A stretch of DNA of 45,701 nucleotides, taken from the NCBI GenBank assembly GCA_028293425.1, contig JAQGOV010000105.1:1-45701 (forward strand), read 5' to 3'. A model generated the notes under the pieces. The model made no database searches and was not told the origin of the DNA. It saw only the letters and a program-made list of their open reading frames with translations. The stretch comes from Verrucomicrobiales bacterium (GTDB lineage: Bacteria; Verrucomicrobiota; Verrucomicrobiia; Limisphaerales; JAQGOV01). The position numbers were made by a program, and so were the translations under genes. Positions 1 through 45,701 of this stretch are shown here, piece by piece; position 1 is the first letter of the stretch; each line of letters begins with the position of its first letter.

Positions 1-788
1 GGACAGCGCTGGTGACACTGGCCGCCACGAACTCGACGTTGCAGCACACGGATTCGGCTGCTCCGTATCTGGGCCGGCGTTTTTACCGGGCGGAGCAAGT
101 GACCAATACGGTGCTTACCGGGGATCACTTTCCGACAACCAACGGCGAAGTGGTGGTGCATGTGCTGAATCACGCTAGCTTCCTCATGACCTGGCAGGGG
201 AAAACGATTTATAGCGATGCAGTTAGTGCAGCCGGTCCATTCGGCAACTTTCCGAAGGCAGATCTGATGCTAGTGACGCATATACATGGCGATCATTTTA
301 GCGCTTCCACCCTGAGTTCGATCCGGGCAGCGAACGGCATCATCATTGCGCCCCAAGCGGTTTATAATGACGCTTCCATGTCTGCTTTGCGCGGCATTAC
401 CGGCGTGATGACCAACGGGGCATCGACAAATCTGCTTGGTCTTAACATTCAGGCCGTGCCGGCGTATAACCCTTCGTATCATCCTTTGGGCACTGGTAAC
501 GGTTATGTCCTCACGCTGGGCGGCAAACGTTTCTTTATCAGTGGCGACACCGGCGATATCCCGGAAATACGGGCGCTGCCGAACATCGATGTGGCTTTTC
601 TGTGCATGAACCTGCCATACACGATGTCGATCACGAACGCGGCATTGTCCGTGCGCGTTTTCCGGCCAAAGGTCGTTTACCCGTACCACTATCGCAATTC
701 GGACAACTCACTTTCCGACCTGGTGGATTTCAAACGGCGCGTGGGGCAGGACTTGGGAATCGAAGTCCGTTTGCGGAAATGGTACTGA
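1..788 (+). CDS. MBL-fold metallo-hydrolase (UlaG-like), 5' end outside the window
   Basis: The protein is a metallo-beta-lactamase-fold hydrolase of the UlaG-like type. It shows the strand-rich opening 'LNHASFLMTW', the metal motif HIHGDH (residues about 90-95 of the track ORF), a later 'SGDTGD' that supplies the bridging Asp, and a C-terminal 'YPYHY' His. The track start is a GTG at 12, but the frame is open to the window edge, and the residues before 'STLQHTDSAAP' read like the end of a signal peptide. The true start is therefore probably upstream and the protein probably exported. It lies 76 bp before another MBL-fold gene on the same strand. The substrate cannot be told from sequence; relatives act on phosphodiesters, lactones or phospholipid derivatives. 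The fold call is firm and the start is unknown. Confidence 0.85.
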   Translation, partial: TALVTLAATNSTLQHTDSAAPYLGRRFYRAEQVTNTVLTGDHFPTTNGEVVVHVLNHASFLMTWQGKTIYSDAVSAAGPFGNFPKADLMLVTHIHGDHFSASTLSSIRAANGIIIAPQAVYNDASMSALRGITGVMTNGASTNLLGLNIQAVPAYNPSYHPLGTGNGYVLTLGGKRFFISGDTGDIPEIRALPNIDVAFLCMNLPYTMSITNAALSVRVFRPKVVYPYHYRNSDNSLSDLVDFKRRVGQDLGIEVRLRKWY

Positions 789-864
789 AGCGTGAAGAAT
801 GGAGAATGAGGATCTTCTTTGTATTTGCACGCTTAGGGTTTAAGTTCCTGCAGAATCCAATCTC

Positions 865-2256
865 ATGAATGTTACGATCCACGGAGCCGCCGGCGAAGTC
901 ACAGGTTCAGCCTATCACGTCCAAACCCGAAAGGCTTCGGTGATGGTGGACTTTGGGCTTTTCCAGGGGCGCCACATGGCGGAGCAATCCAACCATGTCC
1001 CTCGAAACCTGGATGTGGACAAACTGGACGCGGTGGTATTGACGCACGCCCACCTGGATCACACTGGGCGTTTGCCGCTCCTGATCAAGCGCGGATACAA
1101 AGGCCCGATCTACGCGACTCCAGCCTCGCTTGAGATTACCCAACTGATCCTTGAGGACGCGGCCAAGCTTCAGGAACAAGATGCCATCCGGGAAAACAAG
1201 AAGCACGCCGAGAAGAATAAGCCTCCGGTCGAACCACTCTTTACCACCCTGGACGTGGCAGGTGTGGTGGCTTTGTTCAAGCCCCTGCCCTACCTGCAGC
1301 CATTCGAAGTGGCGGCCGGCATCAGCGTGCGGATGTTCGAAGCCGGCCACATCCTGGGCTCTACCAGTATTGAAATGACCGTTGAGGATTCCGGAGTAAA
1401 ACGCATTGTGGTTTTCTCTGGAGACCTGGGACCGCGCAACTCACCCATTTTGCGTGATTCCGCGTGCTTAACTCATGCCGACCTAGTTTTCATGGAGTCT
1501 ACCTATGGCGATCGCGACCATCGCTCGCTGGCGGAAACGGTGGAAGAATTCCGGCATCTCGTCACGGCCGCCGTGGCGCGCAAGGGAAAAATCCTAGTAC
1601 CGACCTTCGCCGTTGGGCGGGCCCAGCAGCTCCAGTATCATCTCGCCAACATGTTCATGGAGAGAATTGTTCCGCCCTTTCCGGTGATCCTGGACAGCCC
1701 CATGGCGATCAAGGCAACCGGCCTCTACAACCATCATCCCGAGCTCTTCGACGAGGAAATGAGAGCGTTGGCCGCCGATGAAGTCTTCCGCAAGCACATC
1801 GCCTCTATCCGACATTCCGTGACAGCCGACGACTCGAAAGCGCTTAACGAATTGCATGGACCGTGCCTGATCATGGCTGGCGCGGGGATGTGCAACGCCG
1901 GCCGCATCATTCATCATTTGCGCCAAAACCTGCCGCACGCGGAAACAGTTGTGCTGATCGTCGGTTATCAGGCCCCGGGTTCGCTGGGTCGTGTCCTCAC
2001 CGAAGGCGCGCAGGAAGTCACCATCTTTGGGGATCCCGTCCCCGTGCGAGCCACGACGCACAGCTTAGGTGGATTCAGCGCGCACGCTGGCCAAACCGAT
2101 CTCCTCAGCTGGTTTGAATGTCTCGCCCCGAAGCACCCGCGGTTGGTATTGACACACGGTGAAGATAGAGGGCGTCTGCCGCTGGCGGAACTGGTGGAGA
2201 AACGCTTTGGGATTAAACCGGTTCTGCCATTGCTCGGCGACGTCGTGGAGATTTAA
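865..2256 (+). CDS. MBL-fold beta-CASP exonuclease-like protein (RNA-metabolising, Ysh1/CPSF73-like)
   Basis: This 463-residue protein has the full layout of bacterial beta-CASP nucleases. An N-terminal MBL domain carries HAHLDH (H61, H63, D65, H66). A further metal His lies in 'EAGHILGSTS' and an Asp in 'FSGDLGP'. The beta-CASP insert includes 'PTFAVGRAQQ' and 'ILDSPMA'. A C-terminal RMMBL segment has 'GGFSAHAGQTDLL' and 'LTHGEDRGR'. Family members cleave or trim RNA in the cytoplasm, and no signal peptide is seen. Length is normal for the family. The start ATG has no clear Shine-Dalgarno sequence. The stop overlaps the stop of the convergent hydrolase gene by 4 bp. The exact RNA substrate is unknown. 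Confidence 0.92.
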   Translation: MNVTIHGAAGEVTGSAYHVQTRKASVMVDFGLFQGRHMAEQSNHVPRNLDVDKLDAVVLTHAHLDHTGRLPLLIKRGYKGPIYATPASLEITQLILEDAAKLQEQDAIRENKKHAEKNKPPVEPLFTTLDVAGVVALFKPLPYLQPFEVAAGISVRMFEAGHILGSTSIEMTVEDSGVKRIVVFSGDLGPRNSPILRDSACLTHADLVFMESTYGDRDHRSLAETVEEFRHLVTAAVARKGKILVPTFAVGRAQQLQYHLANMFMERIVPPFPVILDSPMAIKATGLYNHHPELFDEEMRALAADEVFRKHIASIRHSVTADDSKALNELHGPCLIMAGAGMCNAGRIIHHLRQNLPHAETVVLIVGYQAPGSLGRVLTEGAQEVTIFGDPVPVRATTHSLGGFSAHAGQTDLLSWFECLAPKHPRLVLTHGEDRGRLPLAELVEKRFGIKPVLPLLGDVVEI

Positions 2257-3332
2257 TTGTGACTGAGCAGGCGGACGAGGTGACGCTTCCAGACGGCGGC
2301 CAAGGTGTGGGTGCCGTGGCCTCGGGTTTGGTCGCTCTCCGGGACCATAATGGCCTTGGTTTTTTTCACTCGCTTGAGTTCTTTTTCAAACACACCCAAC
2401 TCAGGAGGGTTGATTAAATCATCGGCGAAGTTGATTGCGAGAACCCTCGCTTTGATCTTCTCCAGGTCGGGCGAAGGATTGTAATCACTCGATGCCTCAA
2501 GCGCGTAAAGCACATCATTCGCGTCGTGCGTCTTTGTCAGATTGGTGACGTAACTATCCAATTGCTCATCCGCTGCCTTGAGGGTTGGGGCGTCCTTCAA
2601 ACGTTGGCGTGGATTGTTCCCCACATAGTAAAGCACCTCCAAGGCGGTCCGTAAGCCGTGCGGCTGCGTTTTGTATTCACCGTCCAGCCAATCCGGTGCT
2701 CCCCGAATCGCATCAATAATCATTCGGCGCCACACCCGATTGCGCCCTGAGATTTCCGTTGGCAAACAGGCGAGCGGCACCAAAGCATCCATGAAGTCAG
2801 GATATGTCTCTCCCCAAAGCCACGTATGCATTCCTCCCATGGAAGTGCCCATGACCAATCGCAAATGGTTCACTCCAAGTCCCTCCGTGAGCACCCGATG
2901 CTGCGCCTCGATCATATCCCGGTAACCGTAATGCGGAAATTTTGCATGCAGGCCATCGCTCGGCTTGCTCGACTTTCCGTGCCCGATGCCATCCACGAGG
3001 ATGAGGTAATAGCGATCTTTGTCCAGGGGTTGCCCCGCGCCAAAGAGTTCGCCCGCAAATTCAGGCCGCACAAACTGGGCGCTGCTCCCGGTAGTGCCAT
3101 GGAGGATTAACACCGCATTCCGCACCAGGCCGTTGGCGTCCCGCGACGGGCTGCCAAGGGTCCGGTAATGTACGCGCAATTCCGGCAGCGCTCCGCCAGA
3201 GCGGAATTTAAAATCCCGAATTGTGTAATCATGCTCCTCTGGCTGTGGAAATGGAGCCGGCGCAGCCCACCCCTGCCTTGCAATGAGGCACACGGCAAAC
3301 AAGTAAAACAAGAAGCGTTTCATAGTGGTCAT
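2253..3332 (-). CDS. Exported alpha/beta hydrolase, homoserine O-acetyltransferase (MetX)-like
   Basis: An alpha/beta-hydrolase of the MetX-like group. The signs are 'LILHGTTGSS' (oxyanion region), the nucleophile elbow GTSMGG with Ser164, an acid Asp in 'NFADDLINPPE' (about 304), and His342 in 'HGTHTL'. An N-terminal hydrophobic stretch ending 'GWAAPAPF' is a likely signal peptide, which argues against cytoplasmic methionine synthesis and for an exported esterase or acyltransferase. The start ATG directly follows the TAA of the upstream dehydrogenase gene (TAAATG), so the two are probably translationally coupled; an alternative ATG lies at 3323. It is the last gene of a three-gene run of exported proteins. 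Substrate is not predictable; the family call is good. Confidence 0.88.
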   Translation of the reverse strand: MTTMKRFLFYLFAVCLIARQGWAAPAPFPQPEEHDYTIRDFKFRSGGALPELRVHYRTLGSPSRDANGLVRNAVLILHGTTGSSAQFVRPEFAGELFGAGQPLDKDRYYLILVDGIGHGKSSKPSDGLHAKFPHYGYRDMIEAQHRVLTEGLGVNHLRLVMGTSMGGMHTWLWGETYPDFMDALVPLACLPTEISGRNRVWRRMIIDAIRGAPDWLDGEYKTQPHGLRTALEVLYYVGNNPRQRLKDAPTLKAADEQLDSYVTNLTKTHDANDVLYALEASSDYNPSPDLEKIKARVLAINFADDLINPPELGVFEKELKRVKKTKAIMVPESDQTRGHGTHTLAAVWKRHLVRLLSHN

Positions 3333-6311
3333 TTATTCACCTTTCAAATACGCGAGCAAATCAGCCATGTCCTGCCGAGACATATTCGCTTCCAGTCCCT
3401 GGGGCATGAGCGAAAGCCCGGAGGATGCGATGGAAATAATATTGCCTCGCGCCAGCACCCGTTCTTCCCCGAGCGCTTTCCGCAAAACCACGCTGGTCGA
3501 TGTCTCGGAAGCAATCATGCCGGATTCAATCGAGCCGTCCTTCATCTCCACATCATAATTTGCAAAGCCCGGCAAAATTTCATATTCCGGAACAATCACG
3601 TGGAGCAGGATCACATCCTTCGGCTGGTTCCGCATGCCGAAGAGGTCCGGCCCCACCGCAACGCCCTCCTGATCCAGCCGATGGCAGGCCAAGCAATGTT
3701 GCTTGAAGACCGCACGGCCATGGATGGAGGAGGGTTTCAATCGGAGCACAGTTTTCCAATCCGCATACACCTTCATGCGATCAGTCGTCTGAACATTTTG
3801 AAACAATGTTCCAGCCCTTTCTTTGATCGTACCGTCTTTGTGTTCCAGGAGTTGTTTGCGCTGAGCAGCCGAAAGAACAGAAACGGGCATTCGGCTTTGC
3901 TCAAATTGCTCGAGGAGAACGGGGATCATCGTGGGCTTGGATAGCACCGCACTGAGCGCCGCCTCGCGCACGGCCGGAGTAAAGCGCTTCCAACGTTCCG
4001 GCCTGAGCAACCGGCGAGCTGCATCCTCATTCGAGAATTGGCCGAGAGCCCGGATGGCGGCAACTTGCAATTCCTGGGGTGCGTTCCCGTCAAGAATCTG
4101 GTCGAAACTCGACGGAGCATCGGCATCACGAATGATTCCCAGGAACGTTGCCGCGGCGACCCTTTCCGCGATGGGTGCTTTGGCTTCCAGCAGAAGCTGC
4201 CGAATCCTGCGAAGCCAACCATTGTCTTCGTTCCTACCACTGGTGAACAAAGCCAGGCCCTTCAGAAATTCCTCACTCTGCTCCGAACCTTGTGCGCGAG
4301 CTCCTTCATGCGCGCCATTGGCCACAGCCAGTTGCCAGCCTACATTCGCCCTTCCAGAAGCCTGAAGCCCCTTGTTCACGAGCGCAGCAGCTTTGTTTGG
4401 CGGCATGCTTGCGCCCACGATTTTCCCAAGGTCCCCCATGAGTTGACCATAACCCTCAGAGGCCGCGGAGGGTGTGCGGTTTAGAACCTCGGCGAAAAAC
4501 GATTCCTCCCGATTATGAATGCCGCTGAGTGCCGCGACGCGAGCCCACCGATCCGCCGCATCGAGCACCGCGATGTCCGCAAGTGCTGGGACTGCTTCAT
4601 CGGAGCCCCAGTCACCCATCGTCAAAGCACATTGAAAGCGCACCCTGGCATCCGGATCGTGCGCCAATCGCTTCAACGCCGTGGCTAGCCATGGCTCAGG
4701 ATTTTTCAGATGGGCCTCCGCCAATTGCAGGGCATTCTCTCGCACTCCCGGCGCGGGGTCCTGCAACGCTCGCTTTAAAACATCGGGGCTGATGGCCCGC
4801 AATGTTTCCAGGAGCCGCAACGCATGCGTCCGTGCTTCGGCTTTTCCGCTGCCTTCGAATAATTTTACTAATGCCGGCACAGCAGCTTTGTCCTGCTTTT
4901 CCAGCAGCAGCCGATGGGCAGTATCGCGACTCCAACCATTTGGATTCTCAAGCTCCCGGCACAACTCCGCGAGGCTCTTCGGCTTAGAATTTGGTTTGAA
5001 GGAGGGACCTTTTTGCCCTGCCGAGGAGACCCGGTAAATGCGTCCCATTCCTTTTCCAGAATCGAAATCCAAATGCTTCCTCAGTTCGCCCGGAAAATAG
5101 TCAGGATGATCGATGGTCTTCCGATACATCGCACAGACATAAAGCGCGCCATCGGGCCCAACCGTTACATACACCGGCCGAAACCAATTGTCCGTTGAGG
5201 CCAGGAACTCGATTCCCTCGCGCACTCTTCGCGCGGCAAAACTCGCTCCCTTGGGTATTAATGCATCCCGGTGCACCAGGTTCCCAGCGGGCTCGCAGGA
5301 GAACACATTGCCGTCATACTCCGAAGGCAAACCAATCCCCCGGTAAATCATCACTCCGCAAGCGGAAGTAAACGTCCCGGCGTGCGAGTCTGCCGTGGTG
5401 ACGTTTCTGGAAATGGGAAACACTCGGGCCGCCTGCCCATGCCCCCGCACAGGTTCAGGTTCGAGGCTTTCGGGCACATTCTGCACGGGTTCGCCGATGG
5501 CCAGGGCCGGATTCCTCCGCAAGTATCTCGACGGCATCACTACATGCTGCACATGCATGCGATTCATGCAGATGAAGCGGTGCCCAAAATCGTCGAAGGT
5601 CATTCCGTACTGAGCCTTGCCCTCCGCCGCTTCGTAATCCGCCGTGTCCGGCCGAAAGCGAAAATCTGTTTTCAAATCGATCGCCGGCCGCTCCGGGAAA
5701 TCAGGAGCCGTGATCTTCCCTCCGGTGAGCCCGCTGGTCAGGTAAACCCAGTTGTCGATTGCCAAGGTCGGATGACTCACCCGCAACTGCGTGGACCCGC
5801 CCGTAGAAAAACCCGTGAAAAGCACCTTGCGCAGGTCGGCGCGGCCATCACCGTTGGTGTCCTTAAGGTACAACACATCCGGCGCGCAGGTAACAATCCA
5901 TCCACCCTTCCAGGGCATCAATCCATTGGGGAACGTCAGCCCCTCGGCGAAGACGGTGCGTTTCTCGTACCGGCCGTTCCCATCCGCATCCTCCAGCATC
6001 GCAATGACGCCTGCGGGCGGTTTGCCTGCTCCGGGTCCAGTTGGGTAGCCACGGTTCTCCACGACGAACAAACGGCCATTTTCATCAAAGGCCATGGCCA
6101 CCGGGTCACCCGTGACGGGCTCCGCCGCCACTAACTCTACCTTTAACCCGGGTTCTGTTTGGAAAGAACGCAGCGACTCTTCGGGCGAAAGCGGTCCGTC
6201 GATTCCGGCGGCGGCGGCCGTCCGATCCGCGGATGGCGCCAGCGCAACGAAGCACACCAGCCATCCAAAAGCTCCTGCACGCGCCAGGCGGTTCCAGAGC
6301 CGTGCTTTCAT
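3333..6311 (-). CDS. PVC-type heme-binding membrane-bound dehydrogenase (propeller, HEAT repeats, cytochrome c)
   Basis: A large exported protein of the kind expanded in Planctomycetes and Verrucomicrobia. After a signal peptide (hydrophobic 'AFGWLVCFVALAP') comes a beta-propeller with dehydrogenase-like blades ('MAFDENGRLFVVENRGYP', 'LEDADGNGRYEKRTVF'). HEAT-like alpha repeats occupy the middle. A C-terminal cytochrome c domain has CLACH (about residues 885-889 of the 1004-residue ORF) and a probable axial Met in 'SLMPQG'. The track start is a TTG at 6347; I prefer the ATG at 6311 because it begins immediately before a good signal peptide. It lies between the ceramidase-like and hydrolase genes in one transcription unit. 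Likely role: periplasmic oxidation of a sugar or polyol with electron transfer through heme; the substrate is inferred, not seen. Confidence 0.9.
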   Translation of the reverse strand: MKARLWNRLARAGAFGWLVCFVALAPSADRTAAAAGIDGPLSPEESLRSFQTEPGLKVELVAAEPVTGDPVAMAFDENGRLFVVENRGYPTGPGAGKPPAGVIAMLEDADGNGRYEKRTVFAEGLTFPNGLMPWKGGWIVTCAPDVLYLKDTNGDGRADLRKVLFTGFSTGGSTQLRVSHPTLAIDNWVYLTSGLTGGKITAPDFPERPAIDLKTDFRFRPDTADYEAAEGKAQYGMTFDDFGHRFICMNRMHVQHVVMPSRYLRRNPALAIGEPVQNVPESLEPEPVRGHGQAARVFPISRNVTTADSHAGTFTSACGVMIYRGIGLPSEYDGNVFSCEPAGNLVHRDALIPKGASFAARRVREGIEFLASTDNWFRPVYVTVGPDGALYVCAMYRKTIDHPDYFPGELRKHLDFDSGKGMGRIYRVSSAGQKGPSFKPNSKPKSLAELCRELENPNGWSRDTAHRLLLEKQDKAAVPALVKLFEGSGKAEARTHALRLLETLRAISPDVLKRALQDPAPGVRENALQLAEAHLKNPEPWLATALKRLAHDPDARVRFQCALTMGDWGSDEAVPALADIAVLDAADRWARVAALSGIHNREESFFAEVLNRTPSAASEGYGQLMGDLGKIVGASMPPNKAAALVNKGLQASGRANVGWQLAVANGAHEGARAQGSEQSEEFLKGLALFTSGRNEDNGWLRRIRQLLLEAKAPIAERVAAATFLGIIRDADAPSSFDQILDGNAPQELQVAAIRALGQFSNEDAARRLLRPERWKRFTPAVREAALSAVLSKPTMIPVLLEQFEQSRMPVSVLSAAQRKQLLEHKDGTIKERAGTLFQNVQTTDRMKVYADWKTVLRLKPSSIHGRAVFKQHCLACHRLDQEGVAVGPDLFGMRNQPKDVILLHVIVPEYEILPGFANYDVEMKDGSIESGMIASETSTSVVLRKALGEERVLARGNIISIASSGLSLMPQGLEANMSRQDMADLLAYLKGE

Positions 6312-6343
6312 TCTTTTGAAATCACCCGGGGACGGACGTTGAC

Positions 6344-7747
6344 TCAAAGCCTCTTCAACAAACGGATGGCTGCTTCCACCAGCATCTCACCACCACCAGG
6401 CTTCACGGACGAATTTGTGGGTTCGTAGCCGCCTTCTTCGTAGGCTTTACGCGTTGGGACATACCCGATGTCGTCATTGCAAAGCTCGACGATAAAGGTG
6501 TTTTTGAATGGAGAGGCTTTCTTGATGGCCAGTCCAAGCTCCGCAAAAATTTCTCCGGGCAGCCCAACGATTGCCGTGTCCGCTCCCAGGCAAACCGCCT
6601 GTACTTCCAGTTGGAGAGAGGAGGCACCTTGCGCCTGCAAATGATAAATACGCGCTGTATCCACCTGCTCAAGAAAGGATGTTTGCCCGGTTCCAAGCTT
6701 TTGCATGTCCGCTTTGGCGTTCGCTACTCTCTCGGCGGTGAATTGGTGCAACGGCACAGTAACCACCTCACGCCCGACCCGTAGCGTGGGGCTCTTCACG
6801 GGTTTGAGCCCCGGTAACACACTCGAAGCAGCATTCCCCAATGCTTTTCCGATCCGTTCAGCCTCCTCCTGCCCCTTTTGCGGTTTGGCATCAGAGACAT
6901 TCACATGGTTAATATTCCCGCAAGTGCTGTTGCCAAAAAGGGAAACAAGATCTTCTCCGAGCAGCTTGCGAATCGATTGCTCCAGGTAAAATGGATAATC
7001 CGCGCTGTACTCCGTGCCCCCCACGGTGTCCGGATGCAAAGCGAAGGAACTGAAGGTGCCCAATACCCGATCCTTTTTGGGACTCATCGCCACAACAAAC
7101 CCAAATTGCGGGTCAATTGGCCCCGCCGGTCCCACAACGTTCGCATTGGTTTTGCCGGGGTTAGTCACCACCCTGCCGTCATTCATCCAATAGCGGCGAT
7201 TAAACGAGAGGTTCGTCACCATGGTGCTGCCTACTTCTAGATAAACCGGCTGCAGGCCGCGCTGCGCCTCCACTAGAACGGCCACAAGCCGTTCAGCCAA
7301 AATATTTGGATACGCCACCCCCTCGGCAGGGTCACGATCAAACTTTTCCTCGGCTCGCTTATGGAAAAAGTCCCTCAAACCTCCTGCATAAAGAGGCCCG
7401 GTATGCGTATGAGTGGCGGCGATGATGATATTGGCCGCGGGAATTTTGGTCTTTTTGCTGGCCGCTTCCCTTACCTGGGTGGAAAGCGAGCGCGAGATGC
7501 CAATTAAATCGCAAACCACGAGCGCTGCCTTTTCGTCCCCCCGCTCCATTACCATCGCTTTAGCCTGCAATTCATCACGAGTGTTGGTGCTGAACCGTTC
7601 GTAAAAATATCCGCTCATCCGCCAACCCTTTGGCGGTGTAATGTCGGCCGTGGAAAACCCGATCTTCAGCGACTCCGCTGCCTGGAGCGAACAGGCGGAG
7701 CATAGGATGCAAAAAAGAAGCATCCTTGAGTTCTTGGTTCGTTGCAT
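6344..7747 (-). CDS. Exported neutral/alkaline ceramidase-like hydrolase
   Basis: The 467-residue product matches the N-terminal catalytic region of neutral/alkaline non-lysosomal ceramidases. It opens with 'IGFSTADITPPKGW', typical of the family, followed by the metal motif 'THTHTGP' and 'ALHPDTVGG'. A signal peptide is clear ('MLLFCILCSACSLQAAE'). The track ORF begins at 8068, but its first 107 codons overlap the DCC gene and look random, so the ATG at 7747 is chosen. Full ceramidases are longer and carry a C-terminal domain that is missing here, as in many PVC homologues, so the substrate may be another amide or ester. The TGA overlaps the TTG alternative start of the next gene. The neighbours suggest a periplasmic degradation cluster. 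Confidence 0.85.
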   Translation of the reverse strand: MQRTKNSRMLLFCILCSACSLQAAESLKIGFSTADITPPKGWRMSGYFYERFSTNTRDELQAKAMVMERGDEKAALVVCDLIGISRSLSTQVREAASKKTKIPAANIIIAATHTHTGPLYAGGLRDFFHKRAEEKFDRDPAEGVAYPNILAERLVAVLVEAQRGLQPVYLEVGSTMVTNLSFNRRYWMNDGRVVTNPGKTNANVVGPAGPIDPQFGFVVAMSPKKDRVLGTFSSFALHPDTVGGTEYSADYPFYLEQSIRKLLGEDLVSLFGNSTCGNINHVNVSDAKPQKGQEEAERIGKALGNAASSVLPGLKPVKSPTLRVGREVVTVPLHQFTAERVANAKADMQKLGTGQTSFLEQVDTARIYHLQAQGASSLQLEVQAVCLGADTAIVGLPGEIFAELGLAIKKASPFKNTFIVELCNDDIGYVPTRKAYEEGGYEPTNSSVKPGGGEMLVEAAIRLLKRL

Positions 7748-7880
7748 GGGTTCTTTATGCCTGCTCAAGCCCGGCAACGCTATACAGAAATTTCTAACGA
7801 AGTTTGCAGGGACACTCGGCCGAGCCGTCCCGTAGATAATAACCATCACAATGAAGGCCAGGGTCAAAAAGTCATGAGCC

Positions 7881-8288
7881 TCATTTTTTCGCGGGAAACA
7901 TCGCGCACGCGCTGCCCAGGCACATGCGATTTTGAGCCAATGTGTTGTAAGCTTTAACCATGAGACGGTGCGCGACCGGCAGAAGCCCGAGCAAGTAAAG
8001 CGGTGTGGCCCACCATATCCTGCGTGCCAGAAAAAGCATCGCCTCTGCTCCACCGAAAAGCTGCCCATCGGTGGTGAGCACGAGCATTTCCCCGGGGATT
8101 TCCGGCACCCGCAGATCGAGACACTCGTTCACCCAGGGCGATTGCAAGGGCGCCAGGTCAAACCCGCGGCGGGTCAGGACTTTTTCCAGGCGAGCGGCCC
8201 AGCGGCAACAATAAGGACAGTTGCCATCGTAAAGGACCCAACCACGCAGCTCCGAGACTTCCTTTATTTTTGTTATTTCTGTATTCAC
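7881..8288 (-). CDS. DCC-family thiol-disulfide oxidoreductase (DUF393)
   Basis: A 135-residue DCC-type protein. The thioredoxin-like motif is CPYC in 'LYDGNCPYCCRWA', followed by 'PLQSP' and a conserved 'ALFL'-type helix ('EAMLFLARRIWW'). DUF393 proteins have a predicted thioredoxin fold and are assumed to reduce or form disulfides; the partner is unknown. Two C-terminal hydrophobic helices hint at membrane association. The start is a GTG preceded by 'GGAGAAAGGA', a good ribosome-binding site. The GTG sits inside a 20-bp palindrome identical in half-sites to the one in front of the regulator gene 22 bp upstream. This strongly suggests that the regulator controls this gene. Confidence 0.87.
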   Translation of the reverse strand: MNTEITKIKEVSELRGWVLYDGNCPYCCRWAARLEKVLTRRGFDLAPLQSPWVNECLDLRVPEIPGEMLVLTTDGQLFGGAEAMLFLARRIWWATPLYLLGLLPVAHRLMVKAYNTLAQNRMCLGSACAMFPAKK

Positions 8289-8294
8289 AGAAAT
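8275..8294. promoter_or_regulatory. Perfect 8-4-8 palindrome over the DCC start codon (operator 2)
   Basis: The site reads ATTTCTGT, four spacer bases, then ACAGAAAT, with both arms perfect. It covers the GTG start of the DCC gene and lies just after its ribosome-binding site. The half-sites are identical to those of the palindrome in the regulator's promoter (8845-8864); only the four spacer bases differ. Being a GbsR/MarR operator is an inference from this pairing. Confidence 0.75.
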
Positions 8295-8310
8295 CCTTTC
8301 TCCAAAAAAT

Positions 8311-8835
8311 TTAGCTCAACATTTTCCGCAGCTTTTCTCCCATTTTCACAAACTTGACCACTGCCGGGGTTGGAAGCTGATTCACCTGGTTGTACCAGCC
8401 CGACATGGTTTCAAAAAACTCCTTCATTTCCCCGAGCCGCTCCCGGCTGTAAGCATCCTTGCTGCTACTTTTTTCCAATTCATCCACGGCCCCGCGCAGC
8501 ATTTCAATCGTAGGGTCCACTTCCCGCTTTTTCCGCTCCGCTAAAACGATTCGGAACATTTCCCAAACATCCTTCATGGATTCGAAATGGTCCCGCCGAT
8601 CTCCCATCACGTGAACCACTTTCACGATGCCCCAGTTTTGCAGTTCTCTGAGGCTGTTGCTCACATTCGACCGCGCCACGCCCAGGGCCTCACAAATCTG
8701 CTCCGCCGTGAGCGGCTTGGGAGACATGTAAAGGAGCGCGTGGATTTGAGCGACGGTCCGGTTGATCCCCCAGCGCAAACCCATTTCACCCCAATGGAGG
8801 ATAAACTTTTGTTGAATGCTCGACAGCGTCGTCAT
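8311..8835 (-). CDS. GbsR/MarR-like winged-helix transcriptional regulator
   Basis: The 174-residue protein has the GbsR-type layout: an N-terminal helix with 'WGINRTVAQIHALLY', a winged HTH ('LTAEQICEALGVARSNVSNSLRELQNWGIV'), a wing with 'GDRRDHFE', and a long C-terminal helical dimerisation region. Family members are ligand-responsive repressors, some linked to osmolyte uptake and others to membrane or lipid genes. It is first in a likely two-gene unit with the DCC oxidoreductase. A sigma70-like promoter with an overlapping palindrome precedes it, which fits autorepression. The inducer is unknown. The ATG at 8835 is 9 bp from the palindrome. Confidence 0.88.
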   Translation of the reverse strand: MTTLSSIQQKFILHWGEMGLRWGINRTVAQIHALLYMSPKPLTAEQICEALGVARSNVSNSLRELQNWGIVKVVHVMGDRRDHFESMKDVWEMFRIVLAERKKREVDPTIEMLRGAVDELEKSSSKDAYSRERLGEMKEFFETMSGWYNQVNQLPTPAVVKFVKMGEKLRKMLS

Positions 8836-8844
8836 AGTTCTTTA

Positions 8845-8864
8845 ATTTCTGTCAATACAGAAAT
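8845..8864. promoter_or_regulatory. Perfect 8-4-8 palindrome in the regulator promoter (operator 1)
   Basis: ATTTCTGT-CAAT-ACAGAAAT, perfect on both arms, overlaps the last three bases of the -10 element and the probable transcription start of the GbsR-like gene. A bound dimer here would block RNA polymerase, so autorepression is the simplest reading. The same half-sites recur at the start of the next gene. Confidence 0.8.
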
Positions 8865-8890
8865 ATCCGAAATCAATGGCTCTTTGTCAA
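8862..8890 (-). promoter_or_regulatory. Sigma70-like promoter of the GbsR-like regulator
   Basis: On the minus strand a perfect -35 TTGACA (8885-8890) is separated by 17 bp from GATATT (8862-8867), which matches the -10 consensus at 4 of 6 positions. The palindromic operator begins inside the -10. The geometry is optimal for a housekeeping promoter; no expression data can be seen. Confidence 0.65.
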
Positions 8891-8912
8891 GCTCGAACGG
8901 CACAGGCAGGGA

Positions 8913-8972
8913 GAGCCGTTGAAACGGCTCCGACCGCCTTAGCCCCCTCTACACCGCGCTAAACGGCGGTGT
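8913..8972. repeat. Two consecutive perfect hairpins in the divergent intergenic region
   Basis: GAGCCGT-TGAA-ACGGCTC (8913-8930) is followed by ACACCGC-8 nt-GCGGTGT (8951-8972). Neither has a U-tract in either direction, so they are not classical terminators. They sit between the divergent regulator and glycosyltransferase genes. A REP-like intergenic repeat or an mRNA leader structure are the main options. Confidence 0.5.
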
Positions 8973-9092
8973 TAATGAGTGGTTGGCGTGATTCGACCGT
9001 GATGTGCTCCATTTCATGCCCTCCCTCCTGAAGCGGGCTGGACCAATTTTCTCTCGCCCCGCCCCGGCAAGCTCCATATCCTGTCCAGCCTT

Positions 9093-9836
9093 GTGGAAAC
9101 CGTTATTTCCATCATCGTCCCGATGTATAACGAGGCAGACAATGTCCTGCCTCTCGCGCGTGAAGTGGGGGCAGCTTTTGCTGCTCAACCGCGCGCTTTT
9201 GAACTAGTGCTGGTCGACGACGCAAGCACGGACTCCACCTGGAACCAGATTCAAGGAGCGATCGAAACGTTTCCCTTTATCCGCGGTCTCCGCCATCAAC
9301 ACAACGGCGGTCAAAGCGCGGCCCTTTGGACCGGCATCCAGGCCTCGACCAGCCCCATTCTTGCCACGATTGATGGTGATTTGCAGAACGACCCCGCAGA
9401 CCTTGTTCGCATGCTTGGCGAACTCGACCGCGTGGACTTTGTTTGTGGCATGCGCCTGAATCGCCGCGACACTGCCATCCGGCGCATTTCCTCCCGAATC
9501 GCCCGCTGGGCCCGCAAGGCAGTTCTTAACGCCGACTTCCGCGATACTGGGTGCGCGGCCCGGGTCTTCAAACGTTCCGCTTTGGAAGGGCTCTTCCCAT
9601 TCAATGGGCTGCACCGATTTCTACCCGTCCTGGTCCACGGTAATGGCGTGAAGACACTCGAAGTTCCAGTGAACCATCGTCCCCGGGTTGCGGGTGTTTC
9701 CAAGTACGGGGTGTGGAACCGGCTTGGGCGGGGCATTTACGACCTTTTTGCGGTTGGTTGGTATCTCAAGCGGTGCATTCGGCCGATCCCGTTTTCTGAG
9801 ATGAAGAAGCCGGAGCAAATAACTGCGCGAGTTTAG
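9093..9836 (+). CDS. Family 2 glycosyltransferase, dolichol-phosphate-mannose-synthase-like
   Basis: A GT2 (GT-A fold) transferase. It opens with 'VISIIVPMYNEADNV' and has the nucleotide-binding 'LVLVDDASTDST', the metal motif region 'ATIDGDLQNDP' and the 'DTGCAARVFKR' segment typical of DPM1/undecaprenyl-phosphate sugar transferases. The C-terminal part is a short, weakly hydrophobic tail ('YDLFAVGWYLKRCI') rather than two full membrane helices. It probably moves a sugar from a nucleotide donor to a polyprenyl phosphate at the inner membrane. Start is a GTG at 9093, directly ahead of the first beta strand. The upstream 250 bp contain hairpins. Confidence 0.88.
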   Translation: METVISIIVPMYNEADNVLPLAREVGAAFAAQPRAFELVLVDDASTDSTWNQIQGAIETFPFIRGLRHQHNGGQSAALWTGIQASTSPILATIDGDLQNDPADLVRMLGELDRVDFVCGMRLNRRDTAIRRISSRIARWARKAVLNADFRDTGCAARVFKRSALEGLFPFNGLHRFLPVLVHGNGVKTLEVPVNHRPRVAGVSKYGVWNRLGRGIYDLFAVGWYLKRCIRPIPFSEMKKPEQITARV

Positions 9837-9893
9837 GTTGCAAAAATTTCTCTAAAGGATCATCCCGAACTGCCGAAGGTTGTTCTAGCAGTT

Positions 9894-10196
9894 ATGACAG
9901 CCGACGAAACCGAGATTTTTGAATTTCTAAGGCAGTTCCCGAATTTATACGTTTCGGTAACGGAGATTTCCAAGCGCCTTGGCAACCGCGGCCGTTATGC
10001 CTGTGACCGAACGTGGGCTCGCCCTATTTTACGCCGCATGGAAATGGACAACGTCGTTGAGTCTAACGCCTTCGGCGAATACCGCTTGATCTGCCCCAAA
10101 GGTGACACCCAACTCTTTAAGGACGCTCTCAAAAACCCTACCGGAGCCGTCCCTCTGGGCGACACCACCATTATTTTGTTGGACGATTCGAAATAG
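9894..10196 (+). CDS. Small winged-helix-like hypothetical protein
   Basis: A 100-residue protein I do not recognise by name. The first 70 residues look like a winged helix: 'EIFEFLRQFPNLYVSVTEISKRLGNR', a second helix 'TWARPILRRMEMDNVVE', then a short hairpin 'SNAFGEYRLI'. The rest is a flexible acidic tail. It could bind DNA or a protein partner. It converges on glnE and the two genes overlap by 26 bp at their 3' ends. It starts with ATG 57 bp after the glycosyltransferase stop on the same strand, so cotranscription is possible. Confidence 0.65.
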   Translation: MTADETEIFEFLRQFPNLYVSVTEISKRLGNRGRYACDRTWARPILRRMEMDNVVESNAFGEYRLICPKGDTQLFKDALKNPTGAVPLGDTTIILLDDSK

Positions 10197-13100
10197 TTTT
10201 GCTGCCGCCTGGCTCCTCCTCTTTCCGGAAGTAATGTGAGTACTCCGTTCGAAGCTGTTTCCGCCAGCCGCTAATCGCTTCCCGAAAAGCCTCGGGTGAA
10301 ACAAAACCGCACCGAACTGAGACGCGATAAAATGGCGCCGGGTCGATTGGCAGGAGCGCCTCTCCTTCAAAGCTCCACCGCCTCAGGATCCCTTCCGTTC
10401 GTTGCAGCTTCCGGTAGCTCTCAATAAACTTGTCACCCTCCGAGAAAATCCCAGCGTCGTTTGCCCGCAGAAGCGCACGCAACGTATTCGCCTCCTGCCA
10501 GCCGTGCTCCAGGCAAATCGCCTGGGCCAGAAACTCCGCATCCATCAGTCCGCCGCTCCCCGTCTTGATCGCCAGGGCGTCCTGCCCTGCCGGGGTTCGT
10601 TCCTTTTCCACGCGCCCCCGCATGTGCGCAATCTGCTGTTTCCATTCCGGAGTCCACGCGGCAAGAGCTTTCCTGCTGAGCTGGTCCTTTCCCTGCGCAT
10701 GGGGTTTTCCGGTGACGAGGCCGAAATTCTCCTTCACGTTCTCGGGGCTGAAGTTAGCGAGGCGTGCTGCCATTTTCTGAAATTTTTCACCCAGCTTTTG
10801 GTCCCCGGCCACTGATCGAATACGAGTCAGCGATTGGATTTCCCAAAGCTGGGCCCGATTTCGGTAATATTCTTCATAGGCGTTCAGCGAGTTTACCAGG
10901 AGCCCTTTTTCTCCGTCTGGACGCAGTCGTGCGTCCGTGGCAAAGGCCATTCCATGTTCCGTGGGGGCGGAAAGCAGATCCATCACTTCAATGGCCAATT
11001 TCTGCAACTTCGGCATCTGCTTCTGGCCAGACTCAGCTACAAAGATGATGTCCAGGTCCGAGCCATACGTCAGCTCCTGCCCGCCCAGTTTGCCTAAGCC
11101 CAGAATCACGAGCGGCGGCCGTTTAATCTTGTGCCGTCGCAATACTACTTCCAGCGCGTATTGCAAACAGGCGTCGGCCAGCGCCGAGAGCTCGTTCGCA
11201 TTCTGCTCGAAGTCAGCCAACCCCACGATATCCCGCAAACCCAATCGCATGAACTCCGCCTGATGATACCGGCGAATCCACATCTTCTGATCTTCGTCCC
11301 CTAGACCATGCCGCAAATCCGCCAGGGTTTCTTCCGCTGTTTTGGATCGGCGCAGCCTTCCGCTCAGAACCAGTTCGTCCACCAGGTCTGGCGTGCGAAT
11401 CGCGATCTCTGCCAGGAACTCCGACCGGTCGAACAGCATTAAAAGAAGGTCAAACAGAGACGGATTGGTCGCCCAGATTTCAAAAAGCATTGCCCGCGTG
11501 CCGTAGGCTGAAATGAAACTGTCGAGTCGAGCCAGCACGCGATCCGGGTCCGAAAGTAGCGGCCGCGCCAGGGTCTGGTCAGGCCTGGCCTCGTCAAGCC
11601 GGTTCCGGCGGCATAGTTCAAACAGTTTCGGGATTAACTGGAACGCCAGGTCCGTGGTCCGCATCGACACATGCCCATACCCAGGCCCGTTTGCAAATTC
11701 TGTGATCAAGCGGAACGATTTATCCACGTCTTTGAACGAATGTTCCGCCAACAATCGCTTCCATTGACTTTCCGCCCCTTTGAACTGCCGGGGCAACGTG
11801 CCCGACGAAGCCTCCGGCCGTTCCGCCTTCAAAAATTTGTCGTAGGATTGACGCACCTTCCGGGTGTGTTCTCGCAACGCTTCCTCGAAGTCCTTCAATT
11901 TGCCAAACCCCATGAGCCGCGCCAGCCGTTCGCGGGATGCGGCGTCCGTGGGAATCGTGTGCGTCTGGAGATTGTTCTCCATCTGCAACCGGTGCTCGAT
12001 GTCGCGCAGGAAGCAATACGCTTGCGCCAGGGTTTTTGCTTCTGCGCCTTCCAGCAGCTTGTATTGCACCAGCTTTTCCAAGGCGGGCAGCGTTTGGGGT
12101 CCTTGCAAAAATGGCAGCCTGCCCGCATTCAAGAGCTGGAGCGTTTGGGCGATAAATTCGATCTCCCTTATGCCACCCCGCCCTAGCTTCACGTTGCGCT
12201 CCAATTCGCCGCTCCGCACCACTTCGGTTTCGATGCGGTCCTTCATCCCTGCGATTTCGCGAAGCACGTTCTCATTGAGCGAGCGCGGGTACCGAAAGGG
12301 CTGCACCATTTCCATGAATTCCCCCGCGACATTGGTGTCGCCCGCCACCTTCCGCCCTTTGATCAGCATCATGCGCTCCCAGGTTTGGCCCCATTGCGCG
12401 TAAAAATTCTCGTAACTGCCCAATGACCGTACCAGCGGCCCTGAGTCGCCTTCCGGACGCAGCCGCAGGTCGATCCGATAAAGAATCCCTTCCGAGGTGG
12501 CCCGTAAAACCTCCGCTACAAACATTTCGGCCAGCCGTTTGAAAAACTGGTGGCTGGTCATGCTAACCTCTGGCGGTTTGGTCCTGCGCTTGGGCGGTTG
12601 TTTGAAGACATGGCCTTCTTCGCTGTAAACAAACACGACGTCGACGTCCGAGCTGTAATTGAGCTCCTGTCCACCGAGCTTCCCGAGGCCAACCACGCAA
12701 AATTCCGTCGGCTGCCACTCGCCGTCGGCGTTTTGGTGCCAAGGCTGGCCAAAACGCTCTTCCAATTGGCGGCGGCAAACCTGCAATACCGTACTCAAGG
12801 AAACGTCCGCCACATCCGAAATCTCCTGCAGAATTGCTGGCGTGGCAGCCAGCTTGGCCAGATCGCGCGTCCCCACTCTCAAGAGTTGGCGCTGCTTAAA
12901 CTGGCGAATTCCTTTCAGCGCCCCGGCGTAGTCTTTGCTAGCGAGCGCGGGGCCGAGCCATTGCTGGACCTCCCGCCGCATTCCCTGTTCACGCCGCGAA
13001 TGCAGCAGCGCTTCGTTGTCCAGCAGATCGGCCATCCAATCAGGATGGGCTTGCAATTGCGCAGTTAGCACTTGCGAACCACTGAATACCGCCGCCAGGA

Positions 13101-13278
13101 TGCGTGCCTGCTCGGCGGAGAGCTTGTGTAATAGTTCCGCAAGTTCCGATGACGTCAGTTGCTGCAGAACTGAGTTCACGCGCACGGGATCAGCGCATCC
13201 CTTTATAGCCTCTTTCCAGTGCAGCAGGGAAGCGAGCCCATCGTTGGTTAGCTTAGAAACTGATTTTTTCAATGGCAA
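10171..13278 (-). CDS. glnE: Glutamine synthetase adenylyltransferase/adenylyl-removing enzyme
   Basis: The 1035-residue protein has two nucleotidyltransferase domains in tandem, the GlnE hallmark. The N-terminal adenylyl-removing domain carries 'GLGKLGGQELNYSSDVDVVF' and the C-terminal adenylylating domain 'GLGKLGGQELTYGSDLDIIF', each followed by its 'LRPEGDSG' or 'LRPDGEKG' segment. The enzyme adds AMP to glutamine synthetase, or removes it, in response to nitrogen status, usually under PII control. It is somewhat longer than the usual ~950 residues. The track start is a TTG overlapping the upstream glycosyltransferase by 26 bp; a second TTG lies two codons on, and the true start is uncertain. 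No glnA or glnB gene is in the window. Confidence 0.95.
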   Translation of the reverse strand: MPLKKSVSKLTNDGLASLLHWKEAIKGCADPVRVNSVLQQLTSSELAELLHKLSAEQARILAAVFSGSQVLTAQLQAHPDWMADLLDNEALLHSRREQGMRREVQQWLGPALASKDYAGALKGIRQFKQRQLLRVGTRDLAKLAATPAILQEISDVADVSLSTVLQVCRRQLEERFGQPWHQNADGEWQPTEFCVVGLGKLGGQELNYSSDVDVVFVYSEEGHVFKQPPKRRTKPPEVSMTSHQFFKRLAEMFVAEVLRATSEGILYRIDLRLRPEGDSGPLVRSLGSYENFYAQWGQTWERMMLIKGRKVAGDTNVAGEFMEMVQPFRYPRSLNENVLREIAGMKDRIETEVVRSGELERNVKLGRGGIREIEFIAQTLQLLNAGRLPFLQGPQTLPALEKLVQYKLLEGAEAKTLAQAYCFLRDIEHRLQMENNLQTHTIPTDAASRERLARLMGFGKLKDFEEALREHTRKVRQSYDKFLKAERPEASSGTLPRQFKGAESQWKRLLAEHSFKDVDKSFRLITEFANGPGYGHVSMRTTDLAFQLIPKLFELCRRNRLDEARPDQTLARPLLSDPDRVLARLDSFISAYGTRAMLFEIWATNPSLFDLLLMLFDRSEFLAEIAIRTPDLVDELVLSGRLRRSKTAEETLADLRHGLGDEDQKMWIRRYHQAEFMRLGLRDIVGLADFEQNANELSALADACLQYALEVVLRRHKIKRPPLVILGLGKLGGQELTYGSDLDIIFVAESGQKQMPKLQKLAIEVMDLLSAPTEHGMAFATDARLRPDGEKGLLVNSLNAYEEYYRNRAQLWEIQSLTRIRSVAGDQKLGEKFQKMAARLANFSPENVKENFGLVTGKPHAQGKDQLSRKALAAWTPEWKQQIAHMRGRVEKERTPAGQDALAIKTGSGGLMDAEFLAQAICLEHGWQEANTLRALLRANDAGIFSEGDKFIESYRKLQRTEGILRRWSFEGEALLPIDPAPFYRVSVRCGFVSPEAFREAISGWRKQLRTEYSHYFRKEEEPGGSKTISNRPTK

Positions 13279-14206
13279 CTTCGATACCCGTATTCTTCTG
13301 TCCCCGCTGGACCTTGGTAAACAACCCGCGCCAGAAACCGATGCCGTAGCAAATGTGTGTCAACACCACCAGGGGCAGCGCCAGCACAGCCTTGCCGAAC
13401 CCTTTGGTCGCAGCGGACCCGAGTGTCTGCCCCACTACAGCCACCGCATAAAAGCCGAGCGGCACAAGGCCCAGCAGCCCGAAAAACGGGGCCAGCACAA
13501 GATACAGGCAAAATAGCGGTGGCACAAAATTCAGCACCGACCCGGGTGTCGGATGCAACCTGAACTGTTCCGCCCTGCCCCGTCCATAATTGAAAAGCAT
13601 CTTCACAAACGCTTTCAAGGTCGGCCGTGGCCGGCGATGCACCATGAAGTCCGGATCATACAAGAGCTGGCTGCCACGCTTTTGCAGCTCGTCCATGAGG
13701 GCATTCTCCTCATTGGGGTAGAGCGATTCGTCGAAGCCCCCTAATTCCACTAAATCCTTGCGACGCGCCATCAGGTTGCAAAGGATCAATTCCTTCTCGC
13801 CTGAAGGTCGCACCTGGCCCACTTTGTCATAACGTGCCCGGCTCGGACCAAAAGCCAGCCAACTGCTCAACACCACCGAAAATATTTTTTCGAGCCCGGG
13901 CGCCTCATTCGGACATAAATTCGGGCCGCCAACCATTGTTACCTTTGGGTTCTGAAAGTGACGCACCCCACGGCGGAGATTGGCAGCCAGCGGACGAGAG
14001 TCATCATCCAAAAAATAAATGAGGTCTCCTTGCGCCGTTTTGATGGCGGTGTTCCGCTGCACCGCCGGCTGCTTTCCTCGCGCAACAAGAATCTCCACCA
14101 ACTCGCGTGGATAATCCAATCCGCGCGCCGCCACCACGGCCGGAATTTCCGCTTGCCCCGGGCGCGTAGGGATAATAATAGTGACTTTAGGTAACAGCTC
14201 GTTCAC
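13253..14206 (-). CDS. Family 2 glycosyltransferase with C-terminal membrane segments
   Basis: A GT-A fold transferase with 'VTIIIPTRPGQAEI' at the start, 'GDLIYFLDDDSRP' as the DxD-type metal site, and 'PNEENALMDELQKRGSQLLYDPDFMVHRRPR', which resembles the acceptor or catalytic region of polysaccharide-assembly GT2 enzymes. The last ~90 residues contain two to three hydrophobic helices ('PLFCLYLVLAPFFGLLGLVPLGF', 'AVLALPLVVLTHICYGIGFW'), so it is a membrane enzyme. Start is a GTG. It overlaps the glnE start by 26 bp and probably shares a transcript. Its sugar and acceptor are unknown; cell-surface glycan synthesis is the reasonable guess. Confidence 0.85.
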   Translation of the reverse strand: MNELLPKVTIIIPTRPGQAEIPAVVAARGLDYPRELVEILVARGKQPAVQRNTAIKTAQGDLIYFLDDDSRPLAANLRRGVRHFQNPKVTMVGGPNLCPNEAPGLEKIFSVVLSSWLAFGPSRARYDKVGQVRPSGEKELILCNLMARRKDLVELGGFDESLYPNEENALMDELQKRGSQLLYDPDFMVHRRPRPTLKAFVKMLFNYGRGRAEQFRLHPTPGSVLNFVPPLFCLYLVLAPFFGLLGLVPLGFYAVAVVGQTLGSAATKGFGKAVLALPLVVLTHICYGIGFWRGLFTKVQRGQKNTGIEVAIEKISF

Positions 14207-14334
14207 GTGAGAAGATTATAAGCCCGTGCAACGCCAATCTGCATCCCCAATCTTTTTCCTCTGAATCCTAATCATCATCGTAATCCTTATCGTCCCTTCC
14301 AATTTTGGAATTCACACTTTGGACTGCAATTGCT

Positions 14335-15168
14335 TCACCCCAACTGCTGCAACCACTCAGGCCGGTACTTCGTCACCAAGTAAATCATCAGGAAAGACGC
14401 GGCATCAAAAAAACCATGCGCAAAAACCGCTGTCCAAATCGTGCGATGCCAGACCATGATCAATCCAAGACCTATCCCCAGAAAGGCAGTCATCAACACT
14501 CCGCCCCACCCTTGCGTCAAATGCCCCAGCCCAAAAGAAATAGCTGCGAGACAAACCGCAAAAACCTGGCCCCGTACTGAGCTAAACCACTTTGGCGCCA
14601 GATGGGCCATGCCTGACAACATCCCCGCGCGCCACAGCTCTTCTCGAAGCCCCCCCAACAAAAAACTGACGACCGTCACGTTGATCCAGAGATAAAACGG
14701 ACTGTTCACCAACGCGTTCGGGTCAATCAACTGCTCATAGTCCGGGTTGAGTTTCTGAATATCCTGGGGCTGTAATCCCAATAGCACCGAAAGCATTGCC
14801 TTCGCCACCACTGCAATAAGACCGATTGCGATTCGCAACCCGATGGCGTAAAGAAATCCTCGCGTCACGGCCGCGAGCGGGGACGTCCACCGCAAGCGCA
14901 GATCCTCCATTGAAGCACGCGAAAGCAGGATCGCTACTCCAAAAATGACCGAAAAAATGAAAACCTCGCCACCAATTCCTCCGGCCAGTTGGAGGGGATC
15001 CGAGGGCAGCATGGGGCCCTTGCCGGTTTTCAGGGTGGCCCCGAGAACGCCCAGGGTAATGGGATAAGCCGTTAAAATCAGAAGATGAATTCCCCAGCGC
15101 CACCGCGATACGGTGAAGCGCTCCGGCTCGGATTCCGGTATCACCGGCGGAAGCCCCGATTGTTCCAT
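14335..15168 (-). CDS. CPBP-family intramembrane metalloprotease
   Basis: A 277-residue polytopic membrane protein of the CPBP (CAAX-protease and bacteriocin-processing) family. The family's three motifs are visible: 'LREELWRAGM', 'ISFGLGHLTQGW' and 'VFAHGFFDAAS', giving the Glu/Arg and two His residues expected at an intramembrane active site. About seven hydrophobic segments surround them. The first motif reads EExxR rather than the usual EExxxR, one residue shorter. Relatives cleave prenylated proteins, process peptides or act as immunity proteins; the substrate is unknown. It lies 128 bp upstream of the glycosyltransferase gene on the same strand. Confidence 0.85.
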   Translation of the reverse strand: MEQSGLPPVIPESEPERFTVSRWRWGIHLLILTAYPITLGVLGATLKTGKGPMLPSDPLQLAGGIGGEVFIFSVIFGVAILLSRASMEDLRLRWTSPLAAVTRGFLYAIGLRIAIGLIAVVAKAMLSVLLGLQPQDIQKLNPDYEQLIDPNALVNSPFYLWINVTVVSFLLGGLREELWRAGMLSGMAHLAPKWFSSVRGQVFAVCLAAISFGLGHLTQGWGGVLMTAFLGIGLGLIMVWHRTIWTAVFAHGFFDAASFLMIYLVTKYRPEWLQQLG

Positions 15169-15356
15169 TCATCGCAAGGCTATTCTGCTTCAACCCCAAG
15201 GTCAAACCCGACCTCGGTCGGTTCTTTTCTGTGACCCACTTGGCTCTCGCCCTTCGAGCTTCGAACTAGGCTTTTCGCCCTAGTTGTTGATGAGGAGTTC
15301 ACCGGACAGATTGCTCTCGAAGTTGAAGGATAATCTGAGTTAACCACAGCATATTT

Positions 15357-15566
15357 ATGAAAAAGCAGCAATCACAGAGCAGCAGCCGCAAATCCAATTC
15401 CGAACGGGGATCGCACAGTGGAGGCGGAACACGTCGTTCGAACTCCCAGCGTTCCCAATCTCAAAGCGAGAGCGGTATTCATCGAGCCGGCCAGGGCGGG
15501 CCCGAACAAAATGCGGGAGGTCCTGAACATGAAGGACTCTCCGGAGACATCGACAAGAATCCCTAA
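15357..15566 (+). CDS. Small disordered Ser/Gln/Arg-rich protein, possible
   Basis: A 69-residue ORF with strongly biased composition: a basic Ser/Gln/Arg/Asn/Gly-rich first half ('KKQQSQSSSRKSNSERGS') and an acidic Gly/Pro/Glu-rich end ('GGPEQNAGGPEHEG'). No fold, signal peptide or membrane segment is visible. Such composition recalls small hydrophilic stress proteins, but I see no repeated family motif. No Shine-Dalgarno sequence is close to the ATG. It stands alone between the CPBP gene and the convergent propeller gene. It could be a real small protein or chance. Confidence 0.5.
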   Translation: MKKQQSQSSSRKSNSERGSHSGGGTRRSNSQRSQSQSESGIHRAGQGGPEQNAGGPEHEGLSGDIDKNP

Positions 15567-15613
15567 CCCACCGACCATTCACTCTCGATATGTCGGCGGC
15601 TTGCCCAAAGGGG

Positions 15614-18079
15614 CTAAGAATTTGGGCTTTTTAAGGAGGCGGTCTTCTTTTGCCCGGTTGCTGTCATACGGCGAGTAATATATTCCCGCAACAACGGAAT
15701 CTTGGATTTGGAGAGAAGGGATACCGCTTTGGCCGGGCCTTGGCCTGCTACCGGTTCGGCAGCGTACCAATACATTAAAGGCAAGTTGTGGTCCCCGGCG
15801 TCCTCCGCGTGGGAAAACAAGCCTTCCAGTACCGGTGTGCGTTTATCAATTGGCACGCGTTGCAAACCCGAAGCCAAATAAAGACGGACTACAGGCGAAG
15901 GATCTTCCTTGGCTAGGCGGGCCATTTGCTGGAGGAAAGCTTCGGAAGCTTCCTTGTTTTCCAGCATGAGTTGAATCGTCCATGCGCGGACGTATTCGTG
16001 TGGACTCCTGAGCGTTTTGCCAGCCACTTCTTCCGTAAGGCCGCCAGTGACATGCAGTGCCTGCAGGAGACGCAGTTGCCGGCTGGCCGAGGCAGGATCC
16101 AGCGCCCACTGGGGCCGGGTGAGGCTCATCCTTTTGTTATCAAGGTTCAGCAAGAACAGAATGTATTCCTGAGCTTTGGTGTTAGCTCCGCGCTCTTCGA
16201 GGATGCGGCGCGCATGGCGGACGTACCAATCGTTCTTGTGCAATTGAAATTGAACCAGTTCTTCTGAAGTCAGTTTTTGGAGATCAACTTTCGTCGCCTT
16301 TTTATCACCGTAAGCAATCTTGAAGATGCGTCCATTAGAACGGTCATGGGCATTTTGCTCACTCCGATGGCATTGGTTTTGGTCATACCAATCGATCATG
16401 AAAACGGCCCCATCCTGATCGTAGGTGAAATTGAGAATCTGGGACCAGCGATCGTTGAAATTGATAAAATCAGGCGCGTGGTGGCCCACGAAACCGCTGC
16501 CTTTGTGTTCAGGACTGTCCTGGTTGATGCGCTGGCCATGAATATTGTTCATGAAGAACTGGCCGCGGTATTTGTCGGGCCAATTATCTCCGAGATACAC
16601 CATCAGCCCAGCGTGCGCATGCCCTCCGCCAGCGGAATCCGAACGTCCATTTGCGGCGTGGGGACCTTTGCTCCCCAAATAGTGACGATGGTCTGCAATG
16701 GTCTTGATATCATCGTAGGTGTAAGGATTGAAATGTTGGCCTGCCTGCCGTTCGTAGCGAGCACCTTGAATCATGTGGAAAAGGTGTGGGATGACGCACG
16801 CTTCGATGATGCACTGGCCATTCTCATCGAAGTCGACACCCCACGGATTACTGGTGCCTTCGGCAAAAAGTTCGAACTGATGCTTCACCGGGTGATAGCG
16901 CCAAATACCGGCGTTGAGCCTCTGTCGTTCCGTCTCCGAGGCGCCGGGCTTGCCAACCTTGGATTGGGTAAAAACACCATGGCAGCCGTAGAGCCAGCCA
17001 TCCGGCCCCCAGGTGAAAGTGTTGAGCGTTTCATGCGTGTCCTGGTAAGCCCAGCCATCCAGCAGGATTTGCGGTTTGCCAGCCGGCTTTGGTGTGTCAC
17101 CGTCTTCGATCGGGATAAACATCAAGTAAGGCGCCGCGCCCACCCAAACACCACCAAAACCAACTTCCAGACCGCTCACCAGGTTAAGGCCTTCCATGAA
17201 AACCGTCCGCTTGTCGAACTTGCCGTCCCCATTGGTATCTTCGAGCACGAGAATCCGATCCTTCCCCTGCCCTTCCGGAGCGCGCTGCGGATAAGTGTAG
17301 GCCTCCGCAACCCAGACTCGGCCACGATCATCGAGAGCAAATGCGATCGGCTGCTTCACGTCAGGTTCACCCGCAAAAAGTTTTGCCGTAAAGCCTTCCG
17401 GGAGGGTCATTTCCTTCGCGGCTTGCTCGGGAGGTAAACCAGCGAACTTCACCTGGTCGACCGGCAACTCGGGCTGTTTCTTCTTCGCAAGCAGGTCTTG
17501 GGGAAACTTGGGTTCGCTGTCATAGAAGCGGAAATCATCAAAGTTCACATGCCCCCAATGGCCTTTCTGGTTATCTGTAATCCGAATGAACATTTCCTGG
17601 CCCCGATACTTCTCCAGGTTCACTACCACGCGTTCCAGATCTTCAGCTTCATGGCCAATATAGGTTTGGATGACTTTGTCTTTTGTCCCGTCCTTCAGGA
17701 GAAGTTCTACTTTTGTCGTCGGATGAGGCCCGCCAGCCGCTAGGAAACTGGCCCACGGATGAGTGATTTTGAAAGTCTCGGAGGTCAGCGTCCCGGTGAG
17801 GTCATCACCTTTGCGTTCATAGGTTCCAATCCAATACTGCCCTTGATGACGGGTGGTCATATCCGGCCGGCGCGGATGAACGGTATCTCCCTGAATCGGC
17901 TGCCCCTCAAAAGCATTCCCCGTGGCAGTCCAGTCTTTCAGCGTGCCATCCTCAAAATCAAAATTCAGCGGTTTGCCATCTTTCCCCAGGGGCTTGACCC
18001 CGACCGGCGGAGCGTCCGCCGCCCACAAAACGCCACAACAGGAAAGAATAACGGCGACGAGGAGAGACTTTCGTAGCAT
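15614..18079 (-). CDS. Exported PVC-type beta-propeller protein with N-terminal jelly-roll domain and HEAT-like repeats
   Basis: An 821-residue secreted protein (signal peptide 'LLVAVILSCCGVLWAAD'). Residues ~35-190 look like a carbohydrate- or lipid-binding jelly roll ('FDFEDGTLKDWTATG', 'HVNFDDFRFYD'). A PVC-type dehydrogenase propeller follows, from 'MTLPEGFTAKLFAGEPDVKQPIAFALDDRGRVWVAEAYTYP' onward, with calcium-loop-like 'LEDTNGDGKFDKRTVF'. The C-terminal ~200 residues are helical and HEAT-like. Unlike the protein at 3333-6311, no CxxCH motif is present and the protein stops soon after the HEAT region, so it cannot carry a covalent heme of its own. The propeller could act as lectin or enzyme; substrate unknown. 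It is preceded by about 110 bp without a gene. Confidence 0.87.
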   Translation of the reverse strand: MLRKSLLVAVILSCCGVLWAADAPPVGVKPLGKDGKPLNFDFEDGTLKDWTATGNAFEGQPIQGDTVHPRRPDMTTRHQGQYWIGTYERKGDDLTGTLTSETFKITHPWASFLAAGGPHPTTKVELLLKDGTKDKVIQTYIGHEAEDLERVVVNLEKYRGQEMFIRITDNQKGHWGHVNFDDFRFYDSEPKFPQDLLAKKKQPELPVDQVKFAGLPPEQAAKEMTLPEGFTAKLFAGEPDVKQPIAFALDDRGRVWVAEAYTYPQRAPEGQGKDRILVLEDTNGDGKFDKRTVFMEGLNLVSGLEVGFGGVWVGAAPYLMFIPIEDGDTPKPAGKPQILLDGWAYQDTHETLNTFTWGPDGWLYGCHGVFTQSKVGKPGASETERQRLNAGIWRYHPVKHQFELFAEGTSNPWGVDFDENGQCIIEACVIPHLFHMIQGARYERQAGQHFNPYTYDDIKTIADHRHYLGSKGPHAANGRSDSAGGGHAHAGLMVYLGDNWPDKYRGQFFMNNIHGQRINQDSPEHKGSGFVGHHAPDFINFNDRWSQILNFTYDQDGAVFMIDWYDQNQCHRSEQNAHDRSNGRIFKIAYGDKKATKVDLQKLTSEELVQFQLHKNDWYVRHARRILEERGANTKAQEYILFLLNLDNKRMSLTRPQWALDPASASRQLRLLQALHVTGGLTEEVAGKTLRSPHEYVRAWTIQLMLENKEASEAFLQQMARLAKEDPSPVVRLYLASGLQRVPIDKRTPVLEGLFSHAEDAGDHNLPLMYWYAAEPVAGQGPAKAVSLLSKSKIPLLREYITRRMTATGQKKTASLKSPNS

Positions 18080-18188
18080 GGATAGATTCTGTAAACGCAG
18101 AACTCAAATGGCAAGAAGATCAGAGAGTGGAGTTTCGCTTCCGTCGTGGCACCGCACAAACGTGTGTGAGGGAGGCTAAACCACGCGA

Positions 18189-19001
18189 TCAATCCGCGTC
18201 GATGACTCGCATCCGGTAAAACCGCCCACCGGTTGATGGTATAAAGGGCAAGTCGAACTGGACTTCACCAGTCAAGGCTGTGTTCGTGCGCAAGGGAGCC
18301 CAGTTTGACAGGTTTGTCGATACGTCCAGAACGTGCAAGTAGCCGGATTCACTTAAGGCTGTTAGATGGACAAAATTTTCGTTAATGGTCGGAGTTTTCA
18401 GGCGTGGTCGCATGGGAACCTGACGAGTAAAAGCAGCATGCAAACTTGCGCCGAAAACGATATCAGTGCTGTCCGTTGCGTGCTGGTGAACTTCAACGGC
18501 CAAGACATTGTCACCCACTACCAGGTTGGTGTTTGGCAGCTTGATGACATCGAAATTCGTAGCGTTGTCCACGGTGCGTTCCGCGAGGGTGGCGTAGAAC
18601 ACGGGACCATTAGACATGCCGATCCGAGCGGCTTCCATCCCATTTATATAGAACACCGCTCCATCATCAATCAGGTTCGAAGAGGTCAGCACCACTGCAT
18701 TCGCATTACTGGGCATTTGAAAGTGGGTTCGAAAATAGAACGTCGTCTGCCGAGGGTTGGTGAAGGCGAGAGGAGTGTGCTTTGCGGCCGGCAGGCTTGC
18801 TGTCTCAATGTAGAAGAGACCTCGTCCGCTGGCCCATGCAGCATCATTGTAATTAGTCGTACGCCAGGAGGTGCCAAGATCAATCCCTGCCTGGTTGTAT
18901 TTCCATTGATTCGTAAGGTTCAACAGTTCCAACACGCCAACCATAGGTAAATCCAAGTTCAAGTGAACGAATATATCCGTGTCAGCCGTCAAATTCGTCA
19001 C
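18189..19001 (-). CDS. C-terminal part of a frameshifted secreted protein (galactose-binding-like domain)
   Basis: The ORF starts at a GTG that overlaps the TGA of the upstream ORF, but this is very probably not a real start. Adding one base to the run at 19021-19022 joins the frames to read 'TKLGYASLPVVTNLTADTD', a natural continuation of the carboxypeptidase-regulatory-like domain upstream. This part holds a beta-sandwich of the 'WKYNQAGIDLGTSWRTTNYNDAAWASG' type, seen in many secreted PVC proteins, with 'GAVFYINGMEAAR' and 'NVLAVEVHQ'. It ends in 'GGRFYRMRV', a common Verrucomicrobia tail. Function is unknown, presumably extracellular binding. Confidence 0.7.
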   Translation of the reverse strand: MTNLTADTDIFVHLNLDLPMVGVLELLNLTNQWKYNQAGIDLGTSWRTTNYNDAAWASGRGLFYIETASLPAAKHTPLAFTNPRQTTFYFRTHFQMPSNANAVVLTSSNLIDDGAVFYINGMEAARIGMSNGPVFYATLAERTVDNATNFDVIKLPNTNLVVGDNVLAVEVHQHATDSTDIVFGASLHAAFTRQVPMRPRLKTPTINENFVHLTALSESGYLHVLDVSTNLSNWAPLRTNTALTGEVQFDLPFIPSTGGRFYRMRVIDAD

Positions 19002-19897
19002 AACTGGCAGGCTGGCATAGCCAGTTTGGTTGCCCGGATGAGCACGGTGCCCGCGGGTACGCCGGTCAGCGTGTAAGCCCCGTTCGCATCCGTGAACCCT
19101 TTCACGCCGCTACTGGTGGTGACGACCGCATGCGGCACCGTGTGATTTAGACTATCCAACACCAAGCCGCTGACCGCGCCGGTAAACGAGAATTGATGGG
19201 GATTGATCAGGAGTTTCACGAAATCAATCGCATAGCCATCTCCAGCTCCGGTTGTGACGTCATCGACATTCAGGCTTAGCGTCCCGCTTTGTACCAGTGC
19301 GAGAAAGTTGCTCGGAATGGCCACTGTTATCATACGCCCGATGGGCCCTGTTTGAATCAATGAATTGATGACCTCCTCCAGGAACGGAGCGCGAACATCA
19401 TTGATCAGCACACGATAATTCGCGCGCCAAACCGGAGCTTGAAAATCATCTACAAAAATTTGGAAGGCCGCGGTGTTCACCGGAATGCTTGGCAGCCCGT
19501 AGGTGAGCATCAGCGTCTCTACATCGTTGGACGGTCGGGATGTAGTTAGGGTGTAATTATCCGCCCCGGCAGGTGGAGAATTGCTGTAGCTGGTCACTAC
19601 CATAATCCGGTCAGTGCCAGCCGGCTCCCCGGGCGGATTGGTAGGTGGATGCGCATGAACAGGAGTAGAGCGGCCGGAAAAAGGATTAAACCCGGAAGGC
19701 CAGCCGAAACCCAGGTTATCAATGTCCCCCACGCGCACCATCAGATCAGCCTCCGGGGTGTTCGTCATTGCCAGGCTTTTGGCAGCCCAATTACCATCCT
19801 GAGGTGTCACTTGGGCCAGGAGAGGGCTAGAAAAGCAAATTGCCTGAAGCAGAATCGAACAAAGGCAGAACCGCACCTGTTCTTGGAAAATTGCCAT
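18998..19897 (-). CDS. N-terminal part of the frameshifted secreted protein (carboxypeptidase regulatory-like domain)
   Basis: The ORF begins with a signal peptide ('LCSILLQAICFSSPLLAQ') and a ~190-residue region of unknown fold with 'VRVGDIDNLGFGWPSGFNPF', which resembles secreted calcium- or sugar-associated domains of PVC bacteria. A carboxypeptidase regulatory-like beta-sandwich follows ('FTGAVSGLVLDSLNHTVPHAVVTTSSGVKGFTDANGAYTLTGVPAGTVLIRATK'). The last few residues 'LAMPACQL' do not fit that domain and come from the frameshift. With the downstream ORF it would make one protein of about 570 residues. Either the gene is broken or the base is missing by sequencing error. Confidence 0.72.
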   Translation of the reverse strand: MAIFQEQVRFCLCSILLQAICFSSPLLAQVTPQDGNWAAKSLAMTNTPEADLMVRVGDIDNLGFGWPSGFNPFSGRSTPVHAHPPTNPPGEPAGTDRIMVVTSYSNSPPAGADNYTLTTSRPSNDVETLMLTYGLPSIPVNTAAFQIFVDDFQAPVWRANYRVLINDVRAPFLEEVINSLIQTGPIGRMITVAIPSNFLALVQSGTLSLNVDDVTTGAGDGYAIDFVKLLINPHQFSFTGAVSGLVLDSLNHTVPHAVVTTSSGVKGFTDANGAYTLTGVPAGTVLIRATKLAMPACQL

Positions 19898-20215
19898 GTC
19901 ATGCCATGGTGCCTTTTTCTCAACATTTTACAAGGCGGAAGGGGCTGCAGCGCCGTATACATTTACCTGTATGGTTGCCAAAGAGGCGTTGTGATGAAAC
20001 GATCACGAACAAGTGAAAACAGAAACGTCGCAAGCGATGCTTTCGACAAAGCCATCCCAACCATGAACACGGTCTTGCCATCTCTGCCGCAACCTTCCGT
20101 GATTGCGCTCATCCTTTTTGCCTTCCTCCTTTCGCCGGAGGCTGAGGTTTTATCGGCTCCACTTTCAGAGAGTGTTGGGGGAGCGCCGACCATCCAACTG
20201 CAGCCCGCTTTGCTT
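19898..20215. other. Intergenic region with a possible gene remnant on the plus strand
   Basis: The 318 bp between the RCC1 gene and the frameshifted gene hold no complete gene I accept. On the plus strand an ATG at 20062 opens 'MNTVLPSLPQPSVIALILFAFLLSPEAEVLSAPL', which looks like a signal peptide and a few mature residues. The frame then runs into the 3' end of the RCC1 gene on the other strand. It may be the head of a lost secreted-protein gene. No convincing terminator is seen. Confidence 0.35.
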
Positions 20216-22177
20216 TTAACGGACTACTCCTCTGTAAAATTTGTAGCTGCCGGGCGTGGGATCGGAAAAATAATTCGTAATTTGCCCGCTGGTAAAATTG
20301 GTCAGTGTCGCCCAGTCGACCAAATTCGGGGAAGTTTCGATTGAATAACTTTCCCCAGCCTCACCGATCAACGTCATTGAATTGCTGGTTCCAAGTGGAT
20401 CCGTGCCCCCAATACGGAACGGAGCGGCCACTATAGCCATCGTTCGGACCCCACCGGCAGCGATTGCGACCACTCGATTTAACCCGGGCGGGACATTCGT
20501 CTGCCCATATTGATTCTGCCCCCATGCCACTACGGTCCCATCGCGCTTCAGGGCTACACTGTGATTGTCTCCGGCCGCTATGGCTGTTACCCCGCTTAAG
20601 CCGGCAGGAACGTTGGTTTGCCCAAAGTCATTTCGTCCCCAAGCCACCACGGTTCCATTCAATTTCAGCGCAAGGCCGTGATATTTCCCGCCTGCAAGAG
20701 TTTTCACGTTGCTCAAATCGGGAGGGGGGCGCAACTCCTCGCCGTTCGTATCGCCCCAGTATACCACCGTGCCGTCGGCCTTCAGCCCCATGGAATAACG
20801 CTCCGTTATGGCCATGGCAACAATTTGGTTCAATCCCTGGGGTAGTGGTTCTCCGCCACCGGTATAACCCCAAGCCGCCAAGGTGCCATCCGCCTTCAGC
20901 GCCAGACTGTAGTAGGCGCCCGCAGCAATCGAAATTACATTGGTCAAGCCGGAAGGCACCGTTGCTTGACTTGATCCATCATAACCCCAGGCGAACACTG
21001 TTCCGTTGCTTCTGAGAGCCAGGCTATGAGACTCACCCGCGGCGACAGCCATCACATTGCTGAGGCCAGGTGGCGATGTTACAGGCCCTGCAGCACTTTG
21101 GCCCCATGCTTCAACTGTGCCATTGCGCCTGAGCGCTACGCGGTGACGAGAGCCCGTAGCCAGTGCTGACACGTCTCTCAAACGGCCTGGGACCAGACTC
21201 TGCCCGTAGCCATTGTTGCCCCAGGCCACGATGCTTCCGTTGGACTTAAGGGCCAGGCTAGCCTCAAAGCCGGCCGAGATCGCCACTACATTGCTGAGGC
21301 CCACCGGGACGGCGGTTAGGCTTTTATCATCTCCTCCCCAGCCGACCACAGTGCCGTCGCTCTTTAATGCCAGGCTGTGCAGCCAGCCTGCCGCTATAGC
21401 GACGACCCCGGTGAGTCCATTGGGAACGGTGCTTTCGCCGGAATAGTTTCCGCCCCACGCAACCACTGTTCCATCACGCCGAAGCGCCAGGTTGTGATAA
21501 CCACCAGCCGCAATGGCGATTACGTCTTGCAAGTTGCTTGGGGTATTCGTTTGCCCCTCGCCAAATTTGCCCCAGCCAACGACGGTTCCGTCCTCTTTAA
21601 GGGCGAGGCTGTGGAAGTAGCCTGCCGCGATCGCTTTCACCGCTGTTAGATCTGCAGGCACATTGGTTTGTTGATAGTCATTCATCCCCCATGAGATGAC
21701 GGTTCCGTCGTTTCTGAGGGCCAGACTGTGCCTGTTCGCCGAGATAGTTACCACTTTGGACAGGCCGGCCGGAATGTTTGTCCTCCCACGGTCATTCGAC
21801 CCCCATGCAGTCACCGTTCCATCTTTTTTCAAAATGAGGTTATACGTATCGCCGGCTGAGATAGTAGCCACATTGTCCAAGCCGGCTGGAATCAGACAAT
21901 CCCCAGCCATGTCGAACCCCCACGCCATTACGGTGCCGTTGGTGGTTATTGTCAAATTGTGATACTCTCCCGCGGCAATTGCGCTAAAGCGAACGTTCGC
22001 CTCCGCATATGGCAGGATGAACTCCCCCCACTCCACCACCGTGCCCGCCGGAGCAGCCGCTGTAGTCATTGCACTGAAGGCGTTTATCAATACCAGCACG
22101 AAGAGGGACGAGCGCGCATGCGCTCTGACAGTATTGAGAATGAAGGTTACCCCTGGACGTTTATAGTTATAAGTCAT
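20216..22177 (-). CDS. Exported RCC1-repeat beta-propeller protein
   Basis: The protein consists of 13 complete RCC1-like repeats of about 38-40 residues plus a partial fourteenth. The consensus is 'VAIAAGxxHSLALKxDGTVVAWGxNxxGQTNVPxGLxxV'. Fourteen units would suit two seven-bladed propellers. An N-terminal segment 'SLFVLVLINAFSAMTTAAAPAG' is a likely signal peptide. The tail 'SYSIETSPNLVDWATLTNF...FYRGVV' recurs in secreted Verrucomicrobia proteins. I chose the ATG at 22177; the track begins at a GTG four codons earlier. Bacterial RCC1 proteins of this kind are surface or periplasmic binding proteins of unknown ligand, and the eukaryotic Ran-GEF role should not be transferred. Confidence 0.88.
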   Translation of the reverse strand: MTYNYKRPGVTFILNTVRAHARSSLFVLVLINAFSAMTTAAAPAGTVVEWGEFILPYAEANVRFSAIAAGEYHNLTITTNGTVMAWGFDMAGDCLIPAGLDNVATISAGDTYNLILKKDGTVTAWGSNDRGRTNIPAGLSKVVTISANRHSLALRNDGTVISWGMNDYQQTNVPADLTAVKAIAAGYFHSLALKEDGTVVGWGKFGEGQTNTPSNLQDVIAIAAGGYHNLALRRDGTVVAWGGNYSGESTVPNGLTGVVAIAAGWLHSLALKSDGTVVGWGGDDKSLTAVPVGLSNVVAISAGFEASLALKSNGSIVAWGNNGYGQSLVPGRLRDVSALATGSRHRVALRRNGTVEAWGQSAAGPVTSPPGLSNVMAVAAGESHSLALRSNGTVFAWGYDGSSQATVPSGLTNVISIAAGAYYSLALKADGTLAAWGYTGGGEPLPQGLNQIVAMAITERYSMGLKADGTVVYWGDTNGEELRPPPDLSNVKTLAGGKYHGLALKLNGTVVAWGRNDFGQTNVPAGLSGVTAIAAGDNHSVALKRDGTVVAWGQNQYGQTNVPPGLNRVVAIAAGGVRTMAIVAAPFRIGGTDPLGTSNSMTLIGEAGESYSIETSPNLVDWATLTNFTSGQITNYFSDPTPGSYKFYRGVVR

Positions 22178-22189
22178 ATCCCCACGCAC

Positions 22190-22835
22190 TTATTGCACCA
22201 GCTTGCTTTTGTCGGATTGGACGCAAGATAAGATGAAATATCGACTTTGCAAGAGCCGAACAGGAAATCTTGGAGCAGAACGCAAGGTCTTGAGATCGGA
22301 TGGTAAGCGAAACTTATTTCTTGGTCCTTGATCCGAACAGCACCTTAAGCAGTTCCCGACCTCATTGAGATATGCCGTTACAAAGTGGTCGATGTAGCTG
22401 CCGAACTGAATCGTTGGACCACCTCCTTTTATACCTATCTGATTATCCGACCATCCACCACCCCGGCGCCCAAGCAGCGCAATTGGGTTCGGGGAAAGCT
22501 TCTCTCCATTTCTGTCCTTTTCCTTACCCTGCGTATAGTCCTAATCCTTTGCTGCCCGACTTCCTTTTGAGCGCTTTGAGATCTACCATCTTCTCCATGG
22601 AAGGTTGCAGGGCTGGTCAGGGAGGAATAATGAAGATTGCGGAAGGTGACGGAAAATTGGAGAAGGTTTAGAAGATTTTTCTTCGAAATGAAGGTTGCAG
22701 AAGGCTCTAACCTTCAATCACCCTCAACCAGCTTGGGTCACCGGATCGAAATGAAACCCACCCCGCCAAGCACAACATGCCTATTCCCCCCTGCGCAACC
22801 TTCCCAATCCAACTCTTAGTTGCTACGTTGCAGCG
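22190..22835. other. Gene-free stretch upstream of thiD
   Basis: About 650 bp without a credible gene. The ORFs in the track here have random composition. The right half contains several GAAGGTT/GGAAGGT-like words and an 8-bp perfect hairpin TGAAGGTT-12 nt-AACCTTCA (22689-22716). I looked for a TPP riboswitch before thiD and saw none of its conserved stretches. Confidence 0.5.
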
Positions 22836-23696
22836 ATGTTGAAACGGAAAACAATTACGTGCGCGTTGACCATTGCCGGCTCGGACAGCGGCGGCGGTGC
22901 TGGAATTCAGGCGGACTTGAAGACATTTGCAGCGATCGGCGTTCACGGAACGAGCGTGCTGACTTGTATCACGGCCCAGAATCCTCGCAGGGTAATTGGA
23001 GTCCAGGAAATCACTCCCAAGCTTGTGCGGCAGCAACTGGAAGCTGTCTTTGAAGCCTTGCCACCTCATGCGATTAAAACCGGAATGCTTTTTTCCAAGC
23101 GAATCATCCAGGAAGTGACTCGGTTCCTGAGAACCTTGAAGAAAGCGCCACCGTTGATCGTTGATCCAGTAATGATGTCCACCAGTGGGAGCCTTCTACT
23201 GCAAAGGAATGCGATCAAGGCTCTGACACACGAACTGTTCCGGCTGGCAGCGCTGATCACCCCCAATATCCCGGAGGCAGAAGCCCTCGGCGCGCCAATT
23301 GTCCGGGATCCGGAGGATCTGCGAATCGCTGTTCGACACCTGCACGACCTTTTCGGTTGCGCGGTTTTGCTCAAAGGAGGGCACCTGGGCAAAACCAAGG
23401 AATCAGTGGACATTTTTTATGACGGAAAAACAGAACTCCTTCTCAGCGCACCACGCATACAAAAAGTGAAAAACCATGGAACCGGTTGCACCTATTCGGC
23501 GGCCATTACCGGTTATATGGCAAACGGAGATTGCTTGGAATCCGCGGTGGAACGCGGGAAGGATTTCGTAACTCATGCCATCGCGGGCTCTGTTCGGGTG
23601 GCACAGCAGGACTTGCTGAGTTGGGTGGAAAGCGCAGACACCAGATCAGGCGTCAAACACTCATCAGCCCCGCATTCCTGCGCGCATTGCGGTTAG
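22836..23696 (+). CDS. thiD: Hydroxymethylpyrimidine/phosphomethylpyrimidine kinase
   Basis: A 286-residue ribokinase-fold enzyme. Diagnostic segments are 'TIAGSDSGGGAGIQADLKTF' near the N-terminus, 'ITAQNPRRVIGV', 'AIKTGMLFS', 'VDPVMMSTSG', 'ITPNIPEAEAL', 'VLLKGGHL' and the anion-hole/catalytic 'NHGTGCTYSAAI'. ThiD phosphorylates HMP and HMP-phosphate to supply the pyrimidine half of thiamine, in the cytoplasm. Length is slightly above the usual ~265, with a non-conserved tail ending 'HSCAHCG'. No other thiamine gene is adjacent, so it may serve salvage. It converges on the next gene. Confidence 0.95.
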   Translation: MLKRKTITCALTIAGSDSGGGAGIQADLKTFAAIGVHGTSVLTCITAQNPRRVIGVQEITPKLVRQQLEAVFEALPPHAIKTGMLFSKRIIQEVTRFLRTLKKAPPLIVDPVMMSTSGSLLLQRNAIKALTHELFRLAALITPNIPEAEALGAPIVRDPEDLRIAVRHLHDLFGCAVLLKGGHLGKTKESVDIFYDGKTELLLSAPRIQKVKNHGTGCTYSAAITGYMANGDCLESAVERGKDFVTHAIAGSVRVAQQDLLSWVESADTRSGVKHSSAPHSCAHCG

Positions 23697-23747
23697 AAGT
23701 GTTCTCGTCTTCATCCGCAATCTGTGGCTTAAGTGCCACCAACTGGT

Positions 23748-23790
23748 CTGTAAAAGAAAATTGCCGATGGCTGGGTCGCCACCGGCAATT
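23748..23790 (-). terminator. Intrinsic terminator of the TIM-barrel gene
   Basis: A hairpin with arms AATTGCCG/CGGCAATT, one mismatch, then TGGC/GCCA and a 6-base loop lies 20 bp past the minus-strand stop. On the minus strand it is followed by TTTTCTTTTAC. This is a convincing Rho-independent terminator. On the plus strand no T-tract follows, so it serves mainly the minus-strand gene. Confidence 0.8.
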
Positions 23791-23810
23791 CTTAATCAAA
23801 TCGTGATAGC

Positions 23811-24686
23811 TTACTTCGTCGGCTTGAACTCACGAACGAACGTAATGCACTTGGTGATCTCCGGAACGGATGTGGTCCAGTTGTGCTCGTATTCCACCGA
23901 GATATTGCCTTTGAAGCCCTGGGAATAGAGCTCGTTCAGAATAGCTGGAACGTCTGAAACGCCTTCGCCATACGGCACATCATGGGCGTTTCCCTTGTCG
24001 AATTCATTCAAGTCCTTAAGATGGCTGCTGATGATGCGCCCCTTCAGGATCCTGAGGCATTCCACCGGCTTCAGCCCGGAGCGCACCCAGTGACCAGTGT
24101 CAGCACAGGCCCCAATTCGTTTGTCACGGTCCTTGGTGACCTCGATAATGTAGTTCGGGTCCCACATGCGGTATTTGGGATTGTTCGCCTGCTTGGGATG
24201 ATCATGGAACCCGACCATCACATCGTATTCCTTTACCATTTTTTCAATCGTATCGATTGCATCCGTGGATTCGGTGGTCACAGCGCGCAAACCGAGTTTC
24301 TTGGCGAATTGAAAAACCTTGCGTGCCTCGGCCTCGTCCTTGGGGATGCCGACCACGCCGTAATTCACGGCTTTGATTTTGTGCAAGTCGAGCTTCGCTT
24401 TGACCTTGGCGATCGTTTCATCCGAGGCATTGTGGTCCCACTTCACTTTGGGCTCATCCTTGCTTAAAGGCTGGCCTGGGTAAAACTCAATGACCTTGCC
24501 GCCCGTTTCAGCCGTCTTTTCGATGGCTTCATAAACAGTGTAGTGGTTGAAAGAGTAAGCCTGGCAGCCGATGAAAAATTCCCCGTTCTTGTATTGTTTG
24601 GGGATTTTGACTTCGGCCTGGGCCTGAATGGTAATTGCGGCGGCCAGTCCGGCCACCAAACCTAGTAGATGATTGATTTTGATCAT
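23811..24686 (-). CDS. Exported sugar phosphate isomerase/epimerase-like protein (xylose isomerase-like TIM barrel)
   Basis: A 291-residue AP-endonuclease-2/xylose-isomerase-like TIM barrel. Metal-ligand positions are visible as 'VIEFYPGQ', 'TTESTDAID', 'MVGFHDHPKQ', 'GACADTGHW', 'SSHLKDLNEF' and 'ISVEYEHNW', the usual order of Glu, Asp/His and His/Glu ligands along the barrel. A signal peptide 'LLGLVAGLAAAITIQAQAE' indicates export, as in many PVC members of this superfamily. The reaction is probably an isomerisation, epimerisation or 3-keto-sugar step, but the substrate is not predictable. It stands as a single gene with its own terminator. Confidence 0.86.
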   Translation of the reverse strand: MIKINHLLGLVAGLAAAITIQAQAEVKIPKQYKNGEFFIGCQAYSFNHYTVYEAIEKTAETGGKVIEFYPGQPLSKDEPKVKWDHNASDETIAKVKAKLDLHKIKAVNYGVVGIPKDEAEARKVFQFAKKLGLRAVTTESTDAIDTIEKMVKEYDVMVGFHDHPKQANNPKYRMWDPNYIIEVTKDRDKRIGACADTGHWVRSGLKPVECLRILKGRIISSHLKDLNEFDKGNAHDVPYGEGVSDVPAILNELYSQGFKGNISVEYEHNWTTSVPEITKCITFVREFKPTK

Positions 24687-24830
24687 GACGTAATTAGGGT
24701 TAAAAGACTGGTTCGCCCAGCACCTTATTCATTGTGTAGCCGAAGATTAGAGGGTCCCAAGGAAGGGATCAAGCCTTGGAAAGAGAGCAACCAATGCACC
24801 ATTACCCGTGACGCTTTACGCTTCGACCCA

Positions 24831-25199
24831 TCAGGTCGGATTCGCATAGACGCTATCGGATTCTTTCTTCGTAAATAGCGCCATGAAGAAGATCAACAAA
24901 CCGCAAACCAGGTGAGGAATCCATGTGATTTTGTAGAACCCAAGCACCCAAGGCGAGACAGCCAGGAAAATCCCAATGATATAATCAAAAACCAGGTGTG
25001 CCCGCATGGAGATGAGCTTGACAAGGCTCGTTTCGTTCCGGCTAGCGAATGCGAGAAAGAGAATGGCGACGCCAAAATGACGCGGGACCCACTGCACTTG
25101 TTCGGTATGAAACAAATCCATCAAGTCGGGAGCAACCAGCAGAAAGAAACCAATCACATAATCCGATAACCCATGAACCCAGGTTGGTATGACTCTCAT
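24831..25199 (-). CDS. SPW-repeat small membrane protein
   Basis: The product, 122 residues from the chosen ATG, has four hydrophobic helices. It begins 'WVHGLSDYVIGFFLLVAPDL' and contains 'FDYIIGIFLAVSPWVLGF', the SPW-type repeat with its Ser-Pro-Trp. The C-terminus is short and charged. The track ORF is longer (157 aa), but its first 35 residues are Arg-rich and unlike the family, so the ATG at 25199 is preferred. Function of SPW proteins is unknown; they are inner-membrane proteins, often near stress genes. It is divergent from the debranching enzyme gene. Confidence 0.75.
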   Translation of the reverse strand: MRVIPTWVHGLSDYVIGFFLLVAPDLMDLFHTEQVQWVPRHFGVAILFLAFASRNETSLVKLISMRAHLVFDYIIGIFLAVSPWVLGFYKITWIPHLVCGLLIFFMALFTKKESDSVYANPT

Positions 25200-25515
25200 G
25201 GAACAAGGTAAAGCGCGGCTTACCCGCGCCCTATGGGGAAAAATCCTCCGCACCACCATCCGGCAGCCCACCGCTAGCCAAACGAGAGCAAAAACGGGTC
25301 CCAAATTCTGAGCTCAACAAATGCTCCGACCCCGGAACGATGAAGGCCGCTCCAATTATCGGGCTTTTCAAGAAATTCCCAGTCAGAAAAGTGCCCGGAA
25401 ATTGAATGTTTTCACTCCCCAAGCCTATAGAGATGTTGCAATCCTTTGGAGGGTTGGGGAATCTGTGCCGATAAACTTGCAAGACAGCAGGTTTGGTCTG
25501 CTTTTCGATTTAACG
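25200..25515. other. Divergent intergenic region, SPW gene and debranching enzyme gene
   Basis: The track extends both flanking genes into this 316-bp stretch, but the translated extensions are low in family-like features. I therefore read it as the shared upstream region. No clear -35/-10 pair or Shine-Dalgarno sequence stands out for either gene. Confidence 0.4.
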
Positions 25516-28500
25516 ATGACGAACTTTGTCATGATTCCGGCCACCGGCGCACGGGTGCTCCGTTTCGTGGGTGATCGACTTGTTTTTACGCTCCAACGGG
25601 CGGATGGCAAAACCCTGCCCGAAGGCTGGCGTGCCTTTCTCCGAACAAACCTGGGGCGAGGCTCGGTCCTCCGGCAAGAAATTATCAATGCCCACTCCGG
25701 ACGCCGCCGCTTGGCGCAATCCTCTTGGCGAGATGTCCCCATGGAAAGTCTTGATGGCGAATGGCGCCGGGAAATCGTGATGAACGAAGTCGGTTATTTC
25801 CGCGCCAAGGCTTATGCGGTTGACCCCCAGGGCCGCCAGCATTGGCCGGACGGACCTGACCTCGGCATCAGCATCCATCCTGACAGTTATCGGACAGCCA
25901 ACTCGATTTATTGCGCCTTCGTGCGCATGTTTGGCGAATCGCGAACCGCCATCTCCACGCGCAATCCGCTCTTTGAAATGCAACTCGCAGAGCTTGACCA
26001 GCAGGGATTCACAGTGATTCCTCCAAGTGGCAAGCTCCGGGATTTAATCAAAGCCCTGCCCCACATCGTGGATACCCTTGGGTGCCGCATTCTGCACCTT
26101 CTCCCGGTGAATCCAACACCGACTGTCTTTGCCCGCATGGGACGCTATGGAAGCCCTTATGCCTCGCTGGATTTGACAGGCATCGACCCCGCGCTCGTCG
26201 AGTTCGACAAAAAAACCACCGGGGTCGACCAGTTTAAAGAATTGACCTTTGCTGCGCATTGTCGCGGCGCACGCGTCTTCCTGGACATCGTGATCAATCA
26301 CACGGGTTGGGGCGCATGGCTCCAGGAACATCATCCCGAGTGGTACCTGCGCAAAGAGAACGGAGAATTCATCAGCCCCGGCGCGTGGGGGACTTTTTGG
26401 GAAGACCTGAGCGAGTTGGATCACCGGCATCCCAAGCTCTGGGAATACATCGCGGACGTGCTGCTGACATGGTGCCGTCGTGGCGTAGACGGTTTTCGGT
26501 GCGATGCCGGTTACAAAATCCCGGTTCCCGCGTGGCAATACATCACAGCTCGCGTCCTGGATGAATTTCCTGAAACAATTTTCCTGTTGGAAGGCTTGGG
26601 CGGATCCTGGGAAGCTACGGAAAACCTGCTCACTGACGGCGGCATGCAGTGGGCTTATTCCGAGCTGTTCCAAAATTATTCCGGCTCTGCAGTATCCAGC
26701 TACCTGGATTACAGCAATGGCCAGAACGAACGAGTCGGCCTCTACGTCCACTACAGCGAAACCCATGATAACGATCGTCTGGCTAAGGAAGGCCGCACTT
26801 GGTCTCTGCTTCGGAATCGGCTCTGCGCATTAACCAGCGCCAGTGGTGGCTTTGGATTTACCTGTGGGGTGGAATGGCTGGCCACGGAAAAGCTCAATGT
26901 GCATTCCAGCCGCGGCCTGTCTTGGGGTAACCCCGAAAACATTGTCCCTGAGCTGGCTGAGTTGAACCGGTTGCTTGCGCATCATCCCTGTTTTCTGGAT
27001 GGAGCAAGCCTGACCCGCCTCAACGCCGCCCATTCGCCCATTTATGCGTTGAGCCGGATCTCTGCGGAAGGGTTGGATAAGGTCCTGGTGCTCGTTAATA
27101 CCGACCTGAATTCCGCTCATCCTTTTGCCTTAAGCCAGCAGGATTTTGTTGAGATGGGCGAGCCGCAACTCGATCTGCTTACCCAAAAACCTTTCGTTTG
27201 GGAGAAGCGGAGCGCGAATGAGGTCGGTTTCCAAATGCCCGCCGGTGGCTGTTTTTGTTTGGCGCTCGGTCTCCTTCCACGGGGGCTCACCGGAAACAGC
27301 TACCGCAAGGCGCGTGCGCAGGCTGCCTGGCTGGTGACAGCCCTTCGAGAAACATTGCCGTGTGAGGAGGTTGGCCCTTACCACTGGAGGGAACTGGCGG
27401 AAAGGGTGAACACTTCCCCAAGCCGGGTGCTATCAAGTCTCAGTGTCCTGAAGCCCGAACTGGCCCGAACCAATCTGGTCACGGCTCTTGACGATGCCTT
27501 GGCATCAGAGCATTACCCAAACGTTGTGCTTTGGTCCCAACTCGATGTGCGCCGTATCACTCCTGTCCCGCCCGGTCATTGGCTGTTGGTCGAGGATAAA
27601 GCGCCTTTCCGCGCAACGCTGAAATGTGGCGATCGGCAATACCACGTGGAGTCGATCGAAACCAAAAGCGGACACGTTGCTTCCTTCCATCCGAACATTT
27701 ACACCGGCAATGTCGAATTGGAAATGGAGCGTTATGGCGCCGGGGAAACGATGCTCGCGGCGACTGTAAGGTTTCTTTCGGCTGAACCGCAGGTCGCCGG
27801 GTTGCGAACCACGGCTGACCTCGCCCGGAAAGCCGGCAATATAAAGGCTCCCACTGGTCTGGCTTTGCTGACCAACGGCATCGGTGGCATGGCTCGAATC
27901 CACGCCAACCTCGGCGAGGTAACGTCAAAATATGACTGCGCCCTTGCTGCGAACCTTCACGCCAGCGTTCCCGTGGACCGGCATATTTTCGCAAAACGCA
28001 TCCGGGTCTGGGTAGCTGCGGATGGTTTCATTTCACCGCTCAACGACGATAGCCTCGTGGAATTCCTGCCCGGCCCTCCGGCCAGATGGCGCTTTGTGGC
28101 CGGAGCGGGTGACGGCAGAATGATCGAGATCCAGGTGGTCGCCGATATGATCCCTGGTTGGAACACCACTGTGCTCCGTTTTATCCGGCCAGGGAGTCTT
28201 CCCCTTTTCGGCAAAGAGCTGCCTCCCGAATCCAAAGTGAGCCTGACCGTCCGGGTGGATATTGAGGACCGCAGCTTCCATATGGAAACGGAGCGGAATC
28301 CCGGTGCTGAACATCATTTCGCGGCGAACTCCCGGCCGCTCACCGATAAAACCGGTTTCGAGTTCACGCCAGCAGCCGATCGCCATTTGCGGGCTTTCAC
28401 GGATTCCGGCTTCTACCATCACGAAGCTGAATGGAGCATGGGAATCTTCCATCCAGTCGAAGCTTCCAGGGGACAGCGAACCCACGCGGACGCCTTTAGT

Positions 28501-29868
28501 CCCGGTTGGTTTGAGTTGCCTATCTCCAAGGGTACAAGCGTCACCCTCGTGCTGAACGCGGATCGGCAGGAGCCTCCGGCTGGCATTCTCAAAACGTTGG
28601 AAGTCGCTCGGGAGACTCAGAACGAGGAAACCGTCAAAAGGTCGGAGCAGCAGGATGCCTTTGGCCGCCAGCTCGCCCTTGCGGTTCAGGCCTTCGTAGT
28701 CCGCCGCGAGAACGGGAAAACGGTCATCGCTGGTTATCCTTGGTTTTTGGACTGGGGCCGGGATTCGCTCATTTGCGCGAGAGGAATGCTCGCAGCGGGA
28801 ATGACCGAAGAAGTGGAGCACCTCCTGATTACCTTCGGTAGGTTTGCAGCGAAAGGCACCTTGCCCAACAGCATCCATGGCGAGGACGCTTCGAACCGCG
28901 ACACCAGCGATGCACCGCTCTGGTATGGCATCGTATGCGAAGAATTGGCCGAACTCACGGGCCAGCGCATCCTCGATGTCAAAGTGGACTCCAACGGCCG
29001 CACGATTACCGACGTGCTCCTAGAAATTGCCACCGGCTACCGGGATGGCACTCCCAACGGCATTCGAATGGACCGGGCCTCTGGTTTGATCTGGAGCCCG
29101 AGCCATTTTACCTGGATGGATACCAATTACCCTGCGGGCACTCCTCGCGAAGGCTACCCCGTGGAAATCCAGGTGCTCTGGATCCGGCTGCTCCGGCATC
29201 TGGCGAAGCTGGATTTGAAAGAAAGTCCGCAATGGGCGGAGCTGGCCAGGCTCGCCGAAGGCTCTTTTGAACGGCTTTTCTGGCTGGAGAACCGCGGCTA
29301 TTTCTCCGATCTTTTAATTGCTTCACCCTACCGACCCGCAGCCGAAGCCGTCGCTGACGATGCGCTCCGGAGCAATTATCTTTTTGCTATCAGCCTCGGT
29401 TTGGTCAGCGGCCAGAAAGCCCGCCGCGCAGTGGACGCCGCTGCTCGTTACCTCGTGGTCCCAGGGGCTTTGAGGACACTGGCTCCGCTCCCTGTGGAAC
29501 AGCCCTTGGCGATTTACCTGCATGGCGCTCTGCTGAACAATCCGAACGCTCCGTACCAGGGCCGTTATGAGGGCGACGAAGATACCCGACGGAAAGCCGC
29601 CTACCACAATGGAACCGCCTGGACTTGGACTTTCCCGAGCTTTTGTGAAGCGTTAGCGGAAGCCTGGGAGCACTCCCCGCAGTCCATAGCCGCAGCCCGA
29701 AGCTACCTGGCGAGCATGGACACTCTCATGAATGAGGGTTGCCTGGGCCAACTGCCGGAAATTGTGGACGGCGACGCACCCCACGAGCAAAGAGGCTGCG
29801 ATGCGCAGGCTTGGGGTGCTACGGAAGCGCTGCGGGTTTGGAGGAAACTAAATACCCCGAACCGGTAA
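25516..29868 (+). CDS. Giant two-domain glycogen debranching enzyme (GH13 glucanotransferase plus GH133 amylo-alpha-1,6-glucosidase)
   Basis: The protein (about 1450 residues; numbers below count from the track ATG at 25321) joins two enzymes. The first is a GH13-type barrel with 'LDIVINHTGWGAW' (about 322), the nucleophile Asp395 in 'VDGFRCDAGYK', Glu424 in 'LLEGLGGSW' and Asp483 in 'SETHDNDRLA'. The C-terminal third is a GH133 (alpha/alpha)6 domain with 'GYPWFLDWGRDSLICARG' (Asp1148), 'NGTAWTWTFPSF' and 'GQLPEIVDGD' (Glu1480). This is the layout of eukaryotic AGL: it moves a maltooligosaccharide, then hydrolyses the alpha-1,6 branch. The 65 codons before 25516 look non-coding, so the start is set at ATG 25516; another ATG lies at 25531. 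No signal peptide, so cytoplasmic. No other glycogen gene is adjacent. Confidence 0.9.
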   Translation: MTNFVMIPATGARVLRFVGDRLVFTLQRADGKTLPEGWRAFLRTNLGRGSVLRQEIINAHSGRRRLAQSSWRDVPMESLDGEWRREIVMNEVGYFRAKAYAVDPQGRQHWPDGPDLGISIHPDSYRTANSIYCAFVRMFGESRTAISTRNPLFEMQLAELDQQGFTVIPPSGKLRDLIKALPHIVDTLGCRILHLLPVNPTPTVFARMGRYGSPYASLDLTGIDPALVEFDKKTTGVDQFKELTFAAHCRGARVFLDIVINHTGWGAWLQEHHPEWYLRKENGEFISPGAWGTFWEDLSELDHRHPKLWEYIADVLLTWCRRGVDGFRCDAGYKIPVPAWQYITARVLDEFPETIFLLEGLGGSWEATENLLTDGGMQWAYSELFQNYSGSAVSSYLDYSNGQNERVGLYVHYSETHDNDRLAKEGRTWSLLRNRLCALTSASGGFGFTCGVEWLATEKLNVHSSRGLSWGNPENIVPELAELNRLLAHHPCFLDGASLTRLNAAHSPIYALSRISAEGLDKVLVLVNTDLNSAHPFALSQQDFVEMGEPQLDLLTQKPFVWEKRSANEVGFQMPAGGCFCLALGLLPRGLTGNSYRKARAQAAWLVTALRETLPCEEVGPYHWRELAERVNTSPSRVLSSLSVLKPELARTNLVTALDDALASEHYPNVVLWSQLDVRRITPVPPGHWLLVEDKAPFRATLKCGDRQYHVESIETKSGHVASFHPNIYTGNVELEMERYGAGETMLAATVRFLSAEPQVAGLRTTADLARKAGNIKAPTGLALLTNGIGGMARIHANLGEVTSKYDCALAANLHASVPVDRHIFAKRIRVWVAADGFISPLNDDSLVEFLPGPPARWRFVAGAGDGRMIEIQVVADMIPGWNTTVLRFIRPGSLPLFGKELPPESKVSLTVRVDIEDRSFHMETERNPGAEHHFAANSRPLTDKTGFEFTPAADRHLRAFTDSGFYHHEAEWSMGIFHPVEASRGQRTHADAFSPGWFELPISKGTSVTLVLNADRQEPPAGILKTLEVARETQNEETVKRSEQQDAFGRQLALAVQAFVVRRENGKTVIAGYPWFLDWGRDSLICARGMLAAGMTEEVEHLLITFGRFAAKGTLPNSIHGEDASNRDTSDAPLWYGIVCEELAELTGQRILDVKVDSNGRTITDVLLEIATGYRDGTPNGIRMDRASGLIWSPSHFTWMDTNYPAGTPREGYPVEIQVLWIRLLRHLAKLDLKESPQWAELARLAEGSFERLFWLENRGYFSDLLIASPYRPAAEAVADDALRSNYLFAISLGLVSGQKARRAVDAAARYLVVPGALRTLAPLPVEQPLAIYLHGALLNNPNAPYQGRYEGDEDTRRKAAYHNGTAWTWTFPSFCEALAEAWEHSPQSIAAARSYLASMDTLMNEGCLGQLPEIVDGDAPHEQRGCDAQAWGATEALRVWRKLNTPNR

Positions 29869-29879
29869 ACGGTTCGGGG
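29855..29879. terminator. Strong hairpin at the end of the debranching enzyme gene
   Basis: CCCCGAACCG-GTAAA-CGGTTCGGGG is a perfect 10-bp stem. The TAA stop codon of the debranching enzyme lies in its loop, and the left arm encodes the last residues. On the minus strand it is followed by TATTTAGTTTCC, so it may end the lipoprotein transcript from the other side; on the plus strand no U-run follows. A bidirectional terminator or mRNA 3'-end protector is likely. Confidence 0.65.
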
Positions 29880-29905
29880 CGTGCAACTTACCTGTTATCC
29901 GAGCA

Positions 29906-30151
29906 TTATTGTGAAAAGTCACGATCTGTACTCACGGGGGGCGGGGAATGCTCATTGGTCCCTGGTGTCCGTAAAGCCCCTGAAGGTACGTTCCCCATAT
30001 CGCTGCTGGAACTGCCGGAATTCCAGTCCGATTGGGTACCAACACCGCCTCGCGAGGTGTCGTTCTGATTGTAAGTTCCACCGCGATCTCCGTGGTGTGC
30101 ACAACCCGCCAAACCGAGGCTGGCGAGCAGTATAAATAGATATCTTTTCAT
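29906..30151 (-). CDS. Small lipoprotein
   Basis: An 80-residue protein with a lipoprotein signal 'KRYLFILLASLGLAGC' (lipobox LAGC) followed by a hydrophilic, probably disordered Gly/Ser/Asn-rich chain. The ATG at 30151 is chosen over the track start because GGAGG lies five bases upstream, one of the best ribosome-binding sites in the window. It should be anchored to the outer or inner membrane by its lipidated Cys. No known domain follows. It converges on the debranching gene across the hairpin. Confidence 0.8.
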   Translation of the reverse strand: MKRYLFILLASLGLAGCAHHGDRGGTYNQNDTSRGGVGTQSDWNSGSSSSDMGNVPSGALRTPGTNEHSPPPVSTDRDFSQ

Positions 30152-30189
30152 TTTACCTCCATTGTTACCTGCATAAACCAACGCTGGAT

Positions 30190-30340
30190 TTTAACCAGGC
30201 ACAAGGGGCTAATCTCCGGTCCAAAGGGGGTGAAAACCCCAACGAACCGCTTCCCGGAAGAAGGGTAGGAATATACCTGACTCCCTTTGATTCTTTTGTT
30301 TCCAAACAAAGCTTGCTAAATTTTCATGGTTAAGCTAGGA
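30190..30340 (+). promoter_or_regulatory. Possible structured leader of the pseudopilin gene
   Basis: The 230-bp gap before the pseudopilin gene has several short stems close together: GGGG-GTGAAAA-CCCC, CTTCC-C-GGAAG, GGTA-GGAATA-TACC, and TTTGTTT-CC-AAACAAA. I checked by eye for cyclic-di-GMP riboswitch landmarks and found none. It may be a leader RNA or only chance pairing. Confidence 0.25.
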
Positions 30341-30381
30341 ATTGGAACAGCTCCAACAACTTTGGTCTAATAAGACGACGC

Positions 30382-31188
30382 ATGCAAATCCAGGCGCAAC
30401 AGTGGTCGTTTTTAAAGTTCCGACGGGACAGAGTCCACAGTGGTTTTACTTTGGTTGAACTGCTGGTGGTGATTGCCATTGTCGCGGTACTTGCGGCACT
30501 CCTGCTCCCCGCACTTAATAACGCCAAGGAACAGGGACGCTCGGCGCTGTGTAAAAACAATATGCGCCAGCTCACCTTGGGCATCCTGATGTACGCGGAT
30601 GAAAATGACTTTTACCTCCCTTGGCCTGGAGATGTGAACCGCAATTTGGAACCTGACTGGGTTTGGGGTGGCCAGCCCACCATCAACCCCTTTAACTCAG
30701 CTTCCTGGGCAGCCCCCGATTTTGGATTCCGGGCCGATGCCGGTTCCGTTTACAGCTACGCCACCAGCCAGCCTCGCATCCCATCAACCGATTATTCCAA
30801 GCCGAACCTAAGAAACACCTATCCGCTTTACCGATGCCCAAGCACAGGCAAGCTGGGTGAATCCTTGCGCGTGAACTTCAGCATGAACGGCTGGTTAAAC
30901 CCTGGGGCCATTACCTCCAGCAGTTCTGCTCCAGTGGGCGAGAGAGGCGTAATGCACACGGCCATCGCTAACCCCTCGGAGAAAATCCTGCTCATGAACG
31001 AGGACCCCAAGACGATGAACAACGCGGCCTTTTATCCGCAGAACGCCTCAGCCAGCGACCAGTTTCTCATGCATCTCGGCCGGGCCAATATCAGCTTTAT
31101 TGATGGGCATATCTACAGTGCCTCGCGCAAGGAAGTTAAGATCATGCTCAACAGCACCGCGCACTATTTCGACACTTCCCAGCCCTGA
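30382..31188 (+). CDS. Type II secretion/type IV pilin-like protein with prepilin N-terminal motif
   Basis: A 268-residue pseudopilin. After a basic leader comes '[25 protein letters not shown]', with the Gly/Phe cleavage-methylation site and Glu5. The body contains '[13 protein letters not shown]'-like sequence ('[24 protein letters not shown]'), typical of the large pseudopilin family in PVC bacteria. The C-terminus '[16 protein letters not shown]' corresponds to their H-x-DG-type tail. Such proteins are exported, cleaved by prepilin peptidase and assembled at the membrane; PVC genomes carry many copies, most without a known cargo. No secretion ATPase lies nearby. It converges on livF. Confidence 0.9.
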
Positions 31189-31215
31189 TTCGAGCCGCCA
31201 TGGCTGTTGATTCAC

Positions 31216-31923
31216 TCAGCCACCCAGGTAAGCGCTCCTCACCTGCGGATTCACCCTCAGCGCCTCTGAAACATCCTGCAAGGTGACTCGTCCGGTTTCC
31301 AGAACATACCCGTAACGGGATACCTGTAACGCTAGATTGGCATTCTGCTCTACCAATAAAACGGTAATCCCGTGCGTTTTATTGACCTCCACAATCTTCT
31401 CAAAAATGGTCTTCACCAGCAGCGGAGCTATCCCGAGCGAGGGTTCATCCAGCATCAAAAACTTTGGCTTTGCCATCAACGCCCGACCAATCGCCAGCAT
31501 CTGCTGCTCACCGCCTGACAGTGTTCCCGCCATCTGCTTTTCGCGCTCCTTCAGCCGGGGAAACACAGCGTAAACGTAATCCATCTCTTTCTGGATTACC
31601 TGCTTGTCCGTCTGGAGGTAAGCACCGAGTTTGAGATTTTCCCAGACCGTCAGGTTCGCAAAAACCATCCGGCCCTCTGGCACATGGGAAATCCCGAGCC
31701 GCACGATCTCATGCGGCGGAAGGCCGGTGATGTTCCGTCCATTGTAAAGGATCTCGCCGCTCTTGGGACGAAGTAGCCCGGAAACAGTCCGGAGGGTCGT
31801 CGTTTTCCCAGCCCCGTTTGACCCGATAAGCGTTACAATATCTCCCTGCTTCACCTCGAGTGAAATAGAGTGCAACGCGCCAATCGCGCCGTAGTTGACT
31901 GTCAGATTCTTAATCTCGAGCAT
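31216..31923 (-). CDS. livF: Branched-chain amino acid ABC transporter, ATP-binding protein LivF
   Basis: A 235-residue ABC ATPase with Walker A 'GSNGAGKTT', the Q-loop segment, signature 'LSGGEQQM', Walker B 'FLMLDEPSLGIAP' and the switch His replaced by the LivF-type 'LLVEQNA'. The combination 'LDEPSLGIAPLLV' with 'VEQNANLAL' is typical of LivF rather than LivG. It powers uptake of leucine, isoleucine and valine or related amides from the cytoplasmic face. It is the last gene of livKHMGF, 12 bp after livG. Confidence 0.95.
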   Translation of the reverse strand: MLEIKNLTVNYGAIGALHSISLEVKQGDIVTLIGSNGAGKTTTLRTVSGLLRPKSGEILYNGRNITGLPPHEIVRLGISHVPEGRMVFANLTVWENLKLGAYLQTDKQVIQKEMDYVYAVFPRLKEREKQMAGTLSGGEQQMLAIGRALMAKPKFLMLDEPSLGIAPLLVKTIFEKIVEVNKTHGITVLLVEQNANLALQVSRYGYVLETGRVTLQDVSEALRVNPQVRSAYLGG

Positions 31924-31935
31924 GGCGGTCGTTGG

Positions 31936-32727
31936 TTACTTTAGGTGGTCGTCCCCCAGGTAAGCTTCGATTACTTTTGGATTCCGCCGCACCTCCTCTG
32001 GTGAGCCCTCCGCAATTTTAATCCCGTAATCCAAAACGACGATTCGCTGGCAAATGCCCATCACCACCTGCATATCGTGCTCCACGAGCAGCACCGCAAT
32101 CTTGAACTTATCTTTAATGAAACGGATTAGCCGCATCAGTTCCACTTTCTCGGTGGGATTCATGCCCGCCGCAGGCTCATCCAGCAACAGGAGCTTCGGC
32201 CGGGTCGCAAGCGCTCGCACAATTTCCAAACGCCGCTGGTCACCATACGGCAAATTCGTCGCCAACGAGTTGCGGAACCGGGTCAGTTGAAAAATATCTA
32301 GGATTTCGAGCACCTGTTTTTCCACCGACGCCTCTTCCTGATAAAACGCCTTGCCTCGCATAATGGCGTGGCGGAGTCCGCCTTTCAAATGCAACTGAAA
32401 GGCCACCCGAACATTGTCAAAAACGGATAGTGAAGAAAATAACCGGATGTTCTGGAACGTCCGTGCAATTCCGCGCGTCGTAATTTTGAAAGGCTTAAGC
32501 CCGGCTAGCGGTTCACCTTGGAAACGGATGGTGCCCTCGGTGGGAGCGTAGACTCCAGTGATGATGTTAAAAACGGTTGTTTTGCCCGCGCCATTGGGAC
32601 CGATTAACCCAACCAGATCCTCAGGCCCGATCTCCAGATCCAATGCGCTCACGGCCGTCAAACCGCCAAAGCGCATGGTACATCCTTGCAGGTGCAGAAG
32701 CGGGTTTTTGGCAGTGTTGTCGGCCAT
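31936..32727 (-). CDS. livG: Branched-chain amino acid ABC transporter, ATP-binding protein LivG
   Basis: A 263-residue ABC ATPase with Walker A 'GPNGAGKTT', the LivG-specific 'ARTFQNIRLF' Q-loop, the signature region as 'NLPYGDQRRLEIVRAL', Walker B 'LLLLDEPAAGMNP' and the switch 'VEHDM'. Its extra N- and C-terminal residues relative to LivF are normal for the family. It pairs with LivF under the LivHM channel. It lies 7 bp after livM. Confidence 0.95.
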   Translation of the reverse strand: MADNTAKNPLLHLQGCTMRFGGLTAVSALDLEIGPEDLVGLIGPNGAGKTTVFNIITGVYAPTEGTIRFQGEPLAGLKPFKITTRGIARTFQNIRLFSSLSVFDNVRVAFQLHLKGGLRHAIMRGKAFYQEEASVEKQVLEILDIFQLTRFRNSLATNLPYGDQRRLEIVRALATRPKLLLLDEPAAGMNPTEKVELMRLIRFIKDKFKIAVLLVEHDMQVVMGICQRIVVLDYGIKIAEGSPEEVRRNPKVIEAYLGDDHLK

Positions 32728-32734
32728 ACGCGCG

Positions 32735-33685
32735 CTATTTTTCCTTATACTGCCGACGCAACGTGAACAACCCCTGTGGGCGAACCAGCATCAGAATAAT
32801 GATCATCAACGAATAAAGAATCATCCGATACTCGGCAAAGGACCTCAACAGTTCCGGCATGATGGTCAGAAGCACAGCGGCAAGAATCACTCCAGTCGTG
32901 TTTCCCATGCCCCCCAGAATCACCATCACCACCACTTCAATGGAGCGCATGAAATTGAATCCATCTGGATTAATGTACTGCTTGAGGTGCGCGTAAAGAC
33001 CCCCAGCGATGCCCGCAAAAGCCGAACTGATGACAAAGGCCAGCACTTTATACTTCGTTGTGTTGATACCCATCGCTTCAGCCGCCACCTCGTCATCATG
33101 CACGGCCAGGAAACCTCGCCCATAGGTCGAATGAACCATAGTGGTGACAACGTAAACCGTTAGCGCCGCCAGCCCGTACGTCCAAAAAAAGGTTGTATAC
33201 GAGGGAATTCCCGTCATCCCTCGCGCGCCCCCCACAAACTCCATGTTTTGCAGCAGCACCCGGATAATTTCACCAAAACCTAATGTTACAATGGCCAGGT
33301 AATCCCCACGAAGCCGGAGCGAAGGAACGCCAACGATCAGCCCGGCCACTCCCGCGACAACTCCCCCGGCAAGCAGCGTTCCCATAAATGCCACGGACGT
33401 GACCACCGCATTTGCGGAAGCAAGATTGGGGAGTAACTTGGGTAAAATCTGGGTGGTCATCCAGGCGGAAGTGTACGCTCCTACAGCCATAAATCCCGCA
33501 TGGCCCAAGGAGAACTGGCCGGTGTAGCCGTTCACCAGGTTTAAGCTTACCGCCAGGATAATGTTGATCCCTATCCCCAGAATAACATCCAGGAAATACT
33601 GATCGATCCTGCCTGATACGGAAGAAATCCCAAAACTTAAAAGCGCGAAGGCCAGCAGCGTGAGTTTCGGGTTCTGCTTAATCAT
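32735..33685 (-). CDS. livM: Branched-chain amino acid ABC transporter, permease LivM
   Basis: A 316-residue permease with about eight to ten hydrophobic helices. 'NLVNGYTGQFSLGHAGFMAVGAYTSA' near the N-terminus and 'RLRGDYLAIVTLGFGEIIRV' in the coupling region are typical of LivM. 'HDDEVAAEAMGINTTKYKVLAFVISSAFAGIAGGL' is the EAA-like ATPase-contacting loop. It forms the inner-membrane channel with LivH. Its start overlaps the livH stop by 4 bp, showing translational coupling. Confidence 0.94.
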   Translation of the reverse strand: MIKQNPKLTLLAFALLSFGISSVSGRIDQYFLDVILGIGINIILAVSLNLVNGYTGQFSLGHAGFMAVGAYTSAWMTTQILPKLLPNLASANAVVTSVAFMGTLLAGGVVAGVAGLIVGVPSLRLRGDYLAIVTLGFGEIIRVLLQNMEFVGGARGMTGIPSYTTFFWTYGLAALTVYVVTTMVHSTYGRGFLAVHDDEVAAEAMGINTTKYKVLAFVISSAFAGIAGGLYAHLKQYINPDGFNFMRSIEVVVMVILGGMGNTTGVILAAVLLTIMPELLRSFAEYRMILYSLMIIILMLVRPQGLFTLRRQYKEK

Positions 33686-34581
33686 ACCTTCTCTACCTGG
33701 CTTTTGCCGAGCAACCCGGACGGCTTGAACAGCAGGATTCCAATCAGGATCGCAAATGCGATCGCATCGCGGTAGGTAGAAAACCTCGTTCCGGCCACCA
33801 GCGTCTCCACAACCCCAATGAGCAATCCCCCGAAAGCTGCGCCAGGAATATTTCCGATCCCCCCAAGCACCGCCGCCACGAAAGCCTTCAAGCCCGGCAA
33901 GATGCCCATCAAAGGTTCAATTTTAGGGTAGTTCTGGGCATACAGAATACCACCGGCCGCCGCCAGCGCGGAACCGATTGCGAAAGTAAACGAGATGACA
34001 ACATCGTTATTGATTCCTACCAGCGACGCGGCCTGCGCATTAAAGGAAAGCGCGCGCATGGCCGTCCCGATTTTTGTGCGCATCACAATGAATCGGAGGA
34101 CCAGCAACAGGATTGGAGCCAGGATGAACACGATGATTTGATTGGTCCCAAGCACAAGCGTGCCTACGTGAATTTTGCTGCTGGGCAGCAATTCGAAATA
34201 TTTGGGGCTCGGGCCAAATACCTTTTGACCTCCATACTCCAGCAACAGCGACACGCCAATCGCCGTAATCAACACCGTAAGCTTGGACCGCTCCCGCAGC
34301 GGCTTATACGCGAGCCGTTCGATAATGACGCCAAGGAGAGCGCAAACGCACATCGAGATCAGCAGCACGATCACTCCCCCGAAGATGGGCGCTGTCGGGA
34401 TGAAGTGCTGGATTTGTGGAGCAACATAGAATCCAATAAACGCTCCCACCATGAAGACATCGCTATGGGCGAAGTTGATGAAGCGCAGCACCCCGTAAAC
34501 CATCGTATAGCCCAAGGCAATCAGCGCGTACATGGAACCCAGGGAAAGGCCATTGACGAGTTGCTGAAGGAATTCTGACAT
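33682..34581 (-). CDS. livH: Branched-chain amino acid ABC transporter, permease LivH
   Basis: A 299-residue permease that begins 'LQQLVNGLSLGSMYALIALGYTMVYGVLRFINFAHSDVFM', the signature start of LivH, and has the EAA-like loop 'TAMRALSFNAQAASLVGINNDVVISFTFAIGSALAAAGGIL'. Eight or so membrane helices are evident. It ends with 'LLFKPSGLLGKSQVEKV'. It lies 50 bp after the binding-protein gene and overlaps livM by 4 bp. Confidence 0.95.
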   Translation of the reverse strand: MSEFLQQLVNGLSLGSMYALIALGYTMVYGVLRFINFAHSDVFMVGAFIGFYVAPQIQHFIPTAPIFGGVIVLLISMCVCALLGVIIERLAYKPLRERSKLTVLITAIGVSLLLEYGGQKVFGPSPKYFELLPSSKIHVGTLVLGTNQIIVFILAPILLLVLRFIVMRTKIGTAMRALSFNAQAASLVGINNDVVISFTFAIGSALAAAGGILYAQNYPKIEPLMGILPGLKAFVAAVLGGIGNIPGAAFGGLLIGVVETLVAGTRFSTYRDAIAFAILIGILLFKPSGLLGKSQVEKV

Positions 34582-34631
34582 TCGCGATTGGGCTGCACAT
34601 CCGTGCCGAAACCCGTTAAGGGCTGCAATGC

Positions 34632-35822
34632 TTAAAGCTGGGACGGAGCGATGGTTTCCACGTACTTAAATTGCCCATCCTTGATTGTAACAATAACCGC
34701 CGGCTTCTTGGCATCTCGGTGCTCGTCCATGGCAGTTTTTCCGGTTACCCCTTCGTAATCCTTTGTGGCCGCGATCGCATCACGCAACTGGGGTTCGGCA
34801 GTTGTTCCAGCGCGTTTAATGGAATCAAACAGCACCATGGCGGAATCATAACCCAGGGCGGCCATGGAGTCCGGAACTTTGCCAAATTTTTCTTTGTATT
34901 TCTGGAGGAAGGTTTGGACTTTCGCACCTTTGTCTTCCGGGGAGTAATGCGTGGAATAGAAACAACCTTCCATCGCCTTCTTTGTGGCTTCACCTTCAAT
35001 CAGTTCGGGAGCTTCCCACCCGTCTCCCCCAAAGATGGGCACAGTGATGCCGAGCGAGCGTGCCTGAATCGCAATCAGCCCCGCTTCCGTGTAGTAACCA
35101 GGGACAAAGACAGCATCAGGGTTTGCCCCTTTGATCGCCGTGAGCGGGGCATTATAATCCTTGTCACCGCTGCTATACTTTTGGTTCGCCACAATCTGTC
35201 CTCCATCCGCACGGAACCGCTTCTCGAAATAATCCGCCAGCCCCACGCTGTAAGCTGATTTCACATCATGGAGAATCGCCACCTTCTTTGCCTTGAGCGT
35301 GCTTTGTGCAAACTTGGCAAGCACAGCGCCCTGAAATGAGTCCAGAAAGCAAACGCGGAAAACGTAATCCCCCACCTCCGTGACCTTGGGATTGGTGGAC
35401 GAAGGGGAAATCATAGGAATTTTGCTCTGCTGGCAAATGGGGCCAGCTTCGAGGGAACGGCCGGAAGCCACTTCTCCCAGAACCGCTACGACTTTGTCGC
35501 GTGAAATAAATTTTTTCACGATGGTCGCCGATTCACCCGCTTGTGACCGGTTGTCCTCCGTGAGCAACTGGACCTTTTTTCCGAGCACTCCGCCGGCCGC
35601 GTTGACCTCATCCACCGCCAATTGGGTTCCCTTGTGCGAGGAATCGCCGAAGCTGGCTTCGCTGCCGGTTAACGATGCATATTCGCCTACCTTGATGATG
35701 TCTCCCCCTGCCCCGCCATCCGCGCTGGAACCTGGCTTGTTGCATCCCACCAAAAAAGCCAATGCGGCCGCAAGGCCCAGAAAGGTCATTGTCTGTTTTC
35801 TCATCATAAATAAGTTTCCCAT
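34632..35822 (-). CDS. livK: Branched-chain amino acid ABC transporter, substrate-binding lipoprotein
   Basis: A periplasmic type I binding protein (Leu/Ile/Val family) with a lipoprotein signal 'FLGLAAALAFLVGC'. 'GEYASLTGSEASFGDSSHKGTQLAVDEVNAAGGVLGKKVQLL' is the standard opening of the first lobe, and 'ISPSSTNPKVTE' and 'VFRVCFLDSFQGAVLAKFA' follow in order. Length 396 is usual. The lipid anchor suggests it stays at the inner membrane. Three possible ATGs lie within the first seven codons; the first is given. The actual ligand (branched-chain amino acid, amide or urea) is not certain; the symbol follows operon position. Confidence 0.92.
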   Translation of the reverse strand: MGNLFMMRKQTMTFLGLAAALAFLVGCNKPGSSADGGAGGDIIKVGEYASLTGSEASFGDSSHKGTQLAVDEVNAAGGVLGKKVQLLTEDNRSQAGESATIVKKFISRDKVVAVLGEVASGRSLEAGPICQQSKIPMISPSSTNPKVTEVGDYVFRVCFLDSFQGAVLAKFAQSTLKAKKVAILHDVKSAYSVGLADYFEKRFRADGGQIVANQKYSSGDKDYNAPLTAIKGANPDAVFVPGYYTEAGLIAIQARSLGITVPIFGGDGWEAPELIEGEATKKAMEGCFYSTHYSPEDKGAKVQTFLQKYKEKFGKVPDSMAALGYDSAMVLFDSIKRAGTTAEPQLRDAIAATKDYEGVTGKTAMDEHRDAKKPAVIVTIKDGQFKYVETIAPSQL

Positions 35823-36025
35823 CTCTGCCTTTTTTGACTCACCGAACAGGCTGCTGCAAGGACCCTAGGAAATCCGGCTCACACTTTCAACCTTCAAAGC
35901 GAGGAAGCGCGTTTGAACTAATCCTCTTCCGTCGGTATTCCGGAGCCTGACTTGCAATTCAGCATCGTCAGGCCAATCCTTAATAGATCGGAATCGAATC
36001 TTCCGGGTTTCAAAAGGGAAAAATT

Positions 36026-36475
36026 ATGCCAATCACTGGACCAGACTTGACCACACAACCTCCCCGCAGCGGACGCGTCCGCCTCGGAGGGTATTGCGTG
36101 CTGCCGCGCATGCTCGATAAAGGACGTGCCACCATCAACGGCAAAAATGGAGAGTATCATTACAACTGCCCGCTCGATCAGCGTTTCACCGCCTTCGTGG
36201 GAATTGATGCTAACGCCCTCAAGGAGCAACTCGCCGCTGGTAAGGGGGATGGTGAAATCCTCGAATGGATCAATACAAACGCCAAAACTCCACGTCGAGA
36301 CGATGAGATTGCCTCTTGGACGGCTTACATGGATCAGCGCACGCCCAGCGACGTGGATTCACGTGATTACTTCCACGAAACTCATTCCAAAATAGCTTCC
36401 AAACGGGAGGACATCGTCACCTGGTTTGACTTGCTGGATTTGGACGACTTCGTCAGCTACGGCGGCAAGGCCTGA
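36026..36475 (+). CDS. DUF5069 domain protein
   Basis: A 149-residue soluble protein that I recognise as DUF5069, common in Planctomycetes and Verrucomicrobia. Typical features are 'GRVRLGGYCVLPRMLDKGRA', 'YHYNCPLDQRFTAFVGID', and the C-terminal 'FDLLDLDDFVSYGGKA'. Function is unknown. A good ribosome-binding site, AAAGGGA, precedes the ATG. It is transcribed alone, divergent from livK, and followed by a long hairpin. Confidence 0.85.
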   Translation: MPITGPDLTTQPPRSGRVRLGGYCVLPRMLDKGRATINGKNGEYHYNCPLDQRFTAFVGIDANALKEQLAAGKGDGEILEWINTNAKTPRRDDEIASWTAYMDQRTPSDVDSRDYFHETHSKIASKREDIVTWFDLLDLDDFVSYGGKA

Positions 36476-36487
36476 GCATTAAGCAAC

Positions 36488-36518
36488 GAGCCCGATCATG
36501 CGCACGCATGTCGGGCTC
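36488..36518. terminator. Hairpin between the convergent DUF5069 and purF genes
   Basis: GAGCCCGA and TCGGGCTC frame an inner CATGCG/CGCATG pair with one bulged T. The stem is long and GC-rich and sits midway between two convergent stop codons. U-runs on either side are weak, so it may act as a two-sided terminator with lower efficiency or as a 3'-end stabiliser. Confidence 0.55.
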
Positions 36519-36553
36519 ATAATTTAAGCCTTACTTCAGCCTTCTGCCTTGCT

Positions 36554-38020
36554 TCAGAGCAGCTTGCCCTGCGCCGCCTCCAGCGCGATGACCTCGGAAA
36601 AGCTCTCACTCCGGCTGCGCCGGCGTTCCATGATGTGCTTATCCACCAACGGATCGTAAGCCACCGGATAATTCCCGTCATAGCAGGCCATGCAGAAGTT
36701 TTCCTTCGGTAGCCCTGTCGCCGCCACCATCCCCTCCTGTGAAAGGTACCCCAGCGAGTCCGCGTTCAAATACTTCCGGATCTCGTCATGGGAATGATTG
36801 GCCGCCATCAGCTTGGACCGGTCCGGGAAGTCGATCCCATACACGCAGGGATTCATGTGCGCCGGGCAACTCACTAGCACGTGGACCTCGGTCGCGCCTG
36901 CTTCCTTCAGGTTATTGACCCGGGCTTTGCAGGTCGTGCCGCGGACGATCGAATCATCCACAATAATGACCCGCTTGCCTTTCACCAACTGGGGAATCAG
37001 GTTCAGCTTCACCCGCACATTGAAGTCGCGGATGAGCTGCGACGGCTGCAGAAAGCTGCGGCCAATGTAATGGTTGCGGACAAACGCCATCTCGTAAGGA
37101 ATCCCGCTCTCCATCGAGTAGCCGAGCCCCGCGCAATTGCCGCTGTCCGGCACAGGCACCACGATATCAGCCTTAATCGGATATTCCCTGGCCAGCTGCC
37201 GACCCATATCCACGCGTACTTTGTAAACGTTCCGGTTGGCAATCGTGCTGTCCGGCCGTGCAAAATAAACGTATTCGAAAATGCAGAATGCCCGGCGTTC
37301 CTGAAGCGGAAATGCCTGGATGCTGGTCAAGCCGTCCTTGTTGATGATAACAATCTCACCGGGTTCAACATCGCGGACGAGCTTGGCGTTAATCAGGTCG
37401 AATGCGCAGGTTTCACTGGCGAGCACCCAGGAGTCGCCGACTTTGCCAATCGAGAGCGGCCGGAAACCATGTGGATCGCGCACGCCGATCAGTTCGTGAT
37501 CGGTCATGATCACCAGCGAATACGCGCCTTCAATCTGCTGAACTGTCCGTAAAAGATTATTGCGGCTGCCCCCGGCGGTCGGCTGCGCCATCAAGTGAAG
37601 AATAATCTCGCTGTCCACCGAGGTTTGAAAAATCGAGCCGTTGGCTTCCAGTTCCTCACGCAATTGATTCGCGTTTGTCAGGTTGCCGTTATGCGCAATC
37701 GCGATTTGCCCGCGCGCGCAGTCCACCGTCAACGGCTGGGCATTGCGGATATGCGAGGAGCCGGTCGTGGAATAGCGCGTGTGACCCACCGCCATGCTTC
37801 CGACAAGGTCATGCAGCACGGAGCCATTAAAGACCTGCGACACCAATCCCATCCCGCGATGGGTCCGGAACTGGTTGCCGTCTGAGACGACGATGCCCGC
37901 ACTTTCTTGACCGCGATGTTGCAGCGCGTAGAGACCGTAATAGGTCAGCTCCGCTGCGTTCGGGTGGCCGTAAATGCCGAAAACGCCACAGTAATGCTTA
38001 GGGTATTCTTGCTCTTCCAT
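36554..38020 (-). CDS. purF: Amidophosphoribosyltransferase
   Basis: A 488-residue enzyme that makes phosphoribosylamine from PRPP and glutamine, the first step of purine synthesis. A short propeptide precedes the N-terminal nucleophile Cys11 in 'HYCGVFGIYGH'. The glutaminase domain has 'ALQHRGQESAG' and 'HTRYSTTGSS'. The transferase domain has the PRPP loop 'VIIVDDSIVRGTT'. Cys residues in 'FCIFEYVYFARPD', 'CPAHMNPCVYGIDFPD' and 'FCMACYDGNYP' match the iron-sulfur type of PurF known from Bacillus. It lies 3 bp after purL and is probably cotranscribed. Confidence 0.96.
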   Translation of the reverse strand: MEEQEYPKHYCGVFGIYGHPNAAELTYYGLYALQHRGQESAGIVVSDGNQFRTHRGMGLVSQVFNGSVLHDLVGSMAVGHTRYSTTGSSHIRNAQPLTVDCARGQIAIAHNGNLTNANQLREELEANGSIFQTSVDSEIILHLMAQPTAGGSRNNLLRTVQQIEGAYSLVIMTDHELIGVRDPHGFRPLSIGKVGDSWVLASETCAFDLINAKLVRDVEPGEIVIINKDGLTSIQAFPLQERRAFCIFEYVYFARPDSTIANRNVYKVRVDMGRQLAREYPIKADIVVPVPDSGNCAGLGYSMESGIPYEMAFVRNHYIGRSFLQPSQLIRDFNVRVKLNLIPQLVKGKRVIIVDDSIVRGTTCKARVNNLKEAGATEVHVLVSCPAHMNPCVYGIDFPDRSKLMAANHSHDEIRKYLNADSLGYLSQEGMVAATGLPKENFCMACYDGNYPVAYDPLVDKHIMERRRSRSESFSEVIALEAAQGKLL

Positions 38021-38023
38021 GTC

Positions 38024-40333
38024 TCAACGCATCGCTCGCGCAATGCTATTCCACCAAAGGTCATGTAACTCGGCCAGGTTCCAAACCAATTCCTGGCCCG
38101 CTACTTTGATCTTCAGATTTGTGCCACCCACCGTGCCCAGTCTCGTGGCGCTCACACCCATCAGTTTCGTCCGCTCAACCACTTTTACCGCATCCAACGG
38201 CTTCACTGAAATCACAACGCGATTTTGGCTTTCACCGAACAAAGCCGCATCCACTCTTTTAGCCGACAAACCAGCCAAATCGCCCAAATCAATCTCTGCA
38301 CCAATCAACCGCGGAGTTTCACGTGCAATCTGCTGTGAGATGGACGATTCCGCAAGGGCCACCCCCAAACCTCCCTCGCTGCAATCATGCGCGCTCTTGA
38401 CCAGACCGGACTGAATGAGGCCAAGCAATGTCGTATGCAGCGTTTTGGCCTTTTCCAGGTCCATGGGCGGTGGGTTCCCTGTCTTTTTCCCATGCACCAC
38501 CTGCAGAAAAGCGCTTCCACCCAAGCCCTGAAGTGAATCAGTTGAATTCACTAGGTCTCCGAGCAGAATGATCACGTCGCCTTCATCCTTAAACCATTGC
38601 GTCGTGATGTGCTCGGGTTTCTCAACAATCCCTACCACCGCCACAGTCGGGGTAGGATCGATCGGCCCCGCCGGGCTTTGGTTATAAAGCGAGCAATTGC
38701 CACCGGTGACCGGCGCATTAAACGCTTTGCACGCTTCTGCCAGGCCGCGCACGCTCTCCTTAAGCTGATAGAAAAGCTCCGGCTTATGCGGATTCGCAAA
38801 ATTGAGGTTATCCGTCACTCCCAGCGGGCTGGCGCCGGAACACGCGAGATTGCGGCAAGCTTCGGCCACCGCGATTTTGCTCCCTTCGTAAGGGTCCAGG
38901 TAAACATACACCGCGTTGCAATCCACCGTCATCGCGATGTATTTATCGGGGACGGGCTTGCCATTGGAGGATTCAGGCAGCGAATCGCTCTTGATCCGGA
39001 TGACCGCGGCATCACTGCCCGGGCAGACCGCCGAACCATCGCGCACCATGTGATCGTACTGCCGATAAACCCAGTTCTTCGACGCAATCGTCGGCCAAGC
39101 CAAAAGCGCTTTGAGATTTTCCGCGGCGTTGCTCGTATCCTGCACACCTTCCAAGGTGAACGAACGCACTTCTTTGAAATACGCAGGTTCCTGGGACTCG
39201 CGGTGGTAAATGGGCGCTTCATCCGCCAGCTTCTTCGCGGGCACATCGGCCACCACTTTGCCGTGATGTTTTACCACCATCTGCCCGGTATCTGTTACGA
39301 AACCGACCTCTGCCCAAGGCAAATCCCATTTATCAAAAATCCGCTTCACTTCCTCTTCCCGGCCCTTCTTCACGATGATCAGCATGCGCTCCTGGGATTC
39401 GGAGAGCATAATCTCGTAGGAAGTCATGTTCGGCCCCCGTTGCGGGACCTTGTCCAGTTCGATCTCAATCCCTGTTCCAGCGCGTGCCGCCGTCTCGCAC
39501 GTGGAACACGTCAACCCGGCCGCCCCCATATCCTGGATGCCTGCTACGGCGTCCGTTGCCAGCAATTCCAGGCAAGCTTCGCAAACCAGCTTCTCCATGA
39601 ACGGATCGCCCACCTGCACCGCTCCACGCTGTTGCTCAGACGATTCCTCGGTCAAATCCTGCGAAGCGAATGCCGCGCCCGCCAAACCATCGCGACCAGT
39701 CGCTGGCCCAACGTAGAAAACCGGGTTCCCCACGCCTTTGGCCGCACCGCGAGCAATCTGATCGTGACGCAGCACGCCCAGGCAGAAAGCGTTTACCAAG
39801 GGGTTGCCTTCGTACGATTTATCGAAATAAACCTCGCCTGCCACGGTCGGAATGCCGAAGCAATTGCCATAATGCGCAATCCCGCTCACCACGCCGCTGA
39901 AAAGCCGTCGCACTTCCGGATTCGAAAGCTCGCCAAAGCGTAAGGAATTCAGCGCCGCCACCGGACGCGCACCCATCGTAAAAATATCCCGGATAATCCC
40001 ACCCACGCCCGTGGCCGCACCCTGGAAAGGCTCCACCGCGCTCGGATGATTATGCGATTCGATTTTAAAAGCGATCGCCAGGTTGTCCCCAATGTCGATG
40101 ATGCCCGCGTTTTCCTCCCCTGCCCCAACCAGGATTCTTGGAGACTTCGTCGGAAACGTTTTTAAAAGAGGACGCGTGTTTTTGTACGAGCAATGCTCGC
40201 TCCACATCACCGAGAAGATGCCCAGTTCGGTATAGGAAGGTTCGCGGCCGAGAATGTCCTTAATGCGTTGATATTCCTCAGGCGTCAGGTTGTGTTTGGC
40301 AACCAGTTCTGGTGTTATTGTAGGCTCTTGCAT
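38024..40333 (-). CDS. purL: Phosphoribosylformylglycinamidine synthase subunit PurL
   Basis: At 769 residues this is the medium form of PurL that works with PurQ and PurS. Typical segments are '[19 protein letters not shown]', '[36 protein letters not shown]', '[20 protein letters not shown]', '[14 protein letters not shown]' and '[18 protein letters not shown]'. It converts FGAR to FGAM using ATP and ammonia. purQ and purS are not in this window, so they must be elsewhere. It starts a two-gene unit with purF. Confidence 0.96.
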
Positions 40334-40733
40334 CTGTTAAAACCGTTCTCAATCCACAATGCGCGCGGAAGCATGAAGCTTCTTTTGCAAAAAACAAGAA
40401 AATGCGCACTATCGCAAATTGCGACCCATAAACCTGCCGATTTCTTCCGATTTCCCTGGGCCGCGTGCATTCAATAGAGGCCGGTAAAAAGACCAGAAAA
40501 AGTCCCTTTGCGCAAGGGCCGAGGCGAGGTTTTTTTACGCGCTGGGACCGCTATGAAACAGAAAGATTTAGGGACAGAAAATCGGTGCGGTTCGGAACTT
40601 CAACAGGAGAGAACGCAACGAGCAGAGCTTACCAAGGAGATTACCGGTTTTCCCTTTTTGTTCTCAACAACTCCAGTTGGACCAACCCGATGCGCATCCC
40701 TTTGCGTTCATGAGCGTTCAACGTCCGACAACG
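40334..40733. other. Gene-free stretch between purL and the 77-residue protein gene
   Basis: This 400-bp region holds the upstream sequence of purL at its left end and the putative minus-strand terminator near 40500. The plus-strand ORFs in the track (82 and 85 residues) share no recognisable features and look like chance. No purine riboswitch landmark was seen. Confidence 0.45.
40490..40518 (-). terminator. Possible intrinsic terminator (minus strand)
   Basis: CCCTT-TGCGC-AAGGG (40504-40518) forms a short hairpin. On the minus strand it is followed by ACTTTTTCTGG. It could end the transcript of the small gene at 40734, although more than 200 bp separate them. Confidence 0.45.
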
Positions 40734-40967
40734 TTAGGCCGCCTGAAGCATTTCGATTTTGTTAATGTGGATGAGGGGCACGTGCACCACTTGATCCACA
40801 ATCCCATCCGGCCCAACGACAGCGGCCAGCGTGATCATCGACCGTCCCGGAAGAACAAAATCCTCGTGCATAATGTCGTAGGTAGAGCCCCCGGTCACGT
40901 AAATGCGAAACGGGATAAAAGGTTTTGCTTCAAGCAGGTTCTTGAACTCTTCCGGACGCATAACCAA
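40734..40967 (-). CDS. Small conserved protein of unknown function
   Basis: The 77-residue protein has the pattern 'EEFKNLLEAKPFIPFRIYVTGGSTYDIMHEDFVLPGRSMI', which I recognise from short proteins frequent in Planctomycetes and Verrucomicrobia, although I know no function. It appears to be a small beta-rich fold with a central 'PFRI.V..G..YDI.H' core. The start could be either Met1 or Met3. It stands alone next to the toxin-antitoxin-like cassette. Confidence 0.7.
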   Translation of the reverse strand: MVMRPEEFKNLLEAKPFIPFRIYVTGGSTYDIMHEDFVLPGRSMITLAAVVGPDGIVDQVVHVPLIHINKIEMLQAA

Positions 40968-41012
40968 AGCTTAAAAGTTTTCCAGGCTGTGTCAATGCCT
41001 CCTCGGTTTCGT

Positions 41013-41032
41013 CATTCTGGTTTCGTCATTAA
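41013..41032 (+). repeat. Left 20-bp direct repeat flanking the toxin-antitoxin-like cassette
   Basis: CATTCTGGTTTCGTCATTAA is identical to the copy at 41918-41937. A second partial copy, GGTTTCGTCATT, precedes it in tandem at 41005. The core TTTCGTCATT is also related to the heptamer array at the window end. Confidence 0.85.
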
Positions 41033-41036
41033 TAAA

Positions 41037-41417
41037 CTACGCCGCCCGCTTCAGCAGGTAATTGAGCGAGATTTCTTTATCGTATAATGCACGGATCAGG
41101 AGGTTGATGCTCCGACTCGGCCGCTGTTTGCCAGTTTCCCAGCGCGTCCAGCTCTTCTCGCCCACTTGAAAAAGCTCCCCCATTTCCTTTTGGCTATATC
41201 CGTGGCGCTCGCGCAGTTCTTTGAGTTGGGCTGGTAAGAGAAGCCCCATACAGCGAGCTTTGGTGTTATCAATAATATCGTGAGCCTCTGCTGTTAGCAG
41301 CCACTCTTTAAGTTCCTCATCCCACTCAAGTGGGATCGTAACCATTACTCGCTCCGCCACTCCCGTGCCTTCGAGGTTTGGAATCAACACTTCAAATTCT
41401 TCGTTTTTAGTCTTCAT
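41037..41417 (-). CDS. Antitoxin-like HTH protein (MqsA/YgiT-type C-terminal domain)
   Basis: A 126-residue protein whose C-terminal half is an HTH of the YgiT/MqsA type: 'LKELRERHGYSQKEMGELFQVGEKSWTRWETGKQRPSRSINLLIRAL'. The 'GEKSWTRWE.G...PSRS' stretch is diagnostic. The N-terminal half is short ('IPLEWDEELKEWLLTAEAHDII') and lacks the zinc-binding CxxC pairs of full MqsA. It lies 16 bp after a 117-residue gene with its own start, an operon like many type II toxin-antitoxin pairs with the toxin first. The ATG at 41417 is chosen because the upstream extension of the track ORF overlaps the partner gene. DNA binding to the palindrome at 41836 is inferred. Confidence 0.8.
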   Translation of the reverse strand: MKTKNEEFEVLIPNLEGTGVAERVMVTIPLEWDEELKEWLLTAEAHDIIDNTKARCMGLLLPAQLKELRERHGYSQKEMGELFQVGEKSWTRWETGKQRPSRSINLLIRALYDKEISLNYLLKRAA

Positions 41418-41433
41418 AAAACGTGCCTGTTGG

Positions 41434-41787
41434 TCATTCACAGGAAAGATTGGTGAACTGAGCCAGGTGTGCAGAGAATACAACGATACGCTTTCGATCA
41501 TTTCGCAACAGAATTTTCCCGTAGAATCGCCTGTTCTGGAATGGAAATAGAAATTCGTATGTCTCTCCTGGCGGATTATCCAGGTCGATCGGGCAGCCCG
41601 TTGCAGCGGAGGCAGACAGAAAATCTCTAATCGCTTCATACACCTCATATTTCCAAGCGAATCCAGACCCAGCTTTGTACCGATTCTCCGCATCAATGGT
41701 CCAACGAATGAGAGTTCCGGTCCCCTCAGTGGCCAGAATGGCGCACACCGTCTGCCTCCACATTTCTGGTATCTCGATTTGTGCCAT
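41434..41787 (-). CDS. Unrecognised small protein, putative toxin partner
   Basis: A 117-residue protein with no family I can name with certainty. The N-terminal half is helical ('WRQTVCAILATEG', 'YEVYEAIRDFLSAS'). The C-terminal half is a beta hairpin series 'GETYEFLFPFQNRRFYGKILLRNDRKRIVVFSAHLAQ', whose 'F.GR..YGKI.L...G..IVVFSAH' style recalls small RelE/MqsR-like RNase toxins. It is the first gene before an HTH antitoxin-like gene with a 16-bp gap, which is the main reason to call it a toxin. It carries no signal peptide. Alternative: a regulatory partner without toxicity. Confidence 0.6.
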   Translation of the reverse strand: MAQIEIPEMWRQTVCAILATEGTGTLIRWTIDAENRYKAGSGFAWKYEVYEAIRDFLSASAATGCPIDLDNPPGETYEFLFPFQNRRFYGKILLRNDRKRIVVFSAHLAQFTNLSCE

Positions 41788-41830
41788 TGCGTAAACCGCT
41801 TAGTCGCCCTTTGCTCCATTCACCTGAGAA

Positions 41831-41859
41831 ATCATGGTATCAATTGATACCTCCGTCAA
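41831..41859 (-). promoter_or_regulatory. Sigma70-like promoter of the toxin-antitoxin-like pair
   Basis: On the minus strand TTGACG (41854-41859) is followed by exactly 17 bp and then CATGAT (41831-41836), 43 bp before the first gene's ATG. The 16-bp perfect palindrome fills the spacer. -35 matches consensus at 5 of 6 and -10 at 4 of 6 positions. Confidence 0.65.
41836..41851. promoter_or_regulatory. Perfect 16-bp palindrome, likely operator
   Basis: GGTATCAATTGATACC is a perfect inverted repeat lying inside the spacer between the -35 and -10 elements of the cassette promoter. It is the obvious candidate binding site for the HTH antitoxin and would exclude RNA polymerase. A second, shorter pair, AGTCA-TAAGC-TGACT, sits just upstream at 41859-41873. 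Confidence 0.75.
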
Positions 41860-41917
41860 GTCATAAGCTGACTCAATTTGCCTCCCCTCGCGACTAATAA
41901 TCCGGCTCGTCATTCTC

Positions 41918-41937
41918 CATTCTGGTTTCGTCATTAA
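41918..41937 (+). repeat. Right 20-bp direct repeat flanking the toxin-antitoxin-like cassette
   Basis: CATTCTGGTTTCGTCATTAA matches the left copy at 41013-41032 in all 20 positions and in the same orientation. The two copies bracket the two genes and their promoter, 905 bp apart. Confidence 0.85.
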
Positions 41938-42009
41938 CCAGTCCCATCCCGACGTCACCGCAGAAAAAATCTGGCGATATTTCGGGACCTTGCGCACGCT
42001 TATTCCACC

Positions 42010-42468
42010 ATGAAAACTGTTGAAGGCTATTTTCTGATCCGGCCGGAAGACTTGCACTGGCGGCTTTCCAACATGATGAAGATTCCGAATGCGGATTTCC
42101 TGGAGCGAACCAAAAGCGAACTCCTGGGCGCACGGCTCTGGCGTATGCCGCCGCACAGTGCCAACACCCTGCATAAACACATTCGGGCCGAGGAATTTTA
42201 TTTTGTGCTGGAAGGCGTGGGCCGAATGCGGGTAGGCCAGGAAACTCTGACGGTGCCCAAGCATGGCGGCGTGCTGGTCGGACCCGGCGAGTTGCGCCAG
42301 GTGTTCAATGACACGGACGCCGACGTGCTATGGCTGATCGTCGGCGCGCCGGAAGAACCAGAATTGCTTCCGGGCGCACAGGCCGACAAGTCGGCCTTTT
42401 ATCCGGTGGATCCAAAAAAATTGCCCCCCGAGTTGGAGGGCAAGGAATGGCCGCCGAAACAGCCGTGA
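42010..42468 (+). CDS. Cupin-domain protein
   Basis: A 152-residue single-domain cupin. Motif 1 is 'LHKHIRAEEFYFVLEGVGRMRV' with its metal-binding His and Glu residues; motif 2 is 'GVLVGPGELRQVFNDTDAD', where the usual motif-2 His is not obvious, so the metal site may be incomplete. The tail 'YPVDPKKLPPELEGKEWPPKQP' is also found as a remnant at the window end. Cupins of this type include sugar isomerases and small-molecule-binding proteins; the ligand is unknown. It is divergent from the toxin-antitoxin-like pair. Confidence 0.83.
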   Translation: MKTVEGYFLIRPEDLHWRLSNMMKIPNADFLERTKSELLGARLWRMPPHSANTLHKHIRAEEFYFVLEGVGRMRVGQETLTVPKHGGVLVGPGELRQVFNDTDADVLWLIVGAPEEPELLPGAQADKSAFYPVDPKKLPPELEGKEWPPKQP

Positions 42469-42480
42469 ACAATCAGTGAT

Positions 42481-43014
42481 CTATACGAGCACGACAGGCG
42501 TCTCACCGAACATGGAGTGCTCCTCGGTGGGCATGGATTCGTCAGTCCCGCAGAAATCCTCGCCTCCTGACGTTTGCAGAATGGTTTGGGCGCGATTGAT
42601 TTCGTCGGTGTGTTCGGTGTGAAAAGAAATCAGCACGCTGCCTTGCTTGATTTTCCGCTGAAAGGATTTGGCTTCTGTTTCCGGGACTCCCAGCCCCATC
42701 AGGCTGCGTCCGATCCTGCTCGAGGCAGGGCCCTCGGCCCGTTTCAATGCTCGCGCAATTGGACCAGCCGCAACGTATCCAGGAACGCTTGCCTCGCCAC
42801 TCCCCTGCAACCAGGCGAGTTCACCACTAAGAGGCGTTGGGCCACTGGCAGCTACGACAGGCTCCTGTCCGACACTCGCGGCTGCATCCACCACTTCATC
42901 AGAATACAGCGCCGAAATATCGTGGTTTTGGAACCCTCGGTTTTTGAGCCAATACATCACTTTTCCGGCCTGATGTTGGGATTTAACGAGGCAGAAGATA
43001 GCTTTTCTAGACAT
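42481..43014 (-). CDS. General-stress-like protein with N-terminal YflT-type domain
   Basis: The product from ATG 43014 has 177 residues. It begins 'AIFCLVKSQHQAGKVMYWLKNRGFQNHDISALYSDE', a pattern seen in YflT/heat-induced stress proteins that share a small alpha/beta fold. A long middle part, Gly/Ala-rich, recalls a membrane-inserted or phasin-like segment ('VPGYVAAGPIARAL'). A second alpha/beta piece 'GSVLISFHTEHTDEINRAQTIL' follows, typical of proteins that contain 'AKRYEEKIKxG.ilvsv'. The track's extra 24 N-terminal residues overlap groEL and are rejected. It lies 23 bp after groEL and so is probably part of the heat-shock transcript. Confidence 0.75.
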   Translation of the reverse strand: MSRKAIFCLVKSQHQAGKVMYWLKNRGFQNHDISALYSDEVVDAAASVGQEPVVAASGPTPLSGELAWLQGSGEASVPGYVAAGPIARALKRAEGPASSRIGRSLMGLGVPETEAKSFQRKIKQGSVLISFHTEHTDEINRAQTILQTSGGEDFCGTDESMPTEEHSMFGETPVVLV

Positions 43015-43037
43015 AATTGTTAATTGATTTGTAGCGC

Positions 43038-44687
<1,650 letters not shown>

Positions 44688-44978
44688 TTAGTTAAGGATA
44701 GCCAGGATGTCGTCTGAGGTGACGACCTTGTAATCCTTGCCATTCAATTTGATTTCCGTGCCGCCATACTTGCTCATCAGTACGCGGTCGCCTTTTTTCA
44801 TTTCAAAAGGCACCTTCTTGCCGTCGTCATCGGTCTTGCCCGTCCCGAGCGCGATCACCACGCATTCCATCGATTTCTCCTTGGCGGTATCCGGGATAAT
44901 AATCCGGCTTTTGCTCGCTTGCTTCTCTTCAACCGGTTCCACGAGAATTCGATCACCGACGGGTCTTACATTCGTCAT
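44688..44978 (-). CDS. groES: Co-chaperonin GroES (10 kDa)
   Basis: A 96-residue co-chaperonin. It shows 'VRPVGDRILVEPVEEKQASKSRIIIPDTAKEKSMECVVIALGTGK' with the mobile loop, 'VPFEMKKGDRVLMSKYGGTEIKLNGKDYKVVTSDDILAIL' and the standard length. It caps the GroEL ring. It is the first gene of the groES-groEL-stress-protein unit. No CIRCE element (HrcA site) is found upstream; an imperfect 17-bp inverted repeat takes its place. Confidence 0.97.
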   Translation of the reverse strand: MTNVRPVGDRILVEPVEEKQASKSRIIIPDTAKEKSMECVVIALGTGKTDDDGKKVPFEMKKGDRVLMSKYGGTEIKLNGKDYKVVTSDDILAILN

Positions 44979-45028
44979 AATTACTTTATTACTTTCTTCG
45001 AGCTTGTTTTAGAAATAGGACGGTTTCC

Positions 45029-45133
45029 GTTTTCGCCAAAAAGGCTGGGTGGCTCGGCGCGACGTCCCGAGCATACCCTCGGCGATCTGTGACGGATGTC
45101 GCAACAACGCCAGACGGCCTTTTTCGCGAAAAC
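45029..45133. repeat. Long imperfect inverted repeat upstream of groES
   Basis: GTTTTCGCCAAAAAGGC (45029-45045) and GCCTTTTTCGCGAAAAC (45117-45133) are inverted copies with one mismatch in 17, separated by 71 bases. The right arm contains the perfect palindrome TTTTCGCGAAAA, and the loop has a smaller GCTCGG/CCGAGC stem. A weak promoter, TTGGCG-16 bp-TATTTC on the minus strand, overlaps the left arm. It could be an operator pair for a heat-shock repressor, or an RNA structure. Confidence 0.6.
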
Positions 45134-45436
45134 TCCCCATCCTGTAATGGTCTAGGTTTTCAACGGTTCATTCACTGTTCACTTCACCAACGGGAGCCTT
45201 CATCGTTTTAGAACGGGCTCTCAGAGGACGGCCTCTTGGAAATTTTGCGGGGTTGAGCTGGAGAGCATTCCGAAATGGGGACCACTTTGAGTGGGGTCAG
45301 TTCCCGGGCTAAATCTCTCGCGTGCTGCTGGGTCGCAGAATCGGTTCTTCAGCGGGGTTGCCCCAACTTCCGCGTCTTTGCCGTCTGTTAACTAAACACT
45401 CTGGCCTTCCCCTATGCTTAGCAAGTTATATCCGGG
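45134..45436. other. Intergenic stretch of mixed origin, no gene
   Basis: No credible gene is seen in these ~300 bp. The words GGGGACCACTTTGAGTGGGGTC around 45279-45300 form a partly self-complementary motif of the kind found at ends of old insertion sequences, but no transposase is present. The remnant of a cupin gene follows. Confidence 0.4.
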
Positions 45437-45510
45437 AATACTTTCTGGACCCGAAGCAATTGCCGCCGGAGTTGGAGGTCAAGGAATGGCCGCCCAAGCA
45501 GCAGGGTTGA
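45437..45510 (+). pseudogene. Remnant of the 3' end of a second cupin gene
   Basis: The frame encodes 'DPKQLPPELEVKEWPPKQQG' and a stop. This matches the end of the cupin gene at 42010-42468 ('DPKKLPPELEGKEWPPKQP') over its last ~18 residues with few changes, and the DNA is also similar (GAGTTGGAGG.CAAGGAATGGCCGCC). Upstream the similarity stops, so only the tail of a paralogue remains. It has diverged, so the duplication is not very recent. Confidence 0.7.
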
Positions 45511-45581
45511 AGTTTGGATGACGAAATCAGGAATCTTTTTCCTTTTGCGAACTATGCCCCTTTTTGCGGCCAATCCCGCTT

Positions 45582-45700
45582 CGTCATTCGTCATTCGTCA
45601 TTCGTCATTCGTCATTCGTCATTCGTCATTCGTCATTCGTCATTCGTCATTCGTCATTCGTCATTCGTCATTCGTCATTCGTCATTCGTCATTCGTCATT
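45582..45700 (+). repeat. Heptanucleotide tandem array (CGTCATT)17
   Basis: Seventeen perfect, uninterrupted copies of the 7-base unit CGTCATT run to within one base of the window edge, 119 bp in all; the array may continue outside. Seven-base units in a non-coding setting can vary in number by slippage. The unit is the core of the 'TTTCGTCATT' direct repeats that bracket the toxin-antitoxin-like cassette 4 kb away. Confidence 0.97.
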
Positions 45701-45701
45701 A

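Follow-up and report, generated by a model that had tools for sequence, protein, structure and literature searches.

Does a bacterium of the Verrucomicrobiales encode a glycogen debranching enzyme of the eukaryotic kind, and, if it does, is the resemblance one of descent or of design? The question is raised by a gene on the forward strand, at positions 25516-29868 of the 45,701-nucleotide stretch of DNA analysed here (the window), which an earlier note had called eukaryote-like. As we argue below, the description is apt for the architecture of the protein but not for its descent: with a probability of roughly 0.78, the gene encodes a bacterial indirect glycogen debranching enzyme, stemming from a separate event in these bacteria that joined a GH13 domain to a bacterial GH133 and its GDE_N. 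The reading frame codes for 1450 amino acids plus a stop, uninterrupted, and is contained in an open frame of 1515 codons at 25321-29868 (+). Its start is taken from the orthologues: homology with them begins at 25516, the start already given in the earlier note, so 25516-29868 is the right gene and the upstream in-frame ATG at 25321 is unlikely to be the true start.

All domains of the protein are given here in order along the forward strand. The AF2 model of the GH13 half opens with an N-terminal beta-rich domain (residues 1-135, 25516-25920), for which a Pfam search gave no match. There follows the GH13 (beta/alpha)8 barrel (residues ~164-490, 26005-26985), with 3dhu and 4gkl as its closest solved relatives, in which the Pfam Alpha-amylase/GH13 family covers residues 172-335 at 39 bits, over its cut-off, and then a beta-sandwich corresponding to GH13 domain C (residues ~495-583, 26998-27264). 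The model and the alignment show the linker region that comes next (residues 593-753, 27292-27774) as a helical bundle followed by a beta domain, the latter carrying the motif WxxDxRRxxPxPPGHxLLV; the linker is poorly conserved in sequence, and yet it is found in 47 of 47 aligned fusions. The remainder consists of GDE_N (PF12439, residues 784-1010, 27865-28545, 71 bits) and the GH133 (alpha/alpha)6 domain, GDE_C (PF06202, residues 1058-1439, 28687-29832, 219 bits), both over their cut-offs. The order of GH13 followed by GH133 on a single chain of ~1450 residues, as first noticed in the earlier note, is in this way confirmed by Pfam. Elsewhere in the same genome, on contig C237, a frame of 1568 codons (L055:4413-9116, -) matches GH13 in its first ~150 residues only, the rest of it giving no Pfam family at E<=0.001.

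Both active sites appear to be intact, again as the earlier note had it. In the GH13 half, alignment of the orthologues predicts D330 as the nucleophile (GFRCDAG, 26503-26505, +), E359 as the acid/base (FLLEGLGG, 26590-26592, +) and D418 as the third acid (ETHDN, 26767-26769, +), i.e. the Asp/Glu/Asp triad in a barrel by which a GH13 enzyme is recognized. In the GH133 half, D1083 (28762-28764, +), D1202 of the WMD motif (29119-29121, +) and E1415 of the LPE motif (29758-29760, +) align with D1078, D1241 and E1492 of the C. glabrata debranching enzyme (GDE), residues whose mutation kills its glucosidase activity (PMC4837477); with D1202 and E1415 as catalytic Asp and Glu, and a GDE_C score over the cut-off, the domain belongs to GH133. 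All six residues are essentially invariant among ~28 aligned full-length orthologues. The AGL-like domain order and the intact active sites are thus supported, as is a probable role in bifunctional debranching, of which the two activities and the order in which they act are inferred.

How does the protein relate to known enzymes? With eukaryotic AGL/GDE (GH13_25-GH133; C. glabrata 5d06, human 8zeq) it shares the order of the two halves on one chain of ~1,500 residues, the catalytic residues of both and glycogen phosphorylase as a partner. That said, the AGL transferase model hDGE_amylase (PF14701) stays below its cut-off in the fusion (16.4 vs 27 bits), the AGL equivalog TIGR01531 scores 23 bits where 1399 are required, and the AGL-specific N-terminal and central domains have no Pfam match in the fusion even at E<=10, the middle of the fusion being made up of a bacterial GDE_N and a private linker instead. 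The short prokaryotic GH133s (TIGR01561 gde_arch; Thermococcus 7vma) are alike in GDE_N, GDE_C and catalytic residues, but they lack the GH13 partner domain and the fusion reaches only 127 bits on the gde_arch model, with its cut-off of 364. Among GH13 enzymes, the closest solved sequences are those of GH13_48 (3dhu, 4gkl), with which the fusion shares a Cys before the nucleophile; however, GH13_48 proteins have no GH133, and the fusion lacks the GQ of their CSR-VII and falls in a clade of its own, and we therefore do not place it in that subfamily. The AlphaFold models are usable (pLDDT 79 for the GH13 half and 86 for the GH133 half). Fold matches of the GH133 half include GH94 phosphorylases as well as C. 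glabrata GDE and 7vma, the amylo-1,6-glucosidase of Thermococcus. Those of the GH13 half are best for GlgE, 3dhu and 4gkl, AGL being absent from its 50 best. The GlgE maltosyltransferase (GH13_3) is the best match overall, including the N-terminal beta domain, but a GlgE function for this half was rejected: the Asn after the GlgE nucleophile (DNPHTKP) is Ala in the fusion (DAGY), and the AENPPKKYQD stretch is absent.

Could the fusion and AGL nevertheless go back to one ancient GH13-GH133 protein, common to both through, e.g., gene transfer? The identical domain order and size would suit such an ancestry, as would the position of the fusion GH13, which is a weakly supported neighbour of the AGL-type GH13s (84/95) and, once outgroups are included, falls next to the AGL-type proteins of bacteria at a modest support of 90/79. 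On the other hand, in a maximum-likelihood tree of GH133, the fusions and the lone GH133 of one further genome (G235) form one group (100/99) separate from the short prokaryotic enzymes, and a clade of fusions with AGL is rejected by the AU test (p=0.0013), with AGL in a different branch. For GH13, the part of human AGL groups with unfused bacterial genes (97/98), and the rejection of a clade uniting the fusions with human AGL is weaker (p=0.027, AGL being represented in part only); with AGL branches as long as they are, neither AU test is absolute. What is more, the human and yeast AGL glucosidase domains lie closer to ordinary short bacterial GH133s (60-90 bits against most of them) than to the fusion GH133s (18-58 bits), and the nucleophile motif of the fusions, GVDGFRCDAGY, differs from the VRLDNCHS of AGL and the FRVDNPHT of GlgE. 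Shared ancestry is thus very improbable and already largely refuted, and the trees, the motifs and the domain models alike led us to reject a eukaryotic source, whether by descent from AGL or by gene transfer. The joining of GH13 to GH133 in these bacteria rather appears to be independent of that in eukaryotes and convergent with it, although a distant common ancestor of the fusion GH13 and the AGL-type transferases is possible, the GH13 half forming a clade of its own and possibly being their distant sister. The earlier note had proposed a phylogeny of each half and had named, as outcomes that would count against it, an independent fusion and a GH13 half placed with ordinary bacterial amylases. 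The former is what the trees indicate, and on this point its reading falls; the latter is not observed, since the GH13 half forms its own clade.

Several unfused genes were found along the way. Genomes G124, G139 and G145 carry stand-alone GH13s of the AGL-transferase type (L058:493-2238, -; L062:532-2250, -; L069:505-2766, -) with a VRFDNxHS motif and PF14701 over its cut-off, and it is these that the human AGL GH13 part joins; in G145, an AGL-type GH13 gene directly adjoins a GH133 gene (L074:8394-10478). The lone GH133 of G235 (L135:7597-9684, -), sister to the fusion GH133s and with a GH63-like protein as its upstream neighbour, keeps part of the linker motif, and for this reason it may be a fusion that has lost its GH13 half.

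The fusion is no rare or recent oddity, a possibility that surveys of the phylum and of the window's order reject. By a tally of strong matches, 138 of the 289 genomes in a phylum-wide sample have a full-length orthologue. With one genome taken per family, ~52 of the 58 genomes in the window's order carry it, mostly at 50-62% identity, and while the other orders of the same class are mostly without it, full-length relatives at 38-45% identity are present in many families of the phylum's other classes. A scan of genome contigs with one protein as the query reached a single close relative, in a Verrucomicrobiales MAG (60% identity), and plasmid and phage collections did not contain the full fusion. 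Across 47 fusions, identity in the GH13 half closely tracks that in the GH133 half (r=0.93), which fits inheritance as one unit.

In glycogen breakdown, phosphorylase cuts the outer chains back until a few glucoses are left before the branch. The GH13 half would then transfer what is left of the chain, all but its last glucose, to the end of an adjacent chain, the GH133 half, judging from its family and conserved residues, would hydrolyse the leftover alpha-1,6 glucose, and phosphorylase would resume. Free malto-oligosaccharides would not be released in such a cycle, in keeping with what is known of indirect debranching (PMC4829877), and GlgX and MalQ would therefore be dispensable. In other words, if the fusion debranches indirectly, its carriers should need neither GlgX (GH13_11) nor GH77 (MalQ), which take care of the same metabolic step by direct debranching, differing from the fusion in family and mechanism.

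The gene complement agrees with this expectation, fusion and GlgX plus MalQ being almost mutually exclusive phylum-wide. GlgX is present in 4 of 138 fusion carriers (absent from 134) against 61 of 151 genomes without the fusion, and GH77, searched last, as an advance prediction, in 9 of 138 carriers (absent from 129) against 124 of 151, whereas phosphorylase is encoded in 135 of the 138; these genome-level counts ignore phylogeny, but with one vote per family both associations hold (p=0.0003 for GH77, p=0.0004 for GlgX) in what is a coarse test with families counted by hand. GlgX and GH77 also go together (GH77 in 60 of 65 GlgX genomes), and some genomes without GlgX lack the fusion as well. 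In the window's order, GlgX is found in 7 and phosphorylase in 56 of 58 genomes. By coordinates, nine genomes belonging to five families have phosphorylase as the gene directly downstream of the fusion and on its strand. Phosphorylase (TIGR02094), a GlgA-like gene and a GlgB-like gene come after the fusion, in this order, at four loci from three families; in a fourth family, the run comprises phosphorylase and a GlgA-like gene. The GlgA-like and GlgB-like neighbours score under the curated cut-offs of those models. One such run has directly upstream of it a 1408-codon frame (L137:1187-5410, +) with GYF_2, filament-like and OmpA matches. All in all, gene neighbourhood and gene complement strongly indicate the function, and in these bacteria the fusion seems to have taken the place of the debranching enzymes that are usual in bacteria.

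Two other functional readings deserve attention. One could argue that the GH13 half hydrolyses rather than transfers, its nearest solved relatives being maltogenic amylases, in which case outer chains would be trimmed hydrolytically and the branch glucose removed, and the debranching enzyme would be bifunctional without being of transferase type. The closest PDB sequences, 3dhu (147 bits) and 4gkl (106 bits), have indeed been assigned to GH13_48 (PMC11239784), a subfamily of maltogenic amylases whose Cys before the nucleophile was noted above. Yet the outgroup tree puts the fusion GH13, if weakly, nearer to the AGL-type transferases than to GH13_48, the CSR-VII that ends in GQ in GH13_48 reads GV in the fusion (GVEW), and hydrolysis would release maltose or oligosaccharides in carriers that mostly have no GH77, all of which makes a hydrolase unlikely. 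It could also be that the substrate is not stored glycogen but imported or extracellular alpha-glucans. Polysaccharide degradation is widespread among the host's relatives, and in the window no glg genes adjoin the fusion; the N-terminus, however, does not read like a signal peptide, and elsewhere the gene sits in a run with phosphorylase and GlgA-like and GlgB-like genes, leaving this alternative barely credible. We therefore retain indirect debranching of glycogen by a transferase-glucosidase as the preferred reading.

The window's own genome is a less tidy case. The gene had been said to stand alone without glg genes, and this is correct within the window, where we also observed an RCC1-repeat protein of 657 amino acids (20216-22189, -) and a PVC-type heme-binding CxxCH protein (15614-18079, -). 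It does not extend to the genome, as other contigs encode GlgC, a GlgE-like protein, TreS-Mak, MalQ, two GlgB, TreY, TreZ and phosphorylase, and a second, short GH133 of the gde_arch type lies next to TreZ on contig C243 (L051:2521-4569, -). Exceptionally for a carrier, the genome holds, besides the fusion and GH77, two pieces of GlgX (G000:C204:1-1374 and G000:C183:15328-16011), and replacement is therefore incomplete here. The assembly is a fragmented MAG of 750 contigs with an estimated contamination of 6%, and either this double presence is real or some of the contigs are foreign; the GlgX pieces in particular could be contamination.

In a literature search thin on subscription journals, the bacterial fusion was not described in any paper that we found; the 33 apparent mentions of GH133 in one 2024 paper turned out to stand for GH13_38, with the underscore lost. 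The bifunctional enzyme has been described as one of eukaryotic glycogen degradation (PMC7965971), and a rule to that effect, which is used in the debate on plastid origins (PMC4829877; in substance also PMC7965971), fails for much of this phylum. In freshwater Verrucomicrobia, glgABCP were reported to be common and glgX was detected in one genome only (PMC5673642), and the fusion offers an explanation for the missing glgX. The fusion is a real and widespread bacterial enzyme whose layout is convergent with that of AGL, as, so far as sequence allows one to judge, its role very probably is too. Going further, we lean towards the view that much of the phylum has convergently evolved a eukaryote-style glycogen breakdown free of malto-oligosaccharides, in which one transferase-glucosidase replaces GlgX and MalQ, and that the separate AGL-type transferase genes of other lineages, in one case beside GH133, represent a possible pre-fusion state of AGL. 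Finally, anyone asking why two debranching activities should become joined on one chain has in these bacteria a natural replicate.

Follow-up and report, generated by a model that had tools for sequence, protein, structure and literature searches.

A probable chaperone-less offshoot of a toxin-antitoxin-chaperone family, with a predicted toxin so far unnamed, lies between interspersed repeats that are ordinary for its genome

The systems closest to the locus described here are the toxin-antitoxin-chaperone (TAC) systems, among them HigBA1-Rv1957 of M. tuberculosis, those of the MqsRA type (PMC5105189) and CmdTAC (PMC11618068), and also MqsR/MqsA of E. coli. A C-terminal tail on the TAC antitoxin confers chaperone addiction, and removal of that tail frees the antitoxin (Bordes et al., PMC5105189); CmdA, a TAC antitoxin, terminates in LAA, a ClpXP signal (PMC11618068). 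The RelE/MqsR-type fold was represented by 13 Pfam families in a 2025 survey (PMC11980606).

The window, i.e. the whole 45,701-nt stretch of DNA that was analysed, contains a leftward operon in which a presumed promoter with an operator is followed by a candidate toxin gene and then an antitoxin gene. The features discussed below are:

41005-41032, minus strand: left interspersed repeat copy, register AATGACG AAACCAG AATGACG AAACC, a few bases past the antitoxin stop codon
41037-41417, minus strand: antitoxin gene, 126 aa, with an MqsA-like HTH; the protein lacks both CxxC zinc motifs and the C-terminal tail that relatives have
41434-41787, minus strand: candidate toxin gene for a 117-aa protein with a predicted RelE/MqsR-type fold (ORF, relatives, AlphaFold2, Foldseek)
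41831-41859, minus strand: promoter-like site TTGACG-17-CATGAT from a consensus scan, with the operator in its spacer
41836-41851, no strand assigned: operator palindrome GGTATCAATTGATACC, perfect over 16 bp, conserved upstream of toxin genes
41907-41937, minus strand: interspersed repeat copy on the right, upstream of the promoter-like site, register AATGACG AAACCAG AATGGAG AATGACG A
45580-45700, minus strand: perfect heptamer array of 17.3 copies (TTCGTCA on the plus strand), where the end of the contig is the end of the window

We put at about 0.82 the probability that the two genes form a type II toxin-antitoxin operon and that the repeats are separate elements interspersed in the spacers of the genome. 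An earlier note, made from the letters of the window, had proposed a toxin-antitoxin-like cassette, and this reading is supported by the conserved pair and operator, the MqsA-like antitoxin, the RelE/MqsR-like predicted fold of the toxin and the SecB-like gene present in relatives. As in type II systems, the adjacent co-directional genes are conserved as a pair, and at the sequence level an HTH antitoxin is accompanied by a palindromic operator in the promoter. The antitoxin would neutralise the toxin by binding it, probably via its N-terminal domain, and would repress the operon with its MqsA-like HTH on the palindrome; upon loss of the antitoxin, the toxin would be free to stop growth, its RelE/MqsR fold making mRNA cleavage as an endonuclease the most likely action. 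For this operon we infer toxicity, RNase activity, repression and, as discussed below, chaperone independence.

Homology of the toxin was observed in 15 other genomes in total: three of the 57 genomes of the same order and, by profile search of 388 genomes drawn from the phylum, 12 further ones. The gene order was likewise observed, an antitoxin gene directly following that of the toxin wherever the sequence is long enough; the exceptions to the pair are L111, where the antitoxin is degenerate, and G054, where the contig ends. Searches of Pfam, NCBIfam, PHROGs and PADLOC matched no toxin member to a relevant family, so that the earlier note's remark that the toxin belongs to no recognised family holds against these four libraries, and the sequence family appears to be unnamed in them. 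Matching no Pfam family, the toxin thus matches none of those assigned to the fold, and the MqsR family (PF15723) in particular gave no Pfam match in any of the 15 toxin members. AlphaFold2 gave a confident model (pLDDT 91.7, pTM 0.86), whose best Foldseek match to a solved structure is Thermus RelE (E 6.7e-3, probability 0.98); other matches are YoeB, HigB2 and MqsR, the last having the highest TM-score (0.59/0.69). As pointers to the BECR fold of the RelE/ParE superfamily these matches are weak across RelE, HigB2, YoeB and MqsR, with E from 7e-3 to 0.4 and probability up to 0.98, and comparison of the toxin with MqsR by sequence (hhalign) was not significant. Membership in the MqsR family was rejected on sequence (Pfam, hhalign), and MqsR was kept as a resemblance of fold. 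Going by the predicted structure, the protein most likely acts like a toxin of the RelE/MqsR type. Invariant residues of the toxin alignment include W10, K91, S105 and H107. A search of genome contigs with the toxin gave one antisense match, which was rejected as spurious, and a plasmid search gave no match.

TIGR03830 was matched by all 12 of 12 antitoxin members at E ≤ 0.001, with that of the window scoring 53.8, below the curated cut-off of 61.8; hhalign related the HTH to that of E. coli MqsA at 96.5%, and MqsA provided the best solved matches by both sequence and fold. No CxxC zinc motifs occur in the antitoxin alignment (A5). The window antitoxin stops where the tails of most relatives start, and several of the tailed antitoxins terminate in AA.

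The conservation of the operator was observed across loci. Upstream of the toxin, GGTATCAATTGATACC is identical in 7 of 15 loci and within four mismatches in 14 of 15; windows drawn at random from these loci mostly come no closer than 6-8 mismatches. In 14 of 15 loci the operator follows a TTGAC or TTGC box at a distance of 3-4 nt, so that it fills the presumed promoter spacer; the promoter-like site of the window itself matches the consensus at 9 of 12 positions, which alone is not above chance. Exact GGTATCAATTGATACC occurs in four of the 388 genomes, once in each and every time next to a toxin gene of this family. For viral contigs the operator was rejected as a predictor of general use, few of its exact matches having toxin or antitoxin neighbours: among 80 listed viral contigs with the exact operator, this toxin is beside it in one and MqsA-type antitoxins in two, and toxin and antitoxin profiles found nothing on a further 40 operator-matching viral contigs. 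The collection is very large, and most of these matches are probably chance.

Among the relatives, a SecB-like gene follows the antitoxin in 10 genomes (G036, G123, G156, G419, G259, G096, G274, G128, G275 and G326) and in a viral contig, L241. Pfam SecB detects those of G036 and G275 above its curated cut-off and that of G326 below it, while the remaining ones, which are most of them, were assigned by position and a shared sequence motif rather than by profile score. This gene is absent after the antitoxin in the window and in G012, and alignment with relatives shows that the window antitoxin also lacks the C-terminal chaperone-addiction tail; the G012 antitoxin is 27 residues longer. The toxins of the window and G012 form a clade (support 96/95) among chaperone-bearing rows of the toxin tree. 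As judged from these sequences, the toxin family would most simply be a TAC system ancestrally, in which the SecB-like chaperone would protect the antitoxin through its C-terminal tail, and because the clade of the window and G012 lies among chaperone-bearing rows, the simplest reading is that the chaperone gene was lost in their ancestor. With a tailless antitoxin in a branch without the chaperone gene, the window pair would be expected to be chaperone-independent.

The set on contig L241 (IMGVR_UViG_3300025913_000960; 36.9 kb, classed viral) is complete, with the operator, the toxin gene, an antitoxin that has the tail, and the SecB-like gene.

Likenesses to TAC systems reside in the relatives of the window pair, with their order of toxin, antitoxin and SecB-like chaperone and their tailed antitoxins, many with an AA end; however, the toxin here lies outside the curated toxin families, and in the window both the chaperone gene and the tail are missing. 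The toxin-first order and the MqsA-like HTH of the antitoxin are shared with MqsR/MqsA of E. coli, and MqsR tops the TM-scores to the toxin model at the values given above, but there is no detectable sequence similarity between the toxins, the antitoxin here is without CxxC zinc motifs, and the operator presumably differs from that of E. coli MqsA. Two viral contigs, L122 (11061-12567) and L125 (1289-2824), carry MqsR-like/MqsA-Panacea pairs whose toxin genes are preceded, at about 36-61 bp, by exact GGTATCAATTGATACC. These differ from the window pair in that Pfam MqsR gives a weak match to the toxin of L122 and the antitoxins have a C-terminal Panacea domain. Since L122 and L125 carry the exact operator before MqsR-like toxins, they suggest that the operator is common to other MqsA-type systems.

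The window pair is probably an offshoot, without the chaperone, of a TAC family whose toxin is so far unnamed, and the repeats around it are ordinary for this genome. Somewhat better than even, in our estimate, are the chances of the broader proposal that the 117-aa protein founds a new sequence family of toxins with the RelE/MqsR fold, this family being the core of a patchily distributed TAC system, its occurrence on a viral contig included, with a near-invariant operator shared with MqsRA systems, and that the window presents a natural loss of chaperone dependence. A toxin family unnamed in the libraries searched would add to the TAC systems, which include some anti-phage defences. A natural experiment on the gain or loss of chaperone addiction would be at hand in related antitoxins that differ in having the chaperone tail, and the near-invariant operator offers a handle for finding further family members.

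The 20-mers that bracket the operon (41013-41032 and 41918-41937) are identical direct repeats at a distance of 905 bp, and they are the only matches in the window at ≤3 mismatches, where shuffles expect 0. What the earlier note had described is borne out, i.e. exact direct 20-mers at both borders of the cassette (window scan), further partial copies of the word beside each, which extend the words to the limits of the two features above, and two genes, a promoter-like site and a palindrome between them (ORFs, consensus scan), with no transposase or integrase found inside. The 20-mer is, however, not specific to the cassette. Pattern searches over all 750 contigs of the genome (7.43 Mb) gave 32 copies of its 18-mer core AATGACGAAACCAGAATG at ≤1 mismatch and 57 at ≤3, compared to 0 and 1 for the reversed core. 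The common register of the copies is AATGACG AAAYCAG AATGnnG AATGACG, often with an extra base before the last unit, and 38 of the 39 copies inspected are intergenic as judged with a rough gene caller. The 20-mer is part of a family of short repeats interspersed in intergenic spacers. The operon forms a gene block with a spacer on either side, and it is probably for that reason bracketed by ordinary spacer repeats of the genome; identical direct repeats can stand on both sides of a small operon without implying that they move it.

The 18-mer core is absent from nearly all relatives of the same order, several of which have the heptamer type (G017 with 56 overlapping matches). A search of the literature on the repeat word and on heptamer repeats found nothing relevant to it. 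The repeat here is reminiscent of the STRR heptanucleotide repeats of cyanobacteria, which likewise form arrays dispersed between genes and have a unit of 7 bp, but the heptamer and the organism are different, and many copies here are degenerate with an AAAYCAG unit inside. The assembly probably broke inside the 17.3-copy array at the contig end, and another array of the TTCGTCA heptamer lies on contig C365.

Pairs of copies ≤2.5 kb apart number six, compared to 1.0 expected under uniform scattering, and all six are co-oriented. Such an excess with shared orientation is beyond what plain random scattering explains, and local spread of the repeat would be the simplest account of it. Genes inside the other close pairs, which by eye resemble those for a flavin-binding protein, a macro-domain protein, a serine hydrolase and a sigma factor, have nothing obvious in common.

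This excess of direct pairs, together with the exact direct repeats at both borders, is what speaks for the cassette being a mobile unit, inserted or excisable by recombination between the repeats as the earlier note suggested, or for the repeats being sites of some cassette system not yet known. Against this, the repeats occur genome-wide in spacers irrespective of cassettes, other pairs enclose unrelated single genes, a close pair in G009 is inverted, and none of the 16 homologous toxin-antitoxin loci, the nearest (G012) included, has such repeats. Two of these results are among those that the earlier note had named as refuting its reading. The family also already spreads without them, e.g. 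on a viral contig. The genome-wide distribution and the homologous loci led us to reject the repeats as borders of a mobile cassette or as its recombining element, and we regard movement by them as very unlikely. Deletion between repeat copies could instead have truncated a complete TAC operon, removing the chaperone gene and the tail, as might be read from an antitoxin that ends at the start of its relatives' tails with its stop codon a few bases from the left repeat. But the sister locus in G012, without repeats, is likewise without the chaperone gene, so the loss most simply predates the repeats, which were probably not its cause. A separate loss of the tail could still fit, the G012 antitoxin being the longer by those 27 residues; as a whole we disfavour this account, to which we give slightly less credence again.

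That the pair might be a regulator with a small partner of some other function, and no toxin-antitoxin system at all, would agree with the lack of a match between the toxin and any curated toxin family. It is scarcely credible against the patchy distribution (13 of 388 genomes), the conserved pairing and operator, the SecB-like third gene of relatives, the occurrence on a viral contig and the toxin-like predicted fold.

Some smaller observations concern the repeats and the surroundings of the operon. (i) In G009, which belongs to another family of the order, two 18-mer copies (L066, G009:C95, 6187 and 7129) lie 942 bp apart, inverted, around a single gene. (ii) Repeat copies at L098 (G000:C542, 79, 3813 and 4030) and at L070, L091 and L102 have longer flanks in common, GGCAATGGCATCCGA before and GATTTAACGGG after, and are adjoined by arrays of other heptamers (GAATTAT, GAAGGAT); the long flanks and the neighbouring arrays of other words suggest a larger dispersed element. 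(iii) Good relatives exist for both neighbouring genes, that of the 77-aa protein and that of the cupin, and in a search for an empty site the gene order of the window was kept in none of the five regions fetched. (iv) Shortly before the heptamer array, at 45448-45510, lies a fragment that looks like the cupin gene's 3' end (gene at 42010-42468), with the letters LDPKQLPPELEVKEWPPKQ compared to VDPKKLPPELEGKEWPPKQ, and a further copy of the cupin gene, with one stop inside, is found on contig C258.
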